DNA from: an uncultured Ruminococcus sp.
GTDB lineage: Bacteria > Bacillota > Clostridia > Oscillospirales > Ruminococcaceae
Assembly: GCA_902787365.1 (NCBI GenBank)
Contig: CADAGC010000005.1
Span: 22,188-86,187, forward strand
Length of the DNA stretch: 64,000 nt
Direction of reading: 5' to 3'
This document shows positions 1-64,000 of the stretch, piece after piece. Numbering within the stretch: the first letter of the stretch is position 1; the number at the start of each line of letters is the position of its first letter. A program made the position numbers and the translations under genes. Below the pieces are notes generated by a model. The model did not search any database. It saw only the letters and a list, made by a program, of their open reading frames with translations, and was not told where the DNA came from.

Positions 1-52
1 GGAGGCGTATTATTGCGGTTTGGGAACACATTCGCCCCCTTAGCTAACAATC

Positions 53-110
53 AAGCCTCCCCTAAAAGGGGAGGTGCCCCGAAGGGGCGGAGGGGTTACG
101 CCGACAGGCG
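53..110. repeat. GC-rich palindromic intergenic repeat (CCTCCCCT family)
   Basis: Two hairpins in a row: CCTCCCCT/AGGGGAGG at 57-74, then GCCCC/GGGGC at 76-88, followed by GGAGGGG. Related modules occur at about 15240-15325, 17056-17105 and 34933-34998, always between genes. The rest of positions 1-161 shows no gene; the first 45 bases hold nothing I recognise. Confidence 0.55.
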
Positions 111-161
111 AGCAGCAAAAACAAAAGACAGATAAACCAAAACAAAAGGAGCAACAAAAAC

Positions 162-2867
162 GTGAAGCTTTCGGTTATTTTTATCTATGACGGAAACGAA
201 AATAATGCGGCAAAGACCCTTGACTGCGTGAAAAACGCAAACTCGCTCAAAGACAAGATACACCTTATCTTTGCCGATATGTCGGGCAGCGGTGAAGCGT
301 TTTACAAGACCTGCGCCGATGATTATACAGAGAGCGAATACCTCGCAGCAGACGCTGACGCCGATATAAACGTGCTTTTAAAGGCCGCCTTTTCCGCCGT
401 CACGGGCGATTATTTTGCCACGGTGTGCAGCGGTGACAGCTTTGATACCTCGCTTTTTGAGCGCTGCATAAACCTTATGAAAAAATATGACTGCTCGGTA
501 TCTTTCGGCGCAAAGCAGTTTGAGTATGAAACGATAACCGCCAACGATAAGCTCTCATCAGACAGAAAAAACCTAAGCGAAGTTATCGACCTTACCAAGA
601 CCCACGATAAATTCCCCTGGTTCTTGGAAGGCACGCTCTTTAAATCAAATATACTCGCAGCCGTGACTATCGACCCCGCCCTCGGCAACGATGCGGTCAA
701 GATGTTCGTTCTGCGTGTGCTGCTTATGAACAGTATGGTCTGCTATGCAAAGGGCTGCCGCTATACTTTCTGCACCCCCTACGATAACGAATACCGCCTT
801 TTCCAGGGCGTGTATGACAAGGCGTGGTATTATGACAGCCTGCATATGTTTACAGACTTTGCCCGTGAACTTAAGCGCAGCTTTGGCAGGATACCTAAGT
901 ATATACAGTATTTCCTGCTGTTTATGATATACGCCCGCATTGATGCAAACCTCAATAACCGCAATAAGCACGTCCTCGATGAAGAGGAAGCTATGGCGTA
1001 TATGAGCGATGTTGCAGCACTCCTCAAACAGCTTGATGATGAGGTCATACTCAACGTCGATGCCGCCGAGATGTGCCGCTACTCTGCAGAGCTTAAGTTC
1101 CTGCTCGTTCGTATAAAGAACGACTTTGATGATTCCCACGAGCAGCTTATACAAGGCTCGGGCACGCTTTATATGGCATACAGCGGCGTGGTGCTTGCAA
1201 GAACCGATGATATGAGGGTCAACATACTGTTTATGAACTACGTAGACGGTATGCTCGAAATTGACGCTACCTTCCCCGATATCTACCCCAAGACAAGCTG
1301 CAAGCTCATAGCAAGGCTTGATGATAAGGATATAATGCCCGTATACAATCAGCGCTATACCATAACCAAGATATTCGGCTGCTCGGCTTATAAGCTTCGC
1401 TCGTTCCACTTAAGTATTCCCTTAGACGAAGAAGAGGATATCTACAGGCTCTCCTTCGCACTTAAATATAACGGCAAATACTACAACATCGCCCCCGAGT
1501 ATAAATCCCACACTTCCCGCATATCGGGCAAGCTTGTGTGGATGTACTGGCCTATGACCAGCAAGTATATACTCTTCCACAGCAAGGGCGCTATATGGAT
1601 AAAAAGAAGCGGCAAGGGCGAGCGTTTCTATAGGCAGATGAGAATGTTCCTACAGCTCATCGAGGGTCACTCAAAGCTTGACCTGCGAGCACTATTCGGC
1701 AGGCTTGCCTACTGGGTAACAAGGCCGATCTACCGCAAAAAGAAGATATGGATGTTCTTTGATAAGATATATAAGGGCGGCGACAGCTCCGAGTATCTCT
1801 TCCGCTATTCCTCGAAAATGGATGACGGCATCACAAAGTACTACCTGATAGATAAAAACGCCACCGACTACAAGCGCATAAAGGCCGACGGCTTCAAGCC
1901 CCTTGTGCGTGGGTCACTAAAGCACAGGCTGGTGTTCTTCAACGCACAGATGATGATAGTTTCAAACTCCACCGTCTTTGCGTTTAACGACCTTACAATG
2001 CAGGGCTCGTCTTATTTCAGAGATATCTGCGATTTCCACGTTGTCTGCGTTCAGCACGGCCTTTCTGTTCAGAAGATAGCTATTGCTCAGAACAGACTGC
2101 GTGACAACACAAGGCTCTATTTCTGCGCTTCACCTGTTGAGATAGAAAACCTCTCCCGCCCCGTTTATGACTACGTGGGCTACGATGCGCTCAAACTTAC
2201 AGGCGTGCCCAGATATGACGGCCTTAAGAGCGATGATAAAAAGCAGATAATGATATCCCCCACATGGCGTATGCAGTCTGCGATGCTCGTTTCCAAAAAC
2301 GAGGGCGTCGCAAGAGACTATAACGAGCATTTTAAGGATACATCATATTTCAAGGTGTTCAACTCACTCATCAACGACAAGCGCCTGCTCGATGCGGCAG
2401 ATAAATACGGCTACCGCATAAAGTTCGTGCTTCACCCCATAGTTTCGCCGCAGGTGGACGACTTTGACAAGAACGACAGAGTCGATATAATCCCCGCTAT
2501 AGGCGATATGAGCTATGAGAAGATGTTCTGCGAAAGCTCGCTTATGGTAACAGACTTCTCGGGCATTCAGTTTGACTTTGCCTATATGCGCAAGCCCCTT
2601 GTGTATCTTCACCATAACGATATACCTCAGCACTATGAAGAGGGCGCTTACCACTACGACACTATGGCATTCGGTGAGATAGTTCATACAAACGATGAGC
2701 TTATCGACAAGCTGACAGAATATATGAGCACAGGCTGCGTTATGAAAGATAAATACCGCAAGCGTGCAGACGATTTCTATGCATTCGATGACCATAATAA
2801 CTGTAAGAGAATATATACAGAGATGATAAAGTATCAGACGAATGTTATTGATGCTAACAGAAAGTAA
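162..2867 (+). CDS. GT2-like domain fused to CDP-glycerol:poly(glycerophosphate) glycerophosphotransferase (TagF/TagB family)
   Basis: 901 aa from a GTG start preceded by AAAGGA. The C-terminal third (about residues 535-890) is a TagF/TagB-type polyol-phosphate transferase: it has the QHG motif (VCVQHGLSVQK, near residue 632) and the MVTDFSGIQFDFAY motif near 797, which in this family contribute the catalytic His and bind CDP-glycerol. The first 250 or so residues look like a degenerate GT2 glycosyltransferase, and the middle is unassigned. It probably adds glycerol-phosphate units to a teichoic-acid-like or capsular polymer at the inner face of the membrane. TagD, which makes CDP-glycerol, follows after 24 nt, and a second transferase comes next. 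The acceptor cannot be told from sequence. The GT2 part may be inactive. Confidence 0.85.
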   Translation: MKLSVIFIYDGNENNAAKTLDCVKNANSLKDKIHLIFADMSGSGEAFYKTCADDYTESEYLAADADADINVLLKAAFSAVTGDYFATVCSGDSFDTSLFERCINLMKKYDCSVSFGAKQFEYETITANDKLSSDRKNLSEVIDLTKTHDKFPWFLEGTLFKSNILAAVTIDPALGNDAVKMFVLRVLLMNSMVCYAKGCRYTFCTPYDNEYRLFQGVYDKAWYYDSLHMFTDFARELKRSFGRIPKYIQYFLLFMIYARIDANLNNRNKHVLDEEEAMAYMSDVAALLKQLDDEVILNVDAAEMCRYSAELKFLLVRIKNDFDDSHEQLIQGSGTLYMAYSGVVLARTDDMRVNILFMNYVDGMLEIDATFPDIYPKTSCKLIARLDDKDIMPVYNQRYTITKIFGCSAYKLRSFHLSIPLDEEEDIYRLSFALKYNGKYYNIAPEYKSHTSRISGKLVWMYWPMTSKYILFHSKGAIWIKRSGKGERFYRQMRMFLQLIEGHSKLDLRALFGRLAYWVTRPIYRKKKIWMFFDKIYKGGDSSEYLFRYSSKMDDGITKYYLIDKNATDYKRIKADGFKPLVRGSLKHRLVFFNAQMMIVSNSTVFAFNDLTMQGSSYFRDICDFHVVCVQHGLSVQKIAIAQNRLRDNTRLYFCASPVEIENLSRPVYDYVGYDALKLTGVPRYDGLKSDDKKQIMISPTWRMQSAMLVSKNEGVARDYNEHFKDTSYFKVFNSLINDKRLLDAADKYGYRIKFVLHPIVSPQVDDFDKNDRVDIIPAIGDMSYEKMFCESSLMVTDFSGIQFDFAYMRKPLVYLHHNDIPQHYEEGAYHYDTMAFGEIVHTNDELIDKLTEYMSTGCVMKDKYRKRADDFYAFDDHNNCKRIYTEMIKYQTNVIDANRK

Positions 2868-2891
2868 CCCCCGACAAAGGAGAATAAAAAT

Positions 2892-3281
2892 ATGAAAAAA
2901 GTCATAACCTATGGCACATTTGACCTTCTGCACTATGGGCATATCAATCTGCTTCGCCGTGCAAAGGAGCTTGGCGATTACCTTATAGTCGCACTCTCGA
3001 CAGATGAATTCAACTGGAACGAAAAGCAGAAAAAATGCTATTTCACCTACGAAGAGCGCAAAAAGCTGCTTGAAGCCATTCGCTATGTTGACCTTGTTAT
3101 CCCCGAAAAGGGCTGGGAGCAGAAAGTATCCGACGTCAAGGAATTCAAAGTTGACACTTTCGTTATGGGCGACGACTGGGAGGGGAAATTTGATTTCCTC
3201 AAAGACATCTGCGAGGTAGTCTACCTCCCCCGCACACCCGATATCTCCACTACACAGATAAAATCCGACCTCGGCAGATAA
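2892..3281 (+). CDS. tagD: Glycerol-3-phosphate cytidylyltransferase
   Basis: 129 aa, the usual length for TagD. It makes CDP-glycerol from CTP and sn-glycerol-3-phosphate, the donor used by the TagF/TagB-like transferases on both sides. The nucleotidyltransferase signature HYGH is at residues 14-17 ([12 protein letters not shown]), and the C-terminal [11 protein letters not shown] block matches the RTxGISTT-type motif of the family. The start is ATG with AAAGGAG upstream. The gene sits in a run of wall-polymer genes on the same strand. Confidence 0.95.
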
Positions 3282-3439
3282 TCTCAGAGACGACCCCGAG
3301 GCGACTTTTTGGGCTTTTGGGGGGACGTTCACGTTCACCCAAAAACCCCAAACCCTTCAGGCGCCGAGTGGGTCGGCTCAGGGGGGTATGGGGGGCTGTG
3401 CCCCCCATTAGGAATAATAACAGAAAGGCCATAACAGCT
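3282..3439. repeat. Intergenic hairpin-rich repeat between tagD and the next transferase
   Basis: 158 bp rich in G runs, with a GGGGGG/CCCCCC hairpin around 3389-3408 next to the downstream gene. It is similar in style to the modular hairpins near 50.56 and 56.41 kb. An open frame runs through it from 3317 into the following gene, but its composition (Arg/Pro/Gly-rich) and the repeats argue that it is not translated. Confidence 0.4.
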
Positions 3440-5821
3440 ATGAAGATACTTTCTCCCCGTTCATGTATAGTCTCACCGAAGATACAGCCCGAGTTTTCCG
3501 CAGAGAAAAGACAGGCTGCCCTTTCGGCAATTGTCGAGAAAACAGGCCTTGTGCTTGATGAGGAGCAGCGCAATATCGTTTCTCATTGCTATGACCTGCC
3601 GATAGATGAAAAGAGCATACTCATCTTAGGCCTTGGCAAGAACGTCAGGGGCAATATGCAGTATGTTCTCGATGTGCTCAATAAAAGCCCCGACTTTGAG
3701 GGCTATACCTGCTACGTGAGAGCTGATGAAACTACAGATAAGATAATATCGGGCTATAAGAAGAAAAACGGCTGGAAGCGCACTAAGATATTCCGTTCCG
3801 ATAAGCGCTATGCTACCTATATGGAAAGCTGTAAATACCTTATCACCGAAACATATTTCCCCGAGAGCTGGATAAAGCGCCCCGGGCAGGTGTATGTGAA
3901 TATCTGGCACGGCACGCCTCTTAAAAAGCTCGGCCTTGCCAAGAATACCCACAATATCCCCGGCAACGGCAAGACGCAGAAAAACTTTGTAAACGCCGAC
4001 TACCTGCTCTACCCTAACGACTATACATATAAGAATATGACCGAGAGCTATAAGGTAAGAGAGCTGCTGCACGGCAAGGCTTTAATGCTCGGCTATCCAC
4101 GCTGCGGCGGTCTTTTGCAGACGGCGGCTAAGGATAACTCAGCCCTTATCAAAGAGCTTGCACCAAACGGCGAGAAGATTTTTGTCTATATGCCGACTTT
4201 CAAGGACTATGTTGATAACGAGGTGCTCGTGCAGGAAACAGCCGAGCTGCTCGACTTCCTTGATGCAAGCCTTAAGGACGACCAGATACTCTTTGTAAAC
4301 CTGCACCACAGGCTCTCAGACGTTATAGATTATGAGAAGTTCACCCATATAAAGAAATTCCCGCCGCTTGTTGACAGCTATGCACTTATGGCGGTGTCAG
4401 ATGCGCTTATCACCGACTATTCGAGCGTGCTCTTTGACTACCTGACCTTGGGCAAGCAGCTTATCCTCCACGTTGAGGATATCGAGCATTATGTGCGGGC
4501 AAGGGGCACTTATATGGATATGCTCACCCTGCCCTTTGATATGGCGCACACCAAAGAAGAGATAATAGCCCACCTCAACAAGGGCGACAAGACCTATGAT
4601 GATACCAAGGCAAGAGCCGAGTTCTGCGGCTATGACTGTATAGACAGCGCCGAAAAGCTCTGCCGTATCTTCAAAGATTCTACCGAGGGGCTTGATATAA
4701 GAGAGATCCCAAAGGCCGGCAAGCAGAAGATACTTGCCGTGTCCGAATGCTGCGCAAACACCCCCGAGAGCCTGCGCTTCCTTGGCGCTGTGCGTGGCTT
4801 TGACAGGGATAAGGTTGACATATTCCTTGCCTGCGATGCGGAAAAGACGGGCACAACAGCCCCCGCCTACCCGCTGCTTTTTAATACCCCCGCTTTCGGC
4901 TACCGCGGCGAGGTCAAGCTCTCCTATGAGGGCAGAGAGGTGTTCGCACTCTACGAGCAGGGCAAGATATCATTCAAAGAAGCCTTTGAGGTGCTTAAAT
5001 ACGACTACTACTTAAATGCAAAGGCCATGTTCGGCGAGAGCGAGTTTGACTGTATATTCGTCTACGATATACCCGACCCGCAGCTGATGCTTTGCTTTGC
5101 CATGATGAAAGCAAAGCGCAAATACCTCTATATAAACAACGCCCTTATCGAGCAGATGATAGCAGGCGATAAGCTCACCCTTGATGCGCTTAGTATCGCC
5201 GCCCCCTACTTCGGGCAGGTGTTTGCTTATAACAGAGATATATCCTCACGCCTTGCAGAGTGTATTGACCTGACCGCTGAGAATACTGCGTGGATAAAAG
5301 ATATAGATACTGTAAAAACATCAAACGACCTCGGCAATATCATGCTCACAGCTGATGATTACACCCCCGACCCGAGGGGCAATACCTTTGAGCTCAGATA
5401 CTTTACAAACAAGATAACAGATGACGTTCAGGCCTTAGGGCTTGATGAGGAGAAATACCGCTGCGAGGTCTTTGAATCGGGCAAGATAGAGTATTACTTA
5501 AGAGGCAACCGCTATCGAAACGACGGCAGCTGCGTGATAGAAAAGCCTGCTTTCAAGGCAAAAGGCTATGTGCCCGTGGGCGTAAAGCTGCGTGTGCGTG
5601 TCTTCGGTGATTGGGCGTGGCTGATGAGCGACGGAACAGTTGCGATAAATAATTCAAAGGGCGGCAGAAAGCCCACAACAAAAATAAAGAAAAAGCTTGC
5701 CGACAGAAACTTTAAAAACTCAAAGCTTGTTGTCGGCATAGGCGAAAAGATTCCTTTTATCGACCTTGCAGGTATCAACACCATAATAGCAGAGGTCGTC
5801 TGGAAAAAAGGAAAGGAGTAA
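3440..5821 (+). CDS. CDP-glycerol glycerophosphotransferase family protein (TagB/TagF-like) with extra C-terminal domain
   Basis: The start is taken at the ATG at 3440 (MKILSPRS), with AGAAAGG about 13 nt upstream, giving 793 aa. The frame is open back to 3317, but that stretch is intergenic repeat. Family motifs: WHGTPLKKLG near residue 156 (HG pair) and ALITDYSSVLFDYL near 324. Residues from about 430 on form a second region resembling a glycosyltransferase-type fold (KILAVSECCANTPESLRFLG...) that I cannot assign. Likely role: transfer of glycerol-phosphate (or another polyol phosphate) from the CDP-activated donor onto a lipid-linked wall polymer. It lies between tagD and a membrane acyltransferase. 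Confidence 0.85.
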   Translation: MKILSPRSCIVSPKIQPEFSAEKRQAALSAIVEKTGLVLDEEQRNIVSHCYDLPIDEKSILILGLGKNVRGNMQYVLDVLNKSPDFEGYTCYVRADETTDKIISGYKKKNGWKRTKIFRSDKRYATYMESCKYLITETYFPESWIKRPGQVYVNIWHGTPLKKLGLAKNTHNIPGNGKTQKNFVNADYLLYPNDYTYKNMTESYKVRELLHGKALMLGYPRCGGLLQTAAKDNSALIKELAPNGEKIFVYMPTFKDYVDNEVLVQETAELLDFLDASLKDDQILFVNLHHRLSDVIDYEKFTHIKKFPPLVDSYALMAVSDALITDYSSVLFDYLTLGKQLILHVEDIEHYVRARGTYMDMLTLPFDMAHTKEEIIAHLNKGDKTYDDTKARAEFCGYDCIDSAEKLCRIFKDSTEGLDIREIPKAGKQKILAVSECCANTPESLRFLGAVRGFDRDKVDIFLACDAEKTGTTAPAYPLLFNTPAFGYRGEVKLSYEGREVFALYEQGKISFKEAFEVLKYDYYLNAKAMFGESEFDCIFVYDIPDPQLMLCFAMMKAKRKYLYINNALIEQMIAGDKLTLDALSIAAPYFGQVFAYNRDISSRLAECIDLTAENTAWIKDIDTVKTSNDLGNIMLTADDYTPDPRGNTFELRYFTNKITDDVQALGLDEEKYRCEVFESGKIEYYLRGNRYRNDGSCVIEKPAFKAKGYVPVGVKLRVRVFGDWAWLMSDGTVAINNSKGGRKPTTKIKKKLADRNFKNSKLVVGIGEKIPFIDLAGINTIIAEVVWKKGKE

Positions 5822-5827
5822 CATAAC

Positions 5828-7009
5828 TTGTCACAGACAGATAATACAGAGCAAACAGAACAGATAGAAGAAAAGACAGCAGAACAGACAACAGAGCCTA
5901 AAGAAAGCATACGTGAAAAGCTTACGTTTTTCGTTTTCAGCAAATACCGTGGCGAGCTTTTCGGAATATCAATACTATTCATTATGGCGTTCCACTATTT
6001 CCATACGGTGGTCAATAACAGAACCAAAACTCAGGATCACTACTACAGCTCATACCTTTTTTGCAGGGCTTTCGGCAGCATAGGCGTCGAGGTGTTCTTG
6101 TTCCTTTCGGGAATGGGGATTTACTTCTCCTATACCAAGCGTAAGGATATAAGCGCATTCTTCCGCAAGCGCTATGTGCGCATACTTATCCCCTACGCTA
6201 TGTATGCCAGTATAGCGTGGTTTATTTCCGACCTTGTGGTGACCGACCATAAGTTCACACGCTACCTCTACGACCTATCCCTCACAAGCTTCTGGATAAA
6301 CGGCGAGAAGCGGCTTTGGTTCATAAGCGCTATCGTGGTGTTCTATGTGTTCTTCCCGCTTTTCTATGAGATAGTAACATCTAAGCACTATAAGATAAAC
6401 ACCGCACTTATCATTGCCTTTCTTGTAGGCGTTTTGTATTTAGCGCACGAGGAAAAGCCCAAGTCTTTCGCCGTAACAGAGATAGCTACTACAAGACTTC
6501 CTATATTTGTTTTCGGCATATTCATAGGCAGGCTCGTCTTTGAAAAAGCCCCCATTAAGAAATGGCATATCGCCGCTGCCGCTGCAACAGTCATGATGCG
6601 AGCAGTCGTGTTCATACTGGGTGTCAAGAATAAATTCGGCGGGCTTGATAACAAAACACTCAAATTCATAAACGACGCCGCAGGCTCGGCCGTTGGCAAG
6701 AGAATGGAAAGCTCGCTTGCCTCCATAGGATTTATGGCGGTGTGCATAGCAGTTCTTGCGCTTATCAAATGGCAGCCGCTGCATAGCTTTTTAAAAACAG
6801 TCGGCAGCGTGTCGCTTGAGCTTTATATGACGCACGTTACCGTAAACGGCATAATAGCAAGCGAGGGCAGCCTTGATATCTGCGAGCCGCCCGTCTATCT
6901 GCTTTCAATGGTGATATCGGTAAGCGCTGCGATAGTGCTTCATATATCAAGCACCGCTGTGATCAATAAGCTTACCAAAAAGCCGGCACCGGCAAAAGCT
7001 GACACTTAA
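5828..7009 (+). CDS. Acyltransferase 3 family integral membrane protein (OafA/YrhL-like)
   Basis: 393 aa from a TTG start with AAAGGAG just upstream (5811-5819). The first 40 residues are polar (Gln/Thr/Glu-rich). About ten hydrophobic segments follow, starting at GISILFIMAFHYFHTV, which carries the conserved histidine of the family. A basic KRxDISAFFRKRYVRI motif after the second segment is also typical of acyltransferase 3 proteins. Known members move acetyl or succinyl groups onto sugars of surface polysaccharides. The position directly after the teichoic-type transferases and before a CE2-type esterase suggests O-acylation of the same polymer. The last residues are Lys/Pro/Ala-rich. Confidence 0.85.
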   Translation: MSQTDNTEQTEQIEEKTAEQTTEPKESIREKLTFFVFSKYRGELFGISILFIMAFHYFHTVVNNRTKTQDHYYSSYLFCRAFGSIGVEVFLFLSGMGIYFSYTKRKDISAFFRKRYVRILIPYAMYASIAWFISDLVVTDHKFTRYLYDLSLTSFWINGEKRLWFISAIVVFYVFFPLFYEIVTSKHYKINTALIIAFLVGVLYLAHEEKPKSFAVTEIATTRLPIFVFGIFIGRLVFEKAPIKKWHIAAAAATVMMRAVVFILGVKNKFGGLDNKTLKFINDAAGSAVGKRMESSLASIGFMAVCIAVLALIKWQPLHSFLKTVGSVSLELYMTHVTVNGIIASEGSLDICEPPVYLLSMVISVSAAIVLHISSTAVINKLTKKPAPAKADT

Positions 7010-7033
7010 TCTATCAAAACGGAGAAAAAACTT

Positions 7034-8098
7034 ATGAAAACTACATTTATCCCCTGCACAGATGAACGCCTTGCCTATATGGGCAGGCTTGATGATTCAA
7101 AAAAAGAGAGCGTGCGCTTTATCTACGCAGGCTCGCAGGTGACTGTGCGCTTTAAGGGCACATATATCGCCGCAGTTATCGCAAACACTATGATGAGCTC
7201 AAACGAAATGAGCATAGGTGCCCTCGTTGACGGCAAGCTTATAAAGAGTGTGTTCGATAACGGCTGGGATAACCACGATAAGCAGACGGTAGTGCTTGCC
7301 GAGGGGCTTGAAGATAAAGAGCATACCGTGACTTTGTTCAAAAGGCAGGCCGCTTACCATTTCTTTGAGTTCTATGGCTTTGAATTAAGCGACGGCGCCG
7401 AGGTTTCCCCTTATAAAAAGCACTATGATATGAAGATAGAGGTGTTCGGCGACAGCGTTTCCGCAGGCGAGGTGGTAGAGGCTGTAGAGAATACAGGCAG
7501 CTGCGACCCCGAAAACCACTGCGGCAGGTTTGATAACGCCTACTACGCATACCCGTGCATAACCGCAAGAAACCTTAACGCCGAGATACATAATAACGCT
7601 CAGGGCGGCATAGCTATATTTAACGGCACAGGTTATTTCCATATGGATCCCGAAGCTATCGGCGTTGAAACTACCTGGGATAAGCTTTCCTACTACCCCG
7701 AGGGGCCGTACAGCGACTGGAATTTCTCACGCTTCACCCCCGATGTAGTTATTATGGCAGTCGGCCAGAACGACCCCCATTGTGAGGGTCACGAGGATAG
7801 GGACATAAAAGACCCCGAATACCGCAAAAAGTGGAAAGCCAAGTATAAAGAGATAACCTCATCGCTTATGGAGAAATACCCAAAGGCGCAGTTTATCTTC
7901 CTGCTCACCGTGCTTATGCACTACCCCGACTGGGACGAAGCAGTCAAGGAAACAGCGCAGGAGCTTGACAGCGAGAGGGTGCATTACTTTGAGTTCACCC
8001 GTACAGGTAAAGCCACCCCCGGCCACCCGAGGATTTATGAGCAGTATGAAATGGCCGAAGAGCTTACGGCGTATATAGTGAATAGTATAAAGAAATAA
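7034..8098 (+). CDS. SGNH/GDSL esterase of carbohydrate esterase family 2 type
   Basis: 354 aa, ATG start with GGAG upstream. Residues 1-125 look like the CE2 jelly-roll domain. The SGNH hydrolase part begins with VFGDSVSAGE (catalytic Ser near residue 140), has the GQND block (VIMAVGQNDPH) and ends with a GHPR motif near residue 330 that supplies the catalytic His. CE2 enzymes remove acetyl groups from sugars. There is no signal peptide, so it would act inside the cell unless exported in another way. Next to the acyltransferase it may edit acetylation of the surface polymer, or act on imported acetylated oligosaccharides; the sequence does not decide. Confidence 0.8.
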   Translation: MKTTFIPCTDERLAYMGRLDDSKKESVRFIYAGSQVTVRFKGTYIAAVIANTMMSSNEMSIGALVDGKLIKSVFDNGWDNHDKQTVVLAEGLEDKEHTVTLFKRQAAYHFFEFYGFELSDGAEVSPYKKHYDMKIEVFGDSVSAGEVVEAVENTGSCDPENHCGRFDNAYYAYPCITARNLNAEIHNNAQGGIAIFNGTGYFHMDPEAIGVETTWDKLSYYPEGPYSDWNFSRFTPDVVIMAVGQNDPHCEGHEDRDIKDPEYRKKWKAKYKEITSSLMEKYPKAQFIFLLTVLMHYPDWDEAVKETAQELDSERVHYFEFTRTGKATPGHPRIYEQYEMAEELTAYIVNSIKK

Positions 8099-8139
8099 GC
8101 GGTTGTACGGGTAAAACCCGTTTCAAGGAGTATGACACC

Positions 8140-9585
8140 ATGAACGAGATCATACATGAATTAAAGCGCAAGGAAAAAGAAGCCGCCGATGAGGTGAAGC
8201 AGGATATTCAGGAAAAACGCTCGGCTGCGGGCAGGTTTTTCTATAGCCTTTTCAATATCCATGACGACCAGATGAGCTATGAGGATATTGACCGTATGAT
8301 GTATGAGAATACCATTATCCACGGCCCTAATATGTGGATACTGATGATGGCGACATTCATCGCATCAATCGGCCTTAATGTCAATTCCACCGCCGTTATC
8401 ATAGGCGCTATGCTCGTATCCCCCCTTATGAGCGGTATCATGACAATGGGCTATTCGCTGGCCGTCAGAGATGTTTCGCTGCTGCTTAGAGCACTCGGGC
8501 GCTTCTCGGTGCAGGTGATAATAAGCCTTGTTACCTCGACGATATATTTTCTTATATCTCCCCTCTCGGAAGCCACAACCGAGATGATAGCCAGAACAAG
8601 CCCCACCCTGTGGGACGTGCTTATTGCCACATTCGGCGGTATAGCAGGCGCTATCGGCAATACAAGAAATAAGAAATCCAACGTCATTCCGGGCGTGGCT
8701 ATAGCTACGGCACTTATGCCGCCGCTGTGTACTGCGGGCTACGGCATAGCTACGGCACAGACAAAATTCCTGCTCGGTGCGGGCTATCTGTTTTTGATAA
8801 ACACTATGTTTATCTCTCTTGCAACTATGATAATGACCCTTATAATGGGCGTGCCTTACCACCGCTCAATATCAAAGCGCGGGCAGAAGACCATAAACAG
8901 GGTGATATTCACCGTGTCGCTCATAGTTATCATACCAAGCCTGTTTATAGGCGCCCGAACTGTGTATGATTCGGTGATAGATGCAAATATCACAAGGTAC
9001 CTGAACGAGCAGTTCACATTCGATAATACAACAGTCGTCAAGACCGAGACTGATATGAGCGATAAGTCGATAACCGTTTCGCTTGTGGGCAATACTATCT
9101 CACCCGATGTGATAGATAAGCTGGAGGAATCCCTCTCGGAATACGGGCTGGGGGACTTTACACTTAAGGTCACGCAGAACTCAGCTATTATCCCCGACGA
9201 CGGCGAGAACGGCGACAGGATAACAATGGCGATACAGGAAAAGACCATAAATGACCTGCAAACTCAGCTTGATGAAAAAGACGAAAAGATAAGCGAGCTT
9301 GATACTCAGCTAAGTGAGCTGAATAAGCAGATAGATGAGTATAACTCACAGACCACCGATTCGGCTAAGATGAGTGAGCTGGGCAAAAAGCTTGGTGATG
9401 TGTTTACATATCTTTCAGATATATCCTGCGGCACTATGACGGGCGCCGAGGGCGACTATATTCTGCTAAGCGCCAAGTCGTCAAAGAAGCTGACCGATGA
9501 GGAAGTGCAGACGATAGAAAACTTTATAAAATCTGAAACAGGCACCAAAGAAGTAAAGCTGCAAATAACACAGCCGAAGAAATAG
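8140..9585 (+). CDS. DUF389 family membrane protein
   Basis: 481 aa. After a charged N-terminus, residues 60-275 hold about six membrane segments with the DUF389 pattern (NVNSTAVIIGAMLVSPLMSG, GGIAGAIGNTRNKKSNVIPG, ALMPPLCTAGYGIA). The C-terminal 200 residues are outside the membrane and include a coiled coil around 365-410 (heptads in LDEKDEKISELDTQLSELNK). The function of the family is not known. The start is ATG with AAGGAG upstream. It follows the esterase by 41 nt and may be in the same transcript. Confidence 0.85.
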   Translation: MNEIIHELKRKEKEAADEVKQDIQEKRSAAGRFFYSLFNIHDDQMSYEDIDRMMYENTIIHGPNMWILMMATFIASIGLNVNSTAVIIGAMLVSPLMSGIMTMGYSLAVRDVSLLLRALGRFSVQVIISLVTSTIYFLISPLSEATTEMIARTSPTLWDVLIATFGGIAGAIGNTRNKKSNVIPGVAIATALMPPLCTAGYGIATAQTKFLLGAGYLFLINTMFISLATMIMTLIMGVPYHRSISKRGQKTINRVIFTVSLIVIIPSLFIGARTVYDSVIDANITRYLNEQFTFDNTTVVKTETDMSDKSITVSLVGNTISPDVIDKLEESLSEYGLGDFTLKVTQNSAIIPDDGENGDRITMAIQEKTINDLQTQLDEKDEKISELDTQLSELNKQIDEYNSQTTDSAKMSELGKKLGDVFTYLSDISCGTMTGAEGDYILLSAKSSKKLTDEEVQTIENFIKSETGTKEVKLQITQPKK

Positions 9586-9615
9586 CCACCCTGAAAACCA
9601 TAAGAAAACCCCAAA

Positions 9616-9631
9616 TGTTCCACACGGAACA
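9616..9631. promoter_or_regulatory. parS-like inverted repeat (candidate)
   Basis: TGTTCCACACGGAACA matches 12 of 16 positions of the ParB site TGTTTCACGTGAAACA, with intact half-sites TGTTCC/GGAACA but a non-palindromic centre (ACAC). It is part of a longer AATGTTCC-ACAC-GGAACATT inverted repeat (9614-9633) between genes, about 36 kb from the origin. It could instead be an operator or a weak terminator; there is no T tract. Confidence 0.35.
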
Positions 9632-9679
9632 TTGTTCAAGGTAAAAATGATATATCACATATATTAGGAGGAAACCACC

Positions 9680-10273
9680 ATGTCAAAAATTTGTTCATCC
9701 TGCGGCGCAGAGCTTGAAGACAGCGCAACATTCTGCGGAAAGTGCGGCAAACCCGTGTCGCTTTTCACCCCGCAGCCCGAAGCAGCACAGACCACAAGCG
9801 GCGATATGCCCGCTGCTGAGGATTTCAGCGCACAGCAGCAGTACCAGCAGCAGTATCAGCAGCAGCCACAGTACCAGCAGCCTTACGGCGGCCAGCAGCA
9901 GTATCAGCAGCAGCCCCAGTATCAGCAGCCCTATAACCAGAATATGAACGCCTACGCCCAGAGCGCCAACGTTTATAACCAGAGCCAGTATATGGGGCTG
10001 AATGAGACTGTCTTCTCCCCCTACGAGCGTGGCGAGAAGCCTGTTACGATAGGCCAGTGGATGATAACCACCATACTTCTGAGCATACCTGTAGTAGGTC
10101 TTATCTACTTCATCATACTTCTGATAGGCGGTCCCAACACCAAAAAGAGCCTTACCAACTTTGCAAGGGCATCGCTTATATGGTTCCTTATCGCTTTTGC
10201 GATATGCCTGATAGCCGTGCTTGCTTTCGGCGCTTCAGCAGAAGAGATACTTAAAACCGCAGGCGTGAAATAA
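9680..10273 (+). CDS. Zinc-ribbon membrane protein with Gln/Tyr-rich linker
   Basis: 197 aa, ATG with AGGAGG upstream. Residues 4-26 are a zinc ribbon with two CxxC pairs (CSSCG and CGKCG). Residues 55-115 are a low-complexity Gln/Tyr/Pro linker holding two near copies of YQQQPQYQQPY. Two hydrophobic segments follow (MITTILLSIPVVGLIYFIIL and ASLIWFLIAFAICLIAVLAF). Zinc-ribbon plus C-terminal membrane proteins of this kind are common in Clostridia and their role is not established. Terminator follows. Confidence 0.75.
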   Translation: MSKICSSCGAELEDSATFCGKCGKPVSLFTPQPEAAQTTSGDMPAAEDFSAQQQYQQQYQQQPQYQQPYGGQQQYQQQPQYQQPYNQNMNAYAQSANVYNQSQYMGLNETVFSPYERGEKPVTIGQWMITTILLSIPVVGLIYFIILLIGGPNTKKSLTNFARASLIWFLIAFAICLIAVLAFGASAEEILKTAGVK

Positions 10274-10278
10274 AAAAA

Positions 10279-10313
10279 TCAAGCAGCAGGAGATGTGAGT
10301 CTTCTGCTGCTTT
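10279..10313 (+). terminator. Intrinsic terminator after the zinc-ribbon gene
   Basis: AAGCAGCAG...CTGCTGCTTTT hairpin immediately after the stop codon, ending in a short T run. Confidence 0.7.
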
Positions 10314-10353
10314 TGTGTTATTGGGAATTATAAATAGTAAGGGGTAGTCTTTT

Positions 10354-10402
10354 GCCGCCTAACGGCGGCTCGATTTGAAAAACGCTTCGCTCTTTCAAAT
10401 CG
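10354..10402. repeat. Twin hairpins in intergenic repeat
   Basis: GCCGCC/GGCGGC (10354-10369) followed by CGATTTGAAA/TTTCAAATCG (10371-10402). A fragment like the second hairpin (TTTGAAAAACGCTT) recurs at about 45676 before dnaN. These belong to the same non-coding stretch as the modular repeat at 10487-10600. Confidence 0.5.
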
Positions 10403-10486
10403 GGCGGACGGCGAACAATTCGTTCTTCAAATGCTGTTGCTATCGTGGCGTTGTTCTGCTTTTATTACTTGTTCGCCGCCCTTAGC

Positions 10487-10600
10487 GCCTGCGGCGAATG
10501 GGGCGTTGCCTGTACTCAATCGAGTTTGCTCGATTGAGTACGACCCCGCAAGCCCTTTTTGAGGAAAAGGGCCCCTCCGAAAACCTTCTTGTGTTTTTTC
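10487..10600. repeat. Modular hairpin repeat, copy 1
   Basis: It matches 56345-56485 in inverted orientation along nearly its whole length. It contains the hairpin GTACTCAATCGAG/CTCGATTGAGTAC (10512-10541) and the block CCTCAAAA...GGGCCCCTCCGAAAA (on the opposite strand relative to copy 2). The 3' end of the GH25 gene runs through it, including the stop codon. Confidence 0.7.
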
Positions 10601-11223
10601 TTCTTATCCCTTCGCTTATACCCATTCAAATGCGCCTTTTTTATTATCGTCGGATAATCTTCATAACACAAGTCTGTGTCAACGCTCCCCACTATGCCGT
10701 TCAGCCGCCCCGATGAGCTGTTCTGCCACATACCTACAAAGCCGCTGTAGCTTAACCGCCCGCCGTATTCGGCGACCCAAAGAGCATAGCGCTTTCGCAC
10801 TTCGGGGGTGAGCAGCGTTTCAAGAGGGTCTGCTGACATATATATGCCCGCAAAATACCCCGCACGCTCTAAAGTGTCGCAAAAGCAGCGGCACATCTCG
10901 CTCACCGTGTCACGCCCGCCCTGCAAGGCTTCGCCCTCGACGTCGTAGTATATGGGGTATTCAAACCTCTTGCCCTTTATAACACTTATACAGGCCTGCG
11001 CTTCCTGCTTTGCCTCGGCGGCGTTCCTCGCATAGGAAAACCAGTATGCCCCGCAGGGTATTTTAAGCCGCCTGCACTCTTTATAGTTTTGCTCGAAGTA
11101 TTCGTCCTTTTGTGAAGCAAGGCTGCCGTAGCCTGCACGTATTATCACAAAGTCCGTGCGGCCCTTTAGCCTCATAAAATCCACGCCCCCCTGGGCGTAG
11201 CTGATGTCTATTCCTCTTTTCAT
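10516..11223 (-). CDS. GH25 lysozyme (Lyc-type muramidase), no signal peptide
   Basis: 235 aa. GH25 hallmarks: the N-terminal GIDISYAQGGVDF with the catalytic-site Asp, FVIIRAGYGS, and the DxE pair in PIYYDVEGE near residues 90-97; W in GFVGMWQ near the end of the barrel. Such enzymes cut the MurNAc-GlcNAc bond of peptidoglycan. No signal peptide is visible, so release would need a holin, lysis or a non-classical route. The last 25-30 residues are a basic tail (KRRDKKKKHKK...) encoded by the dispersed repeat at 10487-10600, so the native C-terminus was probably replaced. The Shine-Dalgarno is inside a perfect hairpin (see 11231-11263). Last gene of a five-gene minus-strand run. Confidence 0.88.
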   Translation of the reverse strand: MKRGIDISYAQGGVDFMRLKGRTDFVIIRAGYGSLASQKDEYFEQNYKECRRLKIPCGAYWFSYARNAAEAKQEAQACISVIKGKRFEYPIYYDVEGEALQGGRDTVSEMCRCFCDTLERAGYFAGIYMSADPLETLLTPEVRKRYALWVAEYGGRLSYSGFVGMWQNSSSGRLNGIVGSVDTDLCYEDYPTIIKKAHLNGYKRRDKKKKHKKVFGGALFLKKGLRGRTQSSKLD

Positions 11224-11230
11224 AGCATTA

Positions 11231-11263
11231 CCTCCCGATACAGTATATGCTCTGTATCGGGAG
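11231..11263 (-). promoter_or_regulatory. Hairpin sequestering the GH25 ribosome binding site
   Basis: On the minus strand CTCCCGATACAG pairs perfectly with CTGTATCGGGAG across an 8-nt loop; the second arm contains the GGGAGG Shine-Dalgarno 7 nt before the GH25 ATG. The hairpin starts 18 nt after the stop of the upstream gene. No T run follows, so translation control is more likely than termination. Confidence 0.6.
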
Positions 11264-11281
11264 TTGGTGTGAGGGTTTCTG

Positions 11282-11830
11282 TTATGCTATTATCTTCCCC
11301 GCTTTTTCCATTACATCACGAAGATTTATTATATCCCTCATCACATCACCCGTTTCGAGAGAGTGATTTGCGTCAGCGTATTCATAAAGCGGCAGGGCGT
11401 TCTCTTTGCAAAGGCGCTCAATCTCGGCGGTTTTCGCCCAGGGGTCGGCAGTTCCGTGAAAGGCGCAAAAGCCATCAGCACTCTGCTCAAAGGTAAACTC
11501 CAGCGGCGTAAAAAGCACACCGCAGGCTTTTATGTTGTGCTTTGCTTTGTATTCAAGGCAGGTGCGTGTGCCTATGCTCTTGCCTACAAAGACTATCCGC
11601 CCAAAGCCCGAAAAATCCACATCTGCAAGCTGCTGCTCGCTTTGCGTTAATGCGTGGGCGGCGGCAAGGCGCAGCTTTTCGTCGTTGCCCTTTGCCCCCT
11701 CGGGAAAGCCCGAATACTTAAGCGCTATCACCTCATACCCCCTCGCCCGTGCAAGCTTGGCCGAGTAGTATAAAAGCGGCTTGTCGCAGGTGTAACCAAT
11801 GCCCGGGAAAAGAACACACAGCTTTTTCAT
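11282..11830 (-). CDS. Alpha/beta hydrolase fold protein
   Basis: 182 aa. Nucleophile elbow GKSIG (in IVFVGKSIGTRT, Ser near residue 90), acid in FHGTADPWA and His in DANHSLETG give a plausible Ser-Asp-His triad. Small single-domain hydrolase; the substrate is not evident. Its start overlaps the stop of the MaoC-like gene by 4 bp, so translation is coupled. Confidence 0.75.
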   Translation of the reverse strand: MKKLCVLFPGIGYTCDKPLLYYSAKLARARGYEVIALKYSGFPEGAKGNDEKLRLAAAHALTQSEQQLADVDFSGFGRIVFVGKSIGTRTCLEYKAKHNIKACGVLFTPLEFTFEQSADGFCAFHGTADPWAKTAEIERLCKENALPLYEYADANHSLETGDVMRDIINLRDVMEKAGKIIA

Positions 11831-12270
11831 AAGTCACCCTCCTTCGGGCGGCGCTTTACCACCGTGTCAGTCTCGCTTGTAAGCACAAGCTTTCCGTCGC
11901 CGTTTTGTATATCAATCCTCACGGTGAAAATGCCGTTGTAGGGGTTGCGCTCGGTCTTTGATACCACCTCGGCTGTGCCCGTTAGCGTGTCGCCCGCAAA
12001 CACGGGGGCTTTGAAATCAAGCCGCATGGAAAGCCCCGCAAGCGTCTGCTCGCCGCCGAAATCCTCCACCACATACTGCGCCCACATAAGCGCAAAGGTA
12101 TAAAGCCCCGATGACGTGAGCGCCCCTGCCTTGGTGGCCTTGGCGTATTCCTCGTCGGTGTGCATCGGCACGGGGTTGAAGCGCTTTGCAAAGCTTATCA
12201 TTTCGTCCTTTTGCACCGTTAAAGGCGCAAGGGTGAGCCTGTCGCCCACCCTTATATCCTCAAAATACAT
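11827..12270 (-). CDS. MaoC-like hotdog-fold dehydratase
   Basis: 147 aa, one hotdog domain. The stretch FAKRFNPVPMHTDEEYAKAT resembles the MaoC hydratase signature (D/N...P.H.D) that holds the catalytic residues, followed by ASGL-like TSSGLYTFALM. Family members hydrate enoyl-CoA or related thioesters; no other fatty-acid gene is near, so the substrate is open. Its start touches the stop of the FakA-C-like gene and its end overlaps the hydrolase gene by 4 bp. Confidence 0.8.
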   Translation of the reverse strand: MYFEDIRVGDRLTLAPLTVQKDEMISFAKRFNPVPMHTDEEYAKATKAGALTSSGLYTFALMWAQYVVEDFGGEQTLAGLSMRLDFKAPVFAGDTLTGTAEVVSKTERNPYNGIFTVRIDIQNGDGKLVLTSETDTVVKRRPKEGDL

Positions 12271-12521
12271 TATCCTTTAAGCCCTCTTGCCTGCCTGTCC
12301 ATATCCTCGACCACGATATCGTATATCTCGCCCAAAGATGCACAGTATTCGAGTATCTTCCAAGGCTCGTTGGTGTGGAAGTGCAGCTTTGTGGTGTCAT
12401 CATCGGTGACTACCAGCAGGCTGTCGCCCACGAAATGCTCGGTGATGTAGTCAAAAAGCTCGTCCTCGTCAATTCCCTCAGCCTCTAAAAGAAGCTGTGT
12501 GTCGTAGCGAAATTCTATCAT
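12270..12521 (-). CDS. Stand-alone FakA/YloV C-terminal-like domain protein
   Basis: The start at 12521 (MIEFRYDTQ) is chosen because GGAGG lies 8 nt upstream; an upstream ATG at 12536 lacks this spacing. It gives 83 aa. The sequence VGDSLLVVTDDDTTKLHFHTNEPWKILEYC follows the C-terminal domain of the fatty-acid kinase subunit FakA (GDSLVVVGDDDLVKVHVHTNDPG type), including the His-Thr-Asn core, while the kinase part is absent. The ATG overlaps the stop of the zeta-like kinase gene (ATGA). Families with this small form are sometimes named 'kinase to dihydroxyacetone kinase'; I cannot say what it binds. Confidence 0.65.
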   Translation of the reverse strand: MIEFRYDTQLLLEAEGIDEDELFDYITEHFVGDSLLVVTDDDTTKLHFHTNEPWKILEYCASLGEIYDIVVEDMDRQARGLKG

Positions 12522-13081
12522 TTTGTGTTCCTCCATTCGATATACTCAGCAAGCCACACGGGGGGGGTGCTGCATTTTGTTATTATCTCGCCGTTTTTAT
12601 ATTCTGCAGCTTCGACAAAGCCGTTCTCGTTGTCAAATAGCTTGGCCTCGCTGCAATATGGCAGTATTCGTTCAAGGTCTTCAAAGCGCTTTTCATAGCG
12701 GCGCTTGACGTCATCGCTCGGTATGTCGTGGCCGCCCTTGCGCACTCGGTTTTCAATTCGCAACAAGCTCTCGTCACAGCTGCTCACACCTATGTAATAG
12801 AGCTTGATGTAATAGGCCAGTTCTCTTGCTCTTTTTATCGTCTTCAGCGTGCGCACGCCCGAAAGGGTCGTTTCCTGCGTGAAGTTTACGCCCTTTTCAA
12901 GGCAGTCGTTAATTAGGCTTATGGCTTCCTTGCCGCCCTTCATTCGGTCACCGCCGTATTTGAGGTTTAGCTTGTCGGTATCGACTATTATGCCAAGCTC
13001 GTGGCTCTCGGAAGAGAGAATACCCGAAAGGCTGCTCTTACCGACACCGTTCACACCGCCTATTATCGTATATGTTTTCAA
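12518..13081 (-). CDS. Zeta-toxin-like P-loop kinase/ATPase
   Basis: 187 aa. Walker A is at the N-terminus (IIGGVNGVGKSSLSG) and is followed by VDTDKLNLKYGGDRM and FTQETTLSG, the layout of the zeta-toxin/COG4185 kinases, in which an Asp and Arg/Lys residues act on a small substrate. Known zeta toxins phosphorylate UDP-GlcNAc; whether this one does is not known. First gene of the run 13081-10516. No epsilon-like antitoxin is next to it; the partner is the FakA-C-like gene, which overlaps it by 4 bp. Confidence 0.7.
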   Translation of the reverse strand: MKTYTIIGGVNGVGKSSLSGILSSESHELGIIVDTDKLNLKYGGDRMKGGKEAISLINDCLEKGVNFTQETTLSGVRTLKTIKRARELAYYIKLYYIGVSSCDESLLRIENRVRKGGHDIPSDDVKRRYEKRFEDLERILPYCSEAKLFDNENGFVEAAEYKNGEIITKCSTPPVWLAEYIEWRNTK

Positions 13082-13148
13082 CTGCTTTCACCGCCTGTGT
13101 TTATTGTTACTTTGACCCCCTGCCATACAGCAGAGGGTCACTAAATTA

Positions 13149-15059
13149 TCAATCTTTTCTAACCGCCTTGCGCTTAACCTTTTCCTCGTACATATTCTTG
13201 TCGGCGAGCTTTTGTATCTCGTCGAGGTCGTATTCGCCCTTTGTGGGAACAAGCGCATAGCTGCACGAGCAGCCTACCTTGTAGGGCTTGTTGCTTATGG
13301 CGTTGTATTCGGTAAGGTTGCGGTAAACGTCCTTGATAGACGCCTTAAGCTCCTTTTCGTTGTCAAATGAAGATATAACGAGGAACTCGTCGCCGCCCGT
13401 TCTTACGCATATGCTGCCCACGGGGAAGCACCTGATAAGTGCAGCCGAGCTTCTGACAATTGCATTGTCGCCCTCTTCGTGGCCGTAGTTGTCGTTGACT
13501 TTCTTAAGGCCGTCAACGTCGGCGCAGATGAGTGCTGGGATCTTGCCCTCGGCAAGAGCTTTCTCAATATAGGGCTTTTCGTACTTATTAAGGCCTCGCC
13601 TGTTGAAGAGACCTGTCAGCGGGTCACGCAGATAGAGCTTTTGCAGCTCGCCTATAGCTTCTGACAGCTCGTTGTTCATATAGAACGACCCTGCGTTGTT
13701 TGAAATAGATACCAGCCATGTGCAGAATATATCGCCCTCGATGTAATCATCGGGTGCTTTGAGCGCCACATAGCCGATGAAGTTTTTCTTGAAGTAGAGC
13801 GGGGCGAAAACGTAGTTCACAGTCCCCTCGCTGTCATCTATGCCGCCCGGGATAAGGTCTTTGGTGTCAAACTCAGTTCCCACCTCGACATCATGCCCGT
13901 ACTTGAACATAGACACCATTCTGTCGGGAACTTCCCATGGGTTTATCTCGTCAAGGTCAACCAGATCCTGCTTATGCTCGATGTCGATATTTATGCACAC
14001 ATAGAGCTTTTCTATCTGGAATATGCGGCAGCCCTCGGTCATAGGCTGATAAAGCTCCTCGGAATTTGTGATGTTTGAAAACTCTGAGTTCATATAAAGG
14101 ATATATCTGTTGAACTGCTTGAAGCGGTTTATCCTCTCATACTTCTCCTCGTATGTTTCGTCCTTGCGCCCTTTCATGGGAACGCACCCGCAGGATTCGC
14201 CCTTTACGAGCACCGCATCAACGAAAGTCTCATACTCTACCTTTTCGCCGTTCATCATTCTTGTCAGCTTATCAACAGCAGCTACGCCCGATTCATACAT
14301 AGCACGCCTTGCCGTGGTAAGTGTGGGGCTGCACTGCTGGCTGTCGAAAGTCGCATCAAAGCCCGTAACTATAACATCATCAGGTATGCTGTAGCCCGCT
14401 TCCTTAAGGGTATCCATACAATAGATAGCCATAGTGTCATTAGCACAGGCTATAGCCTCTGGCAGCTCGCCCCTTGCCATTATAGTCTTGGTGCAGTCGA
14501 TCGCCTTGCGCCAGAATTCGCCGTAATGTATGCGCTCCTCCTCTATCGGTATGCCGTGCTCAGTCAGCACCTTTTTATATGCTGCAAGCCTCTCGTCCGA
14601 CTGGGGGTTATTCTTAAAGCCGTTTATAAAGTCGATCTTTGTAAGGCCGTGGTCTTCGACCAAGTGTCTGATAACATCCTCCATAGCCTTTTCGTTGCTT
14701 AAGGTTATCTTCTCGCACACATCAAATGAAGGGTCATCTATATCGACCATAGGCACGCCGTGCTCTTTGCACTTAGCGGCAACCTCTTCGAGCATTTCAG
14801 GCCAGAGCATAGAGTCGCCGAAAACTATCATACCGTCAAGCAGGTCATAGTTTATAAGCTTGACCACCATTTTCTCGCCGTTAAGAATATCCTCAGGGAT
14901 AATAAGGTCAAGATTGAGCTCAGGCTTTCTCTGGGAGTTGAAGAAGGTCAAGACATTATAACCAAGCTCCTTGCAGCGTGCCTTTGCGCCCATTATCTTT
15001 GTTATTTCATTCTGATCGTCATAACCCGTGACGCAAATGCCGATGGTCTTATGTATCAT
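13149..15059 (-). CDS. LacI-type sensor domain fused to GGDEF diguanylate cyclase
   Basis: 636 aa, cytoplasmic (no signal or membrane segment). Residues 1-275 are a periplasmic-binding-protein-like domain as in LacI regulators (IGICVTGYDD, HLVEDHGLTKIDFINGF, ACANDTMAIYCMDTLKEAGY, VIVTGFDATFDSQQCSPTLTT) but without the DNA-binding head. A GAF-like middle region follows, and a GGDEF domain from about residue 470 with intact RTGGDEFLVIS and DVDGLKKVNDNYGH. It should make c-di-GMP in response to a small ligand, perhaps a sugar. No EAL domain. ATG with GGGAGG 11 nt upstream; consensus-like promoter at 15112-15140. The gene before it on the strand is the secreted GH16, but a terminator separates them. 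Confidence 0.88.
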   Translation of the reverse strand: MIHKTIGICVTGYDDQNEITKIMGAKARCKELGYNVLTFFNSQRKPELNLDLIIPEDILNGEKMVVKLINYDLLDGMIVFGDSMLWPEMLEEVAAKCKEHGVPMVDIDDPSFDVCEKITLSNEKAMEDVIRHLVEDHGLTKIDFINGFKNNPQSDERLAAYKKVLTEHGIPIEEERIHYGEFWRKAIDCTKTIMARGELPEAIACANDTMAIYCMDTLKEAGYSIPDDVIVTGFDATFDSQQCSPTLTTARRAMYESGVAAVDKLTRMMNGEKVEYETFVDAVLVKGESCGCVPMKGRKDETYEEKYERINRFKQFNRYILYMNSEFSNITNSEELYQPMTEGCRIFQIEKLYVCINIDIEHKQDLVDLDEINPWEVPDRMVSMFKYGHDVEVGTEFDTKDLIPGGIDDSEGTVNYVFAPLYFKKNFIGYVALKAPDDYIEGDIFCTWLVSISNNAGSFYMNNELSEAIGELQKLYLRDPLTGLFNRRGLNKYEKPYIEKALAEGKIPALICADVDGLKKVNDNYGHEEGDNAIVRSSAALIRCFPVGSICVRTGGDEFLVISSFDNEKELKASIKDVYRNLTEYNAISNKPYKVGCSCSYALVPTKGEYDLDEIQKLADKNMYEEKVKRKAVRKD

Positions 15060-15111
15060 GATAAGGCCGACCTCCCTTATGAATGATTTGTGGGATGATT
15101 ATACACTATAC

Positions 15112-15140
15112 ATTATATCATATCCAAAGCCAAAAATCAA
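15112..15140 (-). promoter_or_regulatory. Promoter of the GGDEF gene
   Basis: On the minus strand TTGATT and TATAAT are separated by 17 nt, about 50 nt before the start codon. Confidence 0.7.
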
Positions 15141-15237
15141 TGCTTTTTTTAATTTTTTTGTTATGAATAACCATTTTTTATTCTCAGCCCTTTGTAACGG
15201 CTATGCTTGGTGTGGTAATTTGGGCACTGTTGGGTAA

Positions 15238-15325
15238 ACCCCTCCGTCACCGCCGCCTCCCCTGAAAGGGGAGGTGTCATATCCACTCTGCGAGTGGATA
15301 TGACGGAGGGGTTCCGCTTGGCGGC
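15238..15325. repeat. CCTCCCCT-family palindromic repeat
   Basis: CCTCCCCTGAAAGGGGAGG hairpin (about 15254-15272) followed by TCATATCCACTC/GAGTGGATATGA hairpin and GGAGGGGTT; flanked by inverted CCCCTCC and GGAGGGG. Same family as 53-110. The rest of 15060-15475 holds the promoter and terminator listed here and no gene. Confidence 0.6.
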
Positions 15326-15392
15326 GCAAGCCCCACAAACCCCGATTTATCTTTGCATTATGTAATATAGTGTAACAGCGGGCGGTGCGCCG

Positions 15393-15427
15393 AAAAAAGC
15401 CACAGCACCTTTTAAAATGCTGTGGCT
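15393..15427 (-). terminator. Terminator of the GH16 gene
   Basis: Minus strand AGCCACAGCA/TGCTGTGGCT stem followed by TTTTTT. Confidence 0.8.
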
Positions 15428-15475
15428 CATATTCTTTATAACTCTATAGGTGGGTGAAAGTAAGATGAAATATCA

Positions 15476-16729
15476 TCAATAAACTGCTTCTAAGTTCCAC
15501 AGCTGGTTTGCAGCGCCCGAGTATCTCCACTGGAGAACGTTTGCATTGTCTGCTGTAGATCTGCCGGAAACGTCAAGTGCCTTGCCGCTGCCCTTGTTTA
15601 TGATAGCGTAGCTGTTGCCGACTTTCTTAAGCTCCCAGCGCTGTGCATTGCCGCCGTTGTAGCTGCACTGCTGAACGTTTGCACCGTCATCTTTGCTGCC
15701 CCATGCAACATCGAGCACCTTGCCTGAGTTTACGCACTTTATCACATAGTAGCCGTCAGACTGTTTCTCAAGATACCACTTCTGGTTGTTCTGGCCGTTA
15801 TAGCGATACTGGAGAACATTTGCGCCGTCATTCTTGCTTGCGCCCGAAACGTCAAGTGCCTTGCCGGAGTTTACGCTCTTTATAGCATACTTCTGCTTGG
15901 AGTTGAAGTTTGTGTTGCTGTTTGAGTAGTTGTTGTTATTGTTATTATTATTGTTGTTGTAGTTTGTGTTGTTATTGTTGTTATTATTGCTGCTGCCGGA
16001 AGAGGGTGCTGTATAGCTTATCCAGTCATACTGAGCTGTAAGGGGTGCTCTGCCGTTATAGTGCTTCAGCCACTCATCAACGCCCTTGCCGTTCCATACG
16101 TTCATCATTATTCTGCCGGGAGTTGTGGGAATGTTGTTGTAAGCGGTGTAAACTGCCTTCTTGTCAACATACCATGTGATGTGTGTGTTATCCCAGTAGA
16201 AGCCATACTGGTGGAATGACTGTGAAGCGTCAAAGCCTAAGTTGTAAACATATTCGTGATTGCCCTGGCCACGGGTATAGTAGTTGAACTGTACCTGATT
16301 TGTGTTCTTGCCTAAGAACTCGATGTCTATCTCGTCCCATACAGTACCGTCAGAGGGGCCTGTGTAGGTGAAGAACGAGCTTACAACGCCGTCGTTCTTG
16401 ATAGGCTTCATAGACACATCATACATACCGTAGCCGAAAGCCTGTGTGGTGCGGTATTCAGCGCCCTTATAGCCCTGCCAGCTGTTGCCTGTGATCGAGA
16501 GATTCATCTTGCCGCCCGAGAACTTAACATTGTCCTTGCTCCAGGTGCAATCGAACATTCCGCCGTTTGACCAGCCGTCAGAGGCTTCCATTTTGCCCCA
16601 GTCATAGCTGTCAAAGCCTGTGCCGAAATAGCTGCCGGTAAACTTGCTTGCCGCCGTTGTGGGCATTACAAGGCCAACCGATAATGCAGCCGCTGCGATT
16701 GCGCTGATGATCCTTCTTGCGAGTTTCAT
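15476..16729 (-). CDS. Secreted GH16 beta-glucanase (licheninase type) with C-terminal RICIN/CBM13-like domain
   Basis: 417 aa. Signal peptide at residues 1-27 ([20 protein letters not shown], cut after TTAA). Residues 30-240 are a GH16 licheninase-like catalytic domain with the DEIDIEFLG active site (nucleophile Glu and acid/base Glu near 134-138) and NVWNG near the end. An Asn-rich linker (about 243-275) leads to a ricin-type beta-trefoil lectin domain with three QxW repeats (QKW, QRW, QLW). Likely cleaves mixed-linkage beta-glucans outside the cell; the lectin binds carbohydrate. No dockerin. ATG with AGGAGG 9 nt upstream; a structured leader precedes it. Confidence 0.93.
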
Positions 16730-16750
16730 TTTACATTACCTCCTGTTTGA

Positions 16751-16819
16751 GTCGGCCGGCGGCGCAGGATAACGTCCGGAATCTATCGGTCATTCCGACT
16801 GATAGCCTGCGCCGCCGAC
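16751..16819 (-). ncRNA. Structured 5' leader of the GH16 gene (candidate cis-regulatory RNA)
   Basis: On the minus strand CCTGCGCCGCC-type arms close a 69-nt structure: GGCGGCGCAGG pairs with CCTGCGCCGCC (11 bp, 16758-16768 with 16806-16816). Inside, two exclusive hairpins are possible (CTATCAGTC with GACCGATAG, or GTCGGAAT with ATTCCGGAC). It ends 10-15 nt before the AGGAGG of the gene. No known riboswitch class recognised. Confidence 0.45.
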
Positions 16820-17031
16820 ACGGTCTGTGCACTATTTGCACATATTCTTTTAAGATTGTTTTGGAAAGTTGTTCCCTTCCGACAAGCACATTATAGCAGA
16901 TGAAAAGTAAAAAAATATATCAAAGTCATAATAATAATTTCACAATTTTAATGAAAGCATATTTTATACGCCGAAAATCCATATTTTGTTTACGCAAGGA
17001 AACAAAATCAGACATCTTATTTTTGGACGCA

Positions 17032-17105
17032 GGTTTCAGCAGAGCTGAAACCGAAAGCCCTCCAACCACCTCCCCGACAGAGAGCGGAGGGGCAGCCACC
17101 CCATG
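17032..17105. repeat. Hairpin plus CCTCCCC-type repeat in the 16.82-17.22 kb gap
   Basis: GGTTTCAGC/GCTGAAACC hairpin (17032-17052) followed by CCTCCAACCACCTCCCC...GGAGGGG. The gap is otherwise AT-rich. An open frame from 16900 overlaps it but has no ribosome binding site or codon pattern of a gene. A weak promoter (TATACA, 17 nt, TATAAT at 17176-17181) precedes the next gene. Confidence 0.4.
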
Positions 17106-17218
17106 CGGTCATAATGCACATACCCACGGCAAAAAGTTTGTAAGAATAAATATATACAAAAAAACAAAATTATGTTATAATAATATAGACACAAATTACA
17201 CGAAAGGAGCGATCATTT

Positions 17219-17857
17219 ATGAAACAGCAGACAAGATCAATTATAACCATAAGCCGTGAGTTCGGCAGCGGCGGGCGTGAGATAGGCCACAAGCTTAGCG
17301 AGGAGCTTGGCATACCCTTCTATGACAAGGAACTTCTTGAAATAGCTTCAAAGGAATCGGGCATATGTCAGGAGCTTTTTGTAAAGCACGATGAGAGCTA
17401 CACAAACAGCTTTCTTATGAATCTTGTAATGGGCAACTACCCCATATCGCAGGACGGGCGCATAAACCCCGAAATGCCGCTCAATCACAAGATATTCTTA
17501 GCACAGTTCGACACCATAAAGAGCCTTGCCGAGAAAGGCCCCTGCGTTATCGTAGGCCGCTGTGCCGATTATGTGCTGCGTGGCAACAAAGACGTGCTCA
17601 ATTTCTTCATCACGGGCAGCGCTTATGACAAAAAGCAGCGCATTGCCGCCCGATATGACATTGAGAAAAACAAGATAGACGACTTCATCAAAAAGACCGA
17701 CAAACGACGTGCCAACTACTACAACTACTACAGCGATATGCGCTGGGGCGACGCCAAGAACTACGACCTGTGCATAAATTCCTCAAAGACGGGGATAGAC
17801 GGCGCTGTGGAGCTTATAAAGTACTACATATCTATCAAGGAAGGAAATGAAAACTAA
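17219..17857 (+). CDS. Cytidylate kinase-like P-loop protein
   Basis: 212 aa, ATG with AAAGGAG upstream. N-terminal SIITISREFGSGGREIGHKL is the P-loop of the cytidylate-kinase-like family (PF13189 type), followed by FYDKELLE and, later, CVIVGRCADYVL. It is not the housekeeping Cmk, which is larger in specificity motifs and usually lies next to ispH or rpsA. The biological substrate is not known. Its stop codon overlaps the ATG of the LRR-dockerin gene (TAATG), so the two are translated together. Confidence 0.75.
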   Translation: MKQQTRSIITISREFGSGGREIGHKLSEELGIPFYDKELLEIASKESGICQELFVKHDESYTNSFLMNLVMGNYPISQDGRINPEMPLNHKIFLAQFDTIKSLAEKGPCVIVGRCADYVLRGNKDVLNFFITGSAYDKKQRIAARYDIEKNKIDDFIKKTDKRRANYYNYYSDMRWGDAKNYDLCINSSKTGIDGAVELIKYYISIKEGNEN

Positions 17858-19962
17858 TGAAAAAACTGATCTCGGCAGCTGCGGCACTTGCGATAGTGTT
17901 CGGCTGCGCAGCAGCTCTGCCGCAGGGATCATTCACAAACGACACACTAATGATCACAGCAACAGCAGAAGAAGGCAGGTTCTGGTATGAACTGCTTGAA
18001 GACGGCACATACGAGATAACCTATTTTGAGGGCGACCCTTATGCTGATTGGGACGAGACGCTGACTATACCCTCGACCTATAATGGCAAGGCGGTAACGA
18101 GCATAGGCAACGATGCATTCATGGGCGGTTGGTTTAAAGAGTATATAATACCAAACACTATCACCAACATAGGCAGCTACGCATTTGCCGGGTGCTACAA
18201 AATGGAAAGTATAACCATTCCAAGCAGCGTAACAAGAATAGGCGAATACGCATTTACTAATTGCAGCGAATTAACAGAAATAACCGTGCCAAACACCGTA
18301 ACAGTCATTGAAAAAGGTGTATTCAGCAACTGCAAATTCCTTAAAAAAGCAAAGCTGCCAAACCACCTCACAGCTATCCCCGAAGATCTGTTTTCGGTGT
18401 GTGATCGCCTTGAAGATGTAAATATCCCGTCAGGCGTTACCGAGCTTGGCAGCGGGGCATTTTTTCGCTGCACAAGCCTTACAAGCCTTACGCTGCCGAG
18501 CGGCTTAAAAACTATAGGTGATTCTGCGCTGGAAGGTACAGGCCTTACCTCTGTGGTTATCCCCGACGGTGTTACAAGCTTAGGCGAAAATGCCTTTGCT
18601 GGAAGCGAAAACTTAAAAAACATCACCATACCCAAGAGCGTTACGAGCATAGGCGGCTTTGCATTTGAAGGCACGGAATGGATCGAAGCTAAGCGGAGTG
18701 TTACTCCCCCGTTAGTTATAGTAAACGGCATACTTGTTGACGGCATTAGGTGCAAAGGCAAGATAACTATCCCCGATACTGTAACAAGTATTGCAGACTA
18801 TGCGTTTTACACTTTCGGTTCCGGCCTCACCGAAGTTGTCATACCGAGCAGCGTAAAAAAAATAGGCAGAAATGCTTTCTGTAACTGCGAGAATCTTGAA
18901 AAGGTCACATTCCTGGGCGATGTGGAAATCGTAGGCGACTCGGCCTTCAACGGATGCGAAGCGCTTGAGAGCGTAACTTTCTCAGGCTCTGTCCAAAGCT
19001 TGGGCGGTGAAGTTTTCTTCAACTGTAAGAGCCTTAAGGAGATAGCGCTGCCAAGCGGCATTACCGCTATTGAAGCAAATACTTTCTTTAACTGCACGAG
19101 CCTTGAAAAGGTGACAATACCCGACAGCGTGACGGCCATTAGGCAATTCGCATTTGGCGGCTGCGAGAGCCTTAAAGATTTAACACTCCCGAGCGGGCTG
19201 ACCGAGATAGGCTTCTATGCATTTAAAGACTGCAAAAGCCTCACGAAAGTGACCCTGCCCGACAGCCTGACCGAACTCGGATCACAAGCTTTCATGGGCT
19301 GCACAGGGCTTACCAAAATAGAGATCCCCGCAGGTGTCGAAGATGTAGGCGACTATGCCTTTGCGGGCTGCACAAATCTTACAAGCGCTGTTATGAATAA
19401 GGGAACTAAAGCTATATGCGACAGTACGTTCAAAGACTGCAAAGCCCTTGCGAATGTCACCCTGCCCGACGGCTTGGAGTACATTTGCGACAGAGCTTTC
19501 AGGGGCTGCGAAAGCCTGACATCGATAGATATACCTCGTACTGTCGAGGCCATAACGCAGGATGCATTCACAGACTGCACGGGCATCAAGAACATAACCG
19601 TTCCCAAGAGCGTTGTGCTTATCACCACAAGGGCTATGGGCTATGTTTATGATGAAGATGAATCTACATACAAGAAGATGGAGGGCTTTACCATTTCGGG
19701 CTATGCAAAATCTTTCGCAGAAAAGTATGCAAACGAAAACGGCATTACATTTATCACCCTGCCCGACATCAAACCCGGCGACGCAGACGGTGACGGCACA
19801 GTAGGCATAAAGGACGTTGCTCTGGTAAAGCAGTACCTTGCAAAATGGAAAGTTAATATTGACCCCGATGCCGCCGACGTCAATAAAGACGGCGTGGTGG
19901 ATATAAAAGACCTTACTCTCTTAAAGCAGTATCTTGCAGGGTGGAAGGTAACACTCAAATAA
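17857..19962 (+). CDS. Secreted BspA-type leucine-rich-repeat protein with C-terminal dockerin
   Basis: 701 aa. Signal peptide MKKLISAAAALAIVFGCAAA. Residues 80-630 are about twenty LRR_5/BspA-like repeats of the form SLTSLTLPSGLKTIGDSAL. The last 65 residues are a type I dockerin with two calcium-binding segments (GDADGDGTVGIKDVALVKQY and ADVNKDGVVDIKDLTLLKQY). It should be secreted and docked to a cohesin-bearing scaffoldin; LRR_5 domains are usually adhesins. No catalytic domain. Cohesin genes are not in the window. It is coupled to the kinase-like gene by an overlapping stop/start, an unusual pairing for a secreted protein. Confidence 0.9.
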   Translation: MKKLISAAAALAIVFGCAAALPQGSFTNDTLMITATAEEGRFWYELLEDGTYEITYFEGDPYADWDETLTIPSTYNGKAVTSIGNDAFMGGWFKEYIIPNTITNIGSYAFAGCYKMESITIPSSVTRIGEYAFTNCSELTEITVPNTVTVIEKGVFSNCKFLKKAKLPNHLTAIPEDLFSVCDRLEDVNIPSGVTELGSGAFFRCTSLTSLTLPSGLKTIGDSALEGTGLTSVVIPDGVTSLGENAFAGSENLKNITIPKSVTSIGGFAFEGTEWIEAKRSVTPPLVIVNGILVDGIRCKGKITIPDTVTSIADYAFYTFGSGLTEVVIPSSVKKIGRNAFCNCENLEKVTFLGDVEIVGDSAFNGCEALESVTFSGSVQSLGGEVFFNCKSLKEIALPSGITAIEANTFFNCTSLEKVTIPDSVTAIRQFAFGGCESLKDLTLPSGLTEIGFYAFKDCKSLTKVTLPDSLTELGSQAFMGCTGLTKIEIPAGVEDVGDYAFAGCTNLTSAVMNKGTKAICDSTFKDCKALANVTLPDGLEYICDRAFRGCESLTSIDIPRTVEAITQDAFTDCTGIKNITVPKSVVLITTRAMGYVYDEDESTYKKMEGFTISGYAKSFAEKYANENGITFITLPDIKPGDADGDGTVGIKDVALVKQYLAKWKVNIDPDAADVNKDGVVDIKDLTLLKQYLAGWKVTLK

Positions 19963-19972
19963 ATAGTCTTTT

Positions 19973-20002
19973 TCACTCCCCGAACTCGGGGAGTGTTTTT
20001 TT
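19973..20002 (+). terminator. Terminator of the LRR-dockerin gene
   Basis: CACTCCCCGA/TCGGGGAGTG hairpin followed by eight T. Confidence 0.85.
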
Positions 20003-20013
20003 TGCTGTATGAT

Positions 20014-20042
20014 TTGACAAATGCGTAGGAATGATGTATAAT
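20014..20042 (+). promoter_or_regulatory. Promoter of the second dockerin gene
   Basis: Perfect TTGACA (20014-20019), 17 nt, TATAAT (20037-20042). Confidence 0.85.
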
Positions 20043-20102
20043 AGTATCATAGCATTTTGTTAAAATTTCTACCAATCCCCCTTATGAAAGGAGCAACACA
20101 CC

Positions 20103-21995
20103 ATGCACCACACCAAAAAACACATCATCAAAAGACTATTAAGCGGCCTGAGCGCAGCGGCGGTTATGCTCGGCACGGCTTATGCATATCAGCCGCCTAT
20201 CGTTTATTCAGCGCCGCCCGAAGACAGCGTTCTGATATCGCCGCAGGCAAGTGATACTAAGATACTGCCCGACTTATACAACACAGGCGCCAAGGGCGAG
20301 CTGCGCCGAATGTATATGAACGACACGGTAAGCGGCCTGCAATTAAAAGCGGGCGGCAAGAACAGCTCGTCGGTGCTGAGCTTCTATTACCGAAACAAGG
20401 ACGTAACGGGAACAGTCGTGATAGAAAACTGCGACTTTACGGGCTACACCTTTAATATGAGCGATGAGGAACTTATCGGGCGTGACATAACGGTTGTATT
20501 TCGCAACTGCAAATTCAGCGATGTTTCAAAATCAAACTACGACAGCCACGTTTTCTTTGAGTTTGAAAACTGCACTATGGTGCGCTTCAAGGGCAGCAAC
20601 GCAAAGCTCACCCGCTGCGCCCTCGGCGGCACTATTGATGACGCCATAAAGCCCGTGCGGCACGTATATTTTGACAGCTGCTATGTCTATGATATGATAC
20701 ACTACGACAAATCAGGCTCTCATATAGACGGCGTGCAGATAGCAGGCGAGCCTGGTATCGAGGTCACAGACCTTTTCTTTGACAGCTGCCGCTTTGAGAT
20801 GCCGTATATATACGTTGAGCCGTGTGCCACCTACCCCAACGCCTGCATTATGCTGCAAATCGAGAAGAGCAACTGCACGAATGTTACCTTTAAAGACTGC
20901 ACGGTAAACGGCGGCGGCGACCACTCGGTCTACGCCACACAAAAGGTCAACCCCGACGGCACGCTCTACCCCTATGACATACACGATGTGACCTTTGAAA
21001 ACCTCACGATAGGTGATGACTACCTGCAAAAGCCTTTCTACGGTATCGTGTCGCCCAATGTGGAGTTCAAGGGAATCAGCAAGGCTGACAGCCTTTATGT
21101 GGGTACTGTCTGGCGTGAGGGCGGCAGCACCTATCTTAGCGTTACCAACGACACCCACAAGGAGAGAAAGCTCAAAGTCGTTACCGACAAGGGCGTGTAT
21201 GACTTCAATATCCCTGCCCTGCCCACAAGAGATGAGATGCAGGCAAAGAAGATAGACAGCTTCTATGACCTGCCCATTGATGTAAAATACACCATTCCTG
21301 CGGATTGCGATTACGCCGTATGCCTTGATACGACAAATGACAACTACATCAAACAGATACGCTTTGAAAACTTTGCAGGCTATGATGTGGCGATAGACAG
21401 CTCGCACTTCGGCACGGCCGAGCAGCAGAGTAATAACATTATCGCACAGGGCAACCTTGGCAAAAACATCACCTACACCCTTGACAAATCGGGCGTACTG
21501 ACTGTTTCGGGCGAGGGATATATGTATAACTACCACTCGGGGAGCATATCACCAATTGCCGAGATAAGCGGCCTTGTTAAGAAGATAGTCATTGAAGAGG
21601 GCGTAAAGAGCATAGGCAACCAGACATTCAAATTCTGCATAGGCCTTGATGAGGTAGTAGTGCCCGACGGGCTTGAATGGATAGGCAACAGGTGCTTTAC
21701 AAACTGCGTATCCCTTAAGAGCATAAAGCTGCCCGCATCTGCCAAAACGATATCAGCCGACGCACTTATCGACTCGCCAAACTGCGTGTTCATCTTCCCC
21801 CGCAAAGCAGGTGACGTAAATGCCGACGGCGAGGTTGACATCAAGGACGTGACGCTGCTCAAACAGTATCTTGCAAAGTGGAACGTGAAGCTAAACGAAT
21901 CAAACGCCGACGTAACAGGCGACGGTGATGTGAACGTCAAAGACCTCACACTTTTAAAGCAGTATCTTGCTAAGTGGAAAGTGGAGCTTGTATAA
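20103..21995 (+). CDS. Secreted beta-helix/LRR protein with C-terminal dockerin
   Basis: 630 aa, ATG with AAAGGAG upstream. Basic N-terminus and hydrophobic stretch form a signal peptide (LLSGLSAAAVMLGTAYA). Residues 45-320 show short repeats with Cys/Asn ladders (VVIENCDFTGYTF, VVFRNCKFSD, FFEFENCTMVRF, VTFKDCTVNG) that suggest a right-handed beta-helix like those of polysaccharide lyases or binding proteins; I see no certain catalytic motif. Residues 470-570 contain BspA-like LRRs. The last 58 residues are a type I dockerin (GDVNADGEVDIKDVTLLKQY, ADVTGDGDVNVKDLTLLKQY). It may bind or cut a plant polymer as part of a cellulosome-like complex. Confidence 0.85.
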   Translation: MHHTKKHIIKRLLSGLSAAAVMLGTAYAYQPPIVYSAPPEDSVLISPQASDTKILPDLYNTGAKGELRRMYMNDTVSGLQLKAGGKNSSSVLSFYYRNKDVTGTVVIENCDFTGYTFNMSDEELIGRDITVVFRNCKFSDVSKSNYDSHVFFEFENCTMVRFKGSNAKLTRCALGGTIDDAIKPVRHVYFDSCYVYDMIHYDKSGSHIDGVQIAGEPGIEVTDLFFDSCRFEMPYIYVEPCATYPNACIMLQIEKSNCTNVTFKDCTVNGGGDHSVYATQKVNPDGTLYPYDIHDVTFENLTIGDDYLQKPFYGIVSPNVEFKGISKADSLYVGTVWREGGSTYLSVTNDTHKERKLKVVTDKGVYDFNIPALPTRDEMQAKKIDSFYDLPIDVKYTIPADCDYAVCLDTTNDNYIKQIRFENFAGYDVAIDSSHFGTAEQQSNNIIAQGNLGKNITYTLDKSGVLTVSGEGYMYNYHSGSISPIAEISGLVKKIVIEEGVKSIGNQTFKFCIGLDEVVVPDGLEWIGNRCFTNCVSLKSIKLPASAKTISADALIDSPNCVFIFPRKAGDVNADGEVDIKDVTLLKQYLAKWNVKLNESNADVTGDGDVNVKDLTLLKQYLAKWKVELV

Positions 21996-21998
21996 CCT

Positions 21999-22027
21999 AA
22001 AAAGCCACCCGTTCCGGGTGGCTTTTT
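21999..22027. terminator. Bidirectional terminator between convergent genes
   Basis: AAAAAGCCACCC/GGGTGGCTTTTT with loop GTTCC; serves both the dockerin gene and the nucleotidase gene. Confidence 0.9.
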
Positions 22028-22028
22028 G

Positions 22029-23489
22029 TTATTCAAGTATCTCGATTCTACCCTCAACGTGTGAGTCAAGCCCCTTGTTGGTGGCGAAGTATTCTTCTAC
22101 TATGTTGTTTACCGAGGTGGCGATAACTCTCGGTTTCATGTTCTTCTCGACCTCTGCCAGCGGCACGCCGAAAAACTCATCAAAGTTGTTGAAATGATAG
22201 GCCTGCAAAGCTATCAGCAGCTCGTCGCTGTCCTCTATCTCCTTGCCACCCCACGATAGCTCTTTGAACGTATGCGTGCTCTTTTGGTAGGTTATCTTGA
22301 CACCCTTTGAGTAGTTGTAAAACTCTGTGTGCCCCTCCCAAGCTTCGTCACGGAATATGTGAGTTATCATAGCCCTGAACTGCGCCCCTGTGACCTTGAG
22401 CATATAAAGCACATCATCAAACGGCGTGTTCTCCAGCATATCCTGATACTCAACTATCGGCCCTAACTCCTTTTTGCGTATAGCACCTGTGCCCATTATC
22501 ATTATGTCAAAGCTGCTCTCCCATTGTAAGAGGTCGGCGTAAAGGTTGCCAAGCTCTGTTTCTTCTATCCTCGTCGGGTGGGTGAGCTTTCTTGCAAATG
22601 TCGTGACAACACGCTTGTACTTTGCGTCCGTCACGTTCTGATAGCGCTCGAGCAGCTCGTTCATTACGGGGTCTGCGGGGGCGGTGTCTTCGTTTATAGG
22701 CACGCACTCCCACTTGAAATCAACAGGGTCGTGCTTTTTGGTGTCGATAGTTATTTCAAAGCGCCCTATCTGCCCTGTGCCCGTGCCTGCCTGCACTATC
22801 GGTATGCCGTTTATTACCTCGGGCTTTTCCATAAGCGTGTGAGAATGCCCGCCGATTATAAGGTCTATGCCCCACTCGGGGTCAAGGAGCGATGCTAACT
22901 CTCTGTCGGCCTCAATGCCTATATGGGTGAGCAGTACGGTGAGGTCGGTCTTTCTTGTGCGGTAGTTGTCGGCAATAACGCCTATCTCTTTAGCCGCCGC
23001 CTGTATGTCAACATACGTGCCTATGACCTTTTCGCTCTTCATAGACGCTATTACCTCTTCTGTGAGTATGCCGATAAAGAGCACCCTCATTCCGCCTATG
23101 TCGATATTAAGGCAGGGAGTGAAAAGCCTTGCGCCGTTTATGGTGATAAAGAGGTTTGAGTTGATTATCGGGAAGTGTGCGCACTTTTCCAAAAACAGCA
23201 GGTGCGCAAGGCCGTAGTCAACCTCGTGATTTCCTATGGTGGTGACATCGGGCGAGAGCAGGTTCATAAGCTCGATAGTCGAAAGCCCCATAAACTCCGA
23301 GTCGATAATTGACCCACGGAACATATCGCCTGCGTTTGCGTAGATGACGTTCTCCTCACTCTCACGGACTTTTTTCACATACCCCGCAAGGCGTGAAAGC
23401 CCGCCCGTTTCCTTACCGTCCTCACCCTTTTTCGGCAGAAAATCACCGTGCAGGTCATTCGAGTGCAGTAATACCAGCTTGCTTTGCAT
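22029..23489 (-). CDS. Cytoplasmic 5'-nucleotidase/2',3'-cyclic phosphodiesterase-type metallophosphatase (YunD-like)
   Basis: The start is set at 23489 (MQSKLVLLHSNDLHG), 7 nt after AAAGGAGG, giving 486 aa; the frame is open further upstream only because it crosses the MITE at 23504-23685. Motifs: HSNDLHGDF (metal-binding Asp/His), GNHEVDYG, IGGHSHT, all of the UshA/5'-nucleotidase two-metal phosphatase domain, then a C-terminal nucleotidase domain (MGTGAIRKKELGPI, YNYSKGVKITY). Unlike UshA it has no signal peptide. Likely removes phosphate from nucleotides or related compounds in the cytoplasm. Confidence 0.88.
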   Translation of the reverse strand: MQSKLVLLHSNDLHGDFLPKKGEDGKETGGLSRLAGYVKKVRESEENVIYANAGDMFRGSIIDSEFMGLSTIELMNLLSPDVTTIGNHEVDYGLAHLLFLEKCAHFPIINSNLFITINGARLFTPCLNIDIGGMRVLFIGILTEEVIASMKSEKVIGTYVDIQAAAKEIGVIADNYRTRKTDLTVLLTHIGIEADRELASLLDPEWGIDLIIGGHSHTLMEKPEVINGIPIVQAGTGTGQIGRFEITIDTKKHDPVDFKWECVPINEDTAPADPVMNELLERYQNVTDAKYKRVVTTFARKLTHPTRIEETELGNLYADLLQWESSFDIMIMGTGAIRKKELGPIVEYQDMLENTPFDDVLYMLKVTGAQFRAMITHIFRDEAWEGHTEFYNYSKGVKITYQKSTHTFKELSWGGKEIEDSDELLIALQAYHFNNFDEFFGVPLAEVEKNMKPRVIATSVNNIVEEYFATNKGLDSHVEGRIEILE

Positions 23490-23503
23490 TTTCATTCCTC
23501 CTT

Positions 23504-23685
23504 TAAGGCAACACCGCACAACCAACGGCTTACGCCTTTGTATGCCATATGCTTGAAAAATTTCCGTCATATCGCCCAAATCCACCTTGTCTTACGCCAG
23601 TAAAACTGCGGCGGATATAGGCAATCTGACGAAAATTTGGCGGTCTCAGCGTAGCTGAGTACAATGGTCGTGCGGTATTGCCTTG
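23504..23685. mobile_element. MITE-like element, copy 1
   Basis: About 181 bp bounded by terminal inverted repeats TTAAGGCAACACCGC and GCGGTATTGCCTTGA. It aligns with the reverse complement of 59022-59201 over its length, the first 21 bases being identical. It has no coding capacity. Its right end (in gene direction) stops 2-3 nt before the AGGAGG of the nucleotidase gene. Insertion target looks like TTAA or TA. Confidence 0.75.
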
Positions 23686-23707
23686 ATTTAGTTAACTAAA
23701 ACAGGGG

Positions 23708-25180
23708 TCAATATTTCAGCCCAAACCCCTCAAACTCCGCCTCGCCCTTTACGGCATACAGGCCTATCATCGCACCTGTAAAGCCGCCCGAGACTTCGCT
23801 CGTTATGTACTTGGTTCTGCCTGTGCCGAGGGTGACGGGGGCGCTCTCTCCCTCCTGCACCTTGAATGTGTAGTTGAGATTATCCCCCTCGATGATGAGC
23901 CGTGCCTTGCTGTCAGCTAAAAGCCTGCTGTTCTGTACGTGCTTGATACCGCCGATATTAAGGCGCAGTATGGCTTCATAGCCTGCATCACACCGCCTTA
24001 CGGCTATTTCGTAATGCTCGTTCTCGTCCATATATATCGTTATGCCGCCCTCGCCGCCTTTTGATGTCACATCACAGCTAAGGTCAAACTTGTGCTCCCT
24101 CTGCCTGAGGGCAATAAATGTCGGCGAGTCGATATCATCAAGGGTGATGTCTGTGCCCTTAAGCGTTACCTTGTCTTTTGTCAGCGTGTAGTTTGCCATG
24201 TCGGGGGTGCGCAGATAGCACCAGTCGATGTTAAAGTCAGTCGTCGCAAAGGTGTAGTCCTTAAGGGGCTTTTGTGTAAAATCGCCCGCTATCTCGTAAG
24301 ACTCATCTGTCGTGCCGTCAATGCCTGCCTCTATCCACCCGTCGGCGGTGAGCCTTGCAGGGGTCAGGAACACCTCACGCCCTAAGTTGTGGTAAGGCAT
24401 CCACATATGTATCTGCCGAAAACCTAAGCTTAGTATAAACAAGTTGCCGCTTTTGTCAAACACCAAGTCGCCGTGGCCTATGCCCTGAATGAGATAAGGC
24501 GCTTTGTTGCGGTTTGTTAAAATAGGGTTGTGCGGGCAGTTTTCAAACTCGCCCCATACGCTCTTCGAGCGTGCAAGTGTTATCATATGGCCGTATTCGG
24601 TGCCGCCCTCTGCCGCCATAAGGTAATACCAATCGCCTATTTTGTAAAGGTGGGGGCTTTCAAGATAGCGCCCGCCCGAGCCTTGCCAGATGCACTTGCT
24701 TTTGGTAAGCTTCCTGCCTGTTTTAATGTCAATCTCGCATTGCACAACGCCGCCTTTGCCCTCGTCGTCAGCGCCGTTTGAGATAAAGTATGTGCGCCCG
24801 TCCTCAAAATAGAGCGAGGGGTCAATGCCGCCCTGGTCAACGGTTATCGGGTCCGACCATTCGCCGTGTATGTCATCGGTATATACGTAGAAATTCTCGT
24901 GGGTGGTGTCGTTTGTCGTCACCATATAAAAGCGCCCGTCGTTGTATCGTATGGTCGGTGCGAACACACCGCCCGAGCTGTTGATGTTTTTGAGCATTAC
25001 CTGATTCGGGCGGGTGAGCACATAGCCTGTCTGCTCCCAGTTAACAAGGTCATCGCTCTCAAACAGCGCCACCCCGGGGAAGTACTGGAACGTGCTCGCC
25101 ACGAGGTAGTATTTCCCGTTTGCAAAGCAAACGCTCGGGTCGGGGTAAAAGCCGGGGATAACGGGGTTTGTGTATTTCAT
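23708..25180 (-). CDS. GH43 beta-xylosidase/alpha-L-arabinofuranosidase
   Basis: 490 aa, ATG with AAAGGAG upstream. The start NPVIPGFYPDPSVCF carries the catalytic base Asp of GH43, followed by ASTFQYFPG; QGGIDPSLYFEDGRTY and the LESPHLYKIGDWYYL stretch hold the pKa-modulating Asp and the acid Glu. Residues 305-490 are the C-terminal beta-sandwich (GH43 C2 type). No signal peptide, so it trims imported xylo- or arabino-oligosaccharides in the cytoplasm. Its start overlaps the stop of the small upstream gene by 4 bp. Confidence 0.92.
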   Translation of the reverse strand: MKYTNPVIPGFYPDPSVCFANGKYYLVASTFQYFPGVALFESDDLVNWEQTGYVLTRPNQVMLKNINSSGGVFAPTIRYNDGRFYMVTTNDTTHENFYVYTDDIHGEWSDPITVDQGGIDPSLYFEDGRTYFISNGADDEGKGGVVQCEIDIKTGRKLTKSKCIWQGSGGRYLESPHLYKIGDWYYLMAAEGGTEYGHMITLARSKSVWGEFENCPHNPILTNRNKAPYLIQGIGHGDLVFDKSGNLFILSLGFRQIHMWMPYHNLGREVFLTPARLTADGWIEAGIDGTTDESYEIAGDFTQKPLKDYTFATTDFNIDWCYLRTPDMANYTLTKDKVTLKGTDITLDDIDSPTFIALRQREHKFDLSCDVTSKGGEGGITIYMDENEHYEIAVRRCDAGYEAILRLNIGGIKHVQNSRLLADSKARLIIEGDNLNYTFKVQEGESAPVTLGTGRTKYITSEVSGGFTGAMIGLYAVKGEAEFEGFGLKY

Positions 25181-25545
25181 AGTAATTCTCCTTTTGTGTG
25201 TTTAAGTTTATATACTATTCCACTCCACTCATCGAGCAGATTCAGCAGTTCCCTTGTCGGCACAGTGCATAGGCTGCCCTTGCCGTCATCTGCCAATGTA
25301 TCATAAATGACTGTGTTTTCCTTGCCGATGATAAGCTCACATATGTTGCCCGAAATATCACGGCTCTCTGCTTTGCCTTGCAGTACTTCGGTGATGTTTT
25401 GCCTTATCCAGCTTTCAAAAGAGCCTGCCTCGACAAAGAAGAATGTGCTTAGCAGCTCATAGCCCTTATCCTCAAAAACGACCGTGAGTTTCTTTTCTCC
25501 GCTTTTAAGCTCTATGGTGTTAAATTTCTTTTTGAGCATATGCAC
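25177..25545 (-). CDS. Small protein of unknown function
   Basis: 122 aa, no recognised domain. It starts with a basic MLKKKFNTIELKSGEKKLTV stretch, is predicted alpha/beta, has no signal or membrane segment. The ATG at 25545 or the one two codons later could be used (weak GAGAG upstream). It follows polA by 18 nt and overlaps the GH43 gene by 4 bp (ATGA), so all three are probably one transcript. Confidence 0.6.
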   Translation of the reverse strand: MHMLKKKFNTIELKSGEKKLTVVFEDKGYELLSTFFFVEAGSFESWIRQNITEVLQGKAESRDISGNICELIIGKENTVIYDTLADDGKGSLCTVPTRELLNLLDEWSGIVYKLKHTKGELL

Positions 25546-25563
25546 ACTCTCTTTCAGTCGGCC

Positions 25564-28143
25564 TTACTCTTTCGCCTCATACCAGCTGTTGCCCGCATGA
25601 ACATCTACCGTCAGCGGCACAGCAAGCTTTACTGCATTCTCCATTTCCTCTTTGAGCATAGCGCTTGCCCTCTCAGCGTCGGCGGTGTCGCACTCGATTA
25701 TCAGCTCATCGTGTATCTGCAAGATAAGCTTCGCCGTGGGCAGGTCTTTTTTAAGGCGCTTATATACGTTTATCATGGCAATCTTGATGATATCCGCCGC
25801 ACTTCCCTGTATGGGCGCATTCATAGCAACTCGCTTGCCGAATGCCTGCATATTCTTGTTAGACATCTTAAGCTCGGGGATATATCTGCGCCTGTCAAAT
25901 ATCGTCTTTACATAGCCGTTTTGCTTTGCAAACTCAACTGTCTCGTCCATATACTTTGATATCTTCGGGTAGCTCTTAAGGTAGTTCTCGATATACTGCT
26001 TTGCCTCTGCAACAGATACGCCTATATCCTTTGAAAGCGAGAACGCCCCTATGCCGTAGATTATGCCGAAGTTTACAGCCTTTGCCGCACTCCTCATCTC
26101 GGGCTGCACAAAGTCTTCAGGCAGGCCGAAAACCGATGCCGCCGTCATTGTGTGAATATCTATCCCGTCAAGAAAAGCTCTCTGCATATTCTCATCACCG
26201 CAGACGGAAGCGAGCACTCGCAGCTCTATCTGCGAATAGTCGGCGTCAACCAGCGTCTTGCCCTCCTCGGCTATAAAGAACTTGCGCATATTCCTGCCTA
26301 TCTCTTTCCTTACGGGAATGTTCTGCAAGTTGGGCTCGGTCGAGGATATACGCCCCGTTCTTGTTTCTGTCTGCTTGAAGTATGAGTGAATGCGCCCGTC
26401 GGCCGCTATTACTTTCAACAGCCCCTCAACGTATGTTGACATAAGCTTTGTTAGCGTGCGGTATTCAAGAATAAGCGGTATCATCGGGTGAGCGCCTGCA
26501 ATCTCTTCGAGCACCTCGGCGCTTGTGGAATAGCCCGTCTTGGTCTTTTTGCCGCCCTTAAGCCCCAACCCCTCGGGTGAGAAAAGTATCTCGCCCAGCT
26601 GCTTTGTCGAGAGAATGTTGAACTCCTTGCCTGCGTAGTCGTATATCTGCTGTTTTATGTCCTCGATATCGCCTTTGAGCGTTTCACCGAAAGCCCTTAT
26701 GCCCTCTCTGTCAGCCTTTACGCCGTAGGTTTCCATTGAAGCGAGCACCTCGCAAAGCGGCAGCTCAATGCTCTCAAAAAGCTTTGTAAGGTCAGCCCCG
26801 TCAAGCTTTGCCGAAAGCCCCTCGCAGAGTGCGGGCAGCGAGGCTATGTCCTCATACCCCTCCATGTCGCTTCGATAGGTCACGCTGTATGCGGCGCAGA
26901 GGTTTTCGACCGTGTATTCCTTGGCCTGCGAGTTTAAAAGATACCCCGCAAGGTCGCAGGAGAAGACTATATTCTTGGCACTCTCGCCGTTTTCAAAGCA
27001 CAGCTTGTAGGCTTTCTTTGCATCAAAGGTCTGCTTTCTGCAATCGCACGTCAAGAAAGCAAGCATCAGCTCGACTCCGCCCATAAAGCTCTCGCAGGTG
27101 TAAATGCTCTCCCCTATCACCGCACGAAGCTCGGTCATATCATCGCCCTTGTCCTTAATATCAAAAGTCGCCGTCACGCTCTCATCAAGGGTCGCTATAA
27201 CATCTTCGGTAAGGGGCTTTATCTCATACGCTTTAAGCTCCTCGGCCTTGGCTTTCTTCCCCTCGGGGAGCGTAAGAACATCATTTGCGTGAAGCCCCAG
27301 CTTTTCCATAAGCTTGAACATTTCAAGCTCTGCAAGCCTGCCCGCAGCGGCCGCCTTGTCGCCCTCGTGCAGAGCGTAGGCTTCAATGTCATTATCTATC
27401 GGCGCTTCAAGGCATATCGTTGCGAGGAAACGGCTGTTCTGTGCCGACTCATACCCCTCGGAAAGCTTTTTGCGAACAGAGGGCGTAAGTGTCATCTCGT
27501 CAAGCTTTTCATAAAGCCCCTGCACGCTGCCCGCCTGCTGAATAAGGCTCACGGCGGTCTTTTCGCCTATGCCCTTGACACCGGGAATGTTGTCTGAGCT
27601 GTCGCCCATAAGCGCTTTTATCTCTATCATCTGCACAGGCTCAACGCCGTATTCTTCTCTTATTCTATCGGGGGTGTATATCTTTGTTTCCTTGTTTGAA
27701 GCAAGGCGCACGGTGGTCTTGTCGGTAACGAGCTGATAGCTGTCACGGTCGCCCGTTAATATAAAGCACTCGCCCTCTGCCCTCTCGGCTATGCGTGAGA
27801 GTGTGCCTAAGATGTCGTCAGCTTCATACCCCTCGCAGGTAACAACGGTTATGCCAAGCTCGGTAAGAAGCGCCTTTATCTGCGGCATCTGCTCTGCAAG
27901 CTCCTCGGGCATACCCTTGCGGTTGGCCTTGTAGGCGGCATCTGCCTTGTGGCGGAACGTCGGCGCTTTAAGGTCAAACGCCACCGCCACATGGTCGGGC
28001 TTTACAGCGTCAATCTCCTTTAGATATATGTTCATAAACCCTGTCAGGGCATTAGTGTATCTGCCCTTAGAGTTGGTAAGAGCCTTTATCCCGTAAAAAG
28101 CACGGTTCATTATACTGTTTCCGTCAATAGCAAGCAAGCGCAT
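25564..28143 (-). CDS. polA: DNA polymerase I
   Basis: The start at 28143 (MRLLAIDGNSIMNRAFYG) has GGAGG 8 nt upstream and gives 859 aa; the frame extends 9 codons further but without support. Residues 1-290 are the 5'-3' exonuclease (VTCEGYEADDILGT, FILTGDRDSYQL, MGDSSDNIPGVKGIGEKTA). The middle 3'-5' exonuclease-like domain lacks the DxE and other metal ligands and is probably inactive, as in many Firmicutes. The polymerase domain has motif A (DADYSQIELRVLA), B (RSAAKAVNFGIIYG) and C (QIHDELIIE). Acts in Okazaki fragment maturation and repair. Confidence 0.95.
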   Translation of the reverse strand: MRLLAIDGNSIMNRAFYGIKALTNSKGRYTNALTGFMNIYLKEIDAVKPDHVAVAFDLKAPTFRHKADAAYKANRKGMPEELAEQMPQIKALLTELGITVVTCEGYEADDILGTLSRIAERAEGECFILTGDRDSYQLVTDKTTVRLASNKETKIYTPDRIREEYGVEPVQMIEIKALMGDSSDNIPGVKGIGEKTAVSLIQQAGSVQGLYEKLDEMTLTPSVRKKLSEGYESAQNSRFLATICLEAPIDNDIEAYALHEGDKAAAAGRLAELEMFKLMEKLGLHANDVLTLPEGKKAKAEELKAYEIKPLTEDVIATLDESVTATFDIKDKGDDMTELRAVIGESIYTCESFMGGVELMLAFLTCDCRKQTFDAKKAYKLCFENGESAKNIVFSCDLAGYLLNSQAKEYTVENLCAAYSVTYRSDMEGYEDIASLPALCEGLSAKLDGADLTKLFESIELPLCEVLASMETYGVKADREGIRAFGETLKGDIEDIKQQIYDYAGKEFNILSTKQLGEILFSPEGLGLKGGKKTKTGYSTSAEVLEEIAGAHPMIPLILEYRTLTKLMSTYVEGLLKVIAADGRIHSYFKQTETRTGRISSTEPNLQNIPVRKEIGRNMRKFFIAEEGKTLVDADYSQIELRVLASVCGDENMQRAFLDGIDIHTMTAASVFGLPEDFVQPEMRSAAKAVNFGIIYGIGAFSLSKDIGVSVAEAKQYIENYLKSYPKISKYMDETVEFAKQNGYVKTIFDRRRYIPELKMSNKNMQAFGKRVAMNAPIQGSAADIIKIAMINVYKRLKKDLPTAKLILQIHDELIIECDTADAERASAMLKEEMENAVKLAVPLTVDVHAGNSWYEAKE

Positions 28144-28161
28144 TTGGCAAACCTCCAGTTT

Positions 28162-28303
28162 ATAATGCATAATTGCGGTGTCGCCCTACTGGCGACGAAT
28201 CCATATTTTAGAGCAGCGTTTCCGTTTCAGAAATTCGCTTCCCACACATCTGCCCGAATGGGCATCCGTCCGCCGCACGGCGGACACAATAATTATGCGT
28301 TAT
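28162..28303. repeat. Second MITE-like inverted-repeat element upstream of polA
   Basis: About 142 bp whose ends are imperfect inverted repeats of about 24 bp: ATAATGCATAATT...GTGTC at the left and ATAACGCATAATT...GTGTC read from the right. It begins about 5 nt before the polA Shine-Dalgarno. No coding capacity. Unrelated in sequence to the TTAAGGCAA element. Confidence 0.5.
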
Positions 28304-28360
28304 CTTATTATACCATACTTCCCCCTCGTTATCAAGCACCAAAGGTGCAAAAAAGTTGTA

Positions 28361-28394
28361 TAAAAAAGCACGCCCGAGCTTGTTGCGGGCGTGC
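28361..28394 (-). terminator. Terminator of mscL
   Basis: Minus strand GCACGCCCG/CGGGCGTGC stem followed by six T. Confidence 0.85.
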
Positions 28395-28403
28395 GGTGAT
28401 TGA

Positions 28404-28817
28404 TTATTCCTTCTTTTCGTTTGCCTCGGCCTGTGCCTTTAAGAAGTCTCTGATCTCGGTAAGGAGAACTTCTTCCTTGGGCGGCTCTGCAGCAGCCTCT
28501 TCCTCTTCCTTCTTCTTGCCTATTGTCATGAGCTTGTTAACAGCCTTTATCATGAGGAATATGCAGAAGGCCATGATAATGAAGTTGATGATAGTCGAGA
28601 TGAAGTGACCGTAGTCTATGTACTGGTTGCCCATCAGGTGTATCCTGCCGCCAACCTCTGCGCCGCCTATGCAGCCGATAAGGGGGTTGATAAAGTCATC
28701 TGTGAAAGCAGTAACTATATCACCGAAAGCAGCACCGATGATAACACCGACTGCCATATCCATTACGTTGCCCTTAAGAGCAAATTCCTTGAACTCGCTG
28801 ATAAACTTTTTGAACAT
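28404..28817 (-). CDS. mscL: Large-conductance mechanosensitive channel
   Basis: 137 aa from the ATG at 28817, which has AAAGGA 10 nt upstream; the ATG at 28826 is only 1 nt from that site. Typical MscL: FKEFALKGNVMDMAVGVIIG (TM1, pore-lining), a periplasmic loop, and TM2 (FISTIINFIIMAFCIFLMIK), then a charged C-terminal helix. Forms a homopentamer that opens under membrane tension to release solutes in osmotic downshock. Own promoter and terminator. Confidence 0.95.
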   Translation of the reverse strand: MFKKFISEFKEFALKGNVMDMAVGVIIGAAFGDIVTAFTDDFINPLIGCIGGAEVGGRIHLMGNQYIDYGHFISTIINFIIMAFCIFLMIKAVNKLMTIGKKKEEEEAAAEPPKEEVLLTEIRDFLKAQAEANEKKE

Positions 28818-28859
28818 TGTTCTCATATCCTTTCCAAATTGTGTTTTTCAAGCAATTTT

Positions 28860-28888
28860 ATAATACCACATTTTGACCGTTTTTTCAA
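28860..28888 (-). promoter_or_regulatory. Promoter of mscL
   Basis: Minus strand TTGAAA, 17 nt, TATTAT, about 40 nt before the gene. Confidence 0.6.
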
Positions 28889-28992
28889 CAGGTTATTATA
28901 TTTTTTGCCCCGACGAGGGCATTTTCGTCAAATTGTTCAATTTTATAATGCATTTTTAGACGAATTGCCCGCATACAGTTTTTAAATCCGTA

Positions 28993-29026
28993 TAACTGTT
29001 ACCTGTTACCTGTTAACTGTTAACTG
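28993..29026. repeat. Heptamer tandem array (TAACTGT/TACCTGT)
   Basis: Five 7-bp units in a row: TAACTGT, TACCTGT, TACCTGT, TAACTGT, TAACTGA. The array supplies the TAA stop of the MATE gene (29020-29022). Related heptamers form the palindrome before the tRNA (35015-35038). Confidence 0.7.
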
Positions 29027-30378
29027 ATTTGCTTCCTGTCAGGTATCTCTTTCCTTATCTGCCCCATAGTAATCCTGTAGAAAATAAGCGATACCACCAT
29101 AGCCGTTACCCAGCCTATCGGCCATGAGAGCCATATTCCACGGGGCTGACCCATTCTGTTTGAAAGAATGTATGCAATAACTACTCTAAGTATCAGGTCA
29201 GAGAAAGTCGTGCCCATAAAGAACGGCATACGCCCCGTGCCACGCAAAAGCCCGTCTGCCATAAGCTTTATGCCGACTACTGTGTAGAACGGTGCGACTA
29301 TTTTCAGAAACTCCCTGCCCGTGTGCAGCACCTCATCGCTTGCGCCCTTGTCTAAGAATATCCCCATCATCATGTCAGGCAGCAGATAATAGCAGAGAAT
29401 GAACGGCACGGATACTATCAGCGCCATGACAATGCCTGCTTTGAAGCCACGCCTTATGCGCTCGGTGTTGCCTGCACCGTAGCTCTGGGCGCTGAAGCTC
29501 GAAAGGGCGTTGCCCATGGTCGAAAAGCTCGTCACGCCGAAGGTGTTGAGCTTGATAGCTGCGCTGTAGCCTGCGATAACGCTCTTGCCGTAACTGTTGA
29601 CAAGGCCTTGTATGAAGATGTTGCCTACCGATACAAAGCTCTGCTGTAAAATGCTCGGCACGGCGTAGGCCGATACACGCTTAAGCATATGCCACGAGAA
29701 AAGCTCGGCCCGCTCGTCAGTCTTTATCTCTTTAAGCTTTCTGAGTATCACCGTAACAGATAGTATGCAGGATACGCCCTGCGCTATAAATGTCGCCCAG
29801 GCTGCACCCGCAACGCCCCACTTGAACACCGCCACAAAAAGCAGGTCAAGCGCCACGTTCCCCACAGACGAACCTATAAGAAACAACAGCGGCGACCTCG
29901 AATCACCGAGCGCTGTGAATATGCCCGTGCAGACGTTGTAGACAAATAGGAAGACAAGGCCTAATGTAAATATCTTAAGATAAACTGCGCTGTCGTCAAA
30001 GATGTCGGCGGGGGTGTTTACCATTCTGAGCAGCGGCGAGCAGAAGAGTATGCCGAAAAGTGTAAGCAGCAAAGCTACTGCCGTGCTTGCTATAAGGGTA
30101 GTTGTGGCCGAGGTCTTTACACGCATATAGTTCTTGGCGCCGAAATACTGCGATATCACCACCGCACAGCCTACGTTGCTGCCGACCGCCACCGCCATGA
30201 ATATCATGGTTATGGGGTATGACGCACCGATAGCTGCAAGAGCGTCCTCCCCTGCGAACTGCCCTGCTATCGCCGAGTCGGCTATACTGTAGAGCTGCTG
30301 GAAAACAACGCTTAAAAACATAGGTATCGTAAACGCCCACAAAACCTTTGCAGGCGAGCCGACTGTCAGATCTTTCAT
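29020..30378 (-). CDS. MATE family multidrug/cation antiporter
   Basis: 452 aa, twelve hydrophobic segments. N-terminal MFLSVVFQQLYSIADSAIAG and the matching half starting SILQQSFVSVGNIFIQGLVN show the two-fold MATE/NorM pattern (QQLYNxxDxxxVG type). Uses an H+ or Na+ gradient to expel cationic compounds; substrate unknown. It lies 57 nt after cbiB, with a terminator hairpin between. Confidence 0.92.
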   Translation of the reverse strand: MKDLTVGSPAKVLWAFTIPMFLSVVFQQLYSIADSAIAGQFAGEDALAAIGASYPITMIFMAVAVGSNVGCAVVISQYFGAKNYMRVKTSATTTLIASTAVALLLTLFGILFCSPLLRMVNTPADIFDDSAVYLKIFTLGLVFLFVYNVCTGIFTALGDSRSPLLFLIGSSVGNVALDLLFVAVFKWGVAGAAWATFIAQGVSCILSVTVILRKLKEIKTDERAELFSWHMLKRVSAYAVPSILQQSFVSVGNIFIQGLVNSYGKSVIAGYSAAIKLNTFGVTSFSTMGNALSSFSAQSYGAGNTERIRRGFKAGIVMALIVSVPFILCYYLLPDMMMGIFLDKGASDEVLHTGREFLKIVAPFYTVVGIKLMADGLLRGTGRMPFFMGTTFSDLILRVVIAYILSNRMGQPRGIWLSWPIGWVTAMVVSLIFYRITMGQIRKEIPDRKQIS

Positions 30379-30410
30379 AAATTATCTCTTTCCTTTTTTC
30401 TGAATGCATA

Positions 30411-30436
30411 AAAATGACGGCTTAAGCCGCCATTTT
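30411..30436. terminator. Hairpin terminator after cbiB
   Basis: AAAATGACGGC/GCCGCCATTTT with TTAA loop, followed on the minus strand by ATTTTTAT. Confidence 0.6.
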
Positions 30437-31397
30437 AAAATATAATACCAAGTATCAGCCTTACCGCCATAAATACCACCGCTGCAATAAATACCGCACC
30501 GTATGATATCTGCTGGGCGTAGAAAATGTCGCTCTGATCGGGCTCTTTCTTGGGGTCGCCTATGTGCTGGCTGGCTATGAACGGCTCGTCGTCGTAGGTG
30601 TTGCCCACTACCTCTATATCAAGAGCTCCCGCAAAGGCCGCAACCGTCTGCGAAGCATTGATGTTGCCTAAGTTCTTGCCGTCACGCTTTAGTATCTTCT
30701 GAGCGTTCATAAAATCAAGGGCTAACAGCCTTGAATCCTTAACGCTCAAAAAAGCCGCAAACCTTGCAGGGAAATAGCCAAGCACGTCATTCATTCCCCT
30801 TGCTGCGAGGGAGAAGTATATGTCCTCACTCCTTACCGCTTTGGCAGTTCTGTTTATCACAAGATACACAAGACCGCCTATGCCGCCGCCTATGAATATG
30901 AAAAACAGCGGTGCTACGGCGTTTTCAAAGGTGTATTCGGCTATGCCGCGTACCGAGAGCTTGACTATCTCGTCTTCACGCATACCCTTTGTGTTCTCAC
31001 CCGTCATCTCCATAAGCTTGCGCCTTGCAACGAGCGGCTTGCCCTTGCGCAGGGCTTTCAGTATGCCCGTGCCGTAGTAGTTGACCTTTTTCTCATTTAT
31101 TGCCGCAAAGCAGTAAAGCCCCTCTATCAGCACACCCACAACGGGGTGCAGCTTGTAAGCAAGTATCAGAAGAACTACTGCGGGGGCTATGAATATTATC
31201 ACCATAAGCGCCAGCAGCAGGCTTCCCGCCAGCGTCTGTCCCTCGTGCGAGGAAACGTAGCGCTCACGCAGCTTGTCTTTGAAAAAGTTTGCAGCCTTTT
31301 CCATATATCCTGACAGACTGTATGCCGAGAACATATCCCCGAACATCATATCCGCCACATATCCCAGTGCCATAGCAACAAGGGAGTATATTATCAT
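30435..31397 (-). CDS. cbiB: CbiB/CobD-type adenosylcobinamide-phosphate synthase-like membrane protein
   Basis: The start at 31397 (MIIYSLVAMALGYVADMMFGD) has AGAGGG upstream and gives 320 aa. The family pattern is clear: GD pair near the N-terminus, VRGIAEYTFENAVAPLFFIF, RSEDIYFSLAARGMNDVLGY, then PARFAAFL and membrane segments. CbiB attaches aminopropanol to adenosylcobyric acid at the membrane. No other cobalamin gene and no cobalamin riboswitch is nearby, so the role here is inferred from family only. The AGWPEAAMAG-like block is poorly kept (NASQTVAAFAGAL). Confidence 0.75.
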   Translation of the reverse strand: MIIYSLVAMALGYVADMMFGDMFSAYSLSGYMEKAANFFKDKLRERYVSSHEGQTLAGSLLLALMVIIFIAPAVVLLILAYKLHPVVGVLIEGLYCFAAINEKKVNYYGTGILKALRKGKPLVARRKLMEMTGENTKGMREDEIVKLSVRGIAEYTFENAVAPLFFIFIGGGIGGLVYLVINRTAKAVRSEDIYFSLAARGMNDVLGYFPARFAAFLSVKDSRLLALDFMNAQKILKRDGKNLGNINASQTVAAFAGALDIEVVGNTYDDEPFIASQHIGDPKKEPDQSDIFYAQQISYGAVFIAAVVFMAVRLILGIIF

Positions 31398-31541
31398 TGT
31401 TTCACCCTCTGTCAAAGGCCGAAAATGCCCTTCTTTCCTAAAATCCACATCTTAATCTACATCTAAAATCTATTATAACAGATAAAAAAAATAAAATCAA
31501 TAGTCATTTTTATCAATTTCCCCAAAGTTTGCACAGTATTA

Positions 31542-31570
31542 TTGACAAGAAATCAAAAAAGTACTATAAT
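31542..31570 (+). promoter_or_regulatory. Promoter of the aminotransferase gene
   Basis: TTGACA (31542-31547), 17 nt, TATAAT (31565-31570); both hexamers perfect. A short TGTCAG/CTGACA hairpin lies in the leader. Confidence 0.88.
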
Positions 31571-31642
31571 TTATAGGTATGGATTAGATAATATAGATGT
31601 CAGGGGGATATTTACCGCTGACAAGGAAGGAAGTCCTATTAA

Positions 31643-32860
31643 ATGAAAACACTCGGCAAATCGCATAAGCTTGACAATGTATGCTACGATATAAGAGGCC
31701 CGGTAATGGACGAGGCAAACGCTATGATTGCAAAGGGCGAGAAGATACTCAAACTCAATATCGGCAACCCCGCACCTTTCCGCTTCAGAGCACCCGAGAC
31801 ACTTATCGATCAGATGACCTCGCAGCTGACAGAAGTTGAAGGCTATTCCGACTCAAAGGGTCTTATCACGGCAAGAGAGGCGATAGCCGCCTATGACCTG
31901 ACCAAGGGCATTGAGGGCGTCACTCCCGATGATATATACACGGGCAACGGCGCATCAGAGCTTATAACTATGAGTATGCAGGCGCTTCTGGATAACGGCG
32001 ACGAGGTGCTCGTTCCTGCCCCCGACTACCCGCTGTGGACGGCATCTGTCACCCTTGCAGGCGGCACGGCAGTTCACTATATCTGCGACGAAAAAAGCGA
32101 CTGGTACCCCGATATCGAAGATATGCGCTCAAAGATAACCGACAAGACCAAGGGCATAGTAATAATCAACCCCAATAACCCCACAGGCTCGCTCTACCCA
32201 AAGGAAATTCTCGAACAGATAGCACAGCTTGCAAGAGAAAACGGGCTTATCATCTTCTCTGACGAGATATATGACCGCCTGCTTATGGACGGCAGAAAGC
32301 ACACATCTATCGCATCGCTCTGCCCCGATGTATTCTGCGTGACATTCAACGGCCTTTCAAAGTCGCACATGATAGCAGGCTTCCGCTGCGGCTGGATGAG
32401 CCTTTCGGGCGACAAGACGAATGTAAAGGGCTACATAGAGGGCTTGAATATGCTCTCGTCTATGCGCCTTTGCTCAAATGTTCCTGCACAGGCTGTTATA
32501 CCCGTAGCTCTTAAGTCAAACCCCCAGCTTGAAACGCTCTTAGCCCCCGGCGGGCGCATCTACGAGCAGAGGGAGTACATAGTCAACAGACTTAACTCCA
32601 TAGAGGGTATGTCGGCGGTAAGGCCGCAGGCGGCTTTCTATATCTTCCCCAAGATTGACGCCAAGCGCTTTAATATCACTAACGATGAGCAGTTCGTGCT
32701 TGATTTCTTAAAGGCAAAGCATATTCTCCTCGTTCACGGCGGCGGCTTCCATTGGGAGACCCCCGACCACTTCAGAATAGTTTATCTTCCCGATCTCGAG
32801 TCGTTAAAAACTTCAATGGACGCTCTGGAGGATTTCTTGAAGACTTATAAACAGAATTGA
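31643..32860 (+). CDS. Class I aminotransferase, AlaA-like (glutamate-pyruvate type)
   Basis: 405 aa, ATG with AAGGAAGGA upstream. N-terminal HKLDNVCYDIRGPVMDEANAM and LNIGNPAPFRFRAPE match the AlaA (YfbQ) branch. PLP-binding Lys is in FNGLSKSHMIAGFRCGWM; NPNNPTGSLY and SDEIYDRLLMDG give the PLP ring contacts (Asp, Tyr). Family role: reversible transfer of the amino group from glutamate to pyruvate to make alanine. Monocistronic from its own promoter. Confidence 0.9.
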   Translation: MKTLGKSHKLDNVCYDIRGPVMDEANAMIAKGEKILKLNIGNPAPFRFRAPETLIDQMTSQLTEVEGYSDSKGLITAREAIAAYDLTKGIEGVTPDDIYTGNGASELITMSMQALLDNGDEVLVPAPDYPLWTASVTLAGGTAVHYICDEKSDWYPDIEDMRSKITDKTKGIVIINPNNPTGSLYPKEILEQIAQLARENGLIIFSDEIYDRLLMDGRKHTSIASLCPDVFCVTFNGLSKSHMIAGFRCGWMSLSGDKTNVKGYIEGLNMLSSMRLCSNVPAQAVIPVALKSNPQLETLLAPGGRIYEQREYIVNRLNSIEGMSAVRPQAAFYIFPKIDAKRFNITNDEQFVLDFLKAKHILLVHGGGFHWETPDHFRIVYLPDLESLKTSMDALEDFLKTYKQN

Positions 32861-32870
32861 TAGCTGACAG

Positions 32871-32896
32871 AGGTATCGCTTTTTCGGGCGATACCT
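32871..32896 (+). terminator. Hairpin after the aminotransferase gene
   Basis: AGGTATCGC/GCGATACCT with loop TTTTTCGG, but no T tract, so only a probable terminator. Confidence 0.4.
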
Positions 32897-32918
32897 TAAC
32901 TGTTAACGCTCTTAATAA

Positions 32919-32947
32919 TTGACAATCCACCGTGAATGTGCTATAAT
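32919..32947 (+). promoter_or_regulatory. Promoter of metG
   Basis: TTGACA (32919-32924), 17 nt, TATAAT (32942-32947). Confidence 0.88.
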
Positions 32948-32984
32948 AATTATTGTATTTAAAAAAAGGAAAGGAGAATGAATG

Positions 32985-34931
32985 ATGGATAATAAAAGAT
33001 ATTACATCACCACCCCAATTTACTACCCCTCGGGCGACCCGCACATAGGGCATTGCTATACCACCGTTGCGTGTGACTCGATAGCGAGATATAAAAGAAT
33101 GCAGGGCTATGATGTCATGTTCCTCACAGGCACAGACGAGCACGGCCAGAAGATAGAAGAAAAAGCAAAAGCACAGGGCATAACCCCCAAGGCCTATGTT
33201 GATGAAAAAGTCGCTGTCTTCAAAAAGCTGTGGGAGTATATGAACATCAGCTACGACCGCTATATAAGAACGACCGATGACTACCACGTATCTGCCGTTC
33301 AGAATATATTCAAGCGCCTTTATGACAAGGGCTATATCTATAAGGGCGAGTATACGGGCAAATACTGCACCCCCTGCGAGAGCTTCTGGACAGAGAGCCA
33401 GCTTGACGAGAACGGCTGCTGCCCCGAGTGCCACAGAGAGGTAAAAGAAGCTAAGGAAGAGGCTTATTTCTTCAAAATGTCTCCCTTTGCAGAGAGGATA
33501 GAAAAGCTGCTGCTTGATACCGACTACCTCCGTCCCAAGTACAGAGCACAGGAGCTGGTAAATAACTTCATCAAGCCCGGCCTTGAAGACCTCTGCGTTT
33601 CAAGAACTTCATTCACCTGGGGCATACCCGTTACCTTTGACGAAAAGCACGTAGTCTATGTGTGGATAGATGCCCTTTCAAACTATATCACTGCTTTGGG
33701 CTATGAAAACAGCGAGTATAACGACTACTCAAAGTTCTGGCCTGCCGATGTTCATATGGTCGCTAAGGATATTATGAGATTCCACGCTATTATATGGCCT
33801 GCAATGCTCATGGCGCTCGAAGAGCCGCTGCCAAAGCACCTTGCAGTTCACGGGTGGATAACCTTCAACGGCCAGAAGATGTCAAAATCCCTCGGCAACG
33901 TGGTTGACCCGTTTATTTTGGGCGAGCGCTACAGCCCCGACGCTATCAGATACCACATCATGAGAGAAATGGCTCTCGGTGCTGACAGCTCATTCTCAAA
34001 CGAGATAATGATAAACCGCATAAACTCTGACCTTGCAAACGGTCTCGGCAACCTCGTTTCACGTACCGTTGCAATGGTAGATAAGTATTTCGGCGGCACA
34101 CTTCCTACAGAGCGTGAGGCAGGAGAGTTTGATGATGACCTCATCGCTACTGTCACAGCCCTGCGTGAAAAGACTGACCTTTGCGTTGACGAAACACGCC
34201 TTAAGAACGCCCTTGAAGAGATATTCACGGTAGTTGACAGAGCTAATAAGTATATCGACGAAACTGCCCCCTGGATTCTCGGCAAGGACGAGAGCAAGAA
34301 AGCACGCTTAGCGTCCGTTCTCTACAACCTGCTTGAATCTATCCGTGTGATATCGACACTTCTCTCTCCCTTTATGCCTACCACAATGCCTAAGATATGG
34401 GCGCAGATAGGCGCTGACGAGAGCCTTATCACCTATGAGAACGCAGGCAAATTCGGCGTTCTGCCCGAGAATGTGACCGTTCACCGTGGCGAGATAATCT
34501 TCCCGAGAATTGATGTTGACAAGGAGATAGACGAGCTCAACAAGATAATCGGTGACAATGCCCCCGCTGAGGATAACGACGGCTTCACACCCCCCGAGCT
34601 TGCAAGCGAGATAACGATAGACGACTTTGCAAAGATTGATCTGCGTGTAGCACAGGTCAAGGAGTGCGAAAAGGTCAAGAAATCCAAGAAGCTGCTTTGC
34701 TTGCAGCTTGATGACGGCTTCGGCGGCAGACAGGTTGTTTCGGGTATTGCCGAGTGGTATAAGCCCGAAGACCTTATCGGCAAAAAGGTCATCATCGTTG
34801 CAAACCTTAAGCCCGTAAAGCTCTGCGGCGTAGAATCAAACGGCATGATCTGTGCAGCCGACAACAAGGACGGCGGCGCTACGGTCATCTTCCCCGACCA
34901 GTCGCTTCCTAACGGTGCTAAAGTTAGATAA
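32985..34931 (+). CDS. metG: Methionyl-tRNA synthetase
   Basis: 648 aa; the second of two adjacent ATGs is preferred (AAGGAG 8 nt upstream). Class I motifs HIGH (SGDPHIGHCYTT) and KMSKS (KMSKSLGN) are intact. A zinc knuckle is formed by CTPC and CCPEC. The C-terminal 105 residues are a Trbp111/EMAP-type tRNA-binding domain (FAKIDLRVAQVKECEKV, VANLKPVKLCG, SNGMICAA) that usually dimerises the enzyme. Charges tRNA-Met in the cytoplasm. No T-box leader seen. Confidence 0.96.
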   Translation: MDNKRYYITTPIYYPSGDPHIGHCYTTVACDSIARYKRMQGYDVMFLTGTDEHGQKIEEKAKAQGITPKAYVDEKVAVFKKLWEYMNISYDRYIRTTDDYHVSAVQNIFKRLYDKGYIYKGEYTGKYCTPCESFWTESQLDENGCCPECHREVKEAKEEAYFFKMSPFAERIEKLLLDTDYLRPKYRAQELVNNFIKPGLEDLCVSRTSFTWGIPVTFDEKHVVYVWIDALSNYITALGYENSEYNDYSKFWPADVHMVAKDIMRFHAIIWPAMLMALEEPLPKHLAVHGWITFNGQKMSKSLGNVVDPFILGERYSPDAIRYHIMREMALGADSSFSNEIMINRINSDLANGLGNLVSRTVAMVDKYFGGTLPTEREAGEFDDDLIATVTALREKTDLCVDETRLKNALEEIFTVVDRANKYIDETAPWILGKDESKKARLASVLYNLLESIRVISTLLSPFMPTTMPKIWAQIGADESLITYENAGKFGVLPENVTVHRGEIIFPRIDVDKEIDELNKIIGDNAPAEDNDGFTPPELASEITIDDFAKIDLRVAQVKECEKVKKSKKLLCLQLDDGFGGRQVVSGIAEWYKPEDLIGKKVIIVANLKPVKLCGVESNGMICAADNKDGGATVIFPDQSLPNGAKVR

Positions 34932-34932
34932 A

Positions 34933-34998
34933 CTGACCCCTCCACCACCGCCACTCTTTGAGTGTCGGCGGTCCCCCTCCCCTTGACAGGGGAGGCTA
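34933..34998. repeat. CCTCCCCT-family palindromic repeat
   Basis: CCCCTCC...GCCACTC-TTTGA-GTGTCGGC and CCTCCCCTTGACAGGGGAGG hairpins directly after metG; same family as 53-110 and 15238-15325. It may also act as a terminator. Confidence 0.55.
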
Positions 34999-35014
34999 AA
35001 TCAGAACATTTCAA

Positions 35015-35038
35015 CAGGTAACAGATATCTGTTACCTG
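35015..35038. repeat. Perfect 24-bp palindrome before tRNA-Arg
   Basis: CAGGTAACAGAT followed by its exact reverse complement, ending 5 nt before the tRNA. Built from the TAACAG/CTGTTA heptamer seen at 28993-29026. Confidence 0.8.
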
Positions 35039-35043
35039 AATAT

Positions 35044-35120
35044 GCGCCCGTAGCTCAGCTGGATAGAGCGTCAGACTCCGACTCTGAAGGCCATGCGTTC
35101 AAATCGCACCGGGCGTACCA
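35044..35120 (+). tRNA. tRNA-Arg (anticodon CCG)
   Basis: 77 nt cloverleaf: acceptor GCGCCCG/CGGGCGT (one G-U pair), D arm GCTC...GAGC, anticodon stem TCAGA/TCTGA with loop CTCCGAC (anticodon CCG, reads CGG), T arm ATGCG-TTCAAAT-CGCAC, encoded CCA end. Confidence 0.96.
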
Positions 35121-35124
35121 GAAA

Positions 35125-35155
35125 AGCCCTCCCGTGGCTTTGCCACAGGAGGGCT
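35125..35155. terminator. Hairpin after tRNA-Arg
   Basis: AGCCCTCC-GTGGC/GCCAC-GGAGGGCT stem of 13 pairs with a TTT loop starting 5 nt after the tRNA; no T tract, so it may be a processing or attenuating structure. Confidence 0.45.
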
Positions 35156-35180
35156 AATGAATAGTGAATAATAGCAAAAT

Positions 35181-35222
35181 ACCCCCAAAAGAGCTGCAAC
35201 TCTTTCGGGGGTGCTTTGTTTT
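35181..35222 (+). terminator. Terminator upstream of the toxin locus
   Basis: ACCCCCAAAAGAG/CTCTTTCGGGGGT stem with one mismatch followed by GCTTTGTTTT. Its last 17 bp are identical to the end of the toxin-locus terminator (35478-35494). Confidence 0.7.
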
Positions 35223-35230
35223 GCCTGCGT

Positions 35231-35259
35231 TTGACAAACTGCACTATATATGCTATGAT
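35231..35259 (+). promoter_or_regulatory. Promoter of the Fst-like toxin mRNA (RNA I)
   Basis: TTGACA (35231-35236), 17 nt, TATGAT (35254-35259). Expected transcript start near 35266. Confidence 0.85.
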
Positions 35260-35300
35260 GATTATGCTGTCATACTCCTAATCCCGATAGCGGAAAGGGG

Positions 35301-35321
35301 GGTCAGACTTGTTTATTTTGA
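35301..35321. repeat. Direct repeat a over the toxin start codon
   Basis: GGTCA then ACTTGTTTATTTTGA (35307-35321), which includes the TTG start and reaches the next ATG. The same words occur at 35503-35522 inside the antisense RNA unit. Equivalent in position to DRa of the pAD1 par locus. Confidence 0.8.
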
Positions 35322-35422
35322 TGTATATTCTTTTGCCCGTTGCAACGGGTGTGCTTGCAAATTTTCTTTTTGCTTACATACGCAGGCGCATTCGTAAATG
35401 GCTGAACGGAAGAAGGAAGTAA
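35309..35422 (+). CDS. Fst-like type I toxin peptide (candidate)
   Basis: 37 codons from a TTG start; GGAAAGGGGGG lies about 6 nt upstream. An ATG four codons later would give 33 aa, the size of pAD1 Fst, but it is 18 nt from that site. Sequence features: one hydrophobic membrane helix (YILLPVATGVLANFLFAY) with the Pro and Gly found in Fst-family toxins, then a basic tail (RRRIRKWLNGRRK). It should insert in the inner membrane when translated in excess. The gene has its own consensus promoter, and an antisense RNA starts downstream on the other strand and shares its terminator. Too short for ordinary gene finding. A longer overlapping frame (35164-35397) has no such signals. Confidence 0.75.
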   Translation: MFILMYILLPVATGVLANFLFAYIRRRIRKWLNGRRK

Positions 35423-35443
35423 AACTACCGACAGCAACAGCCT

Positions 35444-35494
35444 AAAACAAAGCCCCCGACCTTACTAGCACTTTGGTCGGGGGTGCTTTGTTTT
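35444..35494. terminator. Shared bidirectional terminator of toxin mRNA and antisense RNA
   Basis: AAAACAAAGCCCCCGACC (35444-35461) pairs with GGTCGGGGGTGCTTTGTTTT (35475-35494) across a 13-nt loop with one bulged base; A runs on one side and T runs on the other allow termination in both directions. Confidence 0.9.
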
Positions 35495-35502
35495 AACCTT
35501 TC

Positions 35503-35522
35503 GGTCAACTTGTTTATTTTGA
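35503..35522. repeat. Direct repeat b in the antisense unit
   Basis: GGTCA directly followed by ACTTGTTTATTTTGA (35508-35522): identical to repeat a except for one missing G between the two words. Confidence 0.8.
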
Positions 35523-35529
35523 CACCTAT

Positions 35530-35558
35530 ATTATACCACGTTCTCTCCTGTTTGTCAA
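35530..35558 (-). promoter_or_regulatory. Promoter of the antisense RNA
   Basis: Minus strand TTGACA (35558-35553), 17 nt, TATAAT (35535-35530); both hexamers perfect. The -35 box overlaps the last codons and stop of the GH36 gene. Confidence 0.88.
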
Positions 35559-37774
35559 GCCCTCACAAAATGCAGAGTCTTTGACACAAAGTCGCCATAC
35601 AGCCCGTCAACGTTCCACATCTTGGCTACATTTATGCCGGCATACATCAAAGCCGCACCCGAAAGCTTCTCCTCGGGCTTTGATTCCTCGTAGTAGTATG
35701 CGTCGGGGTCAAGACCCTTTAGCTTGATGTTTCTCGAGCGCTCGTTTGCTCTGCCTATCACCTGCACAAACTCAAACAGCGCCTCGCTCTTGTCCTTGGC
35801 TACGAACATCCACGCATCCCAGCTGTTGTCGGCAAACATATTGCCAATGCGGTAGTGGTCGCCCGTGCGCACAAGGGGGTTGAATTTCTTGAACTTCTCT
35901 ATCTGTTCGGGAATGGCATTCCTGTCCTCCTCGGGTATGCGGGTAACGTCAAGCTCGTAGCCGAATGTTCCTACAAGTGCTACATCGCCCCTCGTTGCAA
36001 AGGGTGTCACTCTGCCGCAGGAGTGGTTGGGGCAGTCGGAAACGTGCGCACCCATAGCCGAGCAGGGATAGCACATCGACGTGCCGTACTGTATCTTTAA
36101 GCGCTCTATCGCATCTGTGTCGTCCGAGCACCATATCTGCGGGCTGTAGTAGAGCATTCCGGGGTCAAACCTCGCACCGCCGCCCGAGCAGTTCTCTATC
36201 AGTATGTGGGGGTAGTCGGTAGTCAGCCTGTCCATAAGCTCATAAACGCCCAGCACGTATCTGTGCCATATCTCCTGCTGCCTGTCAGCAGGCAGAGCGA
36301 ACGACCCTGCTTCGGTGTGCTGCCTGTTCATATCCCACTTGATGTATTCTATGTTTGCCGAGTCGAGTATCTTCCTCATCATCGAGTAGACGTAGTCTCT
36401 TACCTCTTTTCTCGAATAGTCGAGTATATACTGCTCTCTCGACATTGTAAGCGGTCTGCCCTTTATTTGTATAGCCCAGTCGGGGTGCTCTCTGTAAAGT
36501 AATGAATCGGGCGAAACCATTTCAGGTTCAAACCATATGCCGAATTTCATTCCCAGCTTGTTGACTTCATCGACTAAGTGCTTTAAGCCGCCCTCGAGCT
36601 TCTTTTCATATACAAACCAGTCGCCCAGCGATGAATTGTCCGAGTCTCTGTGCCCGAACCAGCCGTCGTCCATAACCAGCATCTCAATGCCCAGCTTGCT
36701 TGCCTGCTCTGCTATGCTTATGAGCTTTTCAGCCGTGAAATCAAAGTATGTAGCCTCCCAGTTGTTTATAAGTATCGGGCGGCGCTTGTCCTTGTATTCG
36801 CCTCTTATGAGATTGCCCCTGTATAAGTCGTGGAATGTTCTCGACATCTTGCCGATACCGCTGTCAGAGTGTACCATTACCACCTCGGGCGCTGTGAATA
36901 TCTCGCCTGCTTCAAGCTTCCACGAGAAATCAAGGGGGTTTATGCCCATAACAAAGCGTGTTTTCTTGTGCTGTGTGACTTCAGCCTGTGCAAAGAAATT
37001 TCCGCTGTAAACAAAGTTGAAGCCGTAGACCTCGCCGCTGTCCTCATCTGCCTTGTGCTCGCAGAGTGCGACAAAGGGGTTGTTCTGGTGTGAGCTTTCG
37101 CCACGGCAGGAGTCTATGCCCTGCTTGCCGTGATGTAAGCGGCAGCGCTCGACTGCCCTCTCCCTCGCCCACGAGCCGTTGAGGGTCATCATATCAAATT
37201 CGTGAGTGTCAAAATCCACGCAGGCCGAAAGCACACGGGTCAGATATACCGCCTTGTCGCCTGTGTTGCGAACTATTACGCTTCTTGTGATAACGTCAAG
37301 CTTTTCAAACGCCGTGTAGAAAAGCGATACCTCTAAATTCGCAGGCTTGTCCTCCATTATTATCTCTAAGGTGTTGCAGGGGCTTTGCTCTGTCGCAAAT
37401 GTCGCAGGCATACCCTCTAAAGCAGGCTTGCCCTCGGTTATCCTGTAGCCTTTGTATCGCAGGTCGCTTGTGGCTGTGCCGTCGGGCGCTTTTATCTTGA
37501 ATGAGGGTTCTCTGTAATCCCCCACGCCGAATGTCGAATACTCCATAGGCAGCGAATCAAGGAACGAAGCCCTGTCTCTGTTGTTTGTCAAAGGTGTAAA
37601 GGGGCTTTCATCAAGGCGCATAATGCTCGTCATGTCCGTGTCGGGAATCTTGCGCCCGTAGTATACGTGTGCTAAATAGCCGTCAGCAGCCACCATGAGC
37701 ATATATGTGGTGTCTTTTGCATCAAGCTTGAAGCTTTGGCTCTTTTCATCAAATGTGATATTAATATTGACCAA
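35555..37774 (-). CDS. GH36 alpha-galactosidase
   Basis: 739 aa. GH36 layout: N-terminal beta-sandwich, (beta/alpha)8 barrel with the nucleophile Asp in YIKWDMNRQH and the acid/base Asp in IWCSDDTDAIERLK; also MLVMDDGWFG, WFEPEMVSPDS and ENCSGGGARFD. No signal peptide: acts in the cytoplasm on raffinose-type sugars or galactomannan oligosaccharides. The start is unclear: the TTG at 37774 directly abuts AAAGGGG, and an ATT three codons later has better spacing. Own promoter at 37881-37909. Confidence 0.93.
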   Translation of the reverse strand: MVNINITFDEKSQSFKLDAKDTTYMLMVAADGYLAHVYYGRKIPDTDMTSIMRLDESPFTPLTNNRDRASFLDSLPMEYSTFGVGDYREPSFKIKAPDGTATSDLRYKGYRITEGKPALEGMPATFATEQSPCNTLEIIMEDKPANLEVSLFYTAFEKLDVITRSVIVRNTGDKAVYLTRVLSACVDFDTHEFDMMTLNGSWARERAVERCRLHHGKQGIDSCRGESSHQNNPFVALCEHKADEDSGEVYGFNFVYSGNFFAQAEVTQHKKTRFVMGINPLDFSWKLEAGEIFTAPEVVMVHSDSGIGKMSRTFHDLYRGNLIRGEYKDKRRPILINNWEATYFDFTAEKLISIAEQASKLGIEMLVMDDGWFGHRDSDNSSLGDWFVYEKKLEGGLKHLVDEVNKLGMKFGIWFEPEMVSPDSLLYREHPDWAIQIKGRPLTMSREQYILDYSRKEVRDYVYSMMRKILDSANIEYIKWDMNRQHTEAGSFALPADRQQEIWHRYVLGVYELMDRLTTDYPHILIENCSGGGARFDPGMLYYSPQIWCSDDTDAIERLKIQYGTSMCYPCSAMGAHVSDCPNHSCGRVTPFATRGDVALVGTFGYELDVTRIPEEDRNAIPEQIEKFKKFNPLVRTGDHYRIGNMFADNSWDAWMFVAKDKSEALFEFVQVIGRANERSRNIKLKGLDPDAYYYEESKPEEKLSGAALMYAGINVAKMWNVDGLYGDFVSKTLHFVRA

Positions 37775-37880
37775 CCCCTTTAAAATATATTTGTGTTAAT
37801 CAAGGTCTTCGACACCGCCGTGCGAATCCTTTACTTAAATCGGCGGTACACGCCCCGTGCGCCCGCCCACCTTGAAAAAC

Positions 37881-37909
37881 ATTCTACCACAAATAATAAA
37901 TATAGTCAA
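37881..37909 (-). promoter_or_regulatory. Promoter of the GH36 gene
   Basis: Minus strand TTGACT, 17 nt, TAGAAT, about 105 nt before the start codon. The GC-rich leader between (37800-37875) shows no clear known element. Confidence 0.7.
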
Positions 37910-37933
37910 TCTATGTAATCGTTTGTAAATTGT

Positions 37934-37966
37934 AAAAAAATTTCCCCCGATGAATTTCGGGGGAAT
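37934..37966 (-). terminator. Terminator of the lipoprotein operon
   Basis: Minus strand TTCCCCCGA/TCGGGGGAA stem followed by ATTTTTTT. Confidence 0.88.
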
Positions 37967-37973
37967 TATTGAT

Positions 37974-38753
37974 TTATTTACTCATCATATCCTTAAGTGC
38001 CGTCTTTATGTGCTCGGTGTTGTCAGAGTCGGAAAATGCGTATGAGAACTGTAAAAAGCTGTTGTCCTGCTTTTCGTTCTTAAATACAAAAGTATACATA
38101 TAGCACTTTACGCCCCTCTGTGAATAGCTTAAGAAAACCGTCTTTGCCTTGCCTGCAAAGCCCTCGTCCAAGGTCACATCACTTAATCCCATGGGGTCGC
38201 CCTCGTCGGGAGTGGTAAGCTCGGTGTAGGCCTGCTTTAAGTTTTCGATGTATTCGTCAAGGGTCACGCTTCTGTCCTTGCCTATGCCCTCGGTAAGGCT
38301 CACAAGCTCTACCGTTGAGGATATTCCAAGGTCGTCATTGAATACCGCAGCCACGTTTGCAGCTGGCGCCTGATCGTCTATCTCGTAGCTCTTGACCTCC
38401 CAGCCGTCGGGGTAGCTTATGTCAATGCCAAAGTCGGCCGCCGTTATCCTGCTGCCCTCGACATTTATCTCTACATTGGGCTTTGTGTCCTTGTCCTCCT
38501 GCGATGAGCTGTCATCATCGGGCTGTGAGCTGTCCTCCGTAGGCTGTGTCTGAGTTTCTGTCTGCTCCTCGCTGCTGTCCTGCGGCGGTGTTGTCTCAGC
38601 CTGTGAGCCCTGCGAGGTTATCTCGTCACTTTCTGCCGCCGTTGAAGAAGTTGTGGTCGTTGTGCGGTCTTTGCTGCCGTTGTCATCTCCGCCCCCGCAG
38701 CCTGTCATCATCATAGCCGCTGTGAGCAGTATCGTTAAGTATGCTTTATTCAT
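37974..38753 (-). CDS. Lipoprotein with Thr/Ser/Gln-rich spacer and PsbP/DUF1795-like domain
   Basis: The start at 38753 (MNKAYLTILLTAAMMMTGC) has GGAG upstream and gives 259 aa. Type II signal peptide with lipobox MTGC. Residues 20-90 are a low-complexity Thr/Ser/Gln/Asp spacer that likely spans the wall. The remaining 165 residues (FGIDISYPDGWEVKSYE ... TLDEYIENLKQAY ... MYTFVFKNEKQDNSF) resemble PsbP/DUF1795-type folds; function unknown. Last gene of four lipoprotein genes, unlike the other three in its domain. Confidence 0.7.
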   Translation of the reverse strand: MNKAYLTILLTAAMMMTGCGGGDDNGSKDRTTTTTSSTAAESDEITSQGSQAETTPPQDSSEEQTETQTQPTEDSSQPDDDSSSQEDKDTKPNVEINVEGSRITAADFGIDISYPDGWEVKSYEIDDQAPAANVAAVFNDDLGISSTVELVSLTEGIGKDRSVTLDEYIENLKQAYTELTTPDEGDPMGLSDVTLDEGFAGKAKTVFLSYSQRGVKCYMYTFVFKNEKQDNSFLQFSYAFSDSDNTEHIKTALKDMMSK

Positions 38754-38770
38754 TCTTTTTATCTCCCAAA

Positions 38771-39310
38771 TCACATCTCAAGTAATATCCATCTGCCGTC
38801 TGTCTTGCCGACTTTTATGGTCATAGAGTCCTCGTCTTCGCCTTTGCTGCCCTTGATCTTGACCTTAAGCTTAAGCTTGTAGCCCTCGGTGATCTTTATC
38901 TCCTTCTCACCGCCGCAGCGCCTTGTGAGCTTGTCGGTGTATTTTTCAAGGTCATCATCTTCAAACTTGTCCTTTTTGTCAACCTTGTAGGTTATCCTTA
39001 CGTCGTCACCGAATTTACTGATAGCAGCTCTGTTAAGCTCCTCGGCGCCGTTGTCAAAATAATCCTCGCCGCTGCCTGCATACTGGTTTCTGTATTCTAT
39101 CTCGGCATCGCAGTAGCATTTTCTGAATTCCTTGCCGCTGCCTGTTTCTATCGCCTTGAAGTAGGATTCAACAGGCCTTTCGTACTTTGGCGTCGAGTCC
39201 TCGTCGTCCTTGTCCTTTTTCTTACTGTCGCTGTCGCTGCAAGCGGTCATTGCAAACATCAGCGCTAATACTATCGCCATTACAGGCAGTAATAATAATC
39301 TCTTTTTCAT
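38771..39310 (-). CDS. Lipoprotein, paralogue A of a tandem array
   Basis: The start at 39310 (MKKRLLLLPVMAIVLALMF) follows AAAGGAG and gives 179 aa. Lipobox MTAC. The domain after the spacer (PVESYFKAIETGSGKEFRKC ... SKFGDDVRITYKVDKKDKF ... KIKGSKGEDEDSMTIKVGK ... GRWILLEM) has the same plan as the next two genes: a Y-F-x-A/G start, a (F/Y)GDD block, then K-I/T-K-G and a C-terminal W-Y/I-L. Probably an NTF2-like exposed domain; function unknown. Confidence 0.75.
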   Translation of the reverse strand: MKKRLLLLPVMAIVLALMFAMTACSDSDSKKKDKDDEDSTPKYERPVESYFKAIETGSGKEFRKCYCDAEIEYRNQYAGSGEDYFDNGAEELNRAAISKFGDDVRITYKVDKKDKFEDDDLEKYTDKLTRRCGGEKEIKITEGYKLKLKVKIKGSKGEDEDSMTIKVGKTDGRWILLEM

Positions 39311-39336
39311 AAGTTCTTCTCCTTTGTTCTTTCTTA

Positions 39337-40149
39337 TCACATCTCAAATAAATACCACTTGCCTTCTACAAGCCCCACTATCATATGCGATGTGTCGCTC
39401 TGCTTGTCCTTGTTTCCCTGTATGGTGGCTTTTATCTTTATGTCATACATTTCGTCTATGTTGCTCTTTAAAGATAATGTCTTTTTGTAGCCGTCGTTGT
39501 ATTCTTGTAACTTTTCCTTGCCGAGCTTTTCTTCGCTTTTTATCTTGTAGGTTATCTTGTAATCATCGCCGAACTGTTCTTTGAATCTCTCAAAGAAGCT
39601 GTCCATAGTATCATTCCATACGCCTTCGTCCTGCATATTCTTGATCATTTCCGGAACGATAGCGCCCTCTATCTTCTTGACGTTGCCCTCTTCTATGCCC
39701 TCAAAGTAATCCTTTATGGGCTTGATCTCATCGCCTAACTCGTCATCGGGTATATTTTTCTCGGTCGTTGTGGTTTCATCGGGCGCCGAGTTGTCTTTCT
39801 TTGTGGTTATCTCGCCCGTGTCGGGGTCAACGTCCGGCGGATAGTCTATCGGGTATTCGTCAGGCTCCGAGTCGGTGTCATCCGGTGTAGTCGTAGTAGC
39901 AGCTGTGGTGGTAGTAGTGGTAGTTGTCGTGTCAGTATCCGAGTCGCTGTCTGACACCGTTACATCACCGCTGCTGCTGTCTGAATTGCTGCTGTCATCA
40001 ATCACGCTGCTCGAAGATGAAGACGAATCGCTCTTTTTGCTCTTTTTTGATGAGCTTTCATCGCTGCTCTCGCACCCTGCCAAAACTATTGATAACGCCG
40101 CAAGTGCCGCTATAATAAATGTAAGCCTGCTTTTGCTTTTCAGTTTCAT
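39337..40149 (-). CDS. Lipoprotein, paralogue B with long Ser/Asp/Thr spacer
   Basis: 270 aa. Lipobox LAGC (LSIVLAGCESSDESS). Residues 25-135 are a low-complexity spacer of Ser/Asp then nine consecutive Thr; the domain follows (IKDYFEGIEEGNVKKIEGAI ... EQFGDDYKITYKIKSEEKLG ... TIQGNKDKQSDTSHMIVGLV ... GKWYLFEM), a clear relative of the neighbours. Twelve nt separate it from the upstream paralogue. Confidence 0.75.
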   Translation of the reverse strand: MKLKSKSRLTFIIAALAALSIVLAGCESSDESSSKKSKKSDSSSSSSSVIDDSSNSDSSSGDVTVSDSDSDTDTTTTTTTTTAATTTTPDDTDSEPDEYPIDYPPDVDPDTGEITTKKDNSAPDETTTTEKNIPDDELGDEIKPIKDYFEGIEEGNVKKIEGAIVPEMIKNMQDEGVWNDTMDSFFERFKEQFGDDYKITYKIKSEEKLGKEKLQEYNDGYKKTLSLKSNIDEMYDIKIKATIQGNKDKQSDTSHMIVGLVEGKWYLFEM

Positions 40150-40161
40150 ATTTTCCCCTCC

Positions 40162-40671
40162 TTATATGTCTATCACATACCATTTGTACTCTACCATACA
40201 AACCTTTATTACCTGTGTTTCCGTGTCTTCTTTGTCGCTGCCCTTTATGTCCATCTTTACTTTAAGCTCATACCCTTGCGAGAATTCTATCTCCTTTGAG
40301 TATCTTTCAAGCACCTGTGCTTCAAGGCTTTTTAGCTCATCGTCGCTGTACTTCTTCTCATCTTTGAATTCAAAGCTCATCTTTATGTCATCGCCGTATT
40401 TTTCCTGCAATCCCTTGCTCATATCCTCAACCAGATTCTTGTAAAAACCAGGCTCTTCGATATCGTAGTAATTTATCATCTGCGGCGGCATACATTCCAT
40501 GTAGCTTTCGGCATCACCCTTTGAAAATGCCTTGAAGTAATTCACCACTACCTGCTGATATTCGTTGAAATCCTCCTTGCTGCTGTCTTCATCACCGCAG
40601 CCTGTGAACATCATAAGTGCTATGAACGTCATAGCTATTATAAGGCAGATCTTAAGAAGCTTCGGTTTCAT
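40162..40671 (-). CDS. Lipoprotein, paralogue C
   Basis: The start at 40671 (MKPKLLKICLIIAMTFIALM) follows GGAG by 6 nt and gives 169 aa. Lipobox FTGC. Short spacer, then the shared domain (VVNYFKAFSKGDAESYMECM ... QEKYGDDIKMSFEFKDEKKY ... DIKGSDKEDTETQVIKVCMV ... YKWYVIDI). First gene of the lipoprotein run; no separate promoter is obvious, so it may be read from glyQS through its terminator or from an unseen site. Confidence 0.75.
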   Translation of the reverse strand: MKPKLLKICLIIAMTFIALMMFTGCGDEDSSKEDFNEYQQVVVNYFKAFSKGDAESYMECMPPQMINYYDIEEPGFYKNLVEDMSKGLQEKYGDDIKMSFEFKDEKKYSDDELKSLEAQVLERYSKEIEFSQGYELKVKMDIKGSDKEDTETQVIKVCMVEYKWYVIDI

Positions 40672-40689
40672 ATTATACTCCTTCTCCCT

Positions 40690-40741
40690 AAAAAAACAAC
40701 AGCCCTTCCTCAAAAAATATTCTTTTCAAGGAAAGGCTGAT
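40690..40741 (-). terminator. Terminator after glyQS
   Basis: Minus strand CAGCCTTTCCTT...GAGGAAGGGCTG stem followed by TTGTTTTTTT. Confidence 0.7.
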
Positions 40742-40748
40742 CAATTGT

Positions 40749-42134
40749 TTAAAACTCTATTTTCTTTTCAATGTATGCTGTAAGGTCTTCTATCTTTATT
40801 CTTTCCTGCTCCATTGTGTCTCTGTCACGAACTGTTACGCAGCCGTCCTCGAGTGAATCAAAGTCGTAGGTTATGCAGATAGGTGTGCCTATCTCGTCCT
40901 GACGGCGGTAACGCTTGCCTATTGAGCCTGCTTCGTCGTAGTCAACGCTGAATTTCTTGCAAAGCTCGTCGTAAAGTGCGCCTGCCTGCTCTGAGAGCTT
41001 CTTTGACAGGGGCAGCACACAGGCCTTGAAAGGCGCAAGTGCGGGGTGGAAGTGCATTACTGTTCTTACATCGGGCTTTTCTTCTGTGCCGATGTTCTCC
41101 TCGTCATAAGCTTCTGTTATTATGGTGAGGAAAAGTCTCTCAACACCGAGTGACGGCTCTATAACGTAGGGAATGTATCTCTCGTTAGTCTCGGGGTCAA
41201 AGTAATCAAGGCTCTTGCCCGATGTGTTTATGTGCTGTGTGAGGTCGTAGTCTGTTCTGTCAGCTACGCCCCAAAGCTCGCCCCAGCCGAAGGGGAAGAG
41301 GTATTCAAAGTCTGTGGTAGCCTTTGAGTAGAAGCAAAGCTCTTCCTTGTCGTGGTCACGAAGCCTTAAGTTCTCTTCCTTGATGTTAAGGGAGAGCAGC
41401 CAGTCACGGCAGAAGCTTCTCCAGTAGTCAAACCACTCAAGGTCTGTGCCGGGCTTGCAGAAGAATTCAAGCTCCATCTGCTCAAACTCTCTTACTCTGA
41501 AGATGAAGTTGCCGGGGGTTATCTCGTTTCTGAAGCTCTTGCCTACCTGTGCAACGCCGAAAGGTATCTTCTTTCTCGATGTTCTCTGAATGTTTGCAAA
41601 GTTTACGAAAATGCCCTGTGCTGTTTCAGGTCTGAGATAAAGCTCGTTCTTTGAGTCCTCAGTTACGCCCTGGAATGTCTTGAACATGAGGTTGAACTGT
41701 CTTATGTCGGTAAAGTTGTGCTTGCCGCAGTTCGGGCAAGGAATGCTCTTTTCCTTGATGTAATCCATCATCTGCTCGTTTGACCAGCCTGCAACGTTTG
41801 TGCCGTCAAAGTCCTCGATGAGGTTGTCGGCTCTGTGCCTTGTCTTGCACTCCTTGCAGTCCATAAGAGGGTCAGAGAAACCGCCTAAGTGACCCGAAGC
41901 CACCCATGTCTGCGGGTTCATAAGTATGGCCGAGTCAAGGCCTACGTTGTATTTGTTCTCCTGAACGAATTTCTTTCTCCAGGCGTCTTTGATGTTGTTT
42001 TTCAGCTCAACGCCTAACGGGCCGTAATCCCATGTGTTTGCAAGGCCGCCGTATATCTCGCTGCCCGGGTAAACAAAGCCTCTGCCCTTGCAAAGGGCAA
42101 CTATCTTATCCATTGTCTTTTCGGTATTTTTCAT
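40749..42134 (-). CDS. glyQS: Glycyl-tRNA synthetase (dimeric, eukaryote/archaeal-type class II)
   Basis: 461 aa, ATG with AAGGAG 8 nt upstream. N-terminal [20 protein letters not shown] and [12 protein letters not shown], class II motif 2 in [20 protein letters not shown], motif 3 near [13 protein letters not shown], and a C-terminal anticodon-binding domain ([10 protein letters not shown] ... [20 protein letters not shown]). A CxxC pair zinc element (CKEC, CPNC). Charges tRNA-Gly. Consensus promoter and no T-box leader. Confidence 0.96.
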
Positions 42135-42168
42135 AGCATTTTCTCCTTAATAAAATAATCTACCCTTC

Positions 42169-42197
42169 ATTATATAATAAACGGCTGATTTTGTCAA
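42169..42197 (-). promoter_or_regulatory. Promoter of glyQS
   Basis: Minus strand TTGACA, 17 nt, TATAAT; both perfect, about 35 nt before the start codon. Confidence 0.88.
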
Positions 42198-42229
42198 GCA
42201 ATTAAAGTAAAATGACGGTGTATAAATAT

Positions 42230-42255
42230 AAAAGCCCCCATTTTCGGGGGCTTTT
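42230..42255. terminator. Terminator after the PD-(D/E)XK-like gene
   Basis: AAAAGCCCCC/GGGGGCTTTT, symmetric, just after the stop at 42260. Confidence 0.88.
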
Positions 42256-42259
42256 GCTG

Positions 42260-43051
42260 TTATTTCCAGTTGATATCATCTAATTCCGCCAAGAATTTTG
42301 CAAAACGTACTTTTCCTTGTTTCTCTGAATCATATACTGAATAATTATACAATTTCTTTATTTTTATTTTACTCATTGATATTGTATATTTTTCAACATT
42401 TTCTTCTTTTTTTTCTACTTTTCCTTTATATTCAAGAAAATACCATTGCTTCAAATTAGTAAACAATACTTTTTTGAAAAATATACACTCTCTTATGAGT
42501 TCAGATACTTTGTTTGAAATAGTTTCTGTTTCCTCTCCTATTGTCATAATGTATTTTTTAACAGGTTTATTATCTTCATTGTTTTGTTTTTCCTTGTTTT
42601 CTTCTCCTTTTTCATTATTTACTTTTTTCTTTTTTTCTTCTATACTTTCTAATACACTTTCTTTATTTTTGCTCTTTTTTTCTTTCTTTTTTAATTCTAT
42701 TATCTTATCTTTTATTGTATCAAAATCATCACTTTTCTTGAACTGCTTTATCTCAACACACCCATAGACTAAACTACTCTGATTTTTTTCACTCTGTTTA
42801 AACTCCTTATCAAGTATCACAAAATCAGGCGCCTGACCATAAGCAATAAAGTGTTCTCTTCCCTGAAATTCTTTTGATTCTGGTGGTTTCTGTAATATAT
42901 GCACATCTCTTACCGTCATATTATCCGGCAGCGTGCTCCTGATGATCTTGTTTACAAGAAAATAAAGATCCTCTTCCTGCCCGTATTGCTTGTCTGTAAG
43001 CTCTATTTCCTCTTTGAATTCCTCAAATGTTACAGTGTCTTTCTTGCCCAT
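42260..43051 (-). CDS. AT-rich Lys/Glu-rich protein with PD-(D/E)XK nuclease-like motif
   Basis: The start at 43051 (MGKKDTVTFEEF) has AAGGA upstream; the frame extends further but lies inside the neighbouring lipoprotein gene. 263 aa. Residues 60-100 show PDFVILDKEF ... VYGCVEIKQF, the spacing of a PD-(D/E)XK nuclease core (Asp, then Glu-x-Lys). A charged Lys/Glu spacer (about 115-165) and a C-terminal part with LIRECIFFKKVLFTNLKQWY follow, similar in style to N-terminal domains of type I restriction subunits. It is markedly more AT-rich than all neighbours, which suggests transfer. No methylase or other defence gene is next to it. Function inferred only from the motif. Confidence 0.55.
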   Translation of the reverse strand: MGKKDTVTFEEFKEEIELTDKQYGQEEDLYFLVNKIIRSTLPDNMTVRDVHILQKPPESKEFQGREHFIAYGQAPDFVILDKEFKQSEKNQSSLVYGCVEIKQFKKSDDFDTIKDKIIELKKKEKKSKNKESVLESIEEKKKKVNNEKGEENKEKQNNEDNKPVKKYIMTIGEETETISNKVSELIRECIFFKKVLFTNLKQWYFLEYKGKVEKKEENVEKYTISMSKIKIKKLYNYSVYDSEKQGKVRFAKFLAELDDINWK

Positions 43052-43053
43052 TT

Positions 43054-43566
43054 TTATTGTTCCTTTATGCCAATGTTGAATATCCCGTTTTCCTTGTCCT
43101 CCTTGGAGGGGTCTATCTCTTTTGAGGTGTCTATCACCTTGATGAGCATTATGCCTTCCTTGTCGGGGTCGTCCTTGCACTTGTACCAGCCGTCAAAGCT
43201 TATCTTGTACTCCTTGCCCGACTCGGTGACAACCTTCTGCGTGTAGGCGTTGTATTGCTTGTTGTCATCATCGCCAGTCATGCTGGGCTTTGTGTCGCCT
43301 ACTGACTTTATCTTGCTGTCAATTGCCGCAAAGGCATCATCTATCTCCTTGTCAAGTTCCTTGTCATTGTCGGTGACGTATTTGCACATGAGTTTCTTTA
43401 TAGCCGCCTTGTCGCCGTCCTTAAAGGCGTCAAGTACCTCCTGCTGTTTTTCCGAAGCATAGTCCTTTGCCGTCTGCGAGCTTTCGCCCGTGTTTACCGA
43501 GCAGGCTGTGAAAATAACGGTTATCATAATAGTAATTATAGCAAGTATTTTTGTGGTCTTTTTCAT
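43054..43566 (-). CDS. Lipoprotein, DUF5104-like
   Basis: 170 aa; lipobox FTAC (ITVIFTACSVNTG). The mature part starts with a helical stretch (AKDYASEKQQEVLDAFKDGD KAAIKK, split here) and ends with a beta-rich part (KEYKISFDGWYKCKDDPDKE), the plan of DUF5104 lipoproteins of Clostridia. Function unknown. First gene of a two-gene transcript with the nuclease-like gene, 2 nt apart. Confidence 0.65.
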   Translation of the reverse strand: MKKTTKILAIITIMITVIFTACSVNTGESSQTAKDYASEKQQEVLDAFKDGDKAAIKKLMCKYVTDNDKELDKEIDDAFAAIDSKIKSVGDTKPSMTGDDDNKQYNAYTQKVVTESGKEYKISFDGWYKCKDDPDKEGIMLIKVIDTSKEIDPSKEDKENGIFNIGIKEQ

Positions 43567-43601
43567 ATTGACGCCCTCCTTTGTGTTGATGTAGTAGAAT
43601 T

Positions 43602-43630
43602 ATTATATATTATTATTTTTGCCTTGTCAA
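43602..43630 (-). promoter_or_regulatory. Promoter of the DUF5104-like lipoprotein gene
   Basis: Minus strand TTGACA, 17 nt, TATAAT, perfect hexamers. Confidence 0.85.
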
Positions 43631-43794
43631 TGATTTTGCGGTATTTGTCATTCTCTTTGTGTATAATGCCGTTTTTCGCCTGCGATTTATTGCGATTATC
43701 ACTATATATCGGAAGCGATGACGGAGGGCTTTCCAAACAGATAATTATATAAAAAATTATTTTCAAAATAGATACTATTTATAATATATAGCCC

Positions 43795-43823
43795 TTGAAA
43801 TTTTTTGACATTTGTGTTATAAT
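43795..43823 (+). promoter_or_regulatory. Promoter of dnaA
   Basis: TTGAAA (43795-43800), 17 nt, TATAAT (43818-43823). The leader contains TGTTTGTTTAAAT (43842-43854), a word related to the TTTAAACA motifs of the origin, a possible autoregulatory site. Confidence 0.75.
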
Positions 43824-43895
43824 AGATAAGTAAACTGGCTTAATGTTTGTTTAAATACAAAATTGGAAATATATGTAATATTCGGAGGTAAAAAA

Positions 43896-45248
43896 ATGGA
43901 ATCTTTCGGTGATGTTTTTGAGCTTGTTAAAAGCTTTTGCCGTAACTATCCCTCTATCAGCGATATAGGCTATAATAAATGGATAAGCATACTTGAGCCC
44001 TATAAGCTTGAAAATAATGTGGCCTATCTCTACGCCGAGAATGAGTTTGCAAGGAAGACCGTGCTCGATAACTACGGCGATATAATAAAAGAGGGCTTTT
44101 ATAATACCTTGGGCTTTAATGTTGACCTCAATATCCTTATCAAGGACGAGGAAGAAAAAGAGGGCGACGAAGCTATGAAGCGTATCTCCAATATCTATGA
44201 TGAGGGGAACGACGCCGATGCGCTGACCTTTGAGAACTTTGTCAAGGGTAAGTCAAACGAGCTTGCACTTGCTTTCTCTATAGCTGTTGCAGATAAGTAT
44301 AATAAGAATAAAAACGTTGATACCAGCTCTATCTTCAACCCCCTGTTCATCTACGGCGATTCGGGGCTTGGCAAGACCCACCTTATGAAAGCTATCGTTC
44401 ACGAGATAAAGAAGAATAACCCGAGTATGAATATCATCTACACCACGGGCGAGAACTTCACAAACGAGATAGTCAAGGCCATAGCCGAGAATACAACTAT
44501 AGAGTTCCACGAGAAATACAGAAACGCCGATATACTGCTTGTTGACGACGTTCAGTTCATAGCAGGCAAGGAGGCCACTCAGGAAGAGTTCTTCCATACA
44601 TTCAACGAGATATATAACGCAGGCAATCAGATAGTTCTCACATCTGATATAGCCCCCTCGAGAATGTCACGCCTTGAAGACCGTATACGCTCACGCTTTT
44701 TAAAGGGCGTGCCCGTAGATATCCAGTCGCCCGACTTTGAGACGAGAATGGCTATCGTCAAGAGAAAGGCCGAGCTTGTAGGATTGCAGCTTTCAGACCC
44801 GATAGCAAGGCTCATAGCCGAGAAGATAAAGACCAATATCAGACAGCTTGAGGGCACAGTCAATCTCATCAAGGCCATAGCCGCCTATACCAACGAGCAG
44901 CCCACAATGGCAATGACTCAGCGTGCTATCAGAGAGATGATGGTAGAGAACCAGCCCGCCGAGATAACTGTTGACAGGATAATCAGCGACGTTGCAGCGA
45001 TGTTCAAGGTATCCCCCGAGGAGATACGCTCAAAGAACAGGCGTGCAAACGTATCCCTTGCAAGAAAGATAACCATATACGTATTAAAGCAGGTCAAGAA
45101 CATGACCTATCAGGACATAGGCAAGGAGCTTGGCAAGAACCACTCCACCATGACCCTGCATTATCAGGACGCCGACAATATGCTCAAAGAAAACTCGGCG
45201 CTCAGAGAAAATGTCGAGGAGATAATAAACAATCTCAGGGAAAAGTGA
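43896..45248 (+). CDS. dnaA: Chromosomal replication initiator DnaA
   Basis: The start at 43896 (MESFGDVFEL) has GGAGG 7 nt upstream; 450 aa. Domain I (about 1-75), a short linker, AAA+ domain with Walker A GDSGLGKTHL and Walker B LLVDDVQF, sensor EDRIRSRF, and the C-terminal helix-turn-helix (ARKITIYVLKQVKNMTYQDI). The DNA-contact signature, usually GRDHTTVxHA, reads GKNHSTMTLHY: Asp to Asn, Thr to Ser, Val to Met. It melts the origin, binding DnaA boxes, and also regulates transcription. First gene of the origin block. Confidence 0.97.
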   Translation: MESFGDVFELVKSFCRNYPSISDIGYNKWISILEPYKLENNVAYLYAENEFARKTVLDNYGDIIKEGFYNTLGFNVDLNILIKDEEEKEGDEAMKRISNIYDEGNDADALTFENFVKGKSNELALAFSIAVADKYNKNKNVDTSSIFNPLFIYGDSGLGKTHLMKAIVHEIKKNNPSMNIIYTTGENFTNEIVKAIAENTTIEFHEKYRNADILLVDDVQFIAGKEATQEEFFHTFNEIYNAGNQIVLTSDIAPSRMSRLEDRIRSRFLKGVPVDIQSPDFETRMAIVKRKAELVGLQLSDPIARLIAEKIKTNIRQLEGTVNLIKAIAAYTNEQPTMAMTQRAIREMMVENQPAEITVDRIISDVAAMFKVSPEEIRSKNRRANVSLARKITIYVLKQVKNMTYQDIGKELGKNHSTMTLHYQDADNMLKENSALRENVEEIINNLREK

Positions 45249-45747
45249 TTTTTCTCACAAGTCTTATTTTTGATACTTTAAACAAATGTTTAAACACTCT
45301 AAACAAAAATATTCCCTTGTTTTACAGGAGCAGCAGCTCATCTTAAACGTTTAAGGTTGAAATAATGTTTATAACACCCCACTTTTCAACAAGAAATCTG
45401 ACATTCAACAAACATTTTTCAAACCTTTCAACCCCAAAAAATCAATCAACATTTTATCAAATTCCCTTCAACCATCCCTCCCCGCTCACAAAGCTTTATC
45501 CCAAGGCGGCTCACGTCACTTTTCAACATTTAAACACCCTCTAATACTAATACTAAAAAAAATAGATATAGATATGATTGATTTTTTCTTTTTTCTCATT
45601 GAAAGTGGGTGAGTTTTAAACGTTTAAGTTTTGAATCCAAGCTAAGGACATTCGGCCTTGCGCTGCAAGTCATGATTTGAAAAACGCTTGACCCGAAAAC
45701 CTTCTTACGTCTAATTTCTTATTTCTAATACGGAAAGGATAATCCAT
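45249..45747. other. oriC: Replication origin region (oriC), dnaA-dnaN gap
   Basis: 499 bp without a gene. Content in order: TTTAAACA-AA-TGTTTAAA (45277-45294); TTAAACGTTTAA (45343-45354); TTTTCAACA (45383-45391), CATTCAACA (45402-45410) and further TTCAAC/ATCAACA words to 45475; TTATCCCAA (45497-45505); TTTTCAACA (45520-45528) then TTTAAACACCCT; a DnaA-trio (CTAATACTAATACTA, 45541-45555, reading TAG/TAT triplets on the other strand); an AT-rich unwinding stretch (45556-45600); a second TTAAACGTTTAA (45616-45627). No canonical TTATCCACA seen. The order boxes, trio, AT-rich, dnaN matches that of Bacillus subtilis. Confidence 0.88.
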
Positions 45748-46854
45748 ATGAAATTCTTATGCAAAAAGAAAACTCTCTATGATGCGATCAACAATGTTGC
45801 AAAGGGTGTTGCTGAACGCTCTACCAACCCCTTACTCGAGGGCATGAAGTTCCATCTCGACGGCGATCTTCTCGAACTCACAGGGTATGATCTCGAAATA
45901 GGCATACGCACATCTGTCCTTGTAAGCTCTGATGATGAATGCACTTTTATCCTTAAGCCCCGCCTTTTATCCGATATCATCAAGAGTATGCCCGAAGACG
46001 ACATTTTATTTGAGATAACCGAGAATTTTCACATAACCATTTCAAGCGGTAGCGCATTCTATAACATATCGGCAGTTGACGGTGAGGAATATCCCGAGCT
46101 TCCCGAAAAGGAAACAAAAGAGGTAATGACTATCTCTCAGCCTGTGCTCAAGAATATGATAAACGAGACTATATTCGCAGTTGCCGTGTCAGAAGCAAAG
46201 CCTATCCTTAAGGGCGAGCTTTTTGAGATACAGAAGAGCACCCTCACAATGGTCGCTATCGACGGCTACCGCCTTGCAGTTAGGCGTGAGGCTATAAAGT
46301 TTGACGATGTTGCTCGTTTCGTTGTTCCCTCAAAGAGCCTGTCAGAAGTCTCAAAGCTCCTTTCCGATAATGAGAATGATTTCTGTCAGATGTATCTTTC
46401 AGAAAAGCATATAATCTTTGAAATGGATAACTACCTTGTTTATTCAAGGCTTTTGGAGGGTGAGTTCCACCCCTACGAGAGCGCAATTCCCAAGAACTTC
46501 ACAACAGAGGTCGAGGTCAACAGAAAAGATCTTATCACCTGCCTTGAACGTGCGCTGCTCGTTATTTCCGATAAAGTTCCCACACCTATCCGCTGCCATT
46601 TCGAGAACGGCGAGATAAAGTTCTCCTGCGCAGGCGATATGGGTAAATTCAATGATGAGATGAAAGCCGACATCACAGGTCCTGTTATGGAGATAGGCTT
46701 CAAGTGCAAATATCTCATCGACCCCCTTAAAGTAATAGACGATGAAAAGGTAAAGCTGCAAATGGGCGGCAGCCTTCTCCCGATGAAGATAGTGCCTATA
46801 AACGGCGAGCATTATACATACTTGGTTCTCCCCGTAAGGCTCAAACAAAACTAA
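45748..46854 (+). CDS. dnaN: DNA polymerase III beta subunit (sliding clamp)
   Basis: 368 aa, ATG with AAAGGA 8 nt upstream. Three-domain clamp: MKFLCKKKTLYDAINNVAKG, KPILKGELFEIQKSTLTMVA IDGYRLA (split), and the C-terminal MKIVPINGEHYTYLVLPVRL. Forms the ring that tethers DNA polymerase III to DNA. Position after oriC is conserved. Six nt separate it from the S4 gene. Confidence 0.97.
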   Translation: MKFLCKKKTLYDAINNVAKGVAERSTNPLLEGMKFHLDGDLLELTGYDLEIGIRTSVLVSSDDECTFILKPRLLSDIIKSMPEDDILFEITENFHITISSGSAFYNISAVDGEEYPELPEKETKEVMTISQPVLKNMINETIFAVAVSEAKPILKGELFEIQKSTLTMVAIDGYRLAVRREAIKFDDVARFVVPSKSLSEVSKLLSDNENDFCQMYLSEKHIIFEMDNYLVYSRLLEGEFHPYESAIPKNFTTEVEVNRKDLITCLERALLVISDKVPTPIRCHFENGEIKFSCAGDMGKFNDEMKADITGPVMEIGFKCKYLIDPLKVIDDEKVKLQMGGSLLPMKIVPINGEHYTYLVLPVRLKQN

Positions 46855-46860
46855 AAAGCT

Positions 46861-47082
46861 ATGAAAACACTAAAAGTAAAGATAACTACAGATTATATAA
46901 AGCTTGACTCCCTCCTTAAATTCGCAGGCCTTGTTGAAACAGGCGCTGACGGAAAGCTCATAGTTCAAGAGGGCAGGATCAAGGTAAACGGTGAGGTCTG
47001 CACTATGCGTGGCAAGAAGATAACCCCTGCCGATAAGGTGCAGATCGATGAGATAGACACCGAGATAATAGTTGCAAGATGA
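46861..47082 (+). CDS. yaaA: S4-domain RNA-binding protein YaaA
   Basis: 73 aa, essentially one S4 domain ([20 protein letters not shown], then [20 protein letters not shown]). Conserved between dnaN and recF in Firmicutes; B. subtilis YaaA is linked to 50S ribosome assembly. Its stop overlaps the recF start by 4 bp. Confidence 0.92.
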
Positions 47083-48221
47083 GAATTACATCACTTAAAT
47101 GCTCGGGCTTTAAAAACCTTAAGAGTATTGACATCACCCCTCACGGGCGGCTCAATATCTTCATGGGCGAGAATGCGCAGGGTAAGACCAATCTCATTGA
47201 AGCGATTTGGCTCTGCACAGGCGTCAAAAGCTTTCGCTCCACTAAGGATAAGGATATGATAGCCCTTGACGGCGAGCGTGCAGATATCAATTTAAGCTTT
47301 GAGAATGATTTTCGTGAGCAGATGATAGAGTATTCTGTGCTAAGGCAGGATATTAAGAATAAGCGTATCGCCCTGAACGGCGTTAAGCTTCCCTACCCGT
47401 CAAAGCTTTTCGGCAGGCTTCGCTGCGTGGTCTTCACCCCCGAGGATCTGTCACTCTCAAAAGGTTCGCCCGATAACAGGCGGCAGTTTTGTGACCTGTG
47501 CGTTTCTCAGATAAAGAGCACCTACGCTTCGGTCGTCAACCGCTACAACAGCATCTTGGAGCAGCGAAACACCCTGCTTAAGAATATAGCTTTCGGCAGG
47601 TCTGATAAGGAAGATTTAGAGGTCTGGGATATACAGCTTGCAAAGCTTGGCGCATATATCTCAATGATGCGCTATAGCTATACCAAAAAGCTTGAAGCCT
47701 ACGCCGCCCGCCTTTTTGAAGATATCTCAAAGGGCAGGGAGCAGCTTTCTCTTTCCTACCAGTCAACCGTGTTCGATAGCTTGGAGGGCAGAACTGATTA
47801 TCTTAGTGATCTTATGCCCGAATATCTTAGTAAGCTTGAAGCTTCACGAAATGACGATATAAAGCTCGGTTTCACCACTAAGGGTATTCACCGTGATGAC
47901 CTTGTCGGGCATATAAACGGCGTGTCGATAAGAGAGTTTGCGTCACAAGGGCAGCATCGCTCGGTGGCTTTGGTGCTTAAGCTGTCGCAGGCATATATTC
48001 TCACCGAGGAAACAGACGACCCGCCCGTGATACTCCTTGATGATGTTATGAGCGAGCTTGACCGCTCACGGCAGGAGTTTGTTATAAACAAGATAAAGGA
48101 TATGCAGGTATTTATCACCTGCTGCGATATGAATGAGCTTATAGGCTCGTCAGACGGTGAGCTTTATATCATAGAAAACGGAAGGGTGAACAGAAAAGAT
48201 GCTTCTCCACCTCGGAAATGA
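47079..48221 (+). CDS. recF: DNA replication and repair protein RecF
   Basis: 380 aa, SMC-like ATPase. Walker [18 protein letters not shown], signature [17 protein letters not shown], Walker [18 protein letters not shown]. With RecO and RecR it loads RecA at gaps. The start overlaps yaaA and its end overlaps the remB start by 23 bp in another frame. Confidence 0.95.
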
Positions 48222-48459
48222 GATAAGCGTGTCATCAAAAGAGATAGTGGGCATCTTCGATATAGAAGGCTCGTCCGTTTCAAAGATAACGAGAGATTTT
48301 CTCAATAACGCCGAAAAGCGTGGCAAGAAGATAGTCTACTGCACCTATGAACTGCCAAAAAGCTTTGTAGTCACCCTTGATGATGAGCTTACAGAGCGTA
48401 TATATATAAGTCAGATATCCTGCGCTACACTTTTGAAGCGCTTTAATAAAGGCTATTAG
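48199..48459 (+). CDS. remB: Extracellular matrix regulator RemB-like (YaaB, DUF370)
   Basis: 86 aa. [20 protein letters not shown] and the C-terminal YISQISCATLLKRF match the RemB/YaaB family, present downstream of recF in many Firmicutes. B. subtilis RemA/RemB proteins are DNA-binding regulators of matrix genes; here only the family is sure. Overlaps the end of recF. Confidence 0.88.
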   Translation: MLLHLGNEISVSSKEIVGIFDIEGSSVSKITRDFLNNAEKRGKKIVYCTYELPKSFVVTLDDELTERIYISQISCATLLKRFNKGY

Positions 48460-48489
48460 ATAATATAGTAGACCTCAATAGTGCGGTAA

Positions 48490-50502
<2,013 letters not shown>

Positions 50503-50507
50503 AACAT

Positions 50508-50590
50508 AAGAAGGTTTTTTGTCAAACTTTTTTCCTCAAAAAAAGTTTGCGGGGGACGGGGGGCTGGCCCCCAGCAAGGCCACCTCGCAC
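50508..50590. repeat. Modular hairpin repeat, copy 3 (diverged)
   Basis: AAGAAGGTTTT, TTTTTTCCTCAAAAAA, GTTTGCGGGG and a GGGGGCT/GGCCCCC hairpin in the same order as in 56345-56485 and the inverted 10487-10600 copy. It lies between gyrB and the YcxB-like gene. Confidence 0.6.
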
Positions 50591-50611
50591 AAGCCCATAT
50601 AAGCAAAGGAA

Positions 50612-51277
50612 GTGAACAACACTTTGTCAGAAATAGAAGAAATAGAAAAAGAAACCGAGATAACAGAAACCGAAATAACAACACAACCCGATGCTAAGAC
50701 GGAAGAAGCCCTCAAAGATATGCTCCTCTCATTCGAGTATAACGTTACAAACCCCGAGGAGGAGCAGGCATTCACGGCTTTCCAGAAAAAATATGTCTAT
50801 AAGGGAAACTATATAAAATCTGCCCTTTTCGGCCTGGCGGCAGTTCTTTTCCTTGTGTCTTTCATAAGAAGCCCCAAGGAATACTTAAACCCCGTGCTGA
50901 TGTTTATATGTCTGGCGTTTGTGTTCGTTATATGGTTTAATACCTTTAAGATAAGAAAATCACTTTTGCAGGCGCTTAAGATGCTTGAAAACGATAAGTA
51001 TATCTTCACCCTCTATGAAGACCGCTTTTCTATCGAGACCATAATAGATGAGAGCGAGTTCGATGAAGATGAAGAGATACCCGTTGTTCAGCCCCGTATA
51101 GTTAAGTTTTCTGATACCGAGATACACGTTATCGAAAATCTTGATATGTATATCCTTATTTTGAAAAAGGATACCATATACGTCCTGCCGAAGCGATGCT
51201 TTGATGAAAATATCTCAAAAGAGCTTTCCGATAAATTCAAGGAAAAGCTCGGCGATGAATATGAAATACAGCTTTAA
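50612..51277 (+). CDS. YcxB-like membrane protein between gyrB and gyrA
   Basis: 221 aa if the GTG at 50612 is used; a TTG at 50624 (LSEIEEIEK) has better spacing from AAAGGA and would give 217 aa. A Glu/Thr-rich N-terminus, then two membrane segments (IKSALFGLAAVLFLVSFI and NPVLMFICLAFVFVIWFN), then a cytoplasmic domain ending LDMYILILKKDTIYVLPKRC, typical of the YcxB-like C-terminal domain. Function unknown. It interrupts the gyrBA pair, 26 nt before gyrA. Confidence 0.72.
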   Translation: MNNTLSEIEEIEKETEITETEITTQPDAKTEEALKDMLLSFEYNVTNPEEEQAFTAFQKKYVYKGNYIKSALFGLAAVLFLVSFIRSPKEYLNPVLMFICLAFVFVIWFNTFKIRKSLLQALKMLENDKYIFTLYEDRFSIETIIDESEFDEDEEIPVVQPRIVKFSDTEIHVIENLDMYILILKKDTIYVLPKRCFDENISKELSDKFKEKLGDEYEIQL

Positions 51278-51303
51278 ATGCTATAAAAGGAGTGAGAAAA
51301 TAA

Positions 51304-53829
51304 GTGTTTGATGAAAACTCAACTGTTATTGATACCGATATAGAAGGCCTGATGCGTACAAGCTTTTTGCAGTATTCAATGGCAGTTATAGTGTCCAGAG
51401 CACTCCCCGATGTAAGAGACGGCCTTAAGCCCGTTCACAGAAGAATACTCTATACACTTTATGAAAACGGTATAACCCCCGATAAGCCCTACAGAAAGTG
51501 CGCCGATACCGTCGGCTCTGTGCTGGGTAGATATCACCCCCACGGTGACGCTTCCGTTTATGATGCGCTGGTAAGACTTGCGCAGAAGTTCTCAATGCGC
51601 TACCCTATGGTAGACGGCCACGGTAACTTCGGTTCTATCGACGGCGACCCGCCTGCTGCTTACCGTTATACCGAGGCGAGAATGGCTAAGATGTCGGTCA
51701 ATATGCTTACCGATATCAATAAGGAAACAGTAGATTTCCAGCCTAACTATGACGATAGATTAAAAGAACCTACCGTCCTCCCCTCTCGCTTCCCGAATCT
51801 GCTTTGTAACGGCTCAACGGGTATTGCAGTTGGTATGGCTACCAATATCCCGCCTCATAACCTTAACGAGGTCATTGATGCACTTAAGCTTTTGGTAGAA
51901 AACCCCGATGCGACACTTGATGACCTTATGACCTGTATCAAAGGCCCCGATTTCCCTACTGGCGGTATAATCATGGGCAGAGCAGGCATAAGAGCCGCTT
52001 ATGGCACAGGCAGAGGTAAGATAACCCTCCGCTCGGTCACCAATATTGAGGAGATAAAGGGCAGAGAGTGTATCGTTGTCACCGAGATACCTTATATGGT
52101 AAATAAAGCCCGCCTTGTTGAAACTATCGCAGGCCTTGTTAAGGATAAGCGTATCGAGGGCATTCACGACCTTCGTGATGAATCCGATAAGGAAGTCGGC
52201 ATTCGTATAGTAATAGAGCTTAAAAAAGACGCTATCGCTCAGGTAGTTCTCAATAAGCTTTTCAGCTTCACACAATTGCAGGATACTGTGGGCGTTATAA
52301 TGCTCGCTCTTGTAAACGGCGTGCCGAAGGTGCTCACACTTAAGCAGTGCTTAGAGCAGTATCTTGACTTCCAGGTCGAAGTAATAAGAAGACGTACCGA
52401 GTTTGACCTTAAAAAGGCCAAAGAGCGTGAGCATATCGTCGAGGGTCTTGTTATAGCTCTTGATAATATCGACAGAGTAGTTGAGATACTCAAATCATCA
52501 AAGAGTATCCCCGAAGGTAAACAGCGCCTTTGCAGCGAGTTTAACCTCTCCGATATCCAGGCCGAGCATATCGTTCAGATGACCCTCGGTAAACTTACTG
52601 GTATGGAGCGCCAGAAGCTTATCGACGAGTTGGCAGAGCTTAAAGCCCGTATTGAAGATCTGGAAGATATCCTTGCAAAGCATGAGAGAGTTCTCCAGAT
52701 AATCCTTGATGAACTTCAGGTGATAAGAGATAAGTTCGGTGACGGCAGAAGAACTGCAATAGAGAACGTCAGCGGCGAGGTCGATATCGAAGACCTTATT
52801 CCCGTTGAGGAAAGCGTTGTTACATATACCAATAACGGCTATATCAAGCGTACAGCTATAAGCGCATATAAGGCGCAGAAGCGTGGCGGTAAGGGCGTTC
52901 AGGGTATGAAACAGCGTGAGGAGGACTTCGTTGAGGAGATGTTTGTATGCTCTACCCACGATAATATCCTCTTTATCACCAATAAAGGCCTTATGTATCG
53001 CCTTAAGTGCTATGAACTGCCCGAAGGCTCAAAGAGTGCAAAGGGTAATAATATAGTCAATATCCTCCCTCTCTCCGAGGGTGAAAAGGTCGCTCAGATG
53101 ATAAAGACTGAGGACTTTGCCGAGGGCAAGTACCTTGTAATGGTAACAAAGAACGGCAAGATCAAGCGAACAGCACTCTCACTCTATAAGAATGTTCGTA
53201 AGAACGGCCTTATAGCTATCGGCCTTGATGAAGATGATGAGATAATGGGCGCTCGCCTTACCTATGGCGATAACCAGCTTATCATCGCTACACGTAACGG
53301 TATGGCTATACGTATCGAAGAGACCTGTATCAGACAGATGTCAAGACAGGCTCACGGCGTAAAGGCTATAAAGCTCCGCTCGGGCGACCACGTTGTGTCT
53401 ATGGCAAGAGTAAGAGAGGGTGCGGCTGTGCTCACAGTAACCGAAAAGGGCTTGGGCAGACGCTGTGCGCTTGAAAGCTATAGGATACAAAACCGTGGCG
53501 GCTTCGGTATGCTCAACTATAAGACCTCCGACACTAAGGGCTATGTCTGCGGCATAAAGGTCGTTGACGATACCGACGATATAATCATGATATCCTCTGA
53601 CGGTATCATAATCAGACTTCGTGCTTGTGATATTCGTATCATGGGCAGGTATGCAACGGGCGTGCGCCTTATGCGTGTGGGCGAGAGTGAAAAGGTTGTT
53701 GCTTTCACTCGTACCGAGCATGAGGAAGATGCCGAGATAACCGCCGTTGAAGATAACGGCGAGGAGGACGTGGCAGACCCCGAGAATGAAGACCTGGGCG
53801 AAGCTGAACTCGACGACGAGACGGAATAA
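51304..53829 (+). CDS. gyrA: DNA gyrase subunit A
   Basis: 841 aa from GTG with GGAG upstream. N-terminal breakage-reunion domain with catalytic Tyr in [11 protein letters not shown]-terminal beta-pinwheel with the GyrA box as QKRGGKG (in [15 protein letters not shown]) near residue 525, and an acidic tail. The quinolone-resistance region reads [10 protein letters not shown]: Ala at position 83 (Ser in E. coli), Asp at 87 intact. Confidence 0.96.
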
Positions 53830-53840
53830 AATTTTGAAGC

Positions 53841-53872
53841 TTATCCCCCGATAACGTTTTGTCGGGGGATAA
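53841..53872 (+). terminator. Hairpin after gyrA
   Basis: TTATCCCCCGA/TCGGGGGATAA, 11 bp, loop TAACGTTTTG; no long T tract. Confidence 0.6.
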
Positions 53873-54016
53873 TGTGTATGTGAGCAGCGTACATATCATT
53901 CCCCACCGCCAGCTTATCACTCTCACCCGCCTTGTGTTCACCCCACGTAAACCCCCTTTGCACCGTATGTCAAAACCTTTTGACATAAAAAATCCCCTGA
54001 TGTAAAAAGCCTTGTA

Positions 54017-54045
54017 TAGACATTTCTTCCCTCACCTGCTATACT
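54017..54045 (+). promoter_or_regulatory. Promoter of the XRE-membrane gene
   Basis: TAGACA, 17 nt, TATACT. Confidence 0.55.
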
Positions 54046-54100
54046 GGTGTCAGTCAGGAGAAAACACATCATATTGTCATTATCTTAAAAGGAGGTCAGT

Positions 54101-54670
54101 ATGGAAGTCTCAAACCAGATAAAAAAGCACCGCACCAAAAACGGCTGGTCACAGGAAACGCTTGCCGAAAAAGCCTATGTCAGCCGCCAGACGGTGTCGA
54201 ACTGGGAAAACGGCAAAAGCTACCCCGATATCCATAGCCTTGTGCTTCTTGGCAATATCTTTAACATTTCTCTTGACGAACTTATAAAAGGAGATGTTGA
54301 GGAAATGAAAAAAGAAATTGGTAAAAACGATGTCAGAAACTTCACTATCTGGGCGTGGGTACTTACTGGTATGATGATAGCTATGGTGCTTTCTGCTATG
54401 CCGCTGTTTAAGCTCGGCGATGCGGGCGTTATCATATGGGGCTGCTTTGCAGCACTTACCCTGCTTGTCTGCGTAAAGGTCGAAAAGCTCAAAAAGTGCT
54501 ATAATATACAGACCTATAAGGAGATATCCGCCTTTATGGAGGGTAAGCCCCTTGATGAGATAGTGGCTGACCGTAAGAAGTATACCACCGCACAAAAGGT
54601 GATGTTCGGTGTAGCCTCCGGCGCCGCCGGCGTGCTGGTGAGTGTCTTGATAATGTGGCTTTTGAAATGA
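54101..54670 (+). CDS. XRE-family HTH regulator with C-terminal membrane domain
   Basis: 189 aa, ATG with AGGAGG 5 nt upstream. Residues 1-65 are an XRE helix-turn-helix (KHRTKNGWSQETLAEKAYVS, RQTVSNWENGKSYPDIHSL). Membrane segments at about 85-100, 107-125 and 165-188 (WVLTGMMIAMVLSAM, VIIWGCFAALTLLVCV, VASGAAGVLVSVLIMWLL). Membrane-tethered repressor-like proteins of this form are common in Clostridia; target unknown. Monocistronic with its own terminator. Confidence 0.82.
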   Translation: MEVSNQIKKHRTKNGWSQETLAEKAYVSRQTVSNWENGKSYPDIHSLVLLGNIFNISLDELIKGDVEEMKKEIGKNDVRNFTIWAWVLTGMMIAMVLSAMPLFKLGDAGVIIWGCFAALTLLVCVKVEKLKKCYNIQTYKEISAFMEGKPLDEIVADRKKYTTAQKVMFGVASGAAGVLVSVLIMWLLK

Positions 54671-54673
54671 CAA

Positions 54674-54702
54674 CAAAAACCCCCGAAAATCGGGGGTTTT
54701 TT
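54674..54702. terminator. Bidirectional terminator
   Basis: AAAAACCCCCGA/TCGGGGGTTTTTT; serves the XRE gene and the convergent coiled-coil gene. Confidence 0.9.
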
Positions 54703-54706
54703 CATA

Positions 54707-56272
54707 TTATATGTGATTGTGAACAGCCGGCTTTACTTCAGTTGCCTTTTGAGCAGCTCCCTGCTTTTCAAGGGCATCAAAGTGATTCTTCTCGGTGTTG
54801 TACATCTTCATAAGGTCACTTGTGTTTTTTGTCAGCACCTTATTGAGGAAAACATTTAAATTGCGGGGATTCTTGACAGCCTTTTCCATAAGACTGTTAA
54901 GCGCTTTGCCTTCCTTTATACGTGCAGCTCTCTGCTCGACCTCTTCAAGTACACCCTTGTCACGTAAGTTCTTCTTTTCATCGTGAGTTACCTGCGATGA
55001 TGCAATGATGTCAGCTACAAGATCCCTTACCTGCTTCTGAGCCTCCTTGTTGTTAATGAAATCCGGCTGATCTTTAAGCTTTGTTATCTTGTCATGTGCT
55101 ATCTCGTTGTGGTCGATAAGGGCATTGTCACGCTCTATCTTTTCTTTTCTGTCCTTTATTACCTTTTCTGTCGCCTTTATCTTCTTGGATATTATGCTCT
55201 CATAGCTGTCAGCCGCTTCCTCTAAGCTGTTAACGGCCTTTACACGCTTTCTTGCATTCTTGTTTGTTATCTGCTCGGGGTCATCAGCCCACTGACCCGA
55301 TCTCTTGTCGGTTTTTTTGTGGTCGATGTAGCGCTTGTCTGCTTCGTGCATCTCTGTCAGATGCTGCTTTATAACCGTAAGCTTTGAAAGATACTCCTCG
55401 TATACATCAACAGTCGCCTTGTCTATCTTTTCGGGACTGAGATTGGTGTTTTCAAACTTGTATAATGCGCTAAGGTGTATCTTTACCTTATCAGCCGCAG
55501 CACCTGCCGAGTCGTATGCATCGCTGCCACGCCCTATGAGCTCGCCGTTTTTGTGTGCATCAATTGCCGCTGTCAGCTTGTTTAATGCCTCGTTTTCGTT
55601 TATGACTGCCTTGGGCTGTTCTGCTTCAGGCTGCTCTATTTCGGGTTCGTTCTCGTCTTCTATCGCATTTATGTTGACGAACTTGGGCTCGTTGTTTTCC
55701 TTTACAGGCTCTTTCTTCTCCTGCTCCTGCTTGGGCTGTGCCTGCTTGTCGTTCTTCTTGTCTGCAAGAAGAATGTCATTGAACTTTTTCTTGTGTGCTT
55801 CAATGTCAATGCCGGCATCATAGCATCTGTTGAGCAGCTCGATGAATGCAAAATAATTCTCCATGTTGCTGCCGAAAGCCTGATCCTGTGCCTTGTGACC
55901 GTGCTGTACGAGGTTTTTGAAATTGTTGCCCTCAAGCATGGTGTTGAAGAACGCTACCGTGTTCTCAACTGCCGTGTTCCACCTGTTCTTGTATTCCTCT
56001 GTGGCCTCCTTGGGGGCATCTACCTCCATTATGGAAGTGTCAAAGCCAACCGTGTTGAAAGTATCCTTGAACATACTTGCTTCTTCTCTTAAGATAGTCG
56101 CATAATCAGCACCGAGTTTGCCGATGCTCATTATTACGGCATTCTGATAATCCGAGACATTGTTTGATAACTGCATAAGACCCTGGCTGAAGTCCGAAAC
56201 GGTCTTTTTCTGCTCTGCTGTAAGTCCTTTACCTGCTGTTCTTCTTATAAATTCATCGTATTTGATAGGCAT
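54707..56272 (-). CDS. Large charged coiled-coil protein of unknown function
   Basis: The start at 56272 (MPIKYDEFIRRTAGKG) has AGGAGG 8 nt upstream; the open frame continues to 56536 through a dispersed repeat and is rejected. 521 aa, no signal, no membrane segment. The N-terminal 170 residues are helical (TAEQKKTVSDFSQGLMQL...), the middle has a Pro/Glu/Gln-rich linker (QEKKEPVKENNEPKF, EIEQPEAEQPKAV) and the rest is strongly charged helix (EKVIKDRKEKIERDNALIDH, ARIKEGKALNSLMEK). No family recognised. Confidence 0.75.
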   Translation of the reverse strand: MPIKYDEFIRRTAGKGLTAEQKKTVSDFSQGLMQLSNNVSDYQNAVIMSIGKLGADYATILREEASMFKDTFNTVGFDTSIMEVDAPKEATEEYKNRWNTAVENTVAFFNTMLEGNNFKNLVQHGHKAQDQAFGSNMENYFAFIELLNRCYDAGIDIEAHKKKFNDILLADKKNDKQAQPKQEQEKKEPVKENNEPKFVNINAIEDENEPEIEQPEAEQPKAVINENEALNKLTAAIDAHKNGELIGRGSDAYDSAGAAADKVKIHLSALYKFENTNLSPEKIDKATVDVYEEYLSKLTVIKQHLTEMHEADKRYIDHKKTDKRSGQWADDPEQITNKNARKRVKAVNSLEEAADSYESIISKKIKATEKVIKDRKEKIERDNALIDHNEIAHDKITKLKDQPDFINNKEAQKQVRDLVADIIASSQVTHDEKKNLRDKGVLEEVEQRAARIKEGKALNSLMEKAVKNPRNLNVFLNKVLTKNTSDLMKMYNTEKNHFDALEKQGAAQKATEVKPAVHNHI

Positions 56273-56344
56273 AATGCTTTCCTCCTTAAATAGCCTGTTT
56301 TTTGGCGTTTTCATAAGTAATACCCTGAATCGGACAGAATGGGT

Positions 56345-56485
56345 GCAAAAAAACACAAAAATTTTTTCGGAGGGGCCCTTTTCCTCAAAAATGGCTTGCA
56401 GGGTCTGGGATAGAGTCCCAGCGGGGTCGTACTCAATCAAGCTTGCTTGATTGAGTACAGGCAGTGCCCCATTCGCCGACAGGCG
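56345..56485. repeat. Modular hairpin repeat, copy 2
   Basis: Aligns in inverted orientation with 10487-10600. Blocks: TTTTTTCGGAGGGGCCCTTT, CCTCAAAAATGGCTTGCAGG, an extra hairpin TCTGGGA/TCCCAG (56405-56422), then GTACTCAATCAAGC/GCTTGATTGAGTAC (56429-56458) and GCCCCATTCGCC. The main hairpin has compensatory changes against copy 1 (A-T here, G-C there). Confidence 0.75.
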
Positions 56486-56571
56486 ATATCCTCCCCGAAT
56501 AACCATATCCCCAAAAATGAATAATCCCCCACTCAAAATTGCAAAAAATCTGTGAAATGCCCCTGCTCCTA

Positions 56572-56600
56572 TTGACTTTGAGCCATAAAAGTATTATAAT
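56572..56600 (+). promoter_or_regulatory. Promoter of serC
   Basis: TTGACT (56572-56577), 17 nt, TATAAT (56595-56600). Confidence 0.82.
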
Positions 56601-56635
56601 TAAAGGGTATTAAAAATATATTGGAGGTTTTCACA

Positions 56636-57721
56636 ATGGGTAGAGTTTATAACTTTAGCGCAGGCCCTGCCGTACTTCCCGAGGAAGTGCTCAAAGAGGC
56701 TGCAGACGAGATGCTCGATTATAAGGGCACAGGCATGAGCGTTATGGAGATGAGCCACCGTTCAAAGGCTTATGATACCATAATCAAGGAAGCTGAGGCT
56801 GACCTCAGAGACCTTATGAATATTCCTGATAACTATAAGGTAATATTCTTACAGGGCGGTGCTTCCCTCGTGTTCGCAGAGGTTCCTATGAACCTTATGA
56901 AGAAGGGTAAGGCAGCTTATATCATCACAGGCCAGTGGGCTAAGAAGGCAGCTGCTGAGGCTGAGAAGTACGGTGAGGTAGTAAAGGTCGCTTCCTCCGC
57001 TGATAAGACATTCAGCTATATCCCCGATTGCTCCGATCTCGATATTCCCGATGATGTTGACTATGTATATATCTGCGAGAACAATACTATCTACGGTACA
57101 AAGTTCTGGAAGCTCCCCAATACAAAGGGTCATGAGCTCGTAGCAGACGTTTCCTCCTGCTTCCTTTCTGAGCCTGTTGACGTTTCTAAGTATGGCGTTA
57201 TCTATGGCGGCGTTCAGAAGAATGTAGGCCCTTCCGGCGTTCAGATCGTAATAGTCAGAGAAGACCTCATCGCAGACGGCCCTGCATTTAAGCAGACTCC
57301 TACAATGTGTGACTGGAAGATCCAGGCTGATAACAATTCTCTCTATAATACACCCCCCTGCTATGGTATCTATATCTGCGGTAAGGTGTTCAAGTGGATC
57401 AAGAAGATGGGCGGCCTTGAGGGCATGAAGGCTCATAACGAGAAGAAGGCTAAGATCCTCTATGATTTCCTTGATGAGAGCAAGATGTTCAAGGGCACAG
57501 TTGTTAAGGAAGACCGCTCGATCATGAACGTTCCTTTCGTAACAGGCAACGCTGACCTTGACGCTAAGTTCGTAGCTGAGGCTAAGGCTGCCGGCTTTGA
57601 GAACCTTAAGGGTCATAGAACAGTCGGCGGTATGAGAGCTTCTATCTATAACGCTATGCCTATCGAGGGCGTAGAAAAGCTCGTAGAGTTCATGAAGAAG
57701 TTCGAGGCTGAGAATTCGTAA
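56636..57721 (+). CDS. serC: Phosphoserine aminotransferase
   Basis: The start at 56636 (MGRVYNFSAGPAVLPEEVL) has GGAGG upstream; 361 aa. NFSAGPAxLP is the family N-terminal signature; the PLP Lys is in VIYGGVQKNVGPSGVQIVIV. Converts 3-phosphohydroxypyruvate and glutamate to phosphoserine and 2-oxoglutarate, the second step of serine synthesis. Followed by serA after 86 nt. Confidence 0.96.
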   Translation: MGRVYNFSAGPAVLPEEVLKEAADEMLDYKGTGMSVMEMSHRSKAYDTIIKEAEADLRDLMNIPDNYKVIFLQGGASLVFAEVPMNLMKKGKAAYIITGQWAKKAAAEAEKYGEVVKVASSADKTFSYIPDCSDLDIPDDVDYVYICENNTIYGTKFWKLPNTKGHELVADVSSCFLSEPVDVSKYGVIYGGVQKNVGPSGVQIVIVREDLIADGPAFKQTPTMCDWKIQADNNSLYNTPPCYGIYICGKVFKWIKKMGGLEGMKAHNEKKAKILYDFLDESKMFKGTVVKEDRSIMNVPFVTGNADLDAKFVAEAKAAGFENLKGHRTVGGMRASIYNAMPIEGVEKLVEFMKKFEAENS

Positions 57722-57807
57722 TTTCTTAAGAATAATTTGTATCGGCGTGGGGCAGACCGCCCTGCGCTGATTGATTATAATAATATTTCTGAAAGGATAT
57801 GATACAG

Positions 57808-58959
57808 ATGATAAACGTATTGACACTCAATAAGATAGCTGCCTGCGGCACAAATAAGTTCGGCGCAAACTACGCAGTATCCGATAACTGCGACGCTCCC
57901 GAGGCAGTAATGGTAAGATCTGCTAAGATGCATGATATGGAATTCAAGGATAACCTCCTTGCTATCGCAAGAGCAGGTGCCGGTACAAACAATATCCCCG
58001 TTGATAAGTGCGCAGAGCAGGGTATCGTTGTATTCAACACACCCGGCGCTAACGCTAACGCTGTTAAGGAGCTTGCAGTATGCGGCCTCCTCCTTGCTTC
58101 CCGTAAGATCCCCGAGGCTATCGAGTGGGCTAAGACCCTTAAGGGTCAGGGCGATGAGGTAGGTAAGCTCGTAGAAAAAGGTAAGTCTAACTTCGCAGGC
58201 AACGAGATAATGGGCAAGACATTAGGTCTTATCGGCCTTGGCGCTATCGGCGGAAAGCTTGCAAATATCGCAATCTCTATGGGTATGAACGTTATCGGCT
58301 ATGACCCCTTCCTCTCGGTAAACGCAGCTCTTAACCTCAAGCCCCAGGTAAAGGTAACAACAAATATCAATGATATCTATGCAGAGAGCGATTATATATC
58401 TCTCCACCTCCCCTTCAATGCTGATACTAAGGATACTATCAATAAAGACACCCTCGCACTTTGCAAGGACGGCGTAAGGATCCTTAACTTCGCTCGTGGC
58501 GAGCTTGTAAACGGTGAGGCTATCGTTGCAGCTCTCGCAAGCGGTAAGGTTGCAAGATATGTTGTTGACTTCCCCTCTGACGCTGTACTCGGCGTAGAGA
58601 ATGTTGTAGCTATCCCCCACCTCGGCGCTTCTACTGAGGAGAGTGAAGATAACTGCGCTATGATGGCAGCTGACGAGCTTATCGAGTATATCGAGAGAGG
58701 TACGATCAAGAACTCGGTCAACTTCCCGAATGCAGAGCTTGTTAAGACCTGCGATACACTCGTTTGCGTTCTCCATAAGAACGTTCCTGCACTTATCGCT
58801 AAGATCACAGGAGCTGTTGCTGATAAGGGCGCTAATATCGAGAATATGGTCAATAAGTCCAAGAAAGACTGGGCTGTTACAATGCTCGACGTTAAGGGAG
58901 AAGCAGATATCGAAGCTATCAAGGCTATCGACGGCGTTGTAAGAGTAAGAGCACTCTGA
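57808..58959 (+). CDS. serA: D-3-phosphoglycerate dehydrogenase with ACT domain
   Basis: The ATG at 57808 (MINVLTLNKIAACG) has AAAGGA 10 nt upstream; an ATG at 57799 is too close to it. 383 aa. NAD-binding GLIGLGAIGGKLANIAISMG, catalytic region NFARGELVNGEAI and GVENVVAIPHLGASTEESED with the catalytic His, and a C-terminal ACT domain (VLHKNVPALIAKITGAVADK). First step of serine synthesis. The ACT domain suggests feedback by serine. Pairs with serC. Confidence 0.95.
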   Translation: MINVLTLNKIAACGTNKFGANYAVSDNCDAPEAVMVRSAKMHDMEFKDNLLAIARAGAGTNNIPVDKCAEQGIVVFNTPGANANAVKELAVCGLLLASRKIPEAIEWAKTLKGQGDEVGKLVEKGKSNFAGNEIMGKTLGLIGLGAIGGKLANIAISMGMNVIGYDPFLSVNAALNLKPQVKVTTNINDIYAESDYISLHLPFNADTKDTINKDTLALCKDGVRILNFARGELVNGEAIVAALASGKVARYVVDFPSDAVLGVENVVAIPHLGASTEESEDNCAMMAADELIEYIERGTIKNSVNFPNAELVKTCDTLVCVLHKNVPALIAKITGAVADKGANIENMVNKSKKDWAVTMLDVKGEADIEAIKAIDGVVRVRAL

Positions 58960-58978
58960 TAAAAACTGATATTTCGTA

Positions 58979-59015
58979 TAAAAAAAGACCTCTGCACACG
59001 CAGGGGTCTTTTTGT
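58979..59015 (+). terminator. Terminator of the ser operon
   Basis: AAAAAGACC-TCTGC/GCAGG-GGTCTTTTT with ACAC loop. Confidence 0.9.
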
Positions 59016-59021
59016 GTCTCT

Positions 59022-59201
59022 TTAAGGCAATACCGCTGGGCCATTGTACGTCAGACACACAGTCAAATTTTTCGTCAGATTGGCTAAATTTACCGCAGGA
59101 ATACTAATGTATTTCAAGGTAAATTTGGGTAATATGACGGAAAATTTGCAAGTGGATGGCGTGCAAAGGTATCCGCCGGTGGTTGTGCGGTGTTGCCTTA
59201 A
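59022..59201. mobile_element. MITE-like element, copy 2
   Basis: About 180 bp with terminal inverted repeats TTAAGGCAATACCGC and GCGGTGTTGCCTTAA; a TTAA duplication flanks or ends both sides. Inverted homologue of 23504-23685. Its right end (minus-strand view) supplies the TAA stop of the ECF S-component gene. Confidence 0.78.
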
Positions 59202-59719
59202 GCCTTTTGGGTTTTCTTTACCCTCTTTACCGCCTTAGTCCTGTCAAGCGCTGTGCCTGCTAAGACGAATACTATGCTGCTTGCAACTATCTGAACGGTG
59301 TTGGCTGCCGCATCTGCAAAGCCCGCCGCAAGACTGTGATATATCACAAGCCCCGAATAAAGCCCGTAGCCGCCTACGCAGAGAATAAGTGCGGGTATAA
59401 GCGCTAAAAGATTTCTCGTGCCGATTATGTGCTCGCTCTTGTTTGTGAAAGCAAGCGTTGTCAGCGCCTTTATCACTATCGTTGCAGGTACCCATATGAA
59501 GTAGCCCGATAAAGCGTCCGAAAGCCCTGCGCCTATGGCTGCCGCTGCTGCCGCATAGGGTGTCGGTAAGATCGACGCCGCTAAGAATATCACCCCGTCG
59601 CCTATGTGAACGTAGCCCTTTATCGTGGGAACGTGTAAAAACGCCGTAAGTACGTAGATAAGTGCCGCAAATACTGCCGTTAGTGTGATGAGCCTGAGTT
59701 TGTTGTCGTTTCGTGTCAT
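59198..59719 (-). CDS. ECF transporter S component (TIGR04002-like)
   Basis: The start at 59719 (MTRNDNKLRLITLTAVFAAL) has GGGAGG 9 nt upstream; 173 aa. Five or six membrane segments with the S-component opening (LTAVFAALIYVLTAFLHVP) and the loop VHIGDGVIFLAASILPTPYA AAAAAIGAGLSD (split) that resembles vitamin-type S components. It would pair with a shared EcfA/EcfT module not in the window. Substrate not determined. Its stop codon is inside the terminal repeat of the MITE-like element. Confidence 0.82.
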   Translation of the reverse strand: MTRNDNKLRLITLTAVFAALIYVLTAFLHVPTIKGYVHIGDGVIFLAASILPTPYAAAAAAIGAGLSDALSGYFIWVPATIVIKALTTLAFTNKSEHIIGTRNLLALIPALILCVGGYGLYSGLVIYHSLAAGFADAAANTVQIVASSIVFVLAGTALDRTKAVKRVKKTQKA

Positions 59720-60091
59720 TTTGTGTGACCTCCCTTTTATTTGTCTGATATTATAATACGCCATTTTAAGCGAAAAATCAAATCACACTAATCGTGTAGA
59801 CTTTAGAGGGATTTTGTGTATTTTGCCATACCTCGCTGCATTAAAACCACAAAATTCTATAAATACTGCACAGCACTTTTCCCCTGCTAAAACAGCGTAA
59901 AAATCCGCTCTCGGCATTTTTCACAGCCACGCTGCCCGTATGGTGCCTTGGCTATGTGAAATAGGTAGAAAAAATATTTTCCTCCCCCACTCTTCGACCT
60001 CTTTCTTTCCTGCCATGTGGTATCATCATAAAAACAGCTGATGCAGGCGGCTGCGGCCGTGTCTGCATATCTGTAAACAGGAGGAATAAAA

Positions 60092-60925
60092 ATGAAAATG
60101 GGAATTCTGAGTAAAGCTAAGGATATGGAGCTTTTCGGGTTTGCGCCCGATAACAGAGGGGCGGTGCTCGATATACCCGTCACGGCGATAAAGCCTAACC
60201 CCCGCCAGCCGAGAAAAACCTTCGGCGCAAACGAGCTTGCGTCGCTCTCACGCAGTATCTCGCAGGACGGGGTGATACAGCCCCTCACCGTTAGGGATAA
60301 GCAGGGCTACTATGAGCTTGTTTCGGGCGAGCGGCGGCTGCGTGCCGCTAAAATTGCAGGACTCAAAACCGTTCCCTGCATAATCACCGATATATCCGAC
60401 GAGCGCTCGGCGGTCTTTGCGCTTATCGAGAATATCCAGCGCTGTGACCTTAACTTTTTCGAGCAGGCGCAGGCAATATCTCAGCTGATAAGCGAGCACG
60501 GCTTCACGCAGGAGGAGGCAGCGCTGCGCTTGGGCCTAAGCCAGCCCGCAGTCGCCAATAAGCTAAGACTCCTGCGCCTTGATGATGACGAGCGCTCGGT
60601 GATAATCGCAAACGCCCTTTCCGAACGCCACGCAAGAGCGCTGCTTCGGTGCGACGATAAAAAGCAGCGCCTTGCCGCACTTGATAGGGTGATATCCGCC
60701 TCAATGAACGCCCTGCAAACCGAGAAGTATGTAAAATCTCTGCAAAGACAGGAGCAGATAAAGCGCAGCTACCAGAAGCGTGCGCCTATCCTGCGAGATG
60801 TGCGGCTTTTCGTCAATACAATGAATAAGGCTGTGCGTGTTATGCAGCTTGCAGGGGTCAAGGCTAATACTAAGCGTGTAGAGCATGAGGGGTATGTGGA
60901 TTATATTGTGAGTATACCCGTTTAG
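60092..60925 (+). CDS. noc: Nucleoid occlusion protein Noc (ParB family)
   Basis: 277 aa, ATG with AGGAGG 7 nt upstream. ParB N-terminal domain (IKPNPRQPRKTFGANEL, ELVSGERRLRAAKIAGL with GERR), HTH (EEAALRLGLSQPAVANKLRL), and a C-terminal DVRLFVNTMNKAVRVMQLAG tail typical of Noc rather than Spo0J. Noc binds sites over the chromosome and membrane and prevents septation over DNA. The 59720-60091 gap upstream holds no gene; a weak TATCAT box lies near 60030. Confidence 0.82.
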   Translation: MKMGILSKAKDMELFGFAPDNRGAVLDIPVTAIKPNPRQPRKTFGANELASLSRSISQDGVIQPLTVRDKQGYYELVSGERRLRAAKIAGLKTVPCIITDISDERSAVFALIENIQRCDLNFFEQAQAISQLISEHGFTQEEAALRLGLSQPAVANKLRLLRLDDDERSVIIANALSERHARALLRCDDKKQRLAALDRVISASMNALQTEKYVKSLQRQEQIKRSYQKRAPILRDVRLFVNTMNKAVRVMQLAGVKANTKRVEHEGYVDYIVSIPV

Positions 60926-60945
60926 TACACCTCTCTATAAAACAA

Positions 60946-60968
60946 AAAGCCCCCAAATCGGGGGCTTT
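60946..60968. terminator. Bidirectional terminator
   Basis: AAAAGCCCCC/GGGGGCTTTT between noc and the convergent SseB-like gene. Confidence 0.9.
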
Positions 60969-60981
60969 TATAATGCGTGAA

Positions 60982-61500
60982 TTATTCCTCGCTGTCCTGT
61001 GCAGCTTCCTCGGCGGGTGCGGCAGCAGCCTGCTGCTCGTTGCGCCTCTTGATGAGAACTTTCTTTATGCCGTCAAGCATATCCCTTGTGAAGGGCAGAT
61101 TGTGCGACATGGGGTTGATGACAAAGCCCTTGATAGCGGGTACCTGCTCAACTAACATCGCAAGGTCGCCGAACTTCATCTTAACTCTCTGATAAGGCTC
61201 GTCTGCCTTGAACTTTGCAAGCTCCTCGGCATCTGTGAATGCGGGGAAGTATGTGTCGCCCTCGCCGCTGCCCGACTGCTTCTTGATGAGCAGGAAGCGT
61301 GCCTTGGGCTTCTCCTCGAATTTTACCTCGTTGTTCTCGTTAGCAACGATCTCTTTCTTCTTCTCGATTATTGCAGGAACGTAGAATGTTCCTCTGAGTG
61401 CTGCGTTGATTACAACGTTCTGTGTGTCGGGTGTGAAATCAGCTCTCATAGCTGTTATTGCTTCAATAAGCTTGGGGTTTGTTACCTGCTGGTCTGCCAT
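60982..61500 (-). CDS. SseB N-terminal domain protein
   Basis: 172 aa, ATG with AAAGGAG upstream. The pattern LIEAITAMRADFT ... ALRGTFYVPAIIE ... YFPAFTDAEELAKF ... IKGFVINPMSHNLPFTRDML fits the SseB N-terminal domain, a common small domain of unknown molecular role in Firmicutes. The C-terminus is an Ala/Glu/Gln-rich tail. Third gene after tatD and the GT2 gene, 53 nt apart. Confidence 0.75.
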   Translation of the reverse strand: MADQQVTNPKLIEAITAMRADFTPDTQNVVINAALRGTFYVPAIIEKKKEIVANENNEVKFEEKPKARFLLIKKQSGSGEGDTYFPAFTDAEELAKFKADEPYQRVKMKFGDLAMLVEQVPAIKGFVINPMSHNLPFTRDMLDGIKKVLIKRRNEQQAAAAPAEEAAQDSEE

Positions 61501-61541
61501 AATTATTTCTCCTTTACAATTTTTTCGGTTTTGTGGTCTAA

Positions 61542-61553
61542 GGCAATATTGCC
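61542..61553. repeat. GGCAATATTGCC palindrome next to the GT2 stop
   Basis: TAAGGCAATATTGCC resembles two ends of the MITE-like element joined without its middle; 1 nt from the stop codon of the GT2 gene. Confidence 0.3.
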
Positions 61554-62501
61554 CTACTTTTCAAGATCTTTTTCAATAATGTAGCGTGGGCGCTGCTTCG
61601 TTTCAAGGTATATCTTGCCGATGTACTCCCCTATTATGCCTATCGCTAAAAGCTGTAAGCCCCCTATCGCCCATATGGATATGACGATAGTTGACCAGCC
61701 CGCAACGGCTTTGCCCATGCACCATATAACGAAAAATCTTATCAGCAGTATTATGCTGACTAAAAAAACGAATATCCCGAGAAATGTTATAAAGCGTATC
61801 GGCTTTACCGAAAGCGACGTTATCCCCTCTATGGCAAAGGATATCATCTTCTTTAACGGGTATTTCGATTCGCCTTTCTCTCGCTCGTTCCTTACATATT
61901 TAACTGTGGCCGTCTTGTAACCTACCATCGGCACAAGCCCACGTAAGAAGAGATTGACTTCCCCAAACTGTGAAAGCCCCTCTAATGCATCTCTGCTCAT
62001 CAGCCTGTAATCTGCGTGGTCGTAGGTTATCTCAACGCCTAAGTGTTCAAGGGTGCGGTAATACATTCTCGCCGTGTTTCGCTTGAATGCCGTGTCCTTC
62101 TCCCTCGATGAGCGTACACCGTAAACTATCTGTGCGCCCTTTTCATATTCGTCTAAGAATTTGTCTACCGCATCTACATCGTCCTGTAGATCGGCGTCCA
62201 TTGATATCGTTATGTCGCACCTGTCTTTGGCGGTCATAAGCCCTGCAAGTAAGGCGTTCTGATGCCCCCTGTTGCGTGAAAGCTTTATCCCCACAAATGC
62301 TGGCGCCGCATTCCCGAGCTTCTCGATCATCTCCCAGGTTTTGTCCTTCGAGCCGTCGTCAACGAACATTATGCGGCTGTCTCTGCTTATCCTCCCCTGC
62401 TCTATCAGAGAGTCGAGCTTTTTCAAAAGCGCCTGCGCCGTTATCGGCAGCATCTCCTCCTCGTTGTAACAGGGAACTACTATGTATAATACGCTTGCCA
62501 A
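61554..62501 (-). CDS. GT2 glycosyltransferase with two C-terminal membrane segments (GtrB/CsbB-like)
   Basis: 315 aa from TTG (MASVLYIVVPCYNEEE) with GGAGG 9 nt upstream, itself overlapping the tatD stop. GT-A fold: VVPCYNEEEMLP, FVDDGSKDKTWEMI, SMDADLQDDVDAV (DxD), then two membrane helices (FITFLGIFVFLVSIILLIRF and STIVISIWAIGGLQLLAIGI). The family makes polyprenyl-phosphate-linked sugars for wall or membrane decoration. Translationally coupled to tatD. Confidence 0.9.
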   Translation of the reverse strand: MASVLYIVVPCYNEEEMLPITAQALLKKLDSLIEQGRISRDSRIMFVDDGSKDKTWEMIEKLGNAAPAFVGIKLSRNRGHQNALLAGLMTAKDRCDITISMDADLQDDVDAVDKFLDEYEKGAQIVYGVRSSREKDTAFKRNTARMYYRTLEHLGVEITYDHADYRLMSRDALEGLSQFGEVNLFLRGLVPMVGYKTATVKYVRNEREKGESKYPLKKMISFAIEGITSLSVKPIRFITFLGIFVFLVSIILLIRFFVIWCMGKAVAGWSTIVISIWAIGGLQLLAIGIIGEYIGKIYLETKQRPRYIIEKDLEK

Positions 62502-62506
62502 CGCTT

Positions 62507-63280
62507 TTATCCTCCAATTCCGAAGAGAATGCGTGCGTTCTCATTGGTTTTTCTGATGACTTCGTCCGTGTCCACGCCGAATATCTCAGCCGCCGCAGCC
62601 GCTGTCTGCCTGCACATCAGACTGTCAGACCTCTGCCCCCTGTATGGCTCGGGCGCCATGTATGGGCAGTCGGTTTCTATAAGTATTCTATCAAGCCCCG
62701 CCGCAGCGCAGGCCTTTTTTGCTTTTTTTGAGTTTTTGAATGTCAGCACTCCCGTAAAGCCTATGTACATTCCAAGCTTTATCACGTCAAGTGCTGTCTC
62801 CGCCGAGCCTGAAAAACAATGCATTACTCCCTTAGGCCTTAGCCTTGTGAGAATCTCCATCGTGTCCTCGGTGGCGTTTCTGCTGTGTATTATCACGGGT
62901 AAGCTGTGCTCGTTTGCAAACCTTACCTGCTGCTCAAAAATGTATAACTGCCTGTCTCTGTCATATCCCTCGTAGTGATAGTCAAGCCCAATCTCCCCTA
63001 TCGCCTTTATCTTGCCTGATAATGGAAGCAGACGCTCGAGTATCTCTATAAAGTTGTCGGGTGTTTCATCGCAGTTTTCGGGGTGAAAGCCTATGGAGGT
63101 GTAGTAGCCGCCGTACTTCTTCGCCGCCTCTATCCCGTAGAGCGCCGAGGCTTCATCAGTCGATGCGTGTAAAAGAAACTCTACCCCGCCCGAAAACAGC
63201 CTATCAAGCACCGCCTCACGGTCATTATCAAATGCATGGTCGTCATAGTGACAATGTGAATCAAAGATCCCGTCAAACAC
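62507..63280 (-). CDS. tatD: TatD family metal-dependent hydrolase
   Basis: 257 aa from GTG (MFDGIFDSHCHYDDHAFD) with AAGGAG upstream. Metal ligands: DSHCHYD, GEIGLDYHY, PVIIHSRNA, MHCFSGS, ILIETDCPYMAP. Members act as DNases or exonucleases in the cytoplasm. First gene of the tatD-GT2-SseB run. Confidence 0.92.
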   Translation of the reverse strand: MFDGIFDSHCHYDDHAFDNDREAVLDRLFSGGVEFLLHASTDEASALYGIEAAKKYGGYYTSIGFHPENCDETPDNFIEILERLLPLSGKIKAIGEIGLDYHYEGYDRDRQLYIFEQQVRFANEHSLPVIIHSRNATEDTMEILTRLRPKGVMHCFSGSAETALDVIKLGMYIGFTGVLTFKNSKKAKKACAAAGLDRILIETDCPYMAPEPYRGQRSDSLMCRQTAAAAAEIFGVDTDEVIRKTNENARILFGIGG

Positions 63281-63428
63281 TTTCCAAATAACTCCTTAAG
63301 AAATAGCTATACAACTATATTATATCACAGCCCAAAGGGATTGTCAAGATTTTTTAACAAAATGCAGGCTTCCCTGTTCTTAATTATGCATTATGCATTT
63401 TGCATTATGAATTTTTTCAAAAACCCCC

Positions 63429-63457
63429 TTTTCAAATGAAGAAAATTGTAGTATAAT
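63429..63457 (+). promoter_or_regulatory. Promoter of soj
   Basis: TTTTCA, 17 nt, TATAAT (63452-63457). An AT-rich stretch with GCATTATGCATTTTGCATTATG lies at 63384-63410 (repeat-like, split by me as GCATTATGCATT and TTGCATTATG). Confidence 0.5.
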
Positions 63458-63537
63458 AGATAATGTATAGGTATGCGCCGATGAGGGCGTGTTTTCTGAT
63501 GAGATAATTTACATATTTAACATAAAGGAGAAGCAGA

Positions 63538-64000
63538 ATGGGAAAGGTCATAGCCGTTTCAAACCAGAAAGGCGGCGTAGGAAAGTCAACAACAGTAGTA
63601 AACCTCGCAGCCGTGCTTGGTAAAATGGGTAAAAAGGTGCTGATAGTGGATTTTGACCCGCAGGGAAATACCACGACCAGCTTTGCTATAAAAAAGAGCA
63701 GGATAAGAAATACAATCTATGAGGTCATAACCGACGAGTGCGACCTGTTAGAAGCGATAACCGCTACCGAGTTTACGGGCGTGTCTGTCGTTCCGACAAC
63801 GCAGAATCTGTCGGGCGCTGCGGTCAAGCTTATCAGCGCACAGAACCGTGCAGTCAAGCTGCGCTCAAAGCTCGATACCGCAAGGGAGTTTTATGACTAT
63901 GTGTTCATCGACTGCCCGCCTACACTTGATATGCTCACGATAAATGCCCTCGCTGCGGCGGATTCGGTGCTTATACCGCTCCAAAGTGAGTTCCTCTCAC
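63538..64000 (+). CDS. soj: Chromosome-partitioning ATPase Soj/ParA, N-terminal part
   Basis: Starts at ATG 63538 with AAAGGAG upstream and runs off the window after 154 codons. Deviant Walker A MGKVIAVSNQKGGVGKSTTV, Walker A' VLIVDFDPQGNTTTSF, and Walker B FIDCPPTLDMLTINAL identify the ParA/Soj family. It acts with ParB/Spo0J in origin segregation and modulates DnaA. Its partner is expected just beyond the window. Incomplete at the 3' end only because the window stops. Confidence 0.95.
   Translation, partial: MGKVIAVSNQKGGVGKSTTVVNLAAVLGKMGKKVLIVDFDPQGNTTTSFAIKKSRIRNTIYEVITDECDLLEAITATEFTGVSVVPTTQNLSGAAVKLISAQNRAVKLRSKLDTAREFYDYVFIDCPPTLDMLTINALAAADSVLIPLQSEFLS

Follow-up and report, generated by a model that had tools for sequence, protein, structure and literature searches.

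Anatomy of the locus

The locus considered here lies at 35231-35558 of the window, by which we mean the whole 64 kb stretch of DNA that was analysed. Its left neighbour is a tRNA-Arg gene that sits behind a methionyl-tRNA synthetase gene. Its right neighbour is a convergent GH36 alpha-galactosidase gene on the minus strand (35555-37774; Pfam Melibiase and Glyco_hydro_36N/C). The dnaA ORF starts 8.4 kb from the module, which is consistent with the preliminary description placing the module about 10 kb from oriC. That description saw a promoter on each strand, a 37-codon membrane-helix gene behind a strong ribosome site, one long bidirectional terminator between the promoters, and a 15-bp repeat with one copy over the start codon and one in the 5' region of the antisense RNA. 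Checked base by base, every one of these elements is present where it was placed.

The promoter of RNA I, the putative toxin mRNA, is P1 on the plus strand (35231-35259). It has TTGACA at 35231-35236, a spacer of 17 nt and TATGAT at 35254-35259. The promoter of RNA II is P2 on the minus strand (35558-35530), with TTGACA at 35558-35553, 17 nt, and TATAAT at 35535-35530. Both promoters and both start sites were placed by these consensus boxes. Promoter-like sites occur at positions equivalent to P1 in homologous modules; this comparison left out the poor matches L044 and L060 as well as five viral modules, two lying at contig ends and three being duplicates. Counting from the -10 box to the terminator, RNA I is predicted to be 229 nt long (35266-35494, plus strand). 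RNA II is the predicted antisense antitoxin, with a start counted in the same way and a fold of its own (80 nt, 35444-35523, minus strand). Sequence and folds place a bidirectional intrinsic terminator common to both RNAs at 35444-35494. The Shine-Dalgarno stretch GGAAAGGGGGG (35292-35302, plus strand) is predicted to lie within a stem. It precedes the putative toxin ORF, which has 37 codons, a TTG start and support from conservation (35309-35422, plus strand). The direct repeat ACTTGTTTATTTTGA has its first copy, DRa, over the start codon of this ORF (35307-35321, plus strand) and its second, DRb, near the RNA II 5' end (35508-35522, minus strand).

Exact 15-mer repeats at a spacing of 120-300 occur at three places in the window. 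These are the direct repeat (DR), the module terminator against a hairpin upstream of the module (35205/35477), and 15567/15846. Only 1 of 100 Markov-shuffled windows has any such repeat. The last place is of separate interest as a 21-bp exact direct repeat, GAAACGTCAAGTGCCTTGCCG, whose copies are 279 bp apart.

The encoded peptide

The start codon is the TTG at 35309 rather than the ATG at 35320. The window and its four closest homologous modules give 5 sequences; all have TTG or GTG as codon 1, and the codon of the ATG is retained in 3, so TTG was taken as the start. All 10 pairs of these sequences have dN < dS, although over 37 codons this is a crude measure and RNA structure also restrains codons. 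The peptide has PVATG in its membrane helix, a tryptophan at position 31 and a tail with a charge of +8. Mean hydropathy is 2.08 over residues 2-24 and -2.41 thereafter. A PxxxG motif with a tryptophan is the signature of the Fst/Ldr superfamily as the available text of a review gives it (PMC7472228). The window peptide has this signature: its TM helix contains the P/D/S/TxxxG motif, and a tryptophan precedes the charged tail.

Sequence models do not name this peptide. At E<=10 it has no match in NCBIfam or PHROGs, and no Pfam model passes its cut-off, the matches to MerF (E 0.059) and DUF6408 (E 0.45) being chance-level. It matches no Fst or Ldr model, including the curated PF13955 and NF033608. 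It must be noted that a match to PF13955 or NF033608 is a practical label and not a defining feature of par/Fst. The PF13955 cut-off was passed in none of 41 genomes, but also in none of 14 control genomes, which makes this a weak test.

Other members of the family come closer to named toxins. Eleven family peptides were scanned. NF033608 Fst weakly matched 2 (best E 2.5e-4) and Ldr_toxin likewise 2 (best 0.0049), the window peptide being among neither. NF047374, the model for C. difficile type I toxins, has weak similarity to 5 of the 11 (best E 2.4e-5) and does not match the window peptide; the one member with bits given scored 13.1 against a cut-off of 60. On sequence grounds this weak similarity may connect the C. 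difficile toxins to the Fst/Ldr superfamily. The window clade aligns with its plasmid and Clostridia siblings at 96.6% probability in a profile-profile alignment. A mixed profile has the LdrD toxin as its best sequence match in the PDB (E 0.0074). The window-clade profile has PepA1 first, which is not significant at E 0.29, followed by photosystem I subunits and then LdrD. PepA1 is an Fst-family toxin.

Folding and pairing of the two RNAs

Both RNAs fold better than expected. RNA I has an MFE of -80.3 kcal/mol (z -3.96), and RNA II (folded over 35443-35526) has a z of -4.16; 1 of 200 shuffles was equally good in each case. The RNA II fold leaves the 5' region with DRb unpaired. In the RNA I fold the 5' arm GCTGTC (35266-35271) pairs with GACAGC just behind the stop codon (35430-35435, both on the plus strand) with a mean probability of 0.997, and the DR is partly in a loop. 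The Shine-Dalgarno sequence is within a stem, with a mean pairing probability of 0.83 over 35296-35302. The extreme 5' end and the ribosome site of RNA I are thus hidden in the predicted fold. A local 5' helix, GCUGUC/GAUAGC, was considered in its place and ruled out, its own predicted probability being about 5e-7.

If the repeat is an antisense recognition element, each start region should fit the repeat downstream of it in the same locus but not the repeats of other loci. This was scored over 90 distinct modules or candidates pooled from all sets. The mean within-locus score is 14.8 and the mean cross-locus score is 7.5. The within-locus score is above the cross-locus 99th percentile in 73 of the 90, although the DR sequences vary among loci. 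By set these are 26/34 (family), 23/24 (viral), 5/6 (plasmid) and 19/26 (class). Self against cross is 13.75 vs 7.29 in the family, 15.4 vs 7.5 in the viral set and 14.4 vs 7.6 in the class. The best of 5000 permuted DR assignments reached 8.94, but such counts are not strict probabilities since the modules are akin and some come from one array or genome. The pool had 97 inputs, from which 2 that were too short and 5 duplicates were removed with no further exclusion; L044 and L153, seemingly chance matches, count as misses. An earlier count of 73/91 had included duplicates and left out the plasmid locus L108, which is a miss in the count of 90. Several of the 17 loci below the downstream threshold seem broken, rearranged or spurious, and some are unexplained. 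Some of the 17 may be real exceptions.

The RNA II/RNA I start duplex was examined by energy in 50 modules, after eleven rows were left out. Cognate duplexes average -32.5 kcal/mol and crossed ones -14.7, and the cognate duplex is the best in its own row in 43 of 50. In the window the 5' part of RNA II pairs with the toxin start region at -27.1 kcal/mol. In the window and its four closest modules the RNA II side copies the start-codon sequence even where that sequence changed.

The helix between the RNA I 5' end and the stop region is also locus-specific. Cognate arms score 18.5 and cross-locus arms 13.8 over 53 modules, and none of 5000 permutations did as well, a count to be read with the same caution. 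The helix has many sequence variants among the 53. The window clade has one 5' helix motif in common and 7 cross pairs score better than the window's own, so the window alone is not diagnostic. Eight of 61 rows had been left out as broken copies or doubtful start sites. The rows for the helix and duplex tests were dropped after the promoter-site comparison had been viewed, and class-level modules were excluded from both tests. In its available text the Fst/Ldr review lists a 5' upstream helix and a stem-loop over the Shine-Dalgarno sequence as conserved par features, and notes that the U-turn motif in the terminator loop is absent from some par homologues (PMC7472228). We do not equate our 5'-to-stop helix with that upstream helix.

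The anatomy, its conservation, the computed locus-specific pairing at two sites and the kinship within the peptide family are what these comparisons show. The relatives vary at just the paired places that an antisense mechanism needs.

Distribution

Within the genus a profile match at E<=1 is found in 5 of 7 genomes, and the best match of each is 1.9e-8 or lower. Modules can be in tandem, with three in genome G003 and two in G006. Of 197 genomes drawn from the GTDB family, 18, belonging to 16 of 125 genera, match at E<=0.01. A broader profile matches 21 of 391 genomes drawn from the class at E<=1e-4. In L006 (G008:C7, about 1400-1500) the start of the toxin gene is, by eye, split by roughly 100 bp of inserted DNA whose ends are inverted repeats. 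From its sequence this insertion resembles a small non-coding mobile element.

Relatives of the window clade occur on mobile elements. Searched with a degenerate DNA pattern, the YYICKWLD branch gave matches in 29 viral contigs. A sibling peptide has weakly scoring matches (E<=1) in 239 of 72,556 plasmid records, of which 182 are Enterococcus. Six plasmid places were inspected, and five have the module. The sixth, L108 from E. faecium, was rejected, as its downstream region is without the DR (7.0) and a toxin-like frame is seen by eye on the other strand. This locus cautions against counting the Enterococcus matches, which make up most of the 239, as homologues in the same sense.

The searches located the window's own clade in this genus and nowhere else. 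A tblastn search with the window peptide gave no match at E<=1 in the 72,556 plasmid records, and the window-clade core pattern is absent from the viral contigs searched, so no match places this clade on mobile elements. Among genome contigs the core pattern occurs in 3 stretches, all from two Ruminococcus sp. MAGs, one from goat omasum and the other from roe deer rumen, in a search that possibly left out records very near the window. This bears out the earlier impression of a Ruminococcus-like genome.

Variation beside the galactosidase gene

The TGA stop of the GH36 gene is inside the -35 box of P2 in the window and in G001, G003 and G006. The module of G002 is 369 bases past the GH36 end and without overlap. 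In G005 there is a GH36 gene with a different neighbour behind it and no match to the module, and no GH36 gene was found in G004. In the window about 31 nt separate the stop of GH36 from the predicted start of RNA II. A terminator does not fit there, so transcripts of the galactosidase gene are expected to end in RNA II. Galactosidase mRNA running through RNA II likely adds antitoxin, and we infer that this read-through tunes the toxin. At parEF0409 a terminator before the antitoxin is likewise absent and mannitol genes adjoin, according to the available text of the review (PMC7472228).

The tandem copies in G003 (contig C82, L019/L130) are informative. Copies 1 and 2 are nearly identical in the promoter, the 5' region and codons 7-37. 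They differ in DRa, DRb and the terminator loop, and each copy matches itself. Their cognate duplexes are -26.4 and -23.4 kcal/mol, while the crossed ones are -13.4 and -10.0. The sequences indicate that these copies switched both repeats together. Tandem copies that differ mainly in recognition elements offer a way to test how toxin mRNA and antisense RNA stay matched while both change.

The same site in G001 has lost half of the module. P2, DRb and the terminator are kept between the tRNA-Arg and GH36 genes (L114, G001:C328, about 1504-1610) and the toxin half is gone. The 5' part of this orphan RNA II is still predicted to form a duplex with the toxin start of the window (-27.4 kcal/mol). 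The C-terminal part of the G001 galactosidase is 98% identical, and an open frame of 248 codons lies between the half-module and the tRNA. The preliminary description had asked that relatives keep both the frame and the start-codon repeat. This holds for the window and its four closest modules but not for G001, which has no toxin half. A hairpin upstream of the window module (35181-35223), compared by eye, looks like a terminator relic of a second module, since its loop is in common with the terminator of G003 copy 2.

The window genome has a second module elsewhere that is circularly permuted (L028, G000:C29, about 1300-1640 on the toxin strand). Its order is terminator, DRb, leftward P2, rightward P1, toxin, terminator. 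P2 and P1 are back to back, and the DR score is 15.5 upstream and 9.0 downstream. A wider family of permuted loci was considered and rejected. The other high upstream scores come from a fragment frame (L141) and a tandem array with its own downstream DR (L040), so there is only one clear case.

One can imagine a scenario that joins these observations. Galactoside use would add antitoxin and its shutdown would free the toxin. The site would be a turnover hotspot in the genus, where tandem modules switch their repeats (and terminator loop) and become mutually blind, loss of the toxin half leaves an orphan antitoxin, and recombination yields a circularly permuted, divergent par. We offer this joint reading tentatively, and think it is the less probable account of the site as a whole.

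Classification and function

We argue, agreeing with the preliminary description on the main points, that 35231-35558 is very probably a chromosomal type I toxin-antitoxin module of the par/Fst type, in which a membrane toxin would be silenced by antisense RNA II. The transcripts, the repression and the toxicity are predictions of this reading. At the sequence level the locus has convergent promoters with a shared bidirectional terminator, and DRa over the start is accompanied by a cognate DRb in RNA II. Its proposed membership in par/Fst is drawn from architecture, peptide motif and weak bridging similarity.

The mechanism would be as follows. P1 would give RNA I, whose 5' end is paired just after the stop codon and whose Shine-Dalgarno sequence is in a stem, making it stable but poorly translated. 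P2 would give the short RNA II. Its single-stranded 5' region is antisense to the toxin start, DRb facing DRa, and its terminator hairpin is complementary to the RNA I hairpin. Pairing at these two sites would keep translation from starting at the TTG. A drop in RNA II would let the 37-aa peptide be made. By analogy with Fst/Ldr toxins it would insert in the membrane and halt growth.

There is some chance, perhaps not a large one, that the peptide instead acts in the membrane as a small regulator, of sugar transport for example, with the antisense control unchanged. The module is chromosomal and a GH36 gene adjoins it in related genomes. The functions of chromosomal par homologues are called obscure in the available review text, and some of these homologues are in sugar loci (PMC7472228). 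However, we reason that the tandem copies, the orphan antitoxin half and the plasmid and viral relatives fit an addiction-like element better than a regulator. It is improbable that the locus is what is left of a mobile module that has decayed or fallen silent and has no function today. The relic-like neighbouring terminator and the G001 half-module do suggest decay at this site, but the window module is intact: both promoters have 17-nt spacers, the 15-bp repeats are exact and the frame is open with dN < dS. A chance ORF with repeats around an ordinary bidirectional terminator would have in its favour that a terminator by itself is what one would expect where a tRNA gene meets a convergent neighbour, but in our view it is refuted by the locus-specific repeat matching in genomes, viral contigs and plasmids and by the homologous peptide family.

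Antisense toxin-antitoxin designs of the par type have been studied mainly in Lactobacillales and Staphylococcus. The window module seems to be a new, intact member of this known kind, on a Clostridia branch and in a lineage where it is seemingly undescribed. The preliminary description called it possibly undescribed, and this is plausible with a qualification. In its available text a review of Clostridia confines its mention of Fst-like sequences to C. bolteae and C. asparagiforme (PMC6563280). The Fst/Ldr review, as available, calls par-like loci ubiquitous in Firmicutes, counts hundreds of homologues and mentions commensal Clostridia (PMC7472228). The string "Ruminococc" is absent from the available text of PMC7472228, PMC6563280 and PMC10903887. 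No named Ruminococcus par/Fst member was found in the literature searched. What is gained is an extension of the par-type design into Ruminococcus and other Clostridia, with a peptide that is unnamed by the models tested.

Comparison with known systems

The preliminary description held that the locus has the exact plan of pAD1 par of E. faecalis. This stands for the architecture as reviews describe it, but the peptide passes no curated Fst model. Both systems have convergent RNAs with a shared bidirectional terminator, DRa over the start, DRb in RNA II, a sequestered 5' end and Shine-Dalgarno sequence, and a PxxxG peptide of similar size (PMC7472228, available text). The window differs in that its peptide is outside the Fst models, its location is chromosomal and its start is TTG. 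Its tail is cationic where that of Fst pAD1 is acidic, and it has W where Fst pAD1 has V, as far as the same text describes them.

LdrD of the E. coli Ldr/Rdl system has the peptide motif and the mixed-profile match given above. Ldr regulation is hok/sok-like in the available review text (PMC7472228), and not convergent with a shared terminator as in the window. The Ldr/Rdl class was therefore rejected for the window on layout: it is convergent, with direct repeats and a shared terminator, and does not have a hok/sok-like arrangement. For the C. difficile type I toxins the comparison is at the level of the peptide model (NF047374) and not of the loci, and the likeness is to the family peptides described above.

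The Lpt locus of Lacticaseibacillus plasmids has the same layout. We read the pLBPC-2 copy directly, which is the reference Lpt sequence in the available text of PMC5608710. It has its own direct repeat, GTTCATGAATTCATTCGAT / GTTCATAAATTCATTCGAT, and by eye the same 5'-to-stop helix, with 5' GTCGCTAC against GTAGCGAC after the stop. Lpt is unlike the window in being on a plasmid and in having another peptide sequence, of 29 aa and with no tryptophan. Lpt inhibits growth in E. coli, according to the same partial source (PMC5608710).

A parallel in setting is parEF0409 of E. faecalis, compared here by its description. Like the window module it is chromosomal, sugar genes adjoin it and there is no terminator before the antitoxin RNA (PMC7472228, available text). 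The sugar genes there are a mannitol PTS, whereas in the window the neighbour is an alpha-galactosidase whose stop codon is overlain by the -35 box. As far as that text goes, the window adds to parEF0409 a second example in which a sugar gene is placed to read into a par antitoxin, and this bears on the role of the chromosomal copies.
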